Of a stretch of DNA of 37,162 nt, positions 1 to 37,162 are shown piece by piece; position 1 is the stretch's first letter; each line of letters begins with the position of its first letter. This DNA is from Acidobacteriaceae bacterium (GTDB taxonomy: Bacteria > Acidobacteriota > Terriglobia > Bryobacterales > Bryobacteraceae). The position numbers and the translations under genes are program-made. The notes under the pieces were generated by a model, which did no database searches, was not told the DNA's origin, and saw only the letters and a list, made by a program, of their open reading frames with translations. The stretch covers positions 1-37,162 of the forward strand of contig JAFATG010000207.1 of assembly GCA_019244055.1 (NCBI GenBank). The letters are read 5' to 3'.

Positions 1-143
1 GGGAGCCCGTACGGTCCTGATGCAGCTCCCCTTCAGGGATCAAGGCGATTCCCCTTGGTCGTTGCAAACGATTTAGGAATAGCCGAACGGCTCTACACCA
101 GTCAATGTCAGCAACGCCGACTTCTCGTCAAAGTGGATTCGGG

Positions 144-193
144 AAACGCTACGGCGTTTGAACTAACTCGCTGACGCGAGGGACGCTACGCGT
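144..193. other. Cluster of three short hairpins
   Basis: Three perfect short inverted repeats sit within 50 bases. AAACGC at 144-149 pairs with GCGTTT at 154-159 around TACG, so on the plus strand it would form a C(UACG)G tetraloop, one of the extra-stable UNCG class. CTCGC at 167-171 pairs with GCGAG at 176-180 around TGAC. ACGC at 183-186 pairs with GCGT at 190-193 around TAC. Such spacing is suggestive of a structured transcript, but no known RNA family was recognised and no promoter or terminator was identified. Confidence 0.35.
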
Positions 194-401
194 GCGTGCT
201 GATACGGCAAACCGGTTAGCTGGGCGGTCGCGTCATTGAGGGATAATGAAGCTTCGCCGTGTCGCCCTTTATTGTGCTGCAGAAGTCGTTTCCCCCGGCT
301 CCGCAGATGAGCAAACGGCGGAAATCGATTGAATACCCATAGCGGTAGGTTGCCAAACTCGGCCGCATCCCTCGCAAACGTCAGCGAATTCCCTCAAACG
401 G

Positions 402-476
402 CCTTATCGAAAGTGAGCCAGCGCGCAGTTTTGGTCCGTGTCTCGACTCGGTATCGCTAGCTCACCTCCGATAAGG
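402..476. repeat. 22-base imperfect inverted repeat
   Basis: The arm 402-423 is complementary to 455-476 at 19 of 22 positions; the mismatches are 410/468, 412/466 and 419/459. The enclosed loop is 31 bases. The outer eight pairs (CCTTATCG with CGATAAGG) are perfect. Such an arm length is well beyond chance for a 75-base stretch. It could be the stem of a structured RNA, a REP-like or miniature mobile element, or a protein binding site. A partial copy of the right arm (CTCCGATAAG) recurs at 651-660, which points slightly towards a repeat family or binding motif. Confidence 0.5.
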
Positions 477-669
477 TACTAGCGTTTGGCGGTGCTAATC
501 TTGGCGTTATTCTCGCGCAATTGCGGATCACAGTGACTGTCCCGGGACCCCCATGAGTTGGGCCAGCCACCGTATGAACCGTCTCCACTCGTACATCACG
601 GCGAGAGGGTAGGAGATGTGGGGCGAGCACCGAATGTGACCCGGCACCGGCTCCGATAAGCTGGGTTCA

Positions 670-1496
670 ATGAGATACGGCTACGGAAATCCAACCGCTG
701 AAATGCAGGAAGCATTTACGGCGGCCACAAGGCTGCTCAATGAGCAAGACGATGCCTCGCTGAGATATGCAGCTCTTGAACTGCGTCGGTGTCTCGAAGC
801 TCTCGTTTATGAAAAGCTAAAAACCTACCGGGATGTGCTCCCCGAAGGCTCGGTCAGTAGATGGCAGCCACCACAGGCGTTCGAGGCGCTCATTGAAATC
901 GAACCGGAAGCGCAGGAAACCTATACATTGCCGTCGCGCCAGAAACAGAACCGGGAAAGCTTTCGGGCGCTCCGTTCCAGCAGATCGGGGTAGATGAGCG
1001 TCCGAACGCCAAATGGATAAAGAAGACGTGGCATAGCTTGGGTTCTCATCTTCATGCAGAGTGGCCGTTTGCTACTTCTAAGAAAGCGCAGGAATCACCG
1101 AGGCCATTTCTTGAAAAAACACTGGCTGACCTGGAGCCGCTGGCCAACAACTCTTTCTCGGGGACGATGAATAACGTTGTTGAGTTCTCGTGCCAAGGCT
1201 GTGAAGAAAGGGTCAAAGTACTGCTGAAGGCCATCGAGGCTAAACATCATGCCGCTTGCCTGACGTGTGGACTACGGTATAGGGCGGAAAAGGTCGATGA
1301 CGGATGGATGTTTTATCCGGACGAGCCACCATTTAACTGCGACTCCTGCGGCAACAAAACCTATGTTGCTTCTGGGCGCGTCAAGGTCGGGTACGAATTT
1401 CCTTGTCGGTCTTGTGGGCGAAAGTTCGTGATTGTGCGGTCTGATTGGCGGTATGCTCCGCTTGAAAAACTAGACCAAGAGGCAGAGCCGAAATGA
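670..1496 (+). pseudogene. Frameshifted zinc-ribbon protein
   Basis: Two abutting open frames read as one protein of about 275 residues. The first (670-993) has a helical N-terminal region rich in Leu, Glu and Arg, followed by a WQPPQAFEAL segment. The second, open from at least 900 in another frame, continues with text such as KWIKKTWHSLGSHLHAEWP and runs to 1496. The join needs a one-base loss (or two-base gain) between about 915 and 960. The C-terminal part carries two zinc-ribbon-like pairs of CxxC motifs: CQGC with CLTC, then CDSC with CRSC. I associate the N-terminal half with a hypothetical family but know no function for it. It could be a pseudogene, a sequencing error, or programmed frameshifting. 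It converges on the minus-strand HEPN-like cluster. Confidence 0.5.
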
Positions 1497-1555
1497 ACCC
1501 AGCGTGTTAAATGTTTTAGCAAGGCGGTTACTCAAGCTGCTCGCAAGGAACGTTT

Positions 1556-1672
1556 TCAATCCAGCGACACACCTTTGTCGCATTGCCCGCAGGTGAAAGC
1601 AAAGACCTTGGAAAATCCCTTAATGCGATTGCGATGACCGCAATGCGGGCAAATCTCGTCAGCCGAACCCAC
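1556..1672 (-). CDS. 38-residue zinc-ribbon micro-protein
   Basis: A very short frame begins at a GTG (1670-1672) whose first base is the last base of the stop codon of the upstream HEPN-like gene, giving a TAGTG overlap typical of translational coupling. The product holds two zinc-knuckle pairs, CPHC near residues 8-11 and CGQC near 28-31, separated by 16 residues. This is the spacing of a compact zinc ribbon, and it nearly fills the protein. Coding is supported by the Cys pairs and the junction. It could instead be the detached C-terminal zinc ribbon of the upstream protein, read through by recoding. No function can be assigned. Confidence 0.45.
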   Translation of the reverse strand: MGSADEICPHCGHRNRIKGFSKVFAFTCGQCDKGVSLD

Positions 1673-2271
1673 TAATAGCTCCAATCGTCATAGCTATATG
1701 GGTAAGGCAGCGATGTTTCGATAGAAGTTAGAAGTTCCCTGTAACGACGTATAGCTGAGAAGTATTCATCCACAGTGCCGATGGGCTTATCCGCGAAGGC
1801 ATGGATTGCGTTACGCCTCGCTTGTGTCTCTTCGATGAAATCGTGATGGGCCGCGAGTATATCGCCTTTCTGAAGGAACTGCTTGATGCCTTCGAATTTT
1901 AGGGTGTTGGGAGGGATGGGAGCGCCTTTCTTGCAGACAGGCGCGTTCGCGTCCTTAAGATAGTCATGCAGGTAAACACATAAGAAAAGTTTTAGGGTTC
2001 CTTCAACGAGTGTTCCCAAGTGCGCCCAAGCTAGTATCAGGACTGCTGGCTCGTTCGGATGCGCCTGCACTTCCTCGACGCGCGCCCTTAACGTTCGGCT
2101 AAAAGAAGCAAGCCAGTCTAGGCGGGATTTAGAGAGAATCTCTGCGGCTTCCTTCGGTGCCCAGCCATGGGAATGCGCCCAGAACTTCGTCGCTTGCTCT
2201 GTTATCGCCGCAATCTTCCGGAGATGGTCATCTATCGTTTCGGTATAGCCGATCTCGAACCACTCAGCCAT
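1672..2271 (-). CDS. HEPN-like hypothetical protein
   Basis: A 199-residue, predominantly helical soluble protein with no signal peptide. Near residues 155-165 it carries the segment TQARRNAIHAF, which contains R-x4-H in the RNxxHxF style of HEPN domains. HEPN proteins include many RNases of toxin-antitoxin, CRISPR and abortive-infection systems, and also non-catalytic helical domains. The ATG at 2271 overlaps the end of a 55-residue upstream frame by eight bases, and the stop overlaps a downstream zinc-ribbon micro-ORF by one base, so the three look co-translated. The C-terminus is Tyr/Ser rich (YPYSYDDWSY). The HEPN call rests on one motif and the helical character; nuclease activity is inference. 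Confidence 0.55.
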   Translation of the reverse strand: MAEWFEIGYTETIDDHLRKIAAITEQATKFWAHSHGWAPKEAAEILSKSRLDWLASFSRTLRARVEEVQAHPNEPAVLILAWAHLGTLVEGTLKLFLCVYLHDYLKDANAPVCKKGAPIPPNTLKFEGIKQFLQKGDILAAHHDFIEETQARRNAIHAFADKPIGTVDEYFSAIRRYRELLTSIETSLPYPYSYDDWSY

Positions 2272-2431
2272 GCAGAACCACTTTAGCGGCTGTTTGCACT
2301 GGTTCTTTCAACGGAGGAGTTCCGGGAGTTCCGGGACAGTCACCATGATTCCGCATGGCAGTTGGACGTAAAACGCGCTGGTCGTAGAAGTGGTCCGCCT
2401 TTTCGAAAATTGTGTCTTGTTGGTCGGCCAT
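2264..2431 (-). CDS. Possible 55-residue protein upstream of the HEPN-like gene
   Basis: An ATG at 2431 opens a 55-codon frame ending at TGA 2264-2266, overlapping the ATG of the HEPN-like gene by eight bases. The product is hydrophilic and begins MADQQDTIFEKADHFYDQRV, with a GTPGTP repeat encoded by a duplicated CCGGAACTC-type unit near 2320-2336. The ribosome-binding site is weak. The same frame is open upstream back to a stop at 2474-2476 and then resembles a decayed gene, so this may be only the surviving 3' end of that gene rather than an independent antitoxin-like partner. Confidence 0.3.
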   Translation of the reverse strand: MADQQDTIFEKADHFYDQRVLRPTAMRNHGDCPGTPGTPPLKEPVQTAAKVVLHG

Positions 2432-2602
2432 CCCGAGAATGTCAACGATGCTGGTGGCCGCCGAGCGCAGATTTCAGTTCACGCATCGCGAACCAATCCG
2501 CGTCAAGCCGGCGGGTGGCTAACGCACGTCATCGGCCTCGGCGGTCCGAAAGCCCATCTCGAGCAGCAAGACTAAAACCTTGGCCTCCGCGTCGCCGAAC
2601 GG
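2432..2602 (-). pseudogene. Decayed coding remnant
   Basis: Reading the minus strand from 2602 gives a plausible protein segment (GDAEAKVLVLLLEMGF and on) that stops at 2519-2521. A neighbouring frame then continues as RALATRRLDADWFAMREL, and from about 2473 the first frame resumes as RSAATSIVDILG, running into the 55-residue frame below. So the first and last segments share one frame broken by two stops (2519-2521, 2474-2476), as expected from compensating indels. The pattern resembles the C-terminal tail of Rpn/PD-(D/E)XK transposase-like proteins, but that is a weak resemblance from memory. 2603-2770 shows nothing recognisable. Confidence 0.3.
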
Positions 2603-2790
2603 TCAGTCACAACAAGCAACACGCCCGCAAAATATCGCTAGCCCGCTCGGCTGATTCGACTTAACCCCACTCTCGCCACCAATCCCGATCCGTTTCGAGC
2701 CTTCTCCATGCTATTGTCTGGCAGGCTCAACAGAACCCCGACCGGCTAGGGAGGGATTCTTTTGGGCCATTTCCATTTCAGGAGCTCACC

Positions 2791-3483
2791 ATGGCAACCG
2801 AGGCCCAAATCGCAGCAAATCAAAAGAACGCGCAGCTCTCAACCGGACCCACCAGTCAAACGGGCAAAGCGAAATCTTCCCTAAACGCCGTCAAAACAGG
2901 ACTCACCGGCCGCACCGTTCTGCTGCCCAGTGACGACGCCGCTCTCTACGAAGCTCACGTCGCTGAGTTCATGAGAGTCTGGCAGCCGGTCGATGACAAT
3001 GAGCGCAACCTCGTCCAATCGCTCGCTGACACCGAATGGAGACTGCTCCGCATCCCTGCTCTCGAAATGGGCATCTACGCAATCGGTCGCCTCGAATTCG
3101 CCGGAGAATTCGCCAATGAGGACGAAGCGACCCGCAAGCATCTCGTCGAAGCCAAGGTTTTCCTCGCATATCGCAAAGATCTGAACAATCTGAGCATTCA
3201 GGAATCCAGGCTCCGCCGCCAGCGCGAGAAGGACACCCAGACCCTCAACGAAATTCAGGGTGAGCGCAAGCGCCAGGCCCAGAAGCGGCTGACCCAAGCC
3301 GCTAAGCTTTACATGCTGGCAGTGCAGGAAGACACTCGGGATCAGTTCAACTTAGGCGATTTTGGGTTCGAATTTACATTGGAACAAATCGAGGTCCGTG
3401 CCCTCGAGTTGAGGCCTGATCTGTTTGCGGCCTATGAGCGCGAACAGGCCGAGTTGGCCCGCAACCGCAAAAAGATCGCCTGA
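2791..3483 (+). CDS. Acidobacterial hypothetical protein (NAxKTGLTGR-type N-terminus)
   Basis: A 230-residue soluble protein with a good ribosome-binding site (AGGAG seven bases before the ATG). The N-terminus, MATEAQIAANQKNAQLSTGP followed by a GKAKSSLNAVKTGLTGR-like stretch, is a signature I associate with a large family of unknown function in Acidobacteriota and Planctomycetota, often present in several copies per genome. The middle is charged and probably forms long helices or a coiled coil (residues about 130-175, rich in Arg, Gln, Glu and Lys). No catalytic motif, membrane segment or signal peptide is visible. A DNA-associated role is possible from the basic N-terminus but is only a guess. 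Confidence 0.7.
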   Translation: MATEAQIAANQKNAQLSTGPTSQTGKAKSSLNAVKTGLTGRTVLLPSDDAALYEAHVAEFMRVWQPVDDNERNLVQSLADTEWRLLRIPALEMGIYAIGRLEFAGEFANEDEATRKHLVEAKVFLAYRKDLNNLSIQESRLRRQREKDTQTLNEIQGERKRQAQKRLTQAAKLYMLAVQEDTRDQFNLGDFGFEFTLEQIEVRALELRPDLFAAYEREQAELARNRKKIA

Positions 3484-3532
3484 AATCTCGAGGTTGCCTC
3501 GCATAGTTGAAAATAAGACAAGATCCTTATTT

Positions 3533-4219
3533 ATGCGCGAAAAGATAATCGTGGCCCTGGCGGTCGCCGCTGCCGGGCTGCTCGCCTACGATCTGTATCA
3601 GATCTTCCTCGTTCTTCCGGATGAAGCGATGCAGGGCGCGATTTACCGCATCATCTTTTTCCACGTGCCCGCTGCGATCACCGGAATGATCGGCTACTTC
3701 GTCGCGCTGACGCTTAGCATTCTGTATCTGTCTTCCGGCAAATTGCGCTTCGATTCCGTGGCCGCGTCGGTCATCGAAGTTTCAGTTGTATTCTCTGTTG
3801 TCAATATTGTCACCGGAAGTATATGGGCGCGTATCATCTGGGGTGTGTGGTGGACCTGGGATTACCGGCTGACCTCTCAGCTCGTCTGCATTCTGATCTT
3901 CGCCGGTTACCTGATGATGCGCCGGGCCATTGAAGAACCGACGCAACGCGCGCGCCTCTCCGCTGCGCTCTGTATCTTCGGCTGCATCGACGTCGTGATT
4001 GTCTGGAAATCCATCGAATGGTTCCGCAATCTGCACCCCGGCCCCGTTCTCAGCATCCGCACCGGCGGCGGAAACATCGACCCCGCTATGGAACGGATGA
4101 TCTATTTCAATTTGCTCGCAATTCTGATGATTGCAGCCGCGCTCGTGCTGATTCGTACGCGGCAGGAGACCACCGCGCGTGAGATCGATTCCTTGCGCCG
4201 GCTCGCGCACGCCGCTTAG
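3533..4219 (+). CDS. ccmC: Cytochrome c maturation protein CcmC (haem handling)
   Basis: A 228-residue integral membrane protein with about six hydrophobic segments. CcmC delivers haem to the chaperone CcmE at the outer face of the cytoplasmic membrane during c-type cytochrome biogenesis. The tryptophan-rich motif WGVWWTWDYRLTS (about residues 102-114) and the flanking histidines (FFHVPAA near residue 44; NLHPGP near 166) are the haem-binding hallmarks of the CcmC/CcmF/CcsA family. The ATG at 3533 fits the family length; the frame is open further upstream but overlaps the previous gene. It is followed 14 bases later by a ccmD-like gene. ccmA, ccmB, ccmE and ccmF are not in this window. Confidence 0.88.
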   Translation: MREKIIVALAVAAAGLLAYDLYQIFLVLPDEAMQGAIYRIIFFHVPAAITGMIGYFVALTLSILYLSSGKLRFDSVAASVIEVSVVFSVVNIVTGSIWARIIWGVWWTWDYRLTSQLVCILIFAGYLMMRRAIEEPTQRARLSAALCIFGCIDVVIVWKSIEWFRNLHPGPVLSIRTGGGNIDPAMERMIYFNLLAILMIAAALVLIRTRQETTAREIDSLRRLAHAA

Positions 4220-4233
4220 TTAAAGGAAATTCA

Positions 4234-4419
4234 ATGGACGCTCGCAATTTCACCTTCATGTTTTATGGCTTTCTTGCCGCGTGGCTGATTGTCCTGGTGT
4301 ACGTCATCAGTCTAGCCCGCCGCGGGGCCCGCCTTAGAAAAGAACTGGATGACGTCAGGCGGCTGGTTCACTCGAACCAAAGTTCTCAAACCTCAGGCCT
4401 CGAGGAGCGCGTCCGATAA
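4234..4419 (+). CDS. CcmD-like small membrane protein
   Basis: A 61-residue protein with one transmembrane helix (about residues 10-27, YGFLAAWLIVLVYVISLA) followed by a basic, then helical cytoplasmic tail (ARRGARLRKELDDVRRL). This is the build of CcmD, which stabilises the CcmABC haem-release complex. An AAGGAAA ribosome-binding site lies just before the ATG. Position directly after ccmC supports the call; sequence similarity alone is uninformative for such short proteins. Confidence 0.72.
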   Translation: MDARNFTFMFYGFLAAWLIVLVYVISLARRGARLRKELDDVRRLVHSNQSSQTSGLEERVR

Positions 4420-4462
4420 GCGCTCAGCGGCGCTACGGCATAACGTTACAATTCGAACATCC

Positions 4463-7333
4463 ATGCTGCTCCGGGTACTCGTTGCATTCTGTCTGCTGTG
4501 CCCGCTCTTCGGACAGAAGCGAGCATTCACTCCGGACGACTACGATGATTGGCGTCATATCCAAAACCAGCAGCTTTCGAACGACGGTCACTATCTCGCC
4601 TATGCTGTGTTTCCGCAGCAGGGTGACGGCGAACTGATCGTCCGCGACCTCGTAACCGGCAAGGAATTGCATGAGCCAATCGGCGAATTGCCTCCGCCCC
4701 CGAGGCCGAACTTCGCGAATCCTCCTACGGGTGAGACTCCTGCTCCGCCGCCGCCCGGCATCGCGGTAAGATTTACTCCCGACAGCGGTACGCTCGTTGT
4801 TTCTACCTTCGCTCCGCGCGCCGAAGTCGAAAAAGCGAAGCGCGAGAAGAGGAAACCGGAAGACATGCCGAAGGGCGATATTGTCGTCATTACTCTCGGT
4901 TTCGGCTCGGTGTTCCGCGCTCCTGGCGTAAAAAACTTTCAAGTGCCGTCTGCTGCGAGTGGCTGGGTCGCTTACTTGCAAATTCCGGAGAAGCTCGCGA
5001 CGGAAATCAAGCCGATCCAAGAACCAGCTCAAAAATCAGACACGCCGAAACCGAAAAAGGTCGAAGCGGGCGACTTGGTCCTTCGGAACCTGGGCGATGG
5101 CACGGAGCGCCGGTTTTCGGGCGTATCCGAATACAGTTTTACGCGCGATGCCAAGTTCCTGGTGTATGCCGTGGGGATCGAGAAAAGCGAAACCGCTGGC
5201 GTCTACAGCGTGACACCTGGCTCTTCTTCCAGTCCCACCACCTTGCTCGCAGGGAAGGGCAAATATGAAAAGCTTGTCTGGGATGAAGATCAGACCCGGC
5301 TCGCCTTCCTCAGCGATCGCGATGACGCCTTAGCCCGGCAGCCTCGCTTCAAACTGTACACCTGGGATCGCCACTCAGCCGCGGCAGTCGCCGTAGTTTC
5401 TGCCGCCACGCCCGGCTTCCCTGCGGGTTGGATCCTTTCTGAACATGGAAACATAACGATCGCGAAAGGCGGCGATCGGATATTCTTCGGCACTGCACCC
5501 CGCCGTGCGGGCGTGAAGCTCCCCGACGATATTCCAGCCGACGAGCGCGTTTCCGTCGATCTCTGGTCCTGGAAAGATGATTACATCCAGCCGATGCAGA
5601 AAGTTCGCGCTGCCGTCGAGCGCGATCGCTCCTACGTCGCTGTTTATGGTTGTGCCGAGAAAAGGCCCCTGCAACTTGCCGGCTTGGCAATGAATGAGGT
5701 CATTCCAAATGAGGACGGCACTTTCGCAATTGGCAATGATGACCGAGCCTACCGCCGTATGCCGGAGTACGACACAAGTTATGCGGATTCGTATCTCGTC
5801 AATACCGCGACAGGTGCGCGCAAGCTTATCGCCAGAAAGCATATCGGCCGCCTCAACTGGTCCCCGGATGGTCGGCACGCCATCTACTACGACGGCAAAG
5901 ACTGGATCGCAATCACACCTCCTTCCGCCGATTCCGTTAATTTAACTGCAAAACTCGGCGTTGCGATGGGGAACGAGCTTCACGATACCCCGAGTTATCC
6001 GCCCGCGTATGGTCTTGCGGGCTGGACCAAAGATGGCAAGAATGCCCTGATCAATGACCGCTTCGATATATGGCAATGCACGCTGGACGGAACTTCTGCC
6101 GTCAACATCACCCATGGCCTCGGCCGCAAAGAGCACGTTGTCTTTCGTATCGTTCGTTTTCGTTTTGATGATGATCCGGAATCGCGCTGGATTGATCCCG
6201 CGAAACCCCTGCTCCTTCGCGCCGAGAGCGACGACACGCATGACAGCGGGTTCTATGTCACCGCGCTGAATGCATCCGCCGCTCCAACCAGGCTCGTCAT
6301 GCAGGCAAAGGATTTCGTGCTACCTATCAAGGCCCATGACGCCGAAGTCTACGTGACGGCCGCCGGCACGTTCTCTGAGTACCCTGACCTTGTGGTCACT
6401 GACGGGACATTTCACGACCTGAACAGGGTCAGCAACGCGAATCCCCAGCTTGCGAATTTCCTATGGGGCACCGCCGAGCTGCTTCCATACGCCAGTGACG
6501 ACGGTATCCCGCTGAAGGCGATTCTCTACAAACCGGCAAATTTCGATCCCCACAAGCATTACCCAATGCTGGTGTACATTTACGAGCGCCTCTCGCAAAA
6601 TGTCCATCATTTTCTTGAGCCGCGTCCGGCTAATGTTATCAGCCCCTCTCAGTACGCGAGTAATGGATACCTGGTGCTCGAGCCTGACATCACTTACCAA
6701 ATCGGCTCGCCGGGCGAAAGCGCGTTGCATTGCGTCCTTCCGGCTATTCAAGCGGTAGTGGACTTAGGTTTCGTGGATGAAAAAGCCATCGGCATACAGG
6801 GCCATAGTTGGGGCGGTTATCAGATCGCCTATATGGTCACGCGCACAAACCGTTTCCGCGCGGCGGCTGCTGGCGCGCCTGTCGCCGACATGATCAGCTC
6901 GTACGACGGTATTCGCTGGGGCCCGGGCACGCCGCGCCAGTTCCAGTACGAACACACCCAGAGCCGGATTGGCGGCACGCCTTGGGAATATCCGATGCGC
7001 TACATCGAGAACTCGCCTATCTTTATGGCGGACCATGTGACCACCCCGCTGCTGATGATTCAGAACGATGCCGACGACGCTGTGCCGTGGTACCAGGGCA
7101 TAGAGTTCTTTCTGGCGCTCCGCCGCTTAAACAGAGAAGTGTACATGTTCAGCTACAACGGAGAGCCGCATAATTTAAGGCGCCGTGCGAATCAGAAAGA
7201 CTACGCTCTTCGTCTCCAGCAGTTCTTCGACTATTACCTCAAGGGGGCGTCGAAACCGGACTGGATGGAGCACGGGATCCCTTACCTCGAGAAGCAAGGT
7301 GCAACCATCAGCGCGGATTCAGACCAACAGTGA
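4463..7333 (+). CDS. Secreted S9-family serine peptidase
   Basis: A 956-residue exported peptidase of the prolyl oligopeptidase / dipeptidyl aminopeptidase clan. The chosen ATG gives a signal peptide (MLLRVLVAFCLLCPLFGQ); the frame is open upstream but would overlap the ccmD-like gene. A long N-terminal part of about 650 residues is likely a beta-propeller (repeated WSPDGRHAIYYDGKDW-like segments), with Pro-rich inserts around residues 75-95. The C-terminal alpha/beta hydrolase domain has the nucleophile motif GHSWGGYQ (Ser about 782), an acid in NDADDAVPW (Asp about 871) and a histidine in GEPHN (about 903). Substrate is unknown; family members trim short peptides. Confidence 0.88.
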   Translation: MLLRVLVAFCLLCPLFGQKRAFTPDDYDDWRHIQNQQLSNDGHYLAYAVFPQQGDGELIVRDLVTGKELHEPIGELPPPPRPNFANPPTGETPAPPPPGIAVRFTPDSGTLVVSTFAPRAEVEKAKREKRKPEDMPKGDIVVITLGFGSVFRAPGVKNFQVPSAASGWVAYLQIPEKLATEIKPIQEPAQKSDTPKPKKVEAGDLVLRNLGDGTERRFSGVSEYSFTRDAKFLVYAVGIEKSETAGVYSVTPGSSSSPTTLLAGKGKYEKLVWDEDQTRLAFLSDRDDALARQPRFKLYTWDRHSAAAVAVVSAATPGFPAGWILSEHGNITIAKGGDRIFFGTAPRRAGVKLPDDIPADERVSVDLWSWKDDYIQPMQKVRAAVERDRSYVAVYGCAEKRPLQLAGLAMNEVIPNEDGTFAIGNDDRAYRRMPEYDTSYADSYLVNTATGARKLIARKHIGRLNWSPDGRHAIYYDGKDWIAITPPSADSVNLTAKLGVAMGNELHDTPSYPPAYGLAGWTKDGKNALINDRFDIWQCTLDGTSAVNITHGLGRKEHVVFRIVRFRFDDDPESRWIDPAKPLLLRAESDDTHDSGFYVTALNASAAPTRLVMQAKDFVLPIKAHDAEVYVTAAGTFSEYPDLVVTDGTFHDLNRVSNANPQLANFLWGTAELLPYASDDGIPLKAILYKPANFDPHKHYPMLVYIYERLSQNVHHFLEPRPANVISPSQYASNGYLVLEPDITYQIGSPGESALHCVLPAIQAVVDLGFVDEKAIGIQGHSWGGYQIAYMVTRTNRFRAAAAGAPVADMISSYDGIRWGPGTPRQFQYEHTQSRIGGTPWEYPMRYIENSPIFMADHVTTPLLMIQNDADDAVPWYQGIEFFLALRRLNREVYMFSYNGEPHNLRRRANQKDYALRLQQFFDYYLKGASKPDWMEHGIPYLEKQGATISADSDQQ

Positions 7334-7370
7334 CTCGTCGAGAAACAAGGTCTCAATATCGTAGGGAATT

Positions 7371-7676
7371 ATGCCTCTCGTGAACGTAAAGCCGCTCAGC
7401 GAGGTGCCGCAAGGCGCCGTGATCGAGGTCGAGGCGAATGGCGCTACCTACGCGGTCTGCAATGTCGATGGCGAACTCCATTGCGTGGATGGAACCTGCC
7501 CTCATGCTGGCGGCCCTCTCGGACAAGGCACTCTCCATGGGAATCATCTGGTCTGTCCGTTGCACGGTTTTGGATTCGATTGCCGAACGGGGCTGAACGA
7601 CGACGACGAGGATATGACAGTACAGACGTATCGGGTGGAGGTCCAGGACGGGAACGTTCTGATCGATGTTCCTTGA
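7371..7676 (+). CDS. Rieske-type [2Fe-2S] ferredoxin
   Basis: A 101-residue soluble protein that is a Rieske domain by itself. The cluster ligands are in CPHAGG (Cys43, His45) and CPLHGF (Cys62, His65), the C-x-H and C-x2-H boxes with usual spacing. There is no leader or membrane anchor, so it is of the ferredoxin type found with Rieske oxygenases or nitrite reductase small subunits, and not a bc1 subunit. No oxygenase lies nearby. It sits 37 bases after the peptidase gene and 21 bases before mutM, so co-transcription is likely but the electron partner cannot be inferred. Confidence 0.85.
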   Translation: MPLVNVKPLSEVPQGAVIEVEANGATYAVCNVDGELHCVDGTCPHAGGPLGQGTLHGNHLVCPLHGFGFDCRTGLNDDDEDMTVQTYRVEVQDGNVLIDVP

Positions 7677-7697
7677 AGCCGGACGAAATGAGGTGCC

Positions 7698-8489
7698 TTG
7701 CCCGAACTCCCTGAAGTCGAGACCGTGGTCCGCTCCGTGTCACGGCACGTCGTCGGCTCCAGAATCCTCCACGTGGAACTTTCTTCCGAACGCGTTACCC
7801 GCGGCGGTTTCCAAAAAACGGCCGAGTCCTTGACAGGGGCCAGAATTCGTGGGGTTCGCCGGCGCGGCAAGCAGATTTTTTTCGATCTGGATCATGGCAT
7901 CCTCTACGTGCACCTCGGCATGACAGGGAAGCTGCTCTGGAACGGCGCACGCTCGAAGTTCACTCGCGCGTTGCTCCACCTCGAAGAGGGCACGTTGATG
8001 TATGACGACATTCGTCAATTCGGGCGCGTCGAATATTTCGATTCAGTCCCGGAGTTTCTGGATCGCGCCGGACCGGACGCCCTTTCTATAGGGTTCGAAG
8101 AATTCTACTCGCGTTTGAAACGCCGCAGCGGAAGTATAAAAACGCTGCTGCTGAATCAAACGTTTATTTCGGGCGTAGGCAACATTTATGCGGATGAAGC
8201 GCTCTTCGCCGCTCGCATTCATCCGCGGGCCTCGGCTCGGCGCATTTCCCCTAAGCGCGCCCGGGACCTGTACGACCGGACGCTTGAAGTTCTTCACGCT
8301 GCAATTGCCCATAAGGGCTCTTCCATCTCCGATTACGTCGACACCGCCGGCAATCGCGGAAATTTTCAGCAGCTCCATTGCGTGTACGGCCGGGAAGGCC
8401 AGCCGTGTGTCCGCTGCGGAACGCTGATCCGCCGCATCGTACTTGGTCAGCGCGGTACCCACTACTGTCCTCGATGCCAGCGGCCTTAA
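7698..8489 (+). CDS. mutM: Formamidopyrimidine-DNA glycosylase MutM/Fpg
   Basis: A 263-residue base-excision repair enzyme that removes 8-oxoguanine and ring-opened purines and cleaves the abasic strand. The N-terminus MPELPEVETV supplies the catalytic Pro (exposed after Met removal) and Glu; the helix-two-turn-helix region contains GVGNIYADEALFAARIHP; and the C-terminal zinc finger has paired cysteines (CVRC and CPRC). Initiation must be at TTG (7698), because the PELPEV sequence must follow directly; a GAGG-like site lies just upstream. It ends 16 bases before the convergent permease gene. Confidence 0.95.
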   Translation: MPELPEVETVVRSVSRHVVGSRILHVELSSERVTRGGFQKTAESLTGARIRGVRRRGKQIFFDLDHGILYVHLGMTGKLLWNGARSKFTRALLHLEEGTLMYDDIRQFGRVEYFDSVPEFLDRAGPDALSIGFEEFYSRLKRRSGSIKTLLLNQTFISGVGNIYADEALFAARIHPRASARRISPKRARDLYDRTLEVLHAAIAHKGSSISDYVDTAGNRGNFQQLHCVYGREGQPCVRCGTLIRRIVLGQRGTHYCPRCQRP

Positions 8490-8505
8490 CCAATAGGCAC
8501 GGGCG

Positions 8506-11190
8506 CTATTCGTTTCGCAACGCCGTCATGGGCTCGATACGCGTTGCCTTGCGCGCCGGAACAGAAGTCGCCACCAGCGCCGTCAAGCCCAGAACGATTG
8601 CCACTCCGCCGAAAGTAATCGGGTCGGTTGGCCTCACGCCGTACAGCAATTTGCGCATCAGTTGCGACAGCAGCACAGCCGAAGCGAGGCCCACGGCCGT
8701 TCCGGCCAGCGCCTGCGTCATCCCCTGTCGCGCCACCATTCCGAGGACCGCCGCCCGGCTGGCGCCTAGCGAGATGCGAATTCCGATCTCGCGTGTACGC
8801 CGCGACACCGAGTAGTTCATGACGCCGTAGATTCCGACGGCCGCCAAAACGAGTGCCACAGCACCGAATAGCGCGAACAACAGCATTTCAAAACGCGGCT
8901 GCGCGGTCGCGTCCGCGACTACCTGGTCCATTGTCAGAACCTCCGAGATCGGTAGATTTCGGTCAAAAGACCAGACGGCTCTCTTCACCGCGGATGCGAT
9001 GCCGGTGGCCTTCCCATCAGCGCGCACCACCAAAGTGAGGTATGCCATGTGCGGCGCGATGGGAGATCCCCCATATCCCATAAAATCTGGGTTCTGGAGC
9101 GCAGCCAGATAGACCTCTGGGTAAGGTTTGGACACCCAGTCCTCTTGTTTCGCATTCTTAACGACGCCAATCACAGTCAACCATGTTGGCGGATTGCGTT
9201 TATCGTCGTCGAATGTGATGCGCTCGCCGATCGGATCTTGCCCCGGCCAATACTCGTGGGCTGCTCGCTCATTGATGATGACCACACCCGGCGACCGGGC
9301 ATCGTCATTGCTTGTAATTGTGCGGCCGCGCAGCAACGGCAGCCGCATCGTCTCGAAATACCCAGGCATGATGATGCGGTAAACGGCTTCCGGCGATTCG
9401 CCCGGCCGCGGTTTCGGGCGGCCCTCAATGGTGAACGACAATCCCCACGTATCGCCCGCCAAGGGGAGATGATTAATACCGCCGGCAGAACGCACGCCCG
9501 GCAGCGCCCGAACTTTTTGCATGAGCTCCGGATAAAACATCGCGCGACGGCCCGGTTCGGCCTCGTTCGTTCCGGAGACCGATACGATCATCGAGAGCAC
9601 ATTGTGCGGGTTGAAACCCGGATCGATCGACTGCAGCGCGAAGAAACTGCGGATCATCAGCCCGGCGCCGATCAAAAGCATAAATGCAAGCGCGAATTCC
9701 GAAGCCACAAGAAAACTCCGCAATCGGTTGCGGCGAATGCTATCACTTTCTCCACGGCCTCCCTCCTTTAGGGCCCCGTTCAGGTCTCCGGCGGTTGCGT
9801 GCATCGCCGGCGCCAGTCCGAACACGATAGCGGTGAGCAGCGTGACACCGAGCAGGAACAACAACACGTGAGCATCGATCGCCACCGTTTCCACCCGCGG
9901 GATATACGCCGGGCTGAGTTTCACCAGCACCTTGGTTCCCCAAAGCGCGAGCAGGAGACCGGCCAAAGCGCCAAGGGCCGCCAGCAGTAGGCTCTCCGTG
10001 AGAAATTGGCTGATCACGCGAGTCCGGCCGGCTCCGAGGACTGTCCTCACAGCTATTTCTTTCTGCCGGTCAGAGATGCGCGCTAGCAGCATGTGAGCAA
10101 CATTGGCGCACGCGATCAGCAGGATGAATCCAACGGCGCCGAGCATCATCAGCAGCGGCGTCTCAATTTTTCCGACAACGTTTTCCTTCAGCGGCGTGAC
10201 GACCACATCGCGGTTTGTGCCCGGATACTCGCGCTCTAGCCGCCCGGTAATCGTCGCAATGTCCGCCCGAGCCTGCCCTAGGGTGACATCTCGCTTCACG
10301 CGCGCGAAAACACGCAAAGTATTTACATCGCGGTCGTGAAGGCTATCGCCCAATGCCAGCGGCACCCACAATTCCGCCCGCGTGGCCCAGAACGGCGGAA
10401 ATTTGAATTCCGGCGGCATTATGCCGATAACCGTGTAGCCATGGCCGTTGAGCGTGATCATTTTCCCGAGGATGTTGGGATCGCGGTTGGAGCGCCGTGC
10501 CCACAGCCGGTCGCTCAACACCACCTCGTGCTCCGAGCCTTTCCGATCTTCTCCCGGAATGAATATCCGGCCCAGAGCCGGATCTATGCCGAGCATCGGC
10601 AGCAGGTTCTGCGTCACCTGAAGTCCATAAAGGTGCTCCGGCGGATTGCTTTGGGATGGATCGCTGTCGGTGAGGTTCGGGCTCCAATATTCCGCTGCGC
10701 CCATCACTTCGAACGAACGGCTTTGGTCTCGCCAATCAATGTAATTGGCGGGCGCCACTGGATCCGTTCCGTCGTTCAGAATCGTAACTAAGCGGTTCGC
10801 GTCCTTGTATCCCAGCGGCCGCAGCAATACGGCATTCACAACGCTATAGATCGCAGTATTTGCGCCGATACCCAACGCCAGCGCGAGAACTGCTACCGCG
10901 GTAAAGCCGGGTGTCCGCAGTAGCTCGCGAGCGCCATATCGGAGATCTTGTCCCAAATGCTCCAGACCCCGCCAGCCCCACGCGTCACCACTGATCTCGC
11001 GCAAGAGTGCCGGGTTGCCGAACCTGCGCTGCGCGGCGAAACGAGCGTCCTCAGGCGACAGGCCCCGCTCAATTTGTTCCTGCTGGCGCAAGTCGAGATG
11101 AAGCCGCATTTCATCGTGTAAGTCGCGATCGAACTGCTCACGCCTGAGCAGCATTCCCAGTCTGCGGATCAGTCGATTTAAGCCTTCCAT
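8506..11190 (-). CDS. Orphan MacB/FtsX-like permease (ADOP type), copy 1
   Basis: An 894-residue membrane protein. A short cytoplasmic prefix of about 80 residues (DEMRLHLDLRQQEQIERGL, then RRFGNPALL) is the 'permease prefix domain' of acidobacterial duplicated orphan permeases. Two MacB-periplasmic-core/FtsX modules follow: a first helix at [20 protein letters not shown], helices at about 400-500, a second core, and a C-terminal FtsX block ending TRIEPMTALRNE. No nucleotide-binding domain is fused or adjacent, hence 'orphan'. The ATG at 11190 is chosen over an upstream one that would lie inside padR. It starts 11 bases after padR, so the two are an operon. Substrate unknown. Confidence 0.85.
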   Translation of the reverse strand: MEGLNRLIRRLGMLLRREQFDRDLHDEMRLHLDLRQQEQIERGLSPEDARFAAQRRFGNPALLREISGDAWGWRGLEHLGQDLRYGARELLRTPGFTAVAVLALALGIGANTAIYSVVNAVLLRPLGYKDANRLVTILNDGTDPVAPANYIDWRDQSRSFEVMGAAEYWSPNLTDSDPSQSNPPEHLYGLQVTQNLLPMLGIDPALGRIFIPGEDRKGSEHEVVLSDRLWARRSNRDPNILGKMITLNGHGYTVIGIMPPEFKFPPFWATRAELWVPLALGDSLHDRDVNTLRVFARVKRDVTLGQARADIATITGRLEREYPGTNRDVVVTPLKENVVGKIETPLLMMLGAVGFILLIACANVAHMLLARISDRQKEIAVRTVLGAGRTRVISQFLTESLLLAALGALAGLLLALWGTKVLVKLSPAYIPRVETVAIDAHVLLFLLGVTLLTAIVFGLAPAMHATAGDLNGALKEGGRGESDSIRRNRLRSFLVASEFALAFMLLIGAGLMIRSFFALQSIDPGFNPHNVLSMIVSVSGTNEAEPGRRAMFYPELMQKVRALPGVRSAGGINHLPLAGDTWGLSFTIEGRPKPRPGESPEAVYRIIMPGYFETMRLPLLRGRTITSNDDARSPGVVIINERAAHEYWPGQDPIGERITFDDDKRNPPTWLTVIGVVKNAKQEDWVSKPYPEVYLAALQNPDFMGYGGSPIAPHMAYLTLVVRADGKATGIASAVKRAVWSFDRNLPISEVLTMDQVVADATAQPRFEMLLFALFGAVALVLAAVGIYGVMNYSVSRRTREIGIRISLGASRAAVLGMVARQGMTQALAGTAVGLASAVLLSQLMRKLLYGVRPTDPITFGGVAIVLGLTALVATSVPARKATRIEPMTALRNE

Positions 11191-11201
11191 GGCGACCTCC
11201 T

Positions 11202-11534
11202 TCACGCCGGTTGCAGAACGCGGGCGATTGCGGCTGCAACGCGCTCGTATTTCGAGACTTCGAGTGCAAGCTGCCTTCGGCCTAGAGGCGTCAGGTGGTA
11301 ATAGCGCGCGCGGCGGTTGCCCGCCGTCGTTCCCCATTCGGCCTTTACCCAGCCCTTTACGAGCATTCGTTGCAAGGCCGGATACAAAGAACCTTCTTCG
11401 ACCTGGAGCACGTCCTCGCTGATTTGCTGGATGGAGTTGGCGATCTCATACCCATGCATCTCGCCTTGGCGAGCCAGCGTCTTCAGAATCAACATGTAAA
11501 GGGTTCCGGGCGGGATCTCATCACGCTGGCTCAT
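11202..11534 (-). CDS. PadR-family transcriptional regulator, copy 1
   Basis: A 110-residue winged-helix regulator. The typical PadR order is visible: GTLYMLILKTLARQGEMHGY (helix 1-2), EIANSIQQISEDVLQVEEG (recognition region), SLYPALQRMLVKGWVKAEW (wing), then RRARYYHLTPLGRRQL and a C-terminal dimerisation helix. PadR proteins normally repress a neighbouring transporter or stress gene and their own promoter. Here the target is almost certainly the orphan permease 11 bases downstream. Two palindromes lie immediately upstream and are the likely operator. Confidence 0.92.
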   Translation of the reverse strand: MSQRDEIPPGTLYMLILKTLARQGEMHGYEIANSIQQISEDVLQVEEGSLYPALQRMLVKGWVKAEWGTTAGNRRARYYHLTPLGRRQLALEVSKYERVAAAIARVLQPA

Positions 11535-11544
11535 AAAATCTGCT

Positions 11545-11584
11545 TAACATAGGTTGCCTATGTTATAGCATAGACAGCCTATGC
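11545..11584 (-). promoter_or_regulatory. Palindromic operator of the PadR-permease operon
   Basis: TAACATAGG at 11545-11553 and CCTATGTTA at 11557-11565 form a perfect 9-base inverted repeat around three bases. GCATAG at 11568-11573 and CTATGC at 11579-11584 form a second. The shared half-site CATAG/CTATG appears four times in 40 bases. A minus-strand TATAAC at 11562-11567 could be the -10 box, lying between the two palindromes. The position, 10-50 bases before the padR start codon, is what autorepression by PadR would need. Confidence 0.65.
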
Positions 11585-11611
11585 CAAAGCGGGTGAATCG
11601 AATTTGAGGCC

Positions 11612-12499
11612 TTACTGGCTCCGTCGTCGAGCCTGGGATTGTACTCGCGTTTCTTCGTCGGGCGCCGATTGCCGGATCAAGTCCGCCACCTCCACCGCGC
11701 TCTTCATAGCTTTCACGTCGTGAACCCGCACGATCTGAGCACCGTTCAGTATGCAGGCGCCGACTGCCGCCGCGGTGGCGAACTCCGTCAGGACTTCCTG
11801 TTCCTTCTTTAGAAACGATTTGCGTGATGGCCCGATCACGATGGGCACGTCAAAGCTTCGCAGCATCCCGAGATTCGCGATGATTTCTGAATTCTGCTCG
11901 CGCCTCTTCCCGAATCCGAGCCCGGGATCAATAACCACCTGATGTTTCTGAACCCCTGCCTGCCGCGCGCGGTGCAATGCCGCTTCAATATCGATCGCGA
12001 TGGAGCGCATCAGATCTTTCAACGGCGGAAGCTTCGCCCACGTTTCGGGCGTTCCCCTCATATGGTTCACGATGAGGCCGGCATCGTGCTTCACCACCAC
12101 TTTCGCTATTTGCAGATCCAGCAGCAGGCCCGTCGGGTCGTTGATAATCTCCGCTCCATGCTCTAGCGCCTTCTCCGCTACACCCGACTTGTAAGTATCG
12201 ACCGAAATAGGAATCGCGAGCTTCCCGCGCAGTCTTTTCAACACCGGAATCAGTCGCCGGAGTTCTTCCGATTCCGGTATCCGCTTCGAGCCAGGGCGCG
12301 TGGATTCTGCGCCGACATCCAGAATGTCAGCGCCTTGATCCTCTAACTCCATTGCGCGCGCGAACGCCCGATCCGGATCCGAGTACAAGCCGCCGTCCGA
12401 GAAGGAGTCGGGAGTCACGTTCAGAACACCCATGAGCAGCGTTCTTTCGCCAAGCGCGAGTTCCCGCTCTTTCAATTTCCACTGATAACGCCTCGGCAT
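11612..12499 (-). CDS. folP: Dihydropteroate synthase FolP
   Basis: A 295-residue enzyme joining dihydropterin pyrophosphate to p-aminobenzoate in folate synthesis. The TIM-barrel signatures are all present: MGVLNVTPDSFSDGG (about residues 23-37), DVGAESTRPGS, a conserved Asp-containing EIINDPTG, NHMRGTP, DPGLGFGK and GPSRKSFL. The start at 12499 puts MPRRYQWKL before the barrel; the frame is open upstream but that would run into the preceding gene. It starts two bases after the stop of the DUF2520 gene and is therefore likely co-transcribed with it and uvrB. Confidence 0.94.
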   Translation of the reverse strand: MPRRYQWKLKERELALGERTLLMGVLNVTPDSFSDGGLYSDPDRAFARAMELEDQGADILDVGAESTRPGSKRIPESEELRRLIPVLKRLRGKLAIPISVDTYKSGVAEKALEHGAEIINDPTGLLLDLQIAKVVVKHDAGLIVNHMRGTPETWAKLPPLKDLMRSIAIDIEAALHRARQAGVQKHQVVIDPGLGFGKRREQNSEIIANLGMLRSFDVPIVIGPSRKSFLKKEQEVLTEFATAAAVGACILNGAQIVRVHDVKAMKSAVEVADLIRQSAPDEETRVQSQARRRSQ

Positions 12500-12501
12500 T
12501 C

Positions 12502-13326
12502 TTAGGCTTGCTCCTGCCGTGCTGCTGATTTTCGTTGGCTGTGACTCTTGCGGCGCGCCCATGCCAACTGCTCCTTCAAATCGTCCGCCAGTTTCGGATT
12601 GCTTGCCCCCAATCGTCTCAGATGGCTCTCGGCGATTTCCGGTGAACATTCGGTCAGCGGGCCGCCCCACGTCAGGCGAGCACCGTTTAGAAAGGTTCGA
12701 AACATCTCCTTGTCCATTTCTTCGAGCAACGAATAGAGCTGTCTTCCGGTGATTCCACTCGCTCGAAGTGCCGTTTGGGCATCAGCCAGAAATGGTACGG
12801 GGAGGGCCGTAGCCAGCACCTTGGCGGCAAAGTAAAGATGTTTTGTTCCGACGCGGATTTCCAATGTGCGCGCGTTGCTACGCTCGACAAATCGCTTGAC
12901 TTGACGGACAACCGGGAGCTGCCCCTCTACTACGAAGCACTTGTCTTGTGAGCTGGGCGCGCTCATCACGGTTGCGACCTGTGCACCGCGATCGCAAAGA
13001 AGCTGGAGAGCGTCGCTCGGCAACCAGCTCTCGCACAAAACGAACATCAACTCCTTGATCCTCAGCGCCGACGCGCACAGTTCATCAACAATTCGAGACA
13101 GGCTGGCATCTGGAACGCGTAGCAGAATGATTCTGGCGTCCTGAAGGTCCTCGTACGTATCTACTGCATATCCGACGTGCAGCAGGTTAGAGAGTCTGCG
13201 CGCAACCCGCTTGGCCACAGACTTGACCGGTCCCAGCTCTTCCGCCAAGGCGGAGAGGCGCAGCACAGCCGAATGAGTGGAATTACCCTCTATTACCAGT
13301 CCGAGCGGCTGCGACTGGCTCTTCAT
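12502..13326 (-). CDS. Rossmann-fold / DUF2520-like protein
   Basis: A 274-residue protein. The N-terminal half looks like a Rossmann domain ([13 protein letters not shown], then [14 protein letters not shown] near residues 64-77), though the glycine-rich loop is atypical. The C-terminal half ([20 protein letters not shown], then [18 protein letters not shown]) resembles the helical DUF2520 domain, in which a conserved GP and an HL element close the fold. DUF2520 proteins are uncharacterised relatives of NAD(P)-dependent dehydrogenases. The ATG at 13326 lies 44 bases inside the end of uvrB, implying translational coupling. The C-terminus is basic and low in complexity. Confidence 0.6.
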
Positions 13327-15307
13327 AGATCGAACCTGATTTCAGGGCCCTCATCTTGTCGCGGTACTGGGCCGCTTTCTCGAATTCGAAGGCTTTGGCG
13401 GCCTCGCGCATTTTGGCCTCGAGTTCCGCGATCAGAGCATCGCGTTCTTCCCCAGTCAGCTCCGCCGCGGACTCCGGTTCCACATCCAGTGGAACAGTCA
13501 CGTAGTCCCCCTCTGCAACCGCCACAAGGCTCATGTCGATAGGCTTGACGATCGTCTGAGGAACAATTCCATTCGCATCGTTGTACGCCTGCTGGATGGC
13601 ACGCCGCCGGTTGGTTTCCTGGAGCGCGCGGCCCATGCTCGAGGTGATTACATCCGCATAGAGGATGGCGCGTCCCCACACGTTGCGCGCTGCCCGGCCG
13701 ATGGTCTGAATCAGAGAGCCGCTTGATCGGAGGAACCCCTCCTTGTCCGCATCGAGGACTGCCACTAAGGAAACCTCAGGGAGGTCCAAGCCTTCCCGCA
13801 GCAGGTTTACCCCGATTAGGACATCATACGCGCCCTTTCGCAAATCGCGAAGAATTTTGACGCGGTCGAGCGTACCTACCTCGGAATGCAGATATGCGCA
13901 CTTCACGCCGACCTCGGTGTAGTATTCCGCCAAGTCTTCGGCCATCCGCTTGGTGAGTGTCGTCACCAGGACCCGCTCATTCCGGTCCGCCCGCAGCCGG
14001 ATCTCGTGCAGCAGATCGTCCACCTGTCCCTTGATTGGCCGGATATCAACTTCCGGATCGATCAGGCCCGTGGGCCGGATAATCTGCTCCACCACAACTC
14101 CCGCTGATTTCGTCAGCTCGTATGGACCGGGTGTCGCTGAGACGTAGACGGCCTGATTGACGCGGTTCTCAAACTCCTCGAACGTCAGTGGACGGTTGTC
14201 CCTCGCGCTCGGCAGGCGGAACCCATATTGGACCAGAATGTCCTTTCGTGATCGGTCGCCGTGATACATGCCCCGCAACTGCGGCACGGTCTGATGGCTC
14301 TCGTCGATGAAGAGCAGTGCATCATTCGGCAAATAATCCAGCAGCGTTGGCGGAGCTTCTCCCGGAAGGCGGCCCGAGAAGTGCCGTGAATAATTTTCAA
14401 TTCCGTGACAGTATCCGATCTGCTTGATCATCTCCAGATCGAACATCGTCCGTTGATACAACCGCTGAGCCTCGATCAGTTTGCCTTGGGATTCGAGCTC
14501 CTTGTGCCACCACTGCAGCTCCTTTTCGATACTCTGCATCGCCTGCTCGCGTGTGGGAGCGTCCATGACATAGTGCGTTCTCGGGTAGATCGGTAGCCGC
14601 AAATAGGTCTGTTTCACTTGACCGAGCAGCGGATCGATTTGGCTCAGCGACTCAATTTCGTCCCCCCAGAGCTCGATTCGGTACGCGTTGTCATCGTAGG
14701 TTGGGAATAGCTCGATCACATCTCCCCGAACCCGGAATGTGCCGCGGCGGAAATCGTGATCGTTTCGTTCATACAGGATTTCGACAAGACGCCGCAAGAG
14801 GTCCTTCCGGGCAATGCGCTGGCCTTTCTCGAGCATCAGCAGCATGCCATAATACGCTTCCGGTGAGCCTAAGCCATAAATGCAACTGACGCTCGCGACG
14901 ATTACGCAATCGCGGCGCTCAAAAAGCGAGCGCGTCGCAGAGAGCCGCAGCTTGTCCAGTTCGTCGTTGATAGTGGCTTCTTTTTCAATGTAGATATCGC
15001 CGGACGGGATGTAGGCCTCCGGCTGATAGTAATCGTAATAGCTGACGAAGTACTCCACCGAGTTCTGCGGGAAAAACGTTTTGAACTCGTGATAGAGCTG
15101 CGCGGCTAGCGTTTTGTTGTGGGCCAAGACTAGTGCCGGCCGGTTGACCGCTTCGATGATCTTCGCCATCGTAAACGTCTTGCCCGAACCGGTGACTCCC
15201 AGCAGGACCTGATGTTTTTCCCCATCCCAGAGGCCGCGCGTCAATTGCTCGATCGCAGTGCCCTGGTCGCCTCGAGGCTGATAATCGATCCCCAATCGAT
15301 ACGGCAC
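13283..15307 (-). CDS. uvrB: Excinuclease ABC subunit UvrB
   Basis: A 674-residue helicase-like damage verification subunit of nucleotide excision repair; it binds UvrA, inserts a beta-hairpin into DNA and recruits UvrC. Visible elements: Walker A GVTGSGKT (residues 37-44), the beta-hairpin [16 protein letters not shown], the DESHQ box ([13 protein letters not shown]), helicase motifs [20 protein letters not shown] and [10 protein letters not shown], and a C-terminal UVR domain ([17 protein letters not shown]) that contacts UvrC. Start is GTG at 15307; the ATG overlapping it is in another frame. Length matches the family. Confidence 0.97.
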
Positions 15308-15312
15308 ATTTC

Positions 15313-15318
15313 AGTATA
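15313..15318 (-). promoter_or_regulatory. Possible -10 box of uvrB (leaderless arrangement)
   Basis: TATACT on the minus strand lies five bases before the GTG start of uvrB. A transcript initiated at the usual distance from this box would begin on or next to the start codon, giving a leaderless mRNA. No Shine-Dalgarno sequence is visible. No good -35 box was found. Confidence 0.35.
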
Positions 15319-15344
15319 AGTAAGTAGGAGTTCGACACCGTTGT

Positions 15345-16301
15345 TCACGGTAGAGCCGGCAGCGAATCGATGCGTTCGCGCTCGGCATTGAATTCGCAGC
15401 CGATCAAGGCAATGCACGCCAGCAGATAGAGCCAGATCAGGAGGACAATCACCGTTCCGATGCTTCCATAAAAGAAGTTGTAATTGGCCAAGCGATGCCC
15501 GACATACCATGCGAACCCAGCCGTCGCGATGAACCAGAGAACGCTGGCCAGGAAGGCTCCCGGCCATACTCGCATGAATCGCGAAATTGGCCGGCCTCTC
15601 AGTTGGGGCGGTTCGGGCCGATGCCTCGGGCCGAAATAGTAGAGCAGCCCATTGACGAAGGTAATGGTACAGAACGCAACCAGGTAGCGGCTGAATTTCC
15701 ATGCCAGTTCTACGGGCGCGCTGATGTCGGACACACCGATCCAGTGAATGAAAGCAACCTCGATGCGATTGCCAAACAGAATCAGTAACGAAGCACCTAC
15801 GGCCGGGAAGGCTGCAATCAGAACAAGGAAAATGGCCATGGCACGCTGCTTGAAGAAGGGGCGTCCGGATGGAATGCGGTATGCCGCCTCAAATCCCTCC
15901 ATCAGGCTAATCATGGCGCCCGATCCCGCCCAGAGCGACAGCAGAACGGCCACGATCGGCAGCGAGATCGGTCGCGCGCCTCCCTCGCGGAAGCGGGACA
16001 AAATAAGATCTTCCGCTCCCGGCGGCACAACCTGCCGGACGAACGTAGCAATGACGCGCACCACCGATCGGGCATTAGCCTGAATCAGGATCAAAGTAAT
16101 CGTCGTGAGGATCGGGAACAGAGATAACAGAAATGAATAGGCCGCCCCTTTCGCGATGCTGAAGCAATTGTCCTCATACGAGGCAACAAACGCCTGCTTC
16201 AGCAGCCAGGCCATCCGGCTCAGGAAGCTCTCCTCGATGATGATTCCCGGCACACGCGAATGCGGCGCTGCGTTACCAGGAATGGTTTGAACGTCGGACA
16301 T
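15345..16301 (-). CDS. YihY/BrkB-family membrane protein
   Basis: A 318-residue inner-membrane protein with about six transmembrane helices. Family features are the amphipathic segment before helix 1 with CFSIAKGAAYSFLLSLFPIL (about residues 46-65), LLSLWAGSGAMISLMEGFEAAY (about 120-141) and the C-terminal LANYNFFYGSIGTVIVLLIWLYL (about 275-297). The family was once called ribonuclease BN in error; its true role, perhaps transport, is unsettled. It lies 37 bases upstream of uvrB on the same strand and divergently from the lysine operon, with about 107 bases between the two starts. Confidence 0.85.
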   Translation of the reverse strand: MSDVQTIPGNAAPHSRVPGIIIEESFLSRMAWLLKQAFVASYEDNCFSIAKGAAYSFLLSLFPILTTITLILIQANARSVVRVIATFVRQVVPPGAEDLILSRFREGGARPISLPIVAVLLSLWAGSGAMISLMEGFEAAYRIPSGRPFFKQRAMAIFLVLIAAFPAVGASLLILFGNRIEVAFIHWIGVSDISAPVELAWKFSRYLVAFCTITFVNGLLYYFGPRHRPEPPQLRGRPISRFMRVWPGAFLASVLWFIATAGFAWYVGHRLANYNFFYGSIGTVIVLLIWLYLLACIALIGCEFNAERERIDSLPALP

Positions 16302-16408
16302 GACCGGCAGTTCCTCCGACGATGATATCCGCTTTGCTATTCTGACACTTCAAGCAGTCGCCTACCGTCTCGTCGTGTCTCGCCGGGCAGAGCGCGGCGC
16401 AGATTCCG

Positions 16409-17413
16409 ATGCAGGTATTCGAACTGACCCGAAAACTCATCGATATCGAATCCATTACGCCCAACGAGCGCGAGATCGGCACTTTCTTGTGGCATCACCT
16501 GCAGCGGCTCGCCGCTACCTTCGACGGTATCGCCGAGAAGATGCCGGTGGAACCGGATCGCGACAATGTGTTTATCCGCTTCGGCGATCCGGTAGTTGTG
16601 CTCTCGACGCATATGGACACTGTGCCGCCGTTCATCCCATCGGGCGAAGACGAAATACATATATGGGGCCGCGGGGCTTGCGATACGAAGGGGATCATCG
16701 CGGCCATGATAACCGCAGCCGAAGAAATGCTCCAGAGTGGGAGGCGCAATTTCGGTTTGCTGTTTGTTGTCGGCGAGGAGCGCAACAGCGCCGGCGCATT
16801 AGCTGCTGCTCAGAATCCCCGCGGAAGCAAGTTCCTGGTTAACGGAGAGCCGACGGAAAACAAGCTGGCCCTCGGATCGAAAGGCGCTCTGCGTTACGAA
16901 ATCGTCGCGGAAGGCCGCATGGCCCACTCCGCCTACCCTGAACTGGGGGAATCGGCCATTGAGAAACTTCTCAATGCGTTGGAGCGCTTGCGACGAATCG
17001 AACTCCCCGTAGACTCGGTTTTAGGCCCGAGCACGCTCAATATAGGAACAATCCGCGGGGGTCGAGCGCCTAACATCATTCCCGATCAGGCGCAGGCGGA
17101 GGTATTCATCCGCGTCGTCGGCGATGTGACAGAGCTTCGCCGAACCGTAGCGGATGCGGTTGCGCCCGATGCGGTTGCCAATGAAATTCTTTTTATTCCG
17201 GCGGTGCGCTTGGGATCGTTGAACGGATTCACCAGCACCACCGTCGCCTTTACCACCGACATTCCGGCCTTTAGTGGCACTTGGGGGCAGCCGTTCCTGA
17301 TCGGCCCAGGAAGCATTCACGTTGCTCATACCACCGAGGAACGTATCCCGAAAGATCAGCTTTTGGAAGCGGTCAGCATCTACAAGGAAATGGCCGGGCG
17401 GCTGGCGAACTGA
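16409..17413 (+). CDS. M20-family deacylase, probable DapE
   Basis: A 334-residue dinuclear zinc amidohydrolase. The metal ligands and catalytic pair are visible: STHMDTVPP (His68, Asp70), GRGACDTKG (Asp92), GEERNSAG (Glu123 and Glu124) and a C-terminal His in SIHVAHTTEE. The lid domain spans about residues 155-270. Because it heads an operon of asd, lysC, dapB, dapA and dapD, and DapD makes the N-succinyl intermediate, the likely reaction is N-succinyl-LL-diaminopimelate desuccinylation. It is shorter than classical DapE (about 375 residues) and other M20 relatives (LysK, ArgE) look alike, so the specificity comes mostly from context. Confidence 0.8.
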   Translation: MQVFELTRKLIDIESITPNEREIGTFLWHHLQRLAATFDGIAEKMPVEPDRDNVFIRFGDPVVVLSTHMDTVPPFIPSGEDEIHIWGRGACDTKGIIAAMITAAEEMLQSGRRNFGLLFVVGEERNSAGALAAAQNPRGSKFLVNGEPTENKLALGSKGALRYEIVAEGRMAHSAYPELGESAIEKLLNALERLRRIELPVDSVLGPSTLNIGTIRGGRAPNIIPDQAQAEVFIRVVGDVTELRRTVADAVAPDAVANEILFIPAVRLGSLNGFTSTTVAFTTDIPAFSGTWGQPFLIGPGSIHVAHTTEERIPKDQLLEAVSIYKEMAGRLAN

Positions 17414-17442
17414 ACACCCGCGTTTTGGTTGGGGTTGAATTT

Positions 17443-18489
17443 ATGCGAAGTATCGAAGTAGGCATTCTAGGCGGAACTGGCGTGGTAGGCCAGCAGTTCA
17501 TCCGCTTTCTGCAGGGACATCCGTGGTTCAAGCTGACGTGGCTGGGCGCGAGCGATCGGTCTGCAGGAAAAAAACTGCGAGATGCGACCCCTTGGCGCTT
17601 GGACGGCGAGATGCCTTTGAGCGCGGCAGAGATCGTCGTTTCGGAATCCAAGCCACGGAACGCGCCGCGTCTCGTATTCTCGGCCATGGACGCATCCATA
17701 GCCACTGAGATAGAGCGCGAATTCGCCCAGGCCGGTCATTGTGTGGTTTCCAATTCGCGCAATCACCGGATGGAGCCTGATGTTCCGCTGATTGTGCCAG
17801 AAGTTAATCCTTCGCACCTGTCCGTGATTCCACTCCAGCAGAAGAATCGCGGCTGGAAGGGGATGATTGTTACGAATCCGAATTGTTCCACTGTGACCCT
17901 TACGATGGCGCTCGCGCCGCTCGCCGGTTTCGGCATTCAGCGGATCATTGTGGCCACGATGCAGGCGGTCTCCGGCGCTGGTTATCCGGGCGTCGCGTCC
18001 ATGGATATTCTGGCGAACGTCCTGCCGTTCATCGGCTCGGAAGAAGAGAAGATGCAGCAGGAGACACAAAAAATTCTCGGTTCGGTCGACGGTGGTCAAT
18101 TCCGGCCACTTCACGCTCGTGTCAGCGCTCACTGCCATCGTGTGGCCGTGGTGGACGGACATACCGTCGCGACATCCGTCGAACTCTCGTCTAAACCGCG
18201 TCCATCTGACGTACAAGCTGCCATCGAGACCTTTCGCGCAGTGCCTCAGGATCGTAAGCTGCCCAGCGCTCCCCCTCACCCGCTTGTCTACATGCCGCAG
18301 CAGGACCGCCCGCAACCTCGCCGAGATGCCGCGCGGGAGAACGGAATGTCCGTCTTTGTCGGCCGTGTCCGAGAATGCCCGGTACTTGATATCAAGTTTG
18401 TGGCCTGTGGTCACAACACTATTCGAGGGGCTGCGGGGGCTGCCGTGTTGAATGCGGAGCTGATGGCCTCCGAAGGGCTGTTCGATTGA
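17443..18489 (+). CDS. asd: Aspartate-semialdehyde dehydrogenase
   Basis: A 348-residue NADPH-dependent dehydrogenase that converts aspartyl phosphate to aspartate semialdehyde. Nucleotide-binding loop GILGGTGVVGQQF (about residues 7-19), active cysteine in TNPNCSTVTLTMAL (Cys148) and base histidine in VVDGH (about His240). The NPNCSTVTLTMALAPL text is of the archaeal/fungal-type ASADH subfamily rather than the E. coli type. The ATG at 17443 is chosen because the glycine loop must lie close to the N-terminus; longer starts would fall inside the preceding gene. Gap to the M20 gene is 29 bases, to lysC four. Confidence 0.93.
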   Translation: MRSIEVGILGGTGVVGQQFIRFLQGHPWFKLTWLGASDRSAGKKLRDATPWRLDGEMPLSAAEIVVSESKPRNAPRLVFSAMDASIATEIEREFAQAGHCVVSNSRNHRMEPDVPLIVPEVNPSHLSVIPLQQKNRGWKGMIVTNPNCSTVTLTMALAPLAGFGIQRIIVATMQAVSGAGYPGVASMDILANVLPFIGSEEEKMQQETQKILGSVDGGQFRPLHARVSAHCHRVAVVDGHTVATSVELSSKPRPSDVQAAIETFRAVPQDRKLPSAPPHPLVYMPQQDRPQPRRDAARENGMSVFVGRVRECPVLDIKFVACGHNTIRGAAGAAVLNAELMASEGLFD

Positions 18490-18493
18490 TTCC

Positions 18494-19861
18494 ATGATCG
18501 TGATGAAGTTCGGCGGCACGTCCGTCGAATCGCAGGAAGCGATCGTACGTGTTACCGAGATCGTCCGCAGCTACCAGCGGAAGCATCCCATCGTCGTTGT
18601 TTCCGCCATGGGCAAAACAACGAATAAGCTGCTGGAAGCTGCTGTTGAGGCTGGGGCGGGCCGGCGTGAGCAGGCCCTTGTCATTGTCGATCAACTCCGG
18701 GCGCATCACCTCGTTCACGGGTTGCCGCTCGCGGGGGCCGCTTCCGCCGAACTGGATCGTTTCATTCGCACGCATTTCGAATGGCTCGATGACCTCGTGA
18801 AGGGTCTTGCCGTGGTAGGAGAACTGTCGCCTCGTTCCATGGATGCGATTGCCAGCGTAGGGGAGCGCCTATCAAGCCTGGTCGTGACATTTGCGCTTCG
18901 CGCCGCCGGCATTCCGGCACAGCACGTGGATTCCCGGCGAGTCATCTTGACCGACGACCGTTTCACACAAGCTCAGCCATTACTCGAAGAAACCTACCTG
19001 CTGTTGAAGGAGAACGTCCGGTGCCTGGCCGAAACGTCAGTCGTGGTGATGGGCGGCTTCATGGGCGCTACCAAGGACGGGCATACGACCACTCTGGGGC
19101 GCGGCGGCTCTGATTATTCTGCATCCATTGTCGGCGCCGGCATTGATGCCGAGGAAATTCAGATTTGGACCGACGTGGACGGGATGCTCACTGCCGATCC
19201 GCGCATCATTCCCGATGGACATCGCGTAAAAAGCATCTCGTTCGCGGAGGCAGCCGAGATGGCCTATTTCGGAGCGAAGGTTCTTCATCCCGCAACTGTT
19301 CTGCCAGCTGTCGAGAAAAACATCCCGGTTCTGATCCTGAATTCCCGGCGGCCCGAAGTGGGAGGCACACGTATCACTCCCGACGCCGTAGACTGCCGCA
19401 ACGCCGTCAAATCGATCTCCTGCAAACGCGGGATTACGATTCTGAACATCCGTTCCACGCGCATGCTTATGGCACATGGCTTTCTGCGCCGCATCTTTGA
19501 GCTATTCGATCGCTATGCCACGAGTGTCGACATGCTTTCTACTTCGGAGGTCAGCGTCTCGCTCACGGTGGATAATCAGGAGAACCTGCCCCTTATCTGC
19601 GAGGAGCTGCGCCATTTCGCTGACGTGAGCGTCGAGCATGAGCAGGCTATCGTCTGCCTGATAGGCGAAAATATTCGTCATACGCCCGGTATCGCCGGCC
19701 GAGCGTTTCAGGTTCTTCACACGACAAATATCCGCATGATCTCGCAAGGCGCTTCGCGGCTGAACCTCGGCTTCGTCATCGCCGATGCCGATCTCGAGCC
19801 TGCCGTTTTCGCCCTGCATGAGGAGTTCTTTTCCGAACTCGATCCCGCGGTTTTCGACTGA
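18494..19861 (+). CDS. lysC: Aspartate kinase
   Basis: A 455-residue monofunctional kinase making aspartyl phosphate, the entry to lysine, threonine and methionine synthesis. The N-terminal signature MKFGGTSV begins at residue 4; the kinase core has SVGERLSS and GRGGSDYSA; two C-terminal ACT domains occupy about residues 300-455 (GITILNIRSTRMLMAHGF, then IVCLIGENIRHTPGIAGRAF), which in related enzymes bind lysine as feedback inhibitor. Length and domain order match the E. coli LysC type. Starts four bases after asd, with no separate promoter space. Confidence 0.95.
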   Translation: MIVMKFGGTSVESQEAIVRVTEIVRSYQRKHPIVVVSAMGKTTNKLLEAAVEAGAGRREQALVIVDQLRAHHLVHGLPLAGAASAELDRFIRTHFEWLDDLVKGLAVVGELSPRSMDAIASVGERLSSLVVTFALRAAGIPAQHVDSRRVILTDDRFTQAQPLLEETYLLLKENVRCLAETSVVVMGGFMGATKDGHTTTLGRGGSDYSASIVGAGIDAEEIQIWTDVDGMLTADPRIIPDGHRVKSISFAEAAEMAYFGAKVLHPATVLPAVEKNIPVLILNSRRPEVGGTRITPDAVDCRNAVKSISCKRGITILNIRSTRMLMAHGFLRRIFELFDRYATSVDMLSTSEVSVSLTVDNQENLPLICEELRHFADVSVEHEQAIVCLIGENIRHTPGIAGRAFQVLHTTNIRMISQGASRLNLGFVIADADLEPAVFALHEEFFSELDPAVFD

Positions 19862-19885
19862 CGAGAGAGGTATTCAATAGGAAAC

Positions 19886-20602
19886 GTGCAGGCTTCCGCT
19901 CAACTGGCGCTAATTGGTCACGGCAAGATGGGCCGTATGATCGAGCAGCTTGCGCCCCACTACGGATTTGAGCTGGCGTTTGCCCTCGATCATTCGAGTA
20001 ACCCTGGCGGCTCCGGCATCACCCCTGGTTGCTTCCGAGGCATAGACGTCGCGATTGAATTTTCAAATCCCGAAGCGGCTGTTACCAATCTCGAGCGGTT
20101 GGCTGCTGCCCGCGTCCAGACCGTTTGCGGGACAACCGGGTGGTATGACAGGCTCGAAAAGGTGAGTGCCGCCATTACTGCTGCCGGCACTGGTCTCGTA
20201 TGGAGTCCAAATTTCTCGATCGGTGTTGCTGTTTTTCGCAAACTGGCCGGCCTGGCCGCGGAGCTCCTTGGGCCGGAGCAGGAATACGGTGCCTGGGCGT
20301 GGGAAATCCATCACGACACGAAGAAGGATGATCCTTCCGGGACACTACTCCAGCTCGTAAATACTATGCGTGAAAGCGGCTACTCCAGGCCGATCAGTGT
20401 GAGCTCGAATCGCGCCGGCAAACATCCCGGTACGCATGAGATTGGCTTCGACTCGGGCGCTGATACGATTACTTTGCGCCATGCTGCGCGAAGCCGCGAA
20501 GGTTTCGCCCGAGGCGCCTTAAGAGCGGCGAGTTGGGTTCTGGGCCGCCGCGGCGTCTATACGTTTGACGATGTTCTGTTCGGTCCTCATCGTAATTCTT
20601 GA
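19886..20602 (+). CDS. dapB: 4-hydroxy-tetrahydrodipicolinate reductase DapB
   Basis: A 238-residue NAD(P)H-dependent reductase of the diaminopimelate pathway. Nucleotide loop LIGHGKMGRMI (residues 9-19), CGTTGW (about 77-82), SPNFSIGVAVF and the catalytic stretch EIHHDTKKDDPSGTLL (two histidines and lysine) are as expected. Initiation is at GTG 19886, placed by an AGGAAAC site directly upstream and by the need for a short lead before the glycine loop. The gap to lysC is 24 bases. The protein is somewhat shorter than E. coli DapB (273) but has all motifs. Confidence 0.93.
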   Translation: MQASAQLALIGHGKMGRMIEQLAPHYGFELAFALDHSSNPGGSGITPGCFRGIDVAIEFSNPEAAVTNLERLAAARVQTVCGTTGWYDRLEKVSAAITAAGTGLVWSPNFSIGVAVFRKLAGLAAELLGPEQEYGAWAWEIHHDTKKDDPSGTLLQLVNTMRESGYSRPISVSSNRAGKHPGTHEIGFDSGADTITLRHAARSREGFARGALRAASWVLGRRGVYTFDDVLFGPHRNS

Positions 20603-20623
20603 ATGCGCCCTTTGGGAGGAAGT

Positions 20624-21514
20624 ATGTTCACTGGCTGCGGAACTGCCCTGGTAACTCCATTTCGCGCCGACTTGTCCCTTGATGAGGCGGCGCACCGCGT
20701 TCTCGTCCGGCGCCAGATTGATGCGGGCATTGATTTCCTCTGCCCGTGTGGAACCACTGGCGAGAGTCCCACACTGACCCGCGACGAGCATCTTCGGGTA
20801 GTAGAGATCACCGTTGAGGAAGCGAAGGGCCGCGCTCCTGTTCTGGCGGGCGCTGGCGGTTACAACACCCGGGAAGTGATTGAGCTGATCGCCGATTTGA
20901 ACCATCTCGGCGTCTCCGGCATTCTCTCTGTCACGCCGTACTACAACAAGCCAACCCAGGAAGGCTTGTATGAACACTTCAAAGCCATAGCCGAATCCAC
21001 TTCACTGCCCATCGTTGTGTATAGCGTTCAACCTCGGACGGCAGTGAACGTTGAGCCAGCTACCTTGGAGCGTCTGGCCACCATTCCCAACATTGTCGGC
21101 GTCAAGGAAGCGTCCGGCAATATTTCACAAATGGCCAGCATCCTCGCGAGAGTGCCGGAGTCATTTGTTGTCCTGTCCGGCGACGACTCCGTTACGCTGC
21201 CTCTGATGGCCTTAGGTGGTCGCGGTGTCATTTCGGTTGTGTCCAACGAGATTCCCGCCGAGTTCGCTCAGCTTACACGCCTTGGTCTCGAAGGAAATTT
21301 CGCCCGGGCACGACAGCTTCAGCGCAAGTACCAGTCCCTCATGGAGATCAATTTTGTCGAGACCAGTCCCGGACCCGTCAAGTTCGCGTTGGCGCGCATG
21401 GGATTGATCGAGCCCGTCTGGCGGCTCCCGATCGTGCCACCCCAGCCCTCGTCACAGCAAAGAATTGAAGCCGTACTGGAATCGCTCGGGCTGCTCTCCG
21501 GAGTTCGCGCTTGA
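20624..21514 (+). CDS. dapA: 4-hydroxy-tetrahydrodipicolinate synthase DapA
   Basis: A 296-residue TIM-barrel aldolase condensing pyruvate with aspartate semialdehyde. Numbering matches the E. coli enzyme: Thr44-Thr45 in CGTTGE, Tyr107 in TPYYNKP, Tyr133 and Arg138 in YSVQPRT, Schiff-base Lys161 in GVKEASGN. The segment normally read NVPxR is SVQPR here, a mild variation near the active site. Start ATG 20624 follows a strong GGGAGGAAG site; an in-frame ATG seven codons upstream precedes that site and is less likely. It overlaps dapD by four bases. Confidence 0.95.
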   Translation: MFTGCGTALVTPFRADLSLDEAAHRVLVRRQIDAGIDFLCPCGTTGESPTLTRDEHLRVVEITVEEAKGRAPVLAGAGGYNTREVIELIADLNHLGVSGILSVTPYYNKPTQEGLYEHFKAIAESTSLPIVVYSVQPRTAVNVEPATLERLATIPNIVGVKEASGNISQMASILARVPESFVVLSGDDSVTLPLMALGGRGVISVVSNEIPAEFAQLTRLGLEGNFARARQLQRKYQSLMEINFVETSPGPVKFALARMGLIEPVWRLPIVPPQPSSQQRIEAVLESLGLLSGVRA

Positions 21515-22374
21515 ACAGCTCATCGGACATCGCTGAGCTCCGGCTCAGTATTGAAGAGCTTTACGATGAAAACTCCGGTTCTTATTCAGAAGAAGATCAG
21601 CGTTTGTTCTTTGATTTTCGCGACCTGCTGAATCGCGGTGTCGTGCGCTCCGCCGAACCCGATGCCGTGGAGGTTAGCGGATGGCGCGCGAATAGTTGGG
21701 TAAAGAAGGGGATTCTGCTCGGCTTTCGAATGGGAAACGTGATCGAGATGTCCGCTCCGGGCAGCCCCGCCCCATTCTTCGATAAATCCACGTACCCACT
21801 GAAGCAATTCACCCTGGACGACAAAATTCGGATTGTGCCCGGCGGTTCCAGCATTCGCGACGGCTGCTACGTCGGCCGGGGCGTCACCTGCATGCCGCCT
21901 GTATTTGTCAACGCGGGTGCTTATGTGGATGACGGAACCATGGTCGATTCGCACGCTCTCATTGGAAGTTGCGCCCAGATAGGACGTAACTGCCACATCT
22001 CCGCTGCCTCCCAGATCGGCGGCGTTCTGGAGCCTGTGGGTGCCATCCCGGTAATTATTGAAGATGAAGTTCTAATCGGCGGGAACTGCGGCGTGTATGA
22101 AGGAACTGTCGTGAAGCGCGGTGCGGTGCTGGGCAGTGGAACTATCCTGAATCGATCCACGCCGGTATACGACCTGGTTCGCAACATGATTCATCGCGCT
22201 ACTGCGGAGACACCGCTTATCGTTCCTGAGCAGGCTGTTGTAGTCGCAGGCGCCCGTCGTGTGGCATCAGGCCCCGGTGTTGATTGGGGTATCTCGCTTT
22301 ACACCCCAGTGATCGTCAAGTATCGCGATGCCGGTACGGAAGCGAAGATTCAGCTAGAGGATCTTTTGCGGTGA
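21511..22374 (+). CDS. dapD: Tetrahydrodipicolinate N-succinyltransferase DapD
   Basis: A 287-residue left-handed beta-helix acyltransferase. After an alpha-helical N-terminal domain the hexapeptide-repeat coil runs from about residue 110 to 220 (PGGSSIRDGCYVGRGVTCMP, GAYVDDGTMVDSHALIGSCA, GVLEPVGAIPVIIEDEVLIG), the DapD arrangement. It transfers succinyl from succinyl-CoA, committing the cell to the succinylase branch. The start is TTG, overlapping the dapA stop as TTGA, so translation is coupled. It is the last gene of the operon; no hairpin terminator is visible directly after it. Confidence 0.94.
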   Translation: MNSSSDIAELRLSIEELYDENSGSYSEEDQRLFFDFRDLLNRGVVRSAEPDAVEVSGWRANSWVKKGILLGFRMGNVIEMSAPGSPAPFFDKSTYPLKQFTLDDKIRIVPGGSSIRDGCYVGRGVTCMPPVFVNAGAYVDDGTMVDSHALIGSCAQIGRNCHISAASQIGGVLEPVGAIPVIIEDEVLIGGNCGVYEGTVVKRGAVLGSGTILNRSTPVYDLVRNMIHRATAETPLIVPEQAVVVAGARRVASGPGVDWGISLYTPVIVKYRDAGTEAKIQLEDLLR

Positions 22375-22705
22375 GTGACAAAGCAGGCCGCTGCTGATGT
22401 TACTCAATTCTCAAAAATGGCAATCATCGGGCGGACTGTATGGACACGTGCATCAGGCCTACGTTGATCAAGAGAAATGGGCCGGATACAGGTGTTCAAT
22501 AACGCACAGTCGATTTCGCAACCGGAGATGAAACCGCACACGGCTGTCCAGTAGCATAAGCTCGAAATCATTGATCGAGGTTCATTCGAGCAGCAAAGTG
22601 CAAGCTTTTCGATGAAATAGCCCGCGTCGGTACTCTTTCGACTCCTTGGTCCCAGATTTGCAAGACCAAGGCCAACTGTCGTTCGGGTGCAAGATGAGGG
22701 GCAAC
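22375..22705. other. Intergenic region between dapD and permease copy 2
   Basis: About 330 bases without a supported gene. A 7-base inverted repeat, GCTCGAA at 22560-22566 with TTCGAGC at 22585-22591, has an 18-base loop and no T-run, so it is not a convincing terminator; it might be a regulator site for the permease gene. No PadR gene or palindrome like those near the other two permeases is present. Confidence 0.4.
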
Positions 22706-25123
22706 ATGGCAGCTACATTTCAGGATCTTCGCTTTGCCGTGCGCATGTTGCGCAAGTCCCCCAGTTTCACTGTCGCTGCCGTTGTGACCCTGGTATGTGC
22801 GATCGGCGCAAATGCCGTGGTTTTCGGCGCATTCAACGCGCTAATCCTGCGCCCACTGAATGTGCCACGCGCGGAAAGCCTGTACGAGCTCGGCCGTACG
22901 AGTGGCGACAACGAGTCCTATCCGAGCTATCTCGATCTGCGGGACCGGAACCGCAGTTTTGACGGACTCGCAGCTAACGCGTTTTCTCAGGCAGGTCTCG
23001 ATATTGGCGAAGGCCCAGTGCACGTGTGGGGGTACAACACGAGCGGCAACTACTTCGATGTATTAGGCGTTCAGCCATACCTTGGCCGGTTCTTCCACGC
23101 CTCCGATGAGCATGGCCCGGATAGCGCCCCCTACCTCGTGCTTAGCTATGCGTTTTGGGATACTCATTTTCACGGTGATCATGATGTCGTGGGCCGCAAA
23201 GTGCGGCTCGATAAACGTCCGTTTACGATCATCGGCGTAGCACCGCCAGGGTTCCACGGAATTTTCGTGGCTTTCTCGCCCGACTACTTTGTACCGATGG
23301 TCATGGGAGGGCAGGATCTCCTCCAAGCACGTGGAAACCGCTGGATCGACGACGTTATCGGCCACCTGCGGGCGGGGGTCACTCTCGCGCAGGCTACGGC
23401 CGATCTGAACTCGATAGGCTCGTATCTGCAAAAGACCTATCCAAAGGAAGAGAGCCAAGCGACGTTCGGGTTGGGACATCCAGGTCTGGGGGACTTGTTT
23501 AATGGCGCGATACGTGCGTTCCTCACGGGACTGACGTTGCTGGCCGGATTAATTCTGCTTGCCGCATGTGCCAATCTGGGCAGCTTGTTTGCGGCACGCG
23601 CTGCCGACCGTTCGCGCGAACTTGCCTTGCGGATGGCGCTCGGAGCGCGCCGCCTCCGTGTCTCCCGCCTGCTCTTGACCGAAGCCCTGGTGATTTCGCT
23701 TTTCGGAGGCGCTTTGGGACTCTGGGCGAGCATAATGCTGTTACAAGCGTTGAGCACTTGGCAACCGTTTCCTGAATTTCCACTAAATGCGCCTGTAACG
23801 CCCGATGCTCACGTTTACGCGGTCGCCCTCATATTTGCGGCGAGCAGCGGGTTCCTTTCGGGCGCAATCCCAGTAAGACAAGTGCTGCGCACCGATCCCT
23901 ACGAGATCGTCAAATCGGGATCGCGGTCTACTGCGGAGCGGCAGATTACTGCACGTGACGTTTTACTGGGTGCGCAAATTGCAATTTGTGCCGTACTGGT
24001 GACTTCGTCCATCGTTGCCGTTCGTGGATTGGTCCGGTCGCTCCACAGCGATTTAGGTGTCGAGCCACAGAATGCCCTGCTGGTGCGTACCGATTTGGGG
24101 GCGGCAGGTTACAACCAAAATAGAGTGCCGGCGATGCAAGAACGAATGATCGAGACCATGGCGGCTATTCCCGGGGTGAACTCCGTGGGATTGGTTGGTG
24201 AATATCCACCGCTGCATATGGGCTGGAATAATAGGAATGTCTTTACCGATAACACCTCAGATTTCAGACCGTCGAATGCAGCCGCGATTGCCGTCATCTA
24301 TAGCGTGTCGCCCGAATACTTTCGTGCAGCCGGCACCAGATTATTGGCGGGGAGAACCTTCACGCTACACGACAATACAAACTCGCCGCGGGTCGCGATA
24401 GTGAATCGGGAGTTTGGTCACAAAATTTTTGGCTCCGAGACCCAGGCGATCGGCCAGTATTACAAGGCAGCAGATGGAACCCGCATTCAAGTTGTAGGTA
24501 TCGTTGAACAGGGCAAATACACGGCCAACCTGGCTGAACATCCACAAGCCGCCACGTTTGTTCCCATTCTGCAGGCGCCTTCGAACGACTCATGGCTCGT
24601 GGTCCGCTCGAATCGCAACGCACAGCAACTCGCGGCGGCGATTAAGAAAAAGCTGCGGGACTTGGATGCGGAACTGCCCTGTTTTATCCAAACCTGGAAT
24701 CAAGAGATGAGAGGAGCCCTCTTTGCACCGCGCATGGCGGCTCTGTCATTAGGTGTACTGGGCATGATGGGCGGCGCCCTCCTGTCGGTAATCGGAATAC
24801 TTGGAGTGGCTGCTTACTCGGTGAGCAAGCGCAAGAAGGAGCTGGGGATTCGTATTGCGCTCGGTGCAAAGCCCAAGGAGGTGTTACAGGCAGCATTGGG
24901 ACGCGCGCTCAAACTGCTGACGGTCGGTTCCTTAGCGGGACTGCTGATCGGAATGCTGGCGAGCCGGCTCCTGGCCTCGGTCGTGTATGAGGCAACGCCG
25001 CGCGACCCGTTAGTGTTGAGTGCGGTTGTACTAACCATGACACTGGTCGCTCTGCTGGCAACGTGGATTCCGGCGCAACAGGCACTCGCTATTGACCCTA
25101 TGGCACTCCTGCGCGACGAGTGA
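22706..25123 (+). CDS. Orphan MacB/FtsX-like permease, copy 2 (no prefix domain)
   Basis: An 805-residue membrane protein of the same superfamily as the permeases at 8506 and 27869. It begins directly with the first FtsX module (ATFQDLRFAVRMLRKSPSFT, then the helix at about residues 20-42), lacking the cytoplasmic prefix domain. Two periplasmic cores and two FtsX blocks follow (AARAADRSRELALRMALGAR near 310; SVSKRKKELGIRIALGAK near 710), ending AIDPMALLRDE. The ATG at 22706 has GAGGGG four bases upstream; in-frame ATGs at 22646 and 22694 are less well placed. No ATPase or regulator is adjacent. Transport substrate unknown. Confidence 0.83.
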   Translation: MAATFQDLRFAVRMLRKSPSFTVAAVVTLVCAIGANAVVFGAFNALILRPLNVPRAESLYELGRTSGDNESYPSYLDLRDRNRSFDGLAANAFSQAGLDIGEGPVHVWGYNTSGNYFDVLGVQPYLGRFFHASDEHGPDSAPYLVLSYAFWDTHFHGDHDVVGRKVRLDKRPFTIIGVAPPGFHGIFVAFSPDYFVPMVMGGQDLLQARGNRWIDDVIGHLRAGVTLAQATADLNSIGSYLQKTYPKEESQATFGLGHPGLGDLFNGAIRAFLTGLTLLAGLILLAACANLGSLFAARAADRSRELALRMALGARRLRVSRLLLTEALVISLFGGALGLWASIMLLQALSTWQPFPEFPLNAPVTPDAHVYAVALIFAASSGFLSGAIPVRQVLRTDPYEIVKSGSRSTAERQITARDVLLGAQIAICAVLVTSSIVAVRGLVRSLHSDLGVEPQNALLVRTDLGAAGYNQNRVPAMQERMIETMAAIPGVNSVGLVGEYPPLHMGWNNRNVFTDNTSDFRPSNAAAIAVIYSVSPEYFRAAGTRLLAGRTFTLHDNTNSPRVAIVNREFGHKIFGSETQAIGQYYKAADGTRIQVVGIVEQGKYTANLAEHPQAATFVPILQAPSNDSWLVVRSNRNAQQLAAAIKKKLRDLDAELPCFIQTWNQEMRGALFAPRMAALSLGVLGMMGGALLSVIGILGVAAYSVSKRKKELGIRIALGAKPKEVLQAALGRALKLLTVGSLAGLLIGMLASRLLASVVYEATPRDPLVLSAVVLTMTLVALLATWIPAQQALAIDPMALLRDE

Positions 25124-25145
25124 ACCACTACGTTCAAATAAAATA

Positions 25146-25173
25146 GCCGGCCCCTGTGACGGCAGAGGCCGGC
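25146..25173 (+). terminator. Hairpin after permease copy 2
   Basis: GCCGGCC at 25146-25152 pairs with GGCCGGC at 25167-25173; after one mismatch a further CTG/CAG pairing extends the stem. It lies 22 bases after the permease stop codon. A short T-rich stretch (ATCTTCT) follows instead of a full T-run, so termination is likely but may be imperfect. Confidence 0.55.
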
Positions 25174-25405
25174 ATCTTCTGTGGGATCGTTAAGTCTTAC
25201 TCAACGAAAGCTTATTAGATTTTCGTCGATAAAACACCTCCAAAATTGGATCGCTGTTGAGCCCACAGCAATCCACCTCCGATTTCGGGAAACGACGCTA
25301 AGAGCACCGTTTGCCAGCCTTCCCCGACCTGTTTCTACCTCATTAGTAAACCGGAATCTGCTTCCAAAACAACCTATCTTTCGGGTGGTGTGCCCAGGTG
25401 CGACG

Positions 25406-25411
25406 TATAAT
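25406..25411 (+). promoter_or_regulatory. -10 box upstream of the histidine kinase gene
   Basis: A perfect TATAAT lies 33 bases before the GTG start, giving a leader of about 26 bases with a GGGG-type ribosome site. No good -35 hexamer is visible 16-18 bases upstream, which may mean activation by a regulator. The remaining bases between the hairpin at 25146-25173 and here show nothing else recognisable. Confidence 0.4.
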
Positions 25412-25443
25412 TCAAAGCAAACGGCGGCAACGGGGTATAAAAC

Positions 25444-26817
25444 GTGAGGCGCACAAAAGCATTAATCGCATGTGCTCTGGTAACAATACTAATCTCAGTT
25501 GCGGACTGGCTGTTTCCGGATCTTTCTTTCGGCTTTCTGTACCTGGGTCCGCTCCTCGTCTCCGCCATCTTCCTATCGCGCGCTCAAGTTGCTATTTGTG
25601 CTGTTGTTGCGGCCGTTTTGACGCAATCGTTCGGACCGTTCAAGGCATGGCCCGACACGCTTTTGCGGTTCTCGGTAACCCTCGTGATTTTTCTAGGTGC
25701 TGCCCTGTTTGTCGCGGAGATTATGCGACGCAAGCGTGTAGAGGCTGATTACGCGACGAAATTGAAGGAAGCAAGCGCCCGCCGCCGGGAAGCAGAAGAA
25801 GATGCACGTGCTGTGATCGAAACCAGCCCGGCCGCCATCCTTACTCTGAAAGCGGACGGGACAATCGAGCTGGCGAATAAAGCCGCGCAGCGCCTGCTCT
25901 GTCTCGATTCTGGGTCAGCGCCCGGCCGGAATATCCGGGATTATTTACCTCTCCTGGCCGACATGCTGAAAACTCATCGGACTCCTTCCGTACGCACCAT
26001 GGTGGAGGGGCGGGGCCGGCGAGGCAACGGCGAAATGTTTTTCGCGCACATGTGGTTATCCACTTACTCCACACCTGCGGGCGGGAAGTTAGCGGCCGTT
26101 GTCGCCGACGTATCGGAGCAGGTCCGTGATCGCGAGGAACTCGGTCTGCGGCAATTGCTCATGAATTCGCACATCATCGCGGGAGCGGTCTCGCATGAAG
26201 TGCGCAACCTGGCGGCTGCGGCCGGCGCGCTGCACGATAACATTGCACGCTCCTGCAGGGTGACGGGAAGCGAGGATTTCATCGCTCTTGGGCATCTGAT
26301 TGAGGGCATGCGCAAGCTATGCTCCTCGGAAATCCCGGTCGACAACGAGCAGTCGCTCACGGGTGTGGATCTGAATGCGCTGTTTAAAGAGCTGGACATC
26401 ATCCTGCAGACGGGTGCTGAGGATTCCCGCGTGGAGTTGCGCTGGGACATCGCCGAAAATCTGCCGCGCGTGCGGGCGCACCACTCGGGCCTCCTGCAAG
26501 TCTTGCTGAACCTAACCCAGAATAGCCGGCGGGCGCTGCGGGGCAAGCGCAATGCGTATGTTACGATCGCCGCGTACCCGGTTCCGGGGTCAGTACTGGT
26601 TATTGTTGCGGACAACGGCCCGGGCATAACGTCCCCCGAAGTGTTGTTCCAACCTTTCCAAGCTGGCGCCGAATCGTCAGGCTTGGGATTGTATGTTTCG
26701 CGCGCGATCATCCGCAGCTACGGGGGCGAACTGCGATACTCTAAGCGGACTTTCGAGAGTTGCTTCCATATCGAGCTGCAAGCGATGGCGGCGATGGAGG
26801 TAACGGCGATTGCCTGA
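25444..26817 (+). CDS. Membrane-bound PAS sensor histidine kinase
   Basis: A 457-residue kinase. Three or four hydrophobic segments (residues 5-92) form an N-terminal membrane sensor without a large periplasmic loop, followed by a short coiled coil (about 97-125), a PAS domain (about 122-235, beginning VIETSPAAILTLKADGTIEL), a dimerisation/phosphoacceptor helix with SHEVRN (His251) and an ATPase domain with N-box LLNLTQNSRRAL, G1 VADNGPGI and G2 SSGLGLYVSRAI. Start is GTG 25444. The response regulator gene overlaps its end by eight bases, so the two are a cognate pair. The layout resembles FixL/FixJ, but no haem-binding signature was recognised. Confidence 0.87.
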   Translation: MRRTKALIACALVTILISVADWLFPDLSFGFLYLGPLLVSAIFLSRAQVAICAVVAAVLTQSFGPFKAWPDTLLRFSVTLVIFLGAALFVAEIMRRKRVEADYATKLKEASARRREAEEDARAVIETSPAAILTLKADGTIELANKAAQRLLCLDSGSAPGRNIRDYLPLLADMLKTHRTPSVRTMVEGRGRRGNGEMFFAHMWLSTYSTPAGGKLAAVVADVSEQVRDREELGLRQLLMNSHIIAGAVSHEVRNLAAAAGALHDNIARSCRVTGSEDFIALGHLIEGMRKLCSSEIPVDNEQSLTGVDLNALFKELDIILQTGAEDSRVELRWDIAENLPRVRAHHSGLLQVLLNLTQNSRRALRGKRNAYVTIAAYPVPGSVLVIVADNGPGITSPEVLFQPFQAGAESSGLGLYVSRAIIRSYGGELRYSKRTFESCFHIELQAMAAMEVTAIA

Positions 26818-27460
26818 GGGCGAGCGCATCCGCATCGTTCTGCTAGATGATCACACACTCTTGCGGGAGGTCTTAGCTCGCAGTCTGGCCATGGAGCCCG
26901 ACTTCGACGTGGTCGGCCAATGCGCCGGGGTGGAAGACACACTCGAACTGGTTAGTCAGATGCCGGTCGACATTGTCTTGCTGGATATCAATCTCGGCGC
27001 CGAGCAGGGCGGTTCCTTCGTGACTCGCGCCCGCGCGTCGGGATTTCGCGGAAAGGTGCTCGTGCTGACCGCTGGTGTGAGCAATCGGGAAGCCGCGTGG
27101 CTGTTGAAACGCGGCTGCGCAGGGATTTTTCTGAAACACGAGCCGCCTACCGCTCTCGTGGAACGAATTCGTGAAGTGATCCGGGGAACTGTCCGAATCG
27201 ATCCCGAATCGGTTCAGGAGATGCTGTCGCAAGGAGGATATCCCGACCGCCCGCGCAAGCCGCTCACCGCGCGTGAACGCGAGGTCCTGCGGGCGGTTTG
27301 CGAAGGATTGGCGAATAAAGAGATTGCGGAACGCCTGACAGTATCCGAAAACACTGTGAAGTCATTCTTGCAGCAGCTATTCGAAAAAACCGGCGTGCGT
27401 ACGCGGGCCCAACTGGTCGCGGCCGCCATCGAGCAGTATTGGGATCAACTGGGTAACTAA
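26810..27460 (+). CDS. LuxR/NarL-type response regulator
   Basis: A 216-residue regulator: receiver domain with acidic pocket LLDDH (Asp13-Asp14), phosphoacceptor Asp59 in VLLDINL, Thr in VLTAG and Lys in FLKHE, then a C-terminal LuxR helix-turn-helix (about 150-210) with LTAREREVLRAVCEGLANKE, IAERLTVSENTVKSFLQQLF and EKTGVRTRAQLVAAA. It starts at TTG 26810 inside the end of the kinase gene, with GGAGG nine bases upstream, so expression is coupled. Its target is not shown by the sequence, but the padR and permease genes directly downstream are natural candidates. Confidence 0.9.
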   Translation: MPEGERIRIVLLDDHTLLREVLARSLAMEPDFDVVGQCAGVEDTLELVSQMPVDIVLLDINLGAEQGGSFVTRARASGFRGKVLVLTAGVSNREAAWLLKRGCAGIFLKHEPPTALVERIREVIRGTVRIDPESVQEMLSQGGYPDRPRKPLTAREREVLRAVCEGLANKEIAERLTVSENTVKSFLQQLFEKTGVRTRAQLVAAAIEQYWDQLGN

Positions 27461-27488
27461 ACCGGATTCGAATAGGCTCGGATAGGTG

Positions 27489-27514
27489 TATACTGAGTCT
27501 TCTACACGTAGAAG
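27489..27514 (+). promoter_or_regulatory. Promoter and palindrome before PadR copy 2
   Basis: TATACT at 27489-27494 is a good -10 box. Directly after it, CTTCTAC at 27499-27505 and GTAGAAG at 27508-27514 form a perfect inverted repeat around two bases. The palindrome covers the expected transcription start, a position suited to repression by the PadR protein encoded next. Its sequence is unrelated to the CATAG operator of the other PadR gene. Confidence 0.55.
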
Positions 27515-27519
27515 TCTTA

Positions 27520-27855
27520 GTGAGTGCAATGCCGAAAGCCGATCATCTGCAGGGCTCTCTCGAAATTCTCATTCTCAAAGTGCTCCGGCGGGGACCGAAT
27601 AACGGATATGCAATCTCGACCTGTATTGAGCAGGCATCAGACGAGGTACTTCGGGTCGAAGAAGGTTCGCTGTATCCCGCCCTTCATCGCATGACGGAGA
27701 ACGGGCTACTCAAAGCCGAGTGGCGCATTTCCGAATCCGGCCGACGAGCGCGTTTCTATGAGCTGACGGGCAAGGGCCGGAAGCGGCTGGAAGAAGAAGA
27801 GAAGCGATGGCGGTCTGTAACTGCAGCTGTCGCGAAGGTGCTCAGGACCGTATAG
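27520..27855 (+). CDS. PadR-family transcriptional regulator, copy 2
   Basis: A 111-residue winged-helix regulator with the same layout as copy 1: LQGSLEILILKVLRRGPNNGY, EQASDEVLRVEEGSLYPAL, HRMTENGLLKAEWRISESG, RRARFYELTGKGRKRL, then a dimerisation helix. The GTG at 27520 has GAAG at a good distance; the ATG three codons later (MPKADHLQG), which looks more like family N-termini, is an alternative. It lies 59 bases after the response regulator and 13 bases before the third orphan permease, which it probably represses. Confidence 0.92.
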   Translation: MSAMPKADHLQGSLEILILKVLRRGPNNGYAISTCIEQASDEVLRVEEGSLYPALHRMTENGLLKAEWRISESGRRARFYELTGKGRKRLEEEEKRWRSVTAAVAKVLRTV

Positions 27856-27868
27856 CGGGAGATGCATC

Positions 27869-30583
27869 ATGAGCTTCTGGTCCAGACTAGCTCGAACGTT
27901 CTACTCGAGGCGTCACGATGAAAACATTGACGAAGAGCTTCAGTATCATCTCGCGATGAAGGAGGAGGACGGATACGACCCCCGCGCAGCGCGAGTGAGG
28001 TTTGGAAATCCAGCGAAGCTCAAGGAGGATACGCGGGCACAGGGTGTCCTCACCTGGCTCGAGTCTCTGATCCGTGATACGCGATACGGTTTCCGCCAGT
28101 TGCGGAAGAGCGCAATGCTCACCCTCGTGGTGATTTTTTCACTGGCGCTCGGCATTGGAGCGAATTCCGCAATTTTTAGCTTGGTGGATGCGGCCTTGTT
28201 GAAGCGTTTGCCAGTCAAGGACCCGCAGAGCTTACGCAGCATTGAATGGAGCAATCGCGGATGGCCGGACGCCTTATGCAACATGCTGACCGGCGATACG
28301 AGCGGCGATCCAAATGCCCAAATGCAGGGCTCTTCGATTGCGCCACGAATCTACCGGGAGTTGGCGAAGCAGCGGAGCGGTTTCGCGGCCCTGATCGGCT
28401 TTTCGGATGCCGATCCGGCGGGCGTTGCGGTACGGCACGGAGCCGCTGAACAGTACAAGCTTCAATACGTCAGTCCCAATTTCTTCCAAGGTCTGGGCGT
28501 CCGACTCCGGTTGGGTCGCACGTTTTCGATGAATGATGACCGAGTTGGGCAACGGCCTCTCGTCATCATTAGCGATCGCTTCTGGAGAAGATCGTTTGTG
28601 AGTCGCGCGGATGTCCTGGGGCAAAGGTTGACGGTCAACAATGTTCCAGCCGAGATTATTGGCGTGGCTTCGCCCGGCTTTTTCGGAGTGCAAATCGGCG
28701 ATTGGGTGGATCTCTACGCGCCGCTCGCAGCGCAAGCCACTCTCAATCCGCGAGTGAGATTGGACCCGACGCTCGGCGAAACCGATACCCATTGGTGGGT
28801 TCGCCTTCTGGGCAGGCTGAGGCCAGAGATTAATGAAAATCGGGCGGCGCAACAACTGTCCGCACGATTCCAGCATCTGGTCGTCCATCCGGGTCTGCAC
28901 ATCGAGGCGAGCAAGATTCCGAAGCTGATCACCTCTCCGGGTGAACGAGGCATAGATCCAGTGGGCGCCGATCAATCGCGTGCCCTTTGGATTCTCCTGC
29001 TGCTGGTCGGACTGATCCTGCTAATTGTCTGCGCCAACGTCGCCAATCTTCTTTTGTCTCGAGCAGTCGCGCGACAACGCGAGTCCGCGGTGTGCCTGGC
29101 GCTCGGAGCGGCGCGGCTGCGCTTGCTTCGCCAATACTTGATCGAGAGTTTGACTCTTGCCGTGCTGGGTGGTGCGGCCGGGTTGCTTCTGAGTCACGTA
29201 CTCGCGGAAGCTATTCACTCGTTGATCCGCGCGGATCTGAATATTGGTGGATTCGATCTTCACGTGGACTCACGGATTCTGATCTTCACATCATTTGTTT
29301 CGCTCGTTACTGCACTGCTGTTTGGCATTGCTCCAGCGTGGCAACTGGCGAAATCCAGCGTCAGCGATGCGCTCAAAGCGAACAGCCGAGCGATTCTCGC
29401 GGGACGGCTCCGGCTGCCGCGAGCTCTCGTCGTCATCCAGATCGGGTTGAGCTTCACTGTGCTGGTAGCGGCCGGGTTGCTCGGCCGATCTCTTACCAAC
29501 CTCGAGACCATGGACATCGGCTTCAACCGTCAAAACCTGGTTTACGCTTCGGTGAACCCGTGGAGCGCAGGGTACAACCCGGAACAGGTCAATCAATATG
29601 TCGAACGCCTTCGCAGCCGCGTGGCGGCGATTCCGGGCGTGCTGCGAGCGGCCGTAATCGAGGAGCGCCCGTTATCCGGAAACGCCAATCTGACAGTTGT
29701 GAACATCCCCGGCCGGCCATACTATCAGGATGATGCCAGCGCGGTGCTGGTTAATCACGTCAGCGACGGACTGTTCGAGACACTGGGTATACCTCTCCTG
29801 GCAGGGCGCACCTTTCGGCCGGGCGATATGCGTGCGAAATCCGATGCGGTGATTGTTGATGAGTTGTTTGCCGAGCGTTATTACCCGCGCCGGAACCCAA
29901 TCGGCCAGCAATTCGGAACAGGCCCGAAGCCGACCGAACATTACCGAATTGTCGGCGTTGTAAAGAACAGCCGCTATAACACGCTACGCGAAGCCACGCA
30001 TCCCGTCATGTTTCGGCCTTCGGGTACGGCAAGCAGCCCCGGAACTAACGTCAACTTCGCGATACGCGCCGCGATCCCTAGCTCGCAGCTCGCGCGCGCC
30101 ATCCGCGAGGTTGCGGCAGCGGTCGATCCAGCGGTCCCCGTTGTGGCGATCAAAACGCAAACGGCCCTGATCGATCACCTTCTCCTCAGTGAACGTCTTC
30201 TGAGTATGTTGTCGAGCGCGTTCGGCGTGCTGGCCCTATCGCTTTCGGCGATCGGTCTTGTTGGCCTGCTGGCGTATACGGTCGCTCGACGGACGAACGA
30301 AATTGGAGTCCGGATGGCGCTCGGCGCATCTCGCACTCAGGTTGTCAACCTTATCCTGAAGGACTCCGTGAGGATGGTAGCAATTGGACTCGCGCTCGGA
30401 TTGCCGGGGGCATTTTTCATAGGACGATTGCTGAGGCACACGTTGTTCAAGCTGGCAACGGTCGATCCTCTCACGGTGGCTATCTCACTGATTGTTCTGG
30501 CGGTGGTTGCCGGGGCTGCCACTTGGGTGCCGGCGAGTCGTGCTGCCCGGGTGGATCCGATGATTGCGTTACGGGACGAGTAA
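27869..30583 (+). CDS. Orphan MacB/FtsX-like permease (ADOP type), copy 3
   Basis: A 904-residue membrane protein with the cytoplasmic prefix domain ([20 protein letters not shown], then VRFGNPAKL, residues about 15-55), then two MacB-core/FtsX modules: first helix [19 protein letters not shown] (about 90-108), FtsX block around 370-480 ([20 protein letters not shown]), second core, and a C-terminal block ([20 protein letters not shown] near 807) ending [16 protein letters not shown] site precedes the ATG. No ATPase is nearby. Operon with padR; preceded by a two-component pair. Possibly export or envelope stress related, by analogy with MacB; the substrate is unknown. Confidence 0.86.
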
Positions 30584-30627
30584 AGCGATTCTACGTAACT
30601 CCTGAACCAACTCCTGCGAATTACTAT

Positions 30628-31176
30628 ATGAATATGCGGCGCAGGACATTTTTGGCAAAATCATTTAGCATTGCGGCTGGTGGACTTACTGTCGTTGCCG
30701 CCGTAAGACCGGTTTTGGGCCATCCCCGGATGGTCAAGATCGTCGAGTTTACCAATGCCGGTCAAAGAGAAGGAGTTATCGAAGTGGAAAGGGTTGAGAA
30801 GACCGACGCCGAGTGGCGTAAGCAGCTCACGCCGGAGCAGTACGAGGTCACGCGCCATGCCGGTACCGAGCGCGCGTTCACCGGCAAGTACTGGAACAAT
30901 CACGAGCACGGGATGTATCGCTGCGTTTGCTGCGGTAATGCACTGTTTTCGTCCGAGACCAAGTTCGATTCGCACACCGGCTGGCCCAGTTTTTGGGAAC
31001 CGATCGCCAAAGAGAATGTCCAAAACCGGATTGACGCCAGCTTCGGAATGATGCGCAACGAGGTTCGCTGCGCTAAGTGCGAGGCTCATCTGGGTCACGT
31101 ATTCGACGACGGTCCTCGTCCGACTGGACTTCGCTACTGTATGAATTCGGCTTCGCTCGACTTCATTAAGAGCTGA
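30628..31176 (+). CDS. msrB: Tat-exported methionine sulfoxide reductase B
   Basis: A 182-residue enzyme reducing methionine-R-sulfoxide. The N-terminus [20 protein letters not shown] is a twin-arginine signal (RRTFLAK) with a hydrophobic stretch and a likely cleavage near residue 30, placing it outside the cytoplasm. The catalytic domain has zinc pairs CVCC and [20 protein letters not shown] and [11 protein letters not shown] with the catalytic Cys. The usual resolving Cys before GWPSF is replaced by Thr (SHTGWPSF). Start could also be the ATG at 30634, six bases after TACTAT, suggesting leaderless initiation. The esterase gene overlaps its stop. Confidence 0.9.
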
Positions 31177-31973
31177 TGCCGAAAACTCTGAACCACACTC
31201 TTACAGGGAACATCAAACTTCATCAGGCGTTGAGATCGCGATTCGTCAGAGAACGTCGCGACGTGATTGTATATCTGCCGCCTGAGTATGAGGCAGCGCG
31301 AGATCGCCGCTATCCCGTGCTGTATCTGCATGACGGGCAGAATCTGTTTGATGCCACAACGGCCTTCTTAGGCAACGATTGGGGGCTCGACGAAGTTGCG
31401 GAAGAACTGATCGGAAGCGGCCAGATACAGCCGCTGATTCTTGTCGGAATCTACAACACTCCGAAGCGGATGGCGGAATATACGCCGGTTCGCGACCGTC
31501 GTGGCCGAGGCGGACGGGCGCGCGCTTACGGAAAGATCATTGTCGAAGAGCTGAAGCCGCTTGTCGATAGCACCTACCGCACACTGCCGGATCGGGCCAA
31601 CACGGGCCTCGGCGGTTCCTCGCTAGGTGGATTGGTCACGCTGTATCTGGGGTTGCAATACCCCGATGTCTTTGGGAAGCTGATCGTGATGTCACCCTCG
31701 GTCTGGTGGGCGAATCGGGCCATCCTAAAGGAAGTTCGCAAACTGCCTCATAAAGTCGGAGCGAAAATCTGGCTTGACATCGGCACGTGCGAGGGCCAGA
31801 ACCCGCAGGTATGCGTCCAGAACACGGTCGCGCTGCGAGATGCGCTGATTGAAAAAGGCTGGCAACCAGGGCAAGATCTGGCGTTCGTCGAAGATGACGG
31901 AGCCGGGCATGATGAAAAGGCTTGGGGATATCGCATGCGCGACGCTTTGCGCTTTCTGTTCCCGCCCGAGTAA
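31176..31973 (+). CDS. Esterase-family alpha/beta hydrolase
   Basis: A 265-residue hydrolase of the putative esterase family that includes enterochelin esterase and esterase D-like enzymes. Visible: RDVIVYLPPEYE and YPVLYLHDGQNLFD (residues about 28-60), the nucleophile elbow GGSSLGG (Ser149), an acidic site in DIGTCEGQ (about 201-208) and His245 in GAGHDEKAW. No signal peptide, so cytoplasmic as annotated. The ATG shares a base with the msrB stop (TGATG), which indicates coupling with the Tat-exported MsrB; why the two go together is unclear. Confidence 0.82.
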   Translation: MPKTLNHTLTGNIKLHQALRSRFVRERRDVIVYLPPEYEAARDRRYPVLYLHDGQNLFDATTAFLGNDWGLDEVAEELIGSGQIQPLILVGIYNTPKRMAEYTPVRDRRGRGGRARAYGKIIVEELKPLVDSTYRTLPDRANTGLGGSSLGGLVTLYLGLQYPDVFGKLIVMSPSVWWANRAILKEVRKLPHKVGAKIWLDIGTCEGQNPQVCVQNTVALRDALIEKGWQPGQDLAFVEDDGAGHDEKAWGYRMRDALRFLFPPE

Positions 31974-31986
31974 TGAGCCGCCTGAA

Positions 31987-32947
31987 TCACTGTAACCTCG
32001 TTCCAGTTCTCACCGCGTCGACCACTCTTCGAATCGCGGAGACGATGACATCAGGCCGATCAATGATCACCATGTGGGTACTGTCCTCGGCGGTTGCTAA
32101 TTGGCTGTCCCGCGATAAGGCCATCAGCTTACTTTGTAGCTTGGCATAATTCAAAGCGTCATTACGAGTCTGAATGACAATGAGGGGCTTGTCGCCCAAA
32201 GGAAATGTCTGGCCGTTTGTAGCGCGTTCAACGGCCGCTACACACTCTGCGGCGGTTTCGGCGGTTGGTCGTGCGGGATGGTTCGACATGGCCCACCGAT
32301 GAAGCTCCTGGCCACGTGGCGGCAATCTGCCGAAGTTCAGATCATCTTCGATGCCCAGAGTTATAGGCGTTTTCGAAATGAGAACCGGTGGGCTATTCCC
32401 CTTACTGTCGGGAGTCGGTGATTCTACGGGAGTGCTGTCGGACCCCACGTCGATGAAGGCGTGATCGATGATCACCATTCCAGCGACCTCTTCCGGGTAG
32501 TCATGGCTGTACAGACGGGCAACAACACCTCCAAGCGAAAACCCGACCACCACATAAGGACCAGAGATTTCGGCGCGGTTCAAAAGCCGGTGTATTTCGG
32601 TAACTCGCTGCTCGCAATTGGGCTGCTGGGTCACCTGATGTTCGGTTACCGTCGCCGGATAAAGGATCGCTCCAGGCTGTCCCGGCTGCATCGTATGAGC
32701 ATACTCGCGTGAACTTCTCTACCTGCGGTTGGACCAGCCCCCAATCGAAAGAGAAAGCGCCGCCCGTAATCATAACCGTCGGACCGCCGCTACCGGTACA
32801 GTAGAGATGAACCCTGTACCCACCTACGTCGATTAGACGTCCAAGTGGCGATGGCGCCGCGGATGGAACGCCTTGGCTGTCAGCACTGCGGCTCAAGAGA
32901 AAACCAACAAATGCCAGAGCCGAAAATCGGCAAGTTTTCGATAGCAC
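31987..32947 (-). pseudogene. Frameshifted alpha/beta hydrolase
   Basis: The N-terminal part (from GTG 32947) has a signal-peptide-like stretch and LIDVGGYRVHLYCTGSGGP, then YDAAGTAWSDP. The rest lies in another frame: GPYVVVGFSLGGVVARLY (nucleophile Ser in GFSLG), an acidic segment LIVIQTRNDAL and a His in DSTHMVIIDRP, ending at 31987. One extra base (or two lost) between about 32650 and 32680, probably in the CCTTTA run, separates the halves; removing it gives a continuous family-like sequence of about 320 residues. It could be a true pseudogene or a sequencing error. The 5' end overlaps the divergent gene at 32911. Confidence 0.7.
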
Positions 32948-33576
32948 GAGTCTTCTTTGCTTTAGTATCGGCCGGAGCCGTTTCGGTGCCTTGGGGATGT
33001 TCACGGCAGCGCGTTTCAGTTCCGGTCGCGAGCACGACATCTCCGGCCGACAACTCGTACATGGACTTAGGGCCGGGATACGAGCTGAAGATTGTGACCC
33101 CGTTACCTAACTCGCCCGGAGGCCGCATCGAAACGGCGCCTCAACAGAGTGAGGGCAATACTGTTGTCCTCTCCGCGCCAAATTTGATCGGCTATGAGGT
33201 TTCGCACTACGCGATTGAGGACGGCAGACACGGGAAAGTGCGGCTGATATTCGCCTCGGCGGAGATGACGAAAAACGGCCAGACCTCGCCGGAGGCGACC
33301 GCACCGCCGCTACCGTTTTCGCTGCCGTCTGGAAAGAATTTCGTTCGCTTGATCTACCTGGTTCGAGTGAGTCAATCGGACCACAACATGGCGATAACGG
33401 CATCCAAGAGCCGAGCCGCTTTAAGTGCCTTCACCGAAGAACTAAAAGAGAACCCGGCGATATGTGAACAGAACGGGCAGGTCTTCTGTTCTTGGGTTCC
33501 GGCAGGAATTGCCGTCAGGCCGGAGAAAGTGACACAGGCGAAGCCGGCAATGGGGGAAGTGGCCTCTTCGGCTTGA
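32911..33576 (+). CDS. Acidobacterial exported hypothetical protein
   Basis: A 221-residue protein with an N-terminal hydrophobic segment (FSIARVFFALVSAGAVSVPWGC, residues about 9-30) suggesting export; the Cys at about 30 is not in a proper lipobox. The mature part begins near SYMDLGPGYELKIVTPL and includes LIGYEVSHYAIEDGRHGKVR, LPFSLPSGKNFVRLIYLVRV, SDHNMAITASKSR and [14 protein letters not shown], which I recognise as a recurrent family in Acidobacteriota with no known function. Its 5' end overlaps the frameshifted hydrolase on the other strand and its 3' end overlaps glgB by 62 bases. Confidence 0.65.
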   Translation: MPEPKIGKFSIARVFFALVSAGAVSVPWGCSRQRVSVPVASTTSPADNSYMDLGPGYELKIVTPLPNSPGGRIETAPQQSEGNTVVLSAPNLIGYEVSHYAIEDGRHGKVRLIFASAEMTKNGQTSPEATAPPLPFSLPSGKNFVRLIYLVRVSQSDHNMAITASKSRAALSAFTEELKENPAICEQNGQVFCSWVPAGIAVRPEKVTQAKPAMGEVASSA

Positions 33577-35734
33577 AGACTACAACACCGAGCGGCGGAA
33601 CCGTCAGTTCCGCCGAGGCCGGCTTCCCATGCGACCGCTTCGGAACGGCGGTGATCGCTCCTCCGTTTCCCATGTTGCTTCCGCCGAATGCCTCGGCGTC
33701 CGAATTAAAGATCTCGCGATGCACCCCCGCCTCCGGGAAGCCGATGCGATAACCCGAGTGCGGCGTTGGCGTAAAGTTGCAGACGAAGACGAGGTAATCG
33801 TCATGCCTCCTGGCCCGCCGGACAAACGAAACGATCGAGTTTTCGGAGTCGTGAAAATCGATCCACTCAAAGCCCTGATATTGAAAATCGACTTCATGCA
33901 TTGCGGGCTCGCCTCGATATAGCGCGTTGAGCGCGGTACAGAATGTCTGGAACTTGCGATGAATGTCAAACTGCAACAGCCACCACTCCACTTGCTGCTC
34001 AGAGTTCCACTCCGCGGTCTGGCCGATCTCTGATCCCATGAACAGCAGTTTTTTCCCAGGATGACCATACATGTAGCTCAGGAACGCGCGCGCGTTGGCG
34101 AATCGTTGCCATTCGTCGCCCGGCATTTTGTCCAGAAGTGCACGCTTGCCGTATACCACCTCGTCGTGCGATATCGGCAAGACGAAATTTTCTGTGAATG
34201 CGTAGACCATGCTGAAGGTGATGTCGTTCTGGTGATATTTGCGGAAGATCGGGTCGCGCGAGAAGTACTCCAGCATGTCGTGCATCCAGCCCATGTTCCA
34301 CTTCATCGTGAAACCCAGCCCGTTGAGATAGACCGGCCGCGAGACTCCGGTGAAAGCGGTGGATTCCTCCGCTACGGTGATGGCTCCTGGTACCTGGTGC
34401 ACTAACTCATTTGCCTTCCGCAGAAAACTGATCGCTTCCAGATTCTCGTTACCGCCGAACATATTCGGCAGCCACTCACCGGCTTTCCGCGAGTAATCGA
34501 GATACAGCATGGAGGCCACGGCATCCACGCGGAGGCCGTCGATGTGGTACTTCTTCAGCCAGAACATCGCATTCGAGATCAGGAATGAGCGGACCTCATT
34601 CCGTCCGAAGTTGAAGATCATCGTACCCCAATCGCTGTGCTCGCCGAGGCGAGGATCTTCGTGTTCATAGAGAGCCGTGCCGTCAAAGAACACCAGCCCA
34701 TGTGCATCTTTAGGAAAGTGCGCGGGCACCCAGTCCATGATCACGCCGATCCCGGCCTGATGACAGCAATCGACAAAGTACATGAAATCCTGCGGCGTGC
34801 CGTAACGCGAGGTCGGCGCAAAATAACCCACTACCTGGTATCCCCATGACGGCGCGTACGGGTGCTCCGCAATGGGCATCAGCTCGATATGTGTGTAGCC
34901 CATCCGCTTCACGTATTCGACCAGTTTCGACGCCAGTTGCCGGTACCCTAATGACTGATTGTTTTCATCCCTCGACCAGGAGCCGAGGTGCACTTCATAA
35001 ACTGACATTGGGCTGTCCAGCACGTTTGTTTTCGCGCGCTGTTCCATCCAGTCCTTGTCATGCCATTCGAATCCATCCAGATTCACCACAACGGACGCTG
35101 ACTTCGGAGGCGTTTCCATCCAGAAACCATAGGGATCAGATTTCTGCTGGCTATAGCCGCGGAATCGCGATTTGACCGAGTACTTGTAAGGCGTGCCGGC
35201 GGTTACGTCGGGAATGAAGATTTCCCAAACGCCGCCAGTGCGGAGCCGCATCGCGTGCCGACGGTTATCCCAGCCGTTGAAATCACCGATTACGCTCACC
35301 ACGATTGCATTCGGCGCCCAAACCGCGAAGTGACTTCCGGCTACTCCATTGAGAGTGATGGGATGCGCGCCGAATGAGTTGTAGCCTTCGTAGTTGGTTC
35401 CTTCCGAGTGCAAATGAAGATCGAAATCGCTGATAACCGGCGGAAAGCGGTACGCATCCTCCTCTTTTGAGACAGTGCCGTGATGACCCGTAATGCGGAA
35501 TCGATATTTCCCTGGGTCATTATGCAGGCGAACGGTATACACGCCTGAGGGATGTATGCGCTGCATCGGGAAATGCTGAGTTCCCGTTTCGAGGACCGCC
35601 TCCTTGGCATGAGGCAGCAGGGCGCGAACCTCCCAACCTGCCCGAGAGTCATCCTTGGCGGAATGCGGTCCAAGCACCGCAAACGGATCTCCATGGTAAC
35701 CGCCGGCGATTGCTTCCAGTTCTGGCTCGGTCAT
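33515..35734 (-). CDS. glgB: 1,4-alpha-glucan branching enzyme GlgB
   Basis: A 739-residue GH13 enzyme that makes alpha-1,6 branches in glycogen. An N-terminal domain (about residues 5-105) and a CBM48 domain (about 115-215, [20 protein letters not shown]) precede the catalytic barrel, where [16 protein letters not shown] supplies the nucleophile Asp, TVAEESTAF the acid Glu and [11 protein letters not shown] the third Asp; [13 protein letters not shown] and [10 protein letters not shown] are also typical. The C-terminus ends in a Pro-rich tail ([17 protein letters not shown]) beyond the usual end, in the part that overlaps the convergent gene. No other glycogen genes are in the window. Confidence 0.95.
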
Positions 35735-35793
35735 TGCACGTTTATTATGGCAAGGGGAACCGGCTTGCCAAGAACCTCCGTTCCTCGATTACT

Positions 35794-36783
35794 ATGGCCC
35801 TCAGCAGCTCGCCTCAGCCTGGCAGAGAACGACATCCTGTTCCGGATCCTGGTCTGCAAGATTTCCTACACGCTTTACCGAAGGCGGAATTACATCTACA
35901 TCTCGAAGGTTCCGTTCAGCCGGAAACACTTCGCGAACTAGATCCAGCACTCTCTCTGGACGAGATTCGAACGAATCTCCATTACACGGGATTTGCGGGA
36001 TTTCTCAAGGCGTATGTCTGGGTAACCCGGAAACTGGATTCGCCGGAGGCCTACGCGCTCGCCACGCGCCGGCTGCTTGAGGCGCTAGCTGCCCAGAACG
36101 TCAGGTATGCCGAGATCACTCTCTCAGCGGGTGTCATCCTGTGGAAGGAGCAGCGGATCGAGACCATATTCGAAGCGATTTCCTCCGAAGCAAATCATTT
36201 TGAAAACGTTCAGGTGGGCTGGATCTTCGATGCGATTCGCCAATTCGGCGCGGATAAGGCTGCCTACGTGTTTGACGTCGCGAAAGAGCTTCGCGCTCAA
36301 GGTGTGGTTGGGATCGGAATCGGCGGTGACGAAGAACGGGGCCCCGCGTCCTGGTATGGACGCCTGTTTCGCGCGGCGAAAGATGTCGGGTTGGGGCTCA
36401 CTTGTCACGCCGGCGAAGTGTCGGGCCCCCAAAGTATCTGGGATGCGATCGAAATCGGAGCGCAGCGCATTGGACATGGCATTCGGGCCCTGGAAGATCC
36501 CGGGCTAATCAAAGAGCTGGCGGCGCGCGATATTCCGCTCGAGGTCTGCCCGTCCAGCAATGTTTATACCGGGGCGGTGAGTAGTTTAGGCGAACATCCG
36601 TTGCGGCGGCTTTGGGATACAGGCGTGCCTATCGTCCTGGGCAGCGATGACCCAGCGCTGTTTCACACCAGCCTCATGCACGAGTACATGCTCGCGGCGA
36701 ATCTGTTCGGGTTCAACCGCACGGAATTGCAGCAGCTAGCCGCGAACAGCCTGCGGTATCGCTTCAATCAGCCTCTCGCCTGA
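35794..36783 (+). CDS. Adenosine deaminase family protein
   Basis: A 329-residue TIM-barrel metallo-deaminase. Zinc and catalytic residues: ELHLHLEGS (His34, His36), TCHAGE (His and Glu), RIGHGI and GSDDPALF (Asp pair). This is the adenosine/adenine deaminase family. Specificity is open: adenosine, adenine or 6-amino-6-deoxyfutalosine (a step of the futalosine menaquinone pathway) are all possible for family members. The ATG at 35794 is chosen because the metal motif sits about 34 residues in, usual for the family; longer frames would overlap the glgB start. It is divergent from glgB (59 bases between) and overlaps the end of cysE by 16 bases. Confidence 0.85.
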
Positions 36784-37162
36784 CCCACGCGCTCGTCGAG
36801 CAGCAAGCCGATGAGGGCTTCCAGTTCCCGGACGCGATCGGTAAGCTGTTCGAGGTCCGCCGTCTCCGTTTCGCCACAGGCTGCAATCCGGCCGTGCTCA
36901 AGCGCGCCGATTGCTTCGGCCCGGGTGCGCACCACTCTGCCGGGAATGCCAACGACGGTAGCTCCTTCCGGCACGGAATGAACCACGACTGATCCGGCAC
37001 CCACCTTTGCGTCGTCTCCAAGCGTGATGTTGCCGAGGACGGCCGCGCCAGTCCCGACTACCACCCGGTTGCCGATCGTGGGATGCCGCTTCCCTTTCAC
37101 GCTTCCGGTGCCGCCCAGGGTCACTCCTTGGTACAGCAGGACATCATCGCCGATTTCGGCAG
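36768..37162 (-). CDS. cysE: Serine O-acetyltransferase, C-terminal part (runs off the window)
   Basis: The C-terminal ~130 residues of a left-handed beta-helix acetyltransferase that makes O-acetylserine for cysteine synthesis. The visible repeats [59 protein letters not shown] and [14 protein letters not shown] are characteristic of CysE. The 5' part lies beyond 37162. After the helix there is a tail of about 45 residues with a Leu/Glu-rich, probably coiled segment ([19 protein letters not shown]), longer than in the shortest CysE forms. The stop at 36768 lies inside the end of the convergent deaminase gene. Confidence 0.88.

Follow-up and report, generated by a model that had tools for sequence, protein, structure and literature searches.

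A rare HEPN-like protein family found sporadically in unrelated bacteria and plasmids, with a putative local zinc-ribbon microprotein at an Acidobacteriaceae locus

The DNA analyzed here, referred to as the window, is a whole stretch of 37,162 nucleotides (G000:C4:1-37162) from a source genome of 6.2 Mb in 372 contigs. Near its start, three frames follow one another on the minus strand: a 55-amino-acid frame with an ATG start (2264 to 2431), the frame of a 199-amino-acid HEPN-like protein, also with an ATG start (1672 to 2271), and a 38-amino-acid frame with a GTG start (1556 to 1672), a putative two-CxxC zinc-ribbon microprotein that would be 42 amino acids long if an in-frame TTG at 1684 were its start. 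An overlap of eight bases (2264 to 2271) joins the first frame to the second, and the stop codon of the second meets the GTG start of the third at the sequence TAGTG (1674 to 1670, read on the minus strand). An earlier note on this DNA had described these frames, the overlap, and the junction, and the sequence and the open reading frame (ORF) list bear the description out. Rfam returned no match in window positions 1 to 3500, no promoter was found at the locus, and the one terminator-like site seen did not rise above shuffled sequence. The locus carries one family-supported gene, that of the 199-amino-acid protein, which was assigned from the ORF list, homologs, alignments, and the published HEPN layout (PMC3710099).

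The family of the 199-amino-acid protein was assembled to eight members, the window's included, with pairwise identities of 37 to 61%; the seven homologs are about 37 to 48% identical to the window protein. Four of them are encoded on plasmids, namely Geobacillus pGS18, Sphingobium pYGP1, Rhizobium pRphaN841a, and a Massilia plasmid (39 to 42% identity), two of which are conjugative and two mobilizable. One homolog, about 48% identical, lies on a contig of a Halomonas MAG, and two further ones were found in other genomes of that MAG's phylum, so that the tally stands at four plasmids and four genomes, the window's genome among the latter. Plasmid searches with two other family members recovered the same four plasmids. 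No homolog was found among 39 other relatives or in a set of 296 further genomes from the window's phylum. In the phylum of the Halomonas MAG, homologs were present in 3 of 398 genomes, one of these being the starting genome; an order-level genome set gave a homolog in 2 of 390, both already known, and a class-level set gave matches in 2 of 369, one of them a known member. The other (G904) was dropped from the family because the match was too weak (E 9.4e-4, 19.5 bits) and, covering profile positions 35 to 105 in a 733-amino-acid frame, lay outside the motif region. The family was not found in phage records, nor in viral contigs by pattern-based scans. A scan of viral contigs for sequences coding for RRNAIHAF returned nine loci; each of them encodes RSNAIHAF, and their frames, 22 to 264 amino acids long, are apparently unrelated and were rejected. 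The codon score of the 199-amino-acid frame does not stand out: two of six shadow frames attain it, and scores no higher than this occur in 7.5% of 40 true-gene segments. Judged by its homologs, the frame is clearly more than a product of chance, and the family is a rare one, with a scattered distribution among unrelated bacteria and plasmids. None of four homolog accessions was found in any paper, and among the literature matches listed for RRNAIH, several concerned protein kinase A and none evidently a HEPN protein.

Alignment of the eight members revealed two conserved motifs. The sequence RRNAIH occupies residues 152 to 157 of the window protein, giving an R152-x4-H157 spacing, and the longer string RRNAIHAF is invariant in all eight rows; at eight columns it is the longest invariant run in the alignment, the next longest being five. 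Upstream, E90 is likewise invariant and is followed four residues on by Lys or Arg in 8 of 8 rows (K94 in the window protein), an E-x3-[KR] motif seen as EGTLK in three members and as EGALK, ESSLR, EGTIK, EGSMK, and EGQMK in the others. The stretch between the two motifs varies in length and sequence across the eight rows, as does the length of the proteins near residues 64 to 76 and at both ends. In the published description of HEPN domains, helix 3 ends with an Rx4-6H motif, helix 2 carries an acidic residue that is often part of Ex3[KR], and the insert separating these two helices is poorly conserved (PMC3710099). As far as the alignment can tell, the family matches these published hallmarks in kind and in order. 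One point speaks against the match: the residue after the first motif Arg is another Arg in place of the usual N, D, or H, the motif Asn coming after this second Arg, from which the spacing would count as x3. The N-terminal part has a family-specific conserved segment, FW....GW.P..AA..L. The earlier note had called the central protein HEPN-like from its Arg and His residues, a proposal strengthened by the retention of R152 and H157 in all eight members, by the equally constant E-x3-[KR] motif, and by an all-helical prediction.

That prediction comes from two structure models, each built from a two-row alignment. The models of the window protein (pLDDT 41.5) and of the Halomonas homolog at locus L002 (pLDDT 54.9) are both all-helical and weak. 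In the weak Halomonas model, E75xxxK79 lies within a helix spanning residues 60 to 90, and RRNAIH (137 to 142) falls near the end of a helix spanning 127 to 145, with the next helix at 152 to 172. A Foldseek search of the pdb library with the weak models gave nothing significant (best E 0.21), with a HEPN toxin chain (7ae9_A) at rank 32 and a probability of 0.12; VIA gave a best Z of 11.6, to unrelated helical bundles, and no HEPN chain by title among its best 50 matches. No significant match to the weak models was obtained in the pdb, pdb_via, and viral fold libraries. Sequence and profile searches gave a similar picture. The window protein had no match in Pfam or PADLOC (E ≤ 1) or among PDB sequences, and only a chance match in NCBIfam (E 0.17). 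The family profile drew one chance match from PDB sequences, a rhodopsin (E 2); Pfam returned nothing for the six rows of alignment A1 and one chance match, Wzy_C, for one of the eight rows of alignment A3 (E 0.056); and PHROGs gave four chance matches (best E 0.051). A comparison by hhalign with one authentic plasmid HEPN protein, pEK499_p136 (PF18736), reached a probability of 0.2%, and its single local alignment lays RRNAIHAF on MRNSVAHF. Because the models are weak and no fold or profile match was significant, membership in the HEPN group rests on the motif architecture.

The 38-amino-acid frame reads CPHC-x16-CGQC, two CxxC knuckles with the spacing of a zinc ribbon. It was assigned from Pfam zinc-ribbon models, which match it only below their cutoffs, and from resampling: only 0.65% of 2000 first-order resamples of positions 1550 to 2431 contained a frame of the form C..C-x14-22-C..C, and resamples of the whole window averaged 0.33 paired-Cys frames and never exceeded 3, whereas the window itself has 4. 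Besides the 38-amino-acid frame, these are two in a gene at 670 to 1496 and one in a protein that we take to be Fpg/MutM-like. A GGAG sequence stands six bases before the GTG start, within the last codons of the 199-amino-acid gene, and the TAGTG junction suggests translational coupling of the putative zinc ribbon to the HEPN-like gene. Its codon score is undistinguished, since 23% of 404 shadow frames score as high. A search of 246 further genomes from the window's phylum gave no relative at E ≤ 0.001, and none was found in plasmids; six weak matches in relatives (E 0.024 to 0.094) were dropped, and the best match in phages had an E of 0.8. The frame had no blastp counterpart (E ≤ 0.001) at any of the seven homologous loci, where no frame with paired CxxC motifs turned up closer than 1.4 kb to the HEPN gene; the three that the scan detected, at L002 and L006, are more distant. 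The two-CxxC zinc ribbon of the earlier note is thus upheld by a pattern unlikely to occur by chance, and we consider the frame probably a real microprotein, specific to this locus.

To compare neighbors, stop-to-stop frames of at least 25 amino acids lying no more than 3 kb from the HEPN gene were matched across the eight loci by blastp (E ≤ 0.001). Only the HEPN frames themselves, their shadow frames, and one weak match between L004 and L006 were shared; this last match (E 2.9e-4) is not near the HEPN genes and involves neither small frame. The earlier note had read the locus as a module of small partner, HEPN protein, and zinc ribbon, and this was not supported: neither small frame was found with the HEPN gene at any of the seven homologous loci, so that, for the module, the homologs occur without the flanking frames. 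A conserved membrane-protein partner was also considered. A codirectional gene lies upstream in four of the seven loci (L002, L003, L004, where it is of the TerC family, and L022) and encodes a membrane protein by hydropathy, but the four proteins do not match one another, and the candidate was rejected.

Ten proteins from six loci (L002, L003, L005, L006, L022, and L023) were scanned with PADLOC, two of them HEPN homologs and eight neighbors. The two homologs had no match. A PycTM match (E 8.5e-7) adjoins the L002 homolog, a PDC-S31 match (E 4.2e-53) is the second gene upstream of the L022 homolog, and a Septu-like PtuA/PtuB pair (E 1.1e-45 and 3.4e-29) lies at 99 to 2305 of L023 (G573:C2), upstream of the homolog, with the end of PtuB 1.3 kb before it. 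The neighbors scanned at L003, L005, and L006, and one of two at L022, had no match. Known or candidate defense genes thus stand near the homolog in three of the six loci tested, the other three being without a PADLOC match. Given the 1.3-kb gap after PtuB and the position of PDC-S31 as second gene upstream, these are neighborhoods and not operons. The accessory character that the earlier note had ascribed to the region is in keeping with the plasmids and with the PycTM-like, PDC-S31, and PtuA/PtuB genes near three homologs, and plasmid carriage together with defense neighbors fits a defense or addiction role.

The 55-amino-acid frame has a codon score of 0.009 bits per codon, which 28% of 245 shadow frames attain, and no counterpart at any of the seven homologous loci (blastp, E ≤ 0.001). 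No Shine-Dalgarno sequence was seen by eye before its ATG, and the frame crosses one arm of an inverted repeat. The right arm (2324 to 2349, minus strand), which faces inward and contains GGTGACTGTCCCGGAA, pairs with a left arm at 527 to 552 on the plus strand. The arms are 26 nucleotides long and 85% identical, and none of 200 resamples equaled the region's best inverted 26-mer, with 22 of 26 positions matching. The repeat core, GTGACTGTCCCNG, has three copies in the genome, two being this pair and the third inside a long open frame. Among 60 genomes, the motif occurs at 12 sites in seven, with gene context taken from three sites in the relative G009: one core copy is separated by 5 bases from a Y1_Tnp gene (Pfam, 2.4e-13), another adjoins a stretch that is 80% identical to the start of the Y1_Tnp gene region and has no Pfam match, and the third is beside other genes. 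In G1454, two core copies form an inverted pair. We take the repeat to be a REP-like intergenic sequence, of a kind tied to Y1 (RAYT) transposases. Since the codon score of the 55-amino-acid frame is at the level of shadow frames and an arm of this repeat lies within it, the peptide is read as spurious, and the frame is most likely noncoding.

The inverted repeat brackets both accessory genes. The second is the broken gene at 670 to 1496 on the plus strand, known from the ORF list and profile searches, which reads as two frames (670 to 993 and one ending at 1496) and is convergent with the HEPN/zinc-ribbon pair. Its C-terminal part holds CxxC pairs, where FmdB/Zn_ribbon_8 falls just below cutoff, and PADLOC gave a weak PDC-M14A match (E 0.0061); no relatives were found in plasmids or viruses. 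Elsewhere in the window, a dispersed repeat (2619 to 2785) lies upstream of a gene at 2791 to 3483, and contigs C173, C210, and C315 carry further copies of the gene, of the region upstream of it, or of both. Window positions 1 to 138 are 98% identical to C276:209-346, a near identity that may account for the assembly break at the contig start.

The closest known proteins in kind are the Abi-type HEPN RNases (AbiD/F, AbiJ, AbiU2, and RiboL-PSP-HEPN), with which the 199-amino-acid family shares an R-x4-H motif near a predicted helix end, E-x3-[KR] upstream of it, a variable stretch, an all-helical prediction, and a mobile or defense context (PMC3710099). It differs from them in the Arg that replaces N, D, or H, in its own N-terminal segment, and in the absence of a Pfam match at E ≤ 1. 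Abi HEPN proteins are proposed to stop growth upon triggering (PMC3710099). Tha, a HEPN anti-phage RNase of 301 amino acids from a Staphylococcus prophage, carries the motif R265NSIMH270, and is activated by phage tail proteins with a proposed Abi-like outcome; an overlapping antisense gene encodes a product that keeps it in check (PMC11087260). The likeness to Tha lies in a single effector protein with R-x4-H; the present protein is shorter, and its family, unlike the prophage-borne Tha, did not appear in phage records or in the pattern scans of viral contigs. The HEPN/MNT (HepT-MntA) toxin-antitoxin systems share the HEPN RNase motif, but no nucleotidyltransferase match was found among the neighboring frames of the window gene, and neither annotation nor Pfam indicated one among the neighbors examined at the homologs, many of which are annotated only as hypothetical. 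In the HEPN-zinc ribbon fusions tabulated in PMC3710099 (DUF4145-like, Swt1-like Npun_R5629, and Plim_2023), the two parts form one chain, whereas here they are separate frames and the pairing was seen only at this locus. What emerges is an unnamed HEPN-like family, unrecognized by the Pfam, NCBIfam, and PADLOC models used, of a kind that is already known.

The explanation we favor, with moderate confidence, is that of an orphan RNase of the HEPN type that arrests growth, supplemented at this locus by a zinc ribbon. The 199-amino-acid protein would act on its own, most likely as a metal-independent endoribonuclease, and, on the model of the Abi HEPN proteins and of Tha, would remain inactive unless triggered by phage infection or some other stress. 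Once activated, it would cleave host and/or phage RNA, and the ensuing growth arrest would protect the population or the carrier element. The variable stretch and the N-terminal part with FW....GW.P..AA..L are candidate sensor or dimer parts. That no conserved partner gene was found makes a classical type II toxin-antitoxin pair less likely and favors self-inhibition or an activator derived from a phage. The putative zinc ribbon, made from the TAGTG junction, would be a locus-specific accessory produced in step with the HEPN protein, probably a helper that binds nucleic acid or protein; the 55-amino-acid frame would have no part.

Three other explanations bear on the same evidence. The zinc ribbon might be essential, binding RNA or a phage product and targeting or restraining the RNase in a true two-gene unit, a split version of the described fusions that overlaps with our preferred explanation in all but this. 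The TAGTG overlap with its well-spaced GGAG, the resampling result, and the recorded HEPN-zinc ribbon fusions (PMC3710099) speak for such a unit, but at every homologous locus the 1.4 kb on either side of the HEPN gene lack a paired-CxxC frame, no convincing relative of the ribbon was found in the phylum, plasmids, relatives, or phages, and its codon signal is weak; we judge such a unit unlikely. Also rather unlikely, to our mind, is that the protein is helical and not HEPN, or is a HEPN protein without RNase activity, such as the RNA-binding regulator MtlR, its R, R, N, and H being conserved for another reason. The lack of any profile or fold match speaks for such a protein, yet R-x4-H, E-x3-[KR], and the variable stretch come in the published order, and the review that sets out this order associates absence of the motif with a probable loss of catalytic activity (PMC3710099); the family retains the motif. 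A three-part toxin-antitoxin or Abi module with the 55-amino-acid protein as antitoxin or partner is highly improbable: against the eight-base overlap, which invites it, stand the missing counterpart at all seven loci, the shadow-level codon score, the repeat arm across the frame, and the lack of a visible Shine-Dalgarno sequence.

A more speculative extension, which we regard as a long shot, is a mobile defense cassette, moved by a domesticated Y1 transposase, in which transposase-associated, REP-like inverted repeats (527 to 552 and 2324 to 2349) frame two zinc-ribbon-linked genes. If this were true, the cassette would combine a fused zinc-ribbon gene (670 to 1496) with a split HEPN RNase and its coupled 38-amino-acid zinc ribbon, and the latter would aim or gate the RNase as part of a split HEPN-zinc-ribbon effector. 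Under the explanation we favor, what looked from the sequence alone like a three-gene operon reduces to one conserved gene and one local add-on, and the motif residues of this HEPN-like family are clear enough for a direct mutational test.
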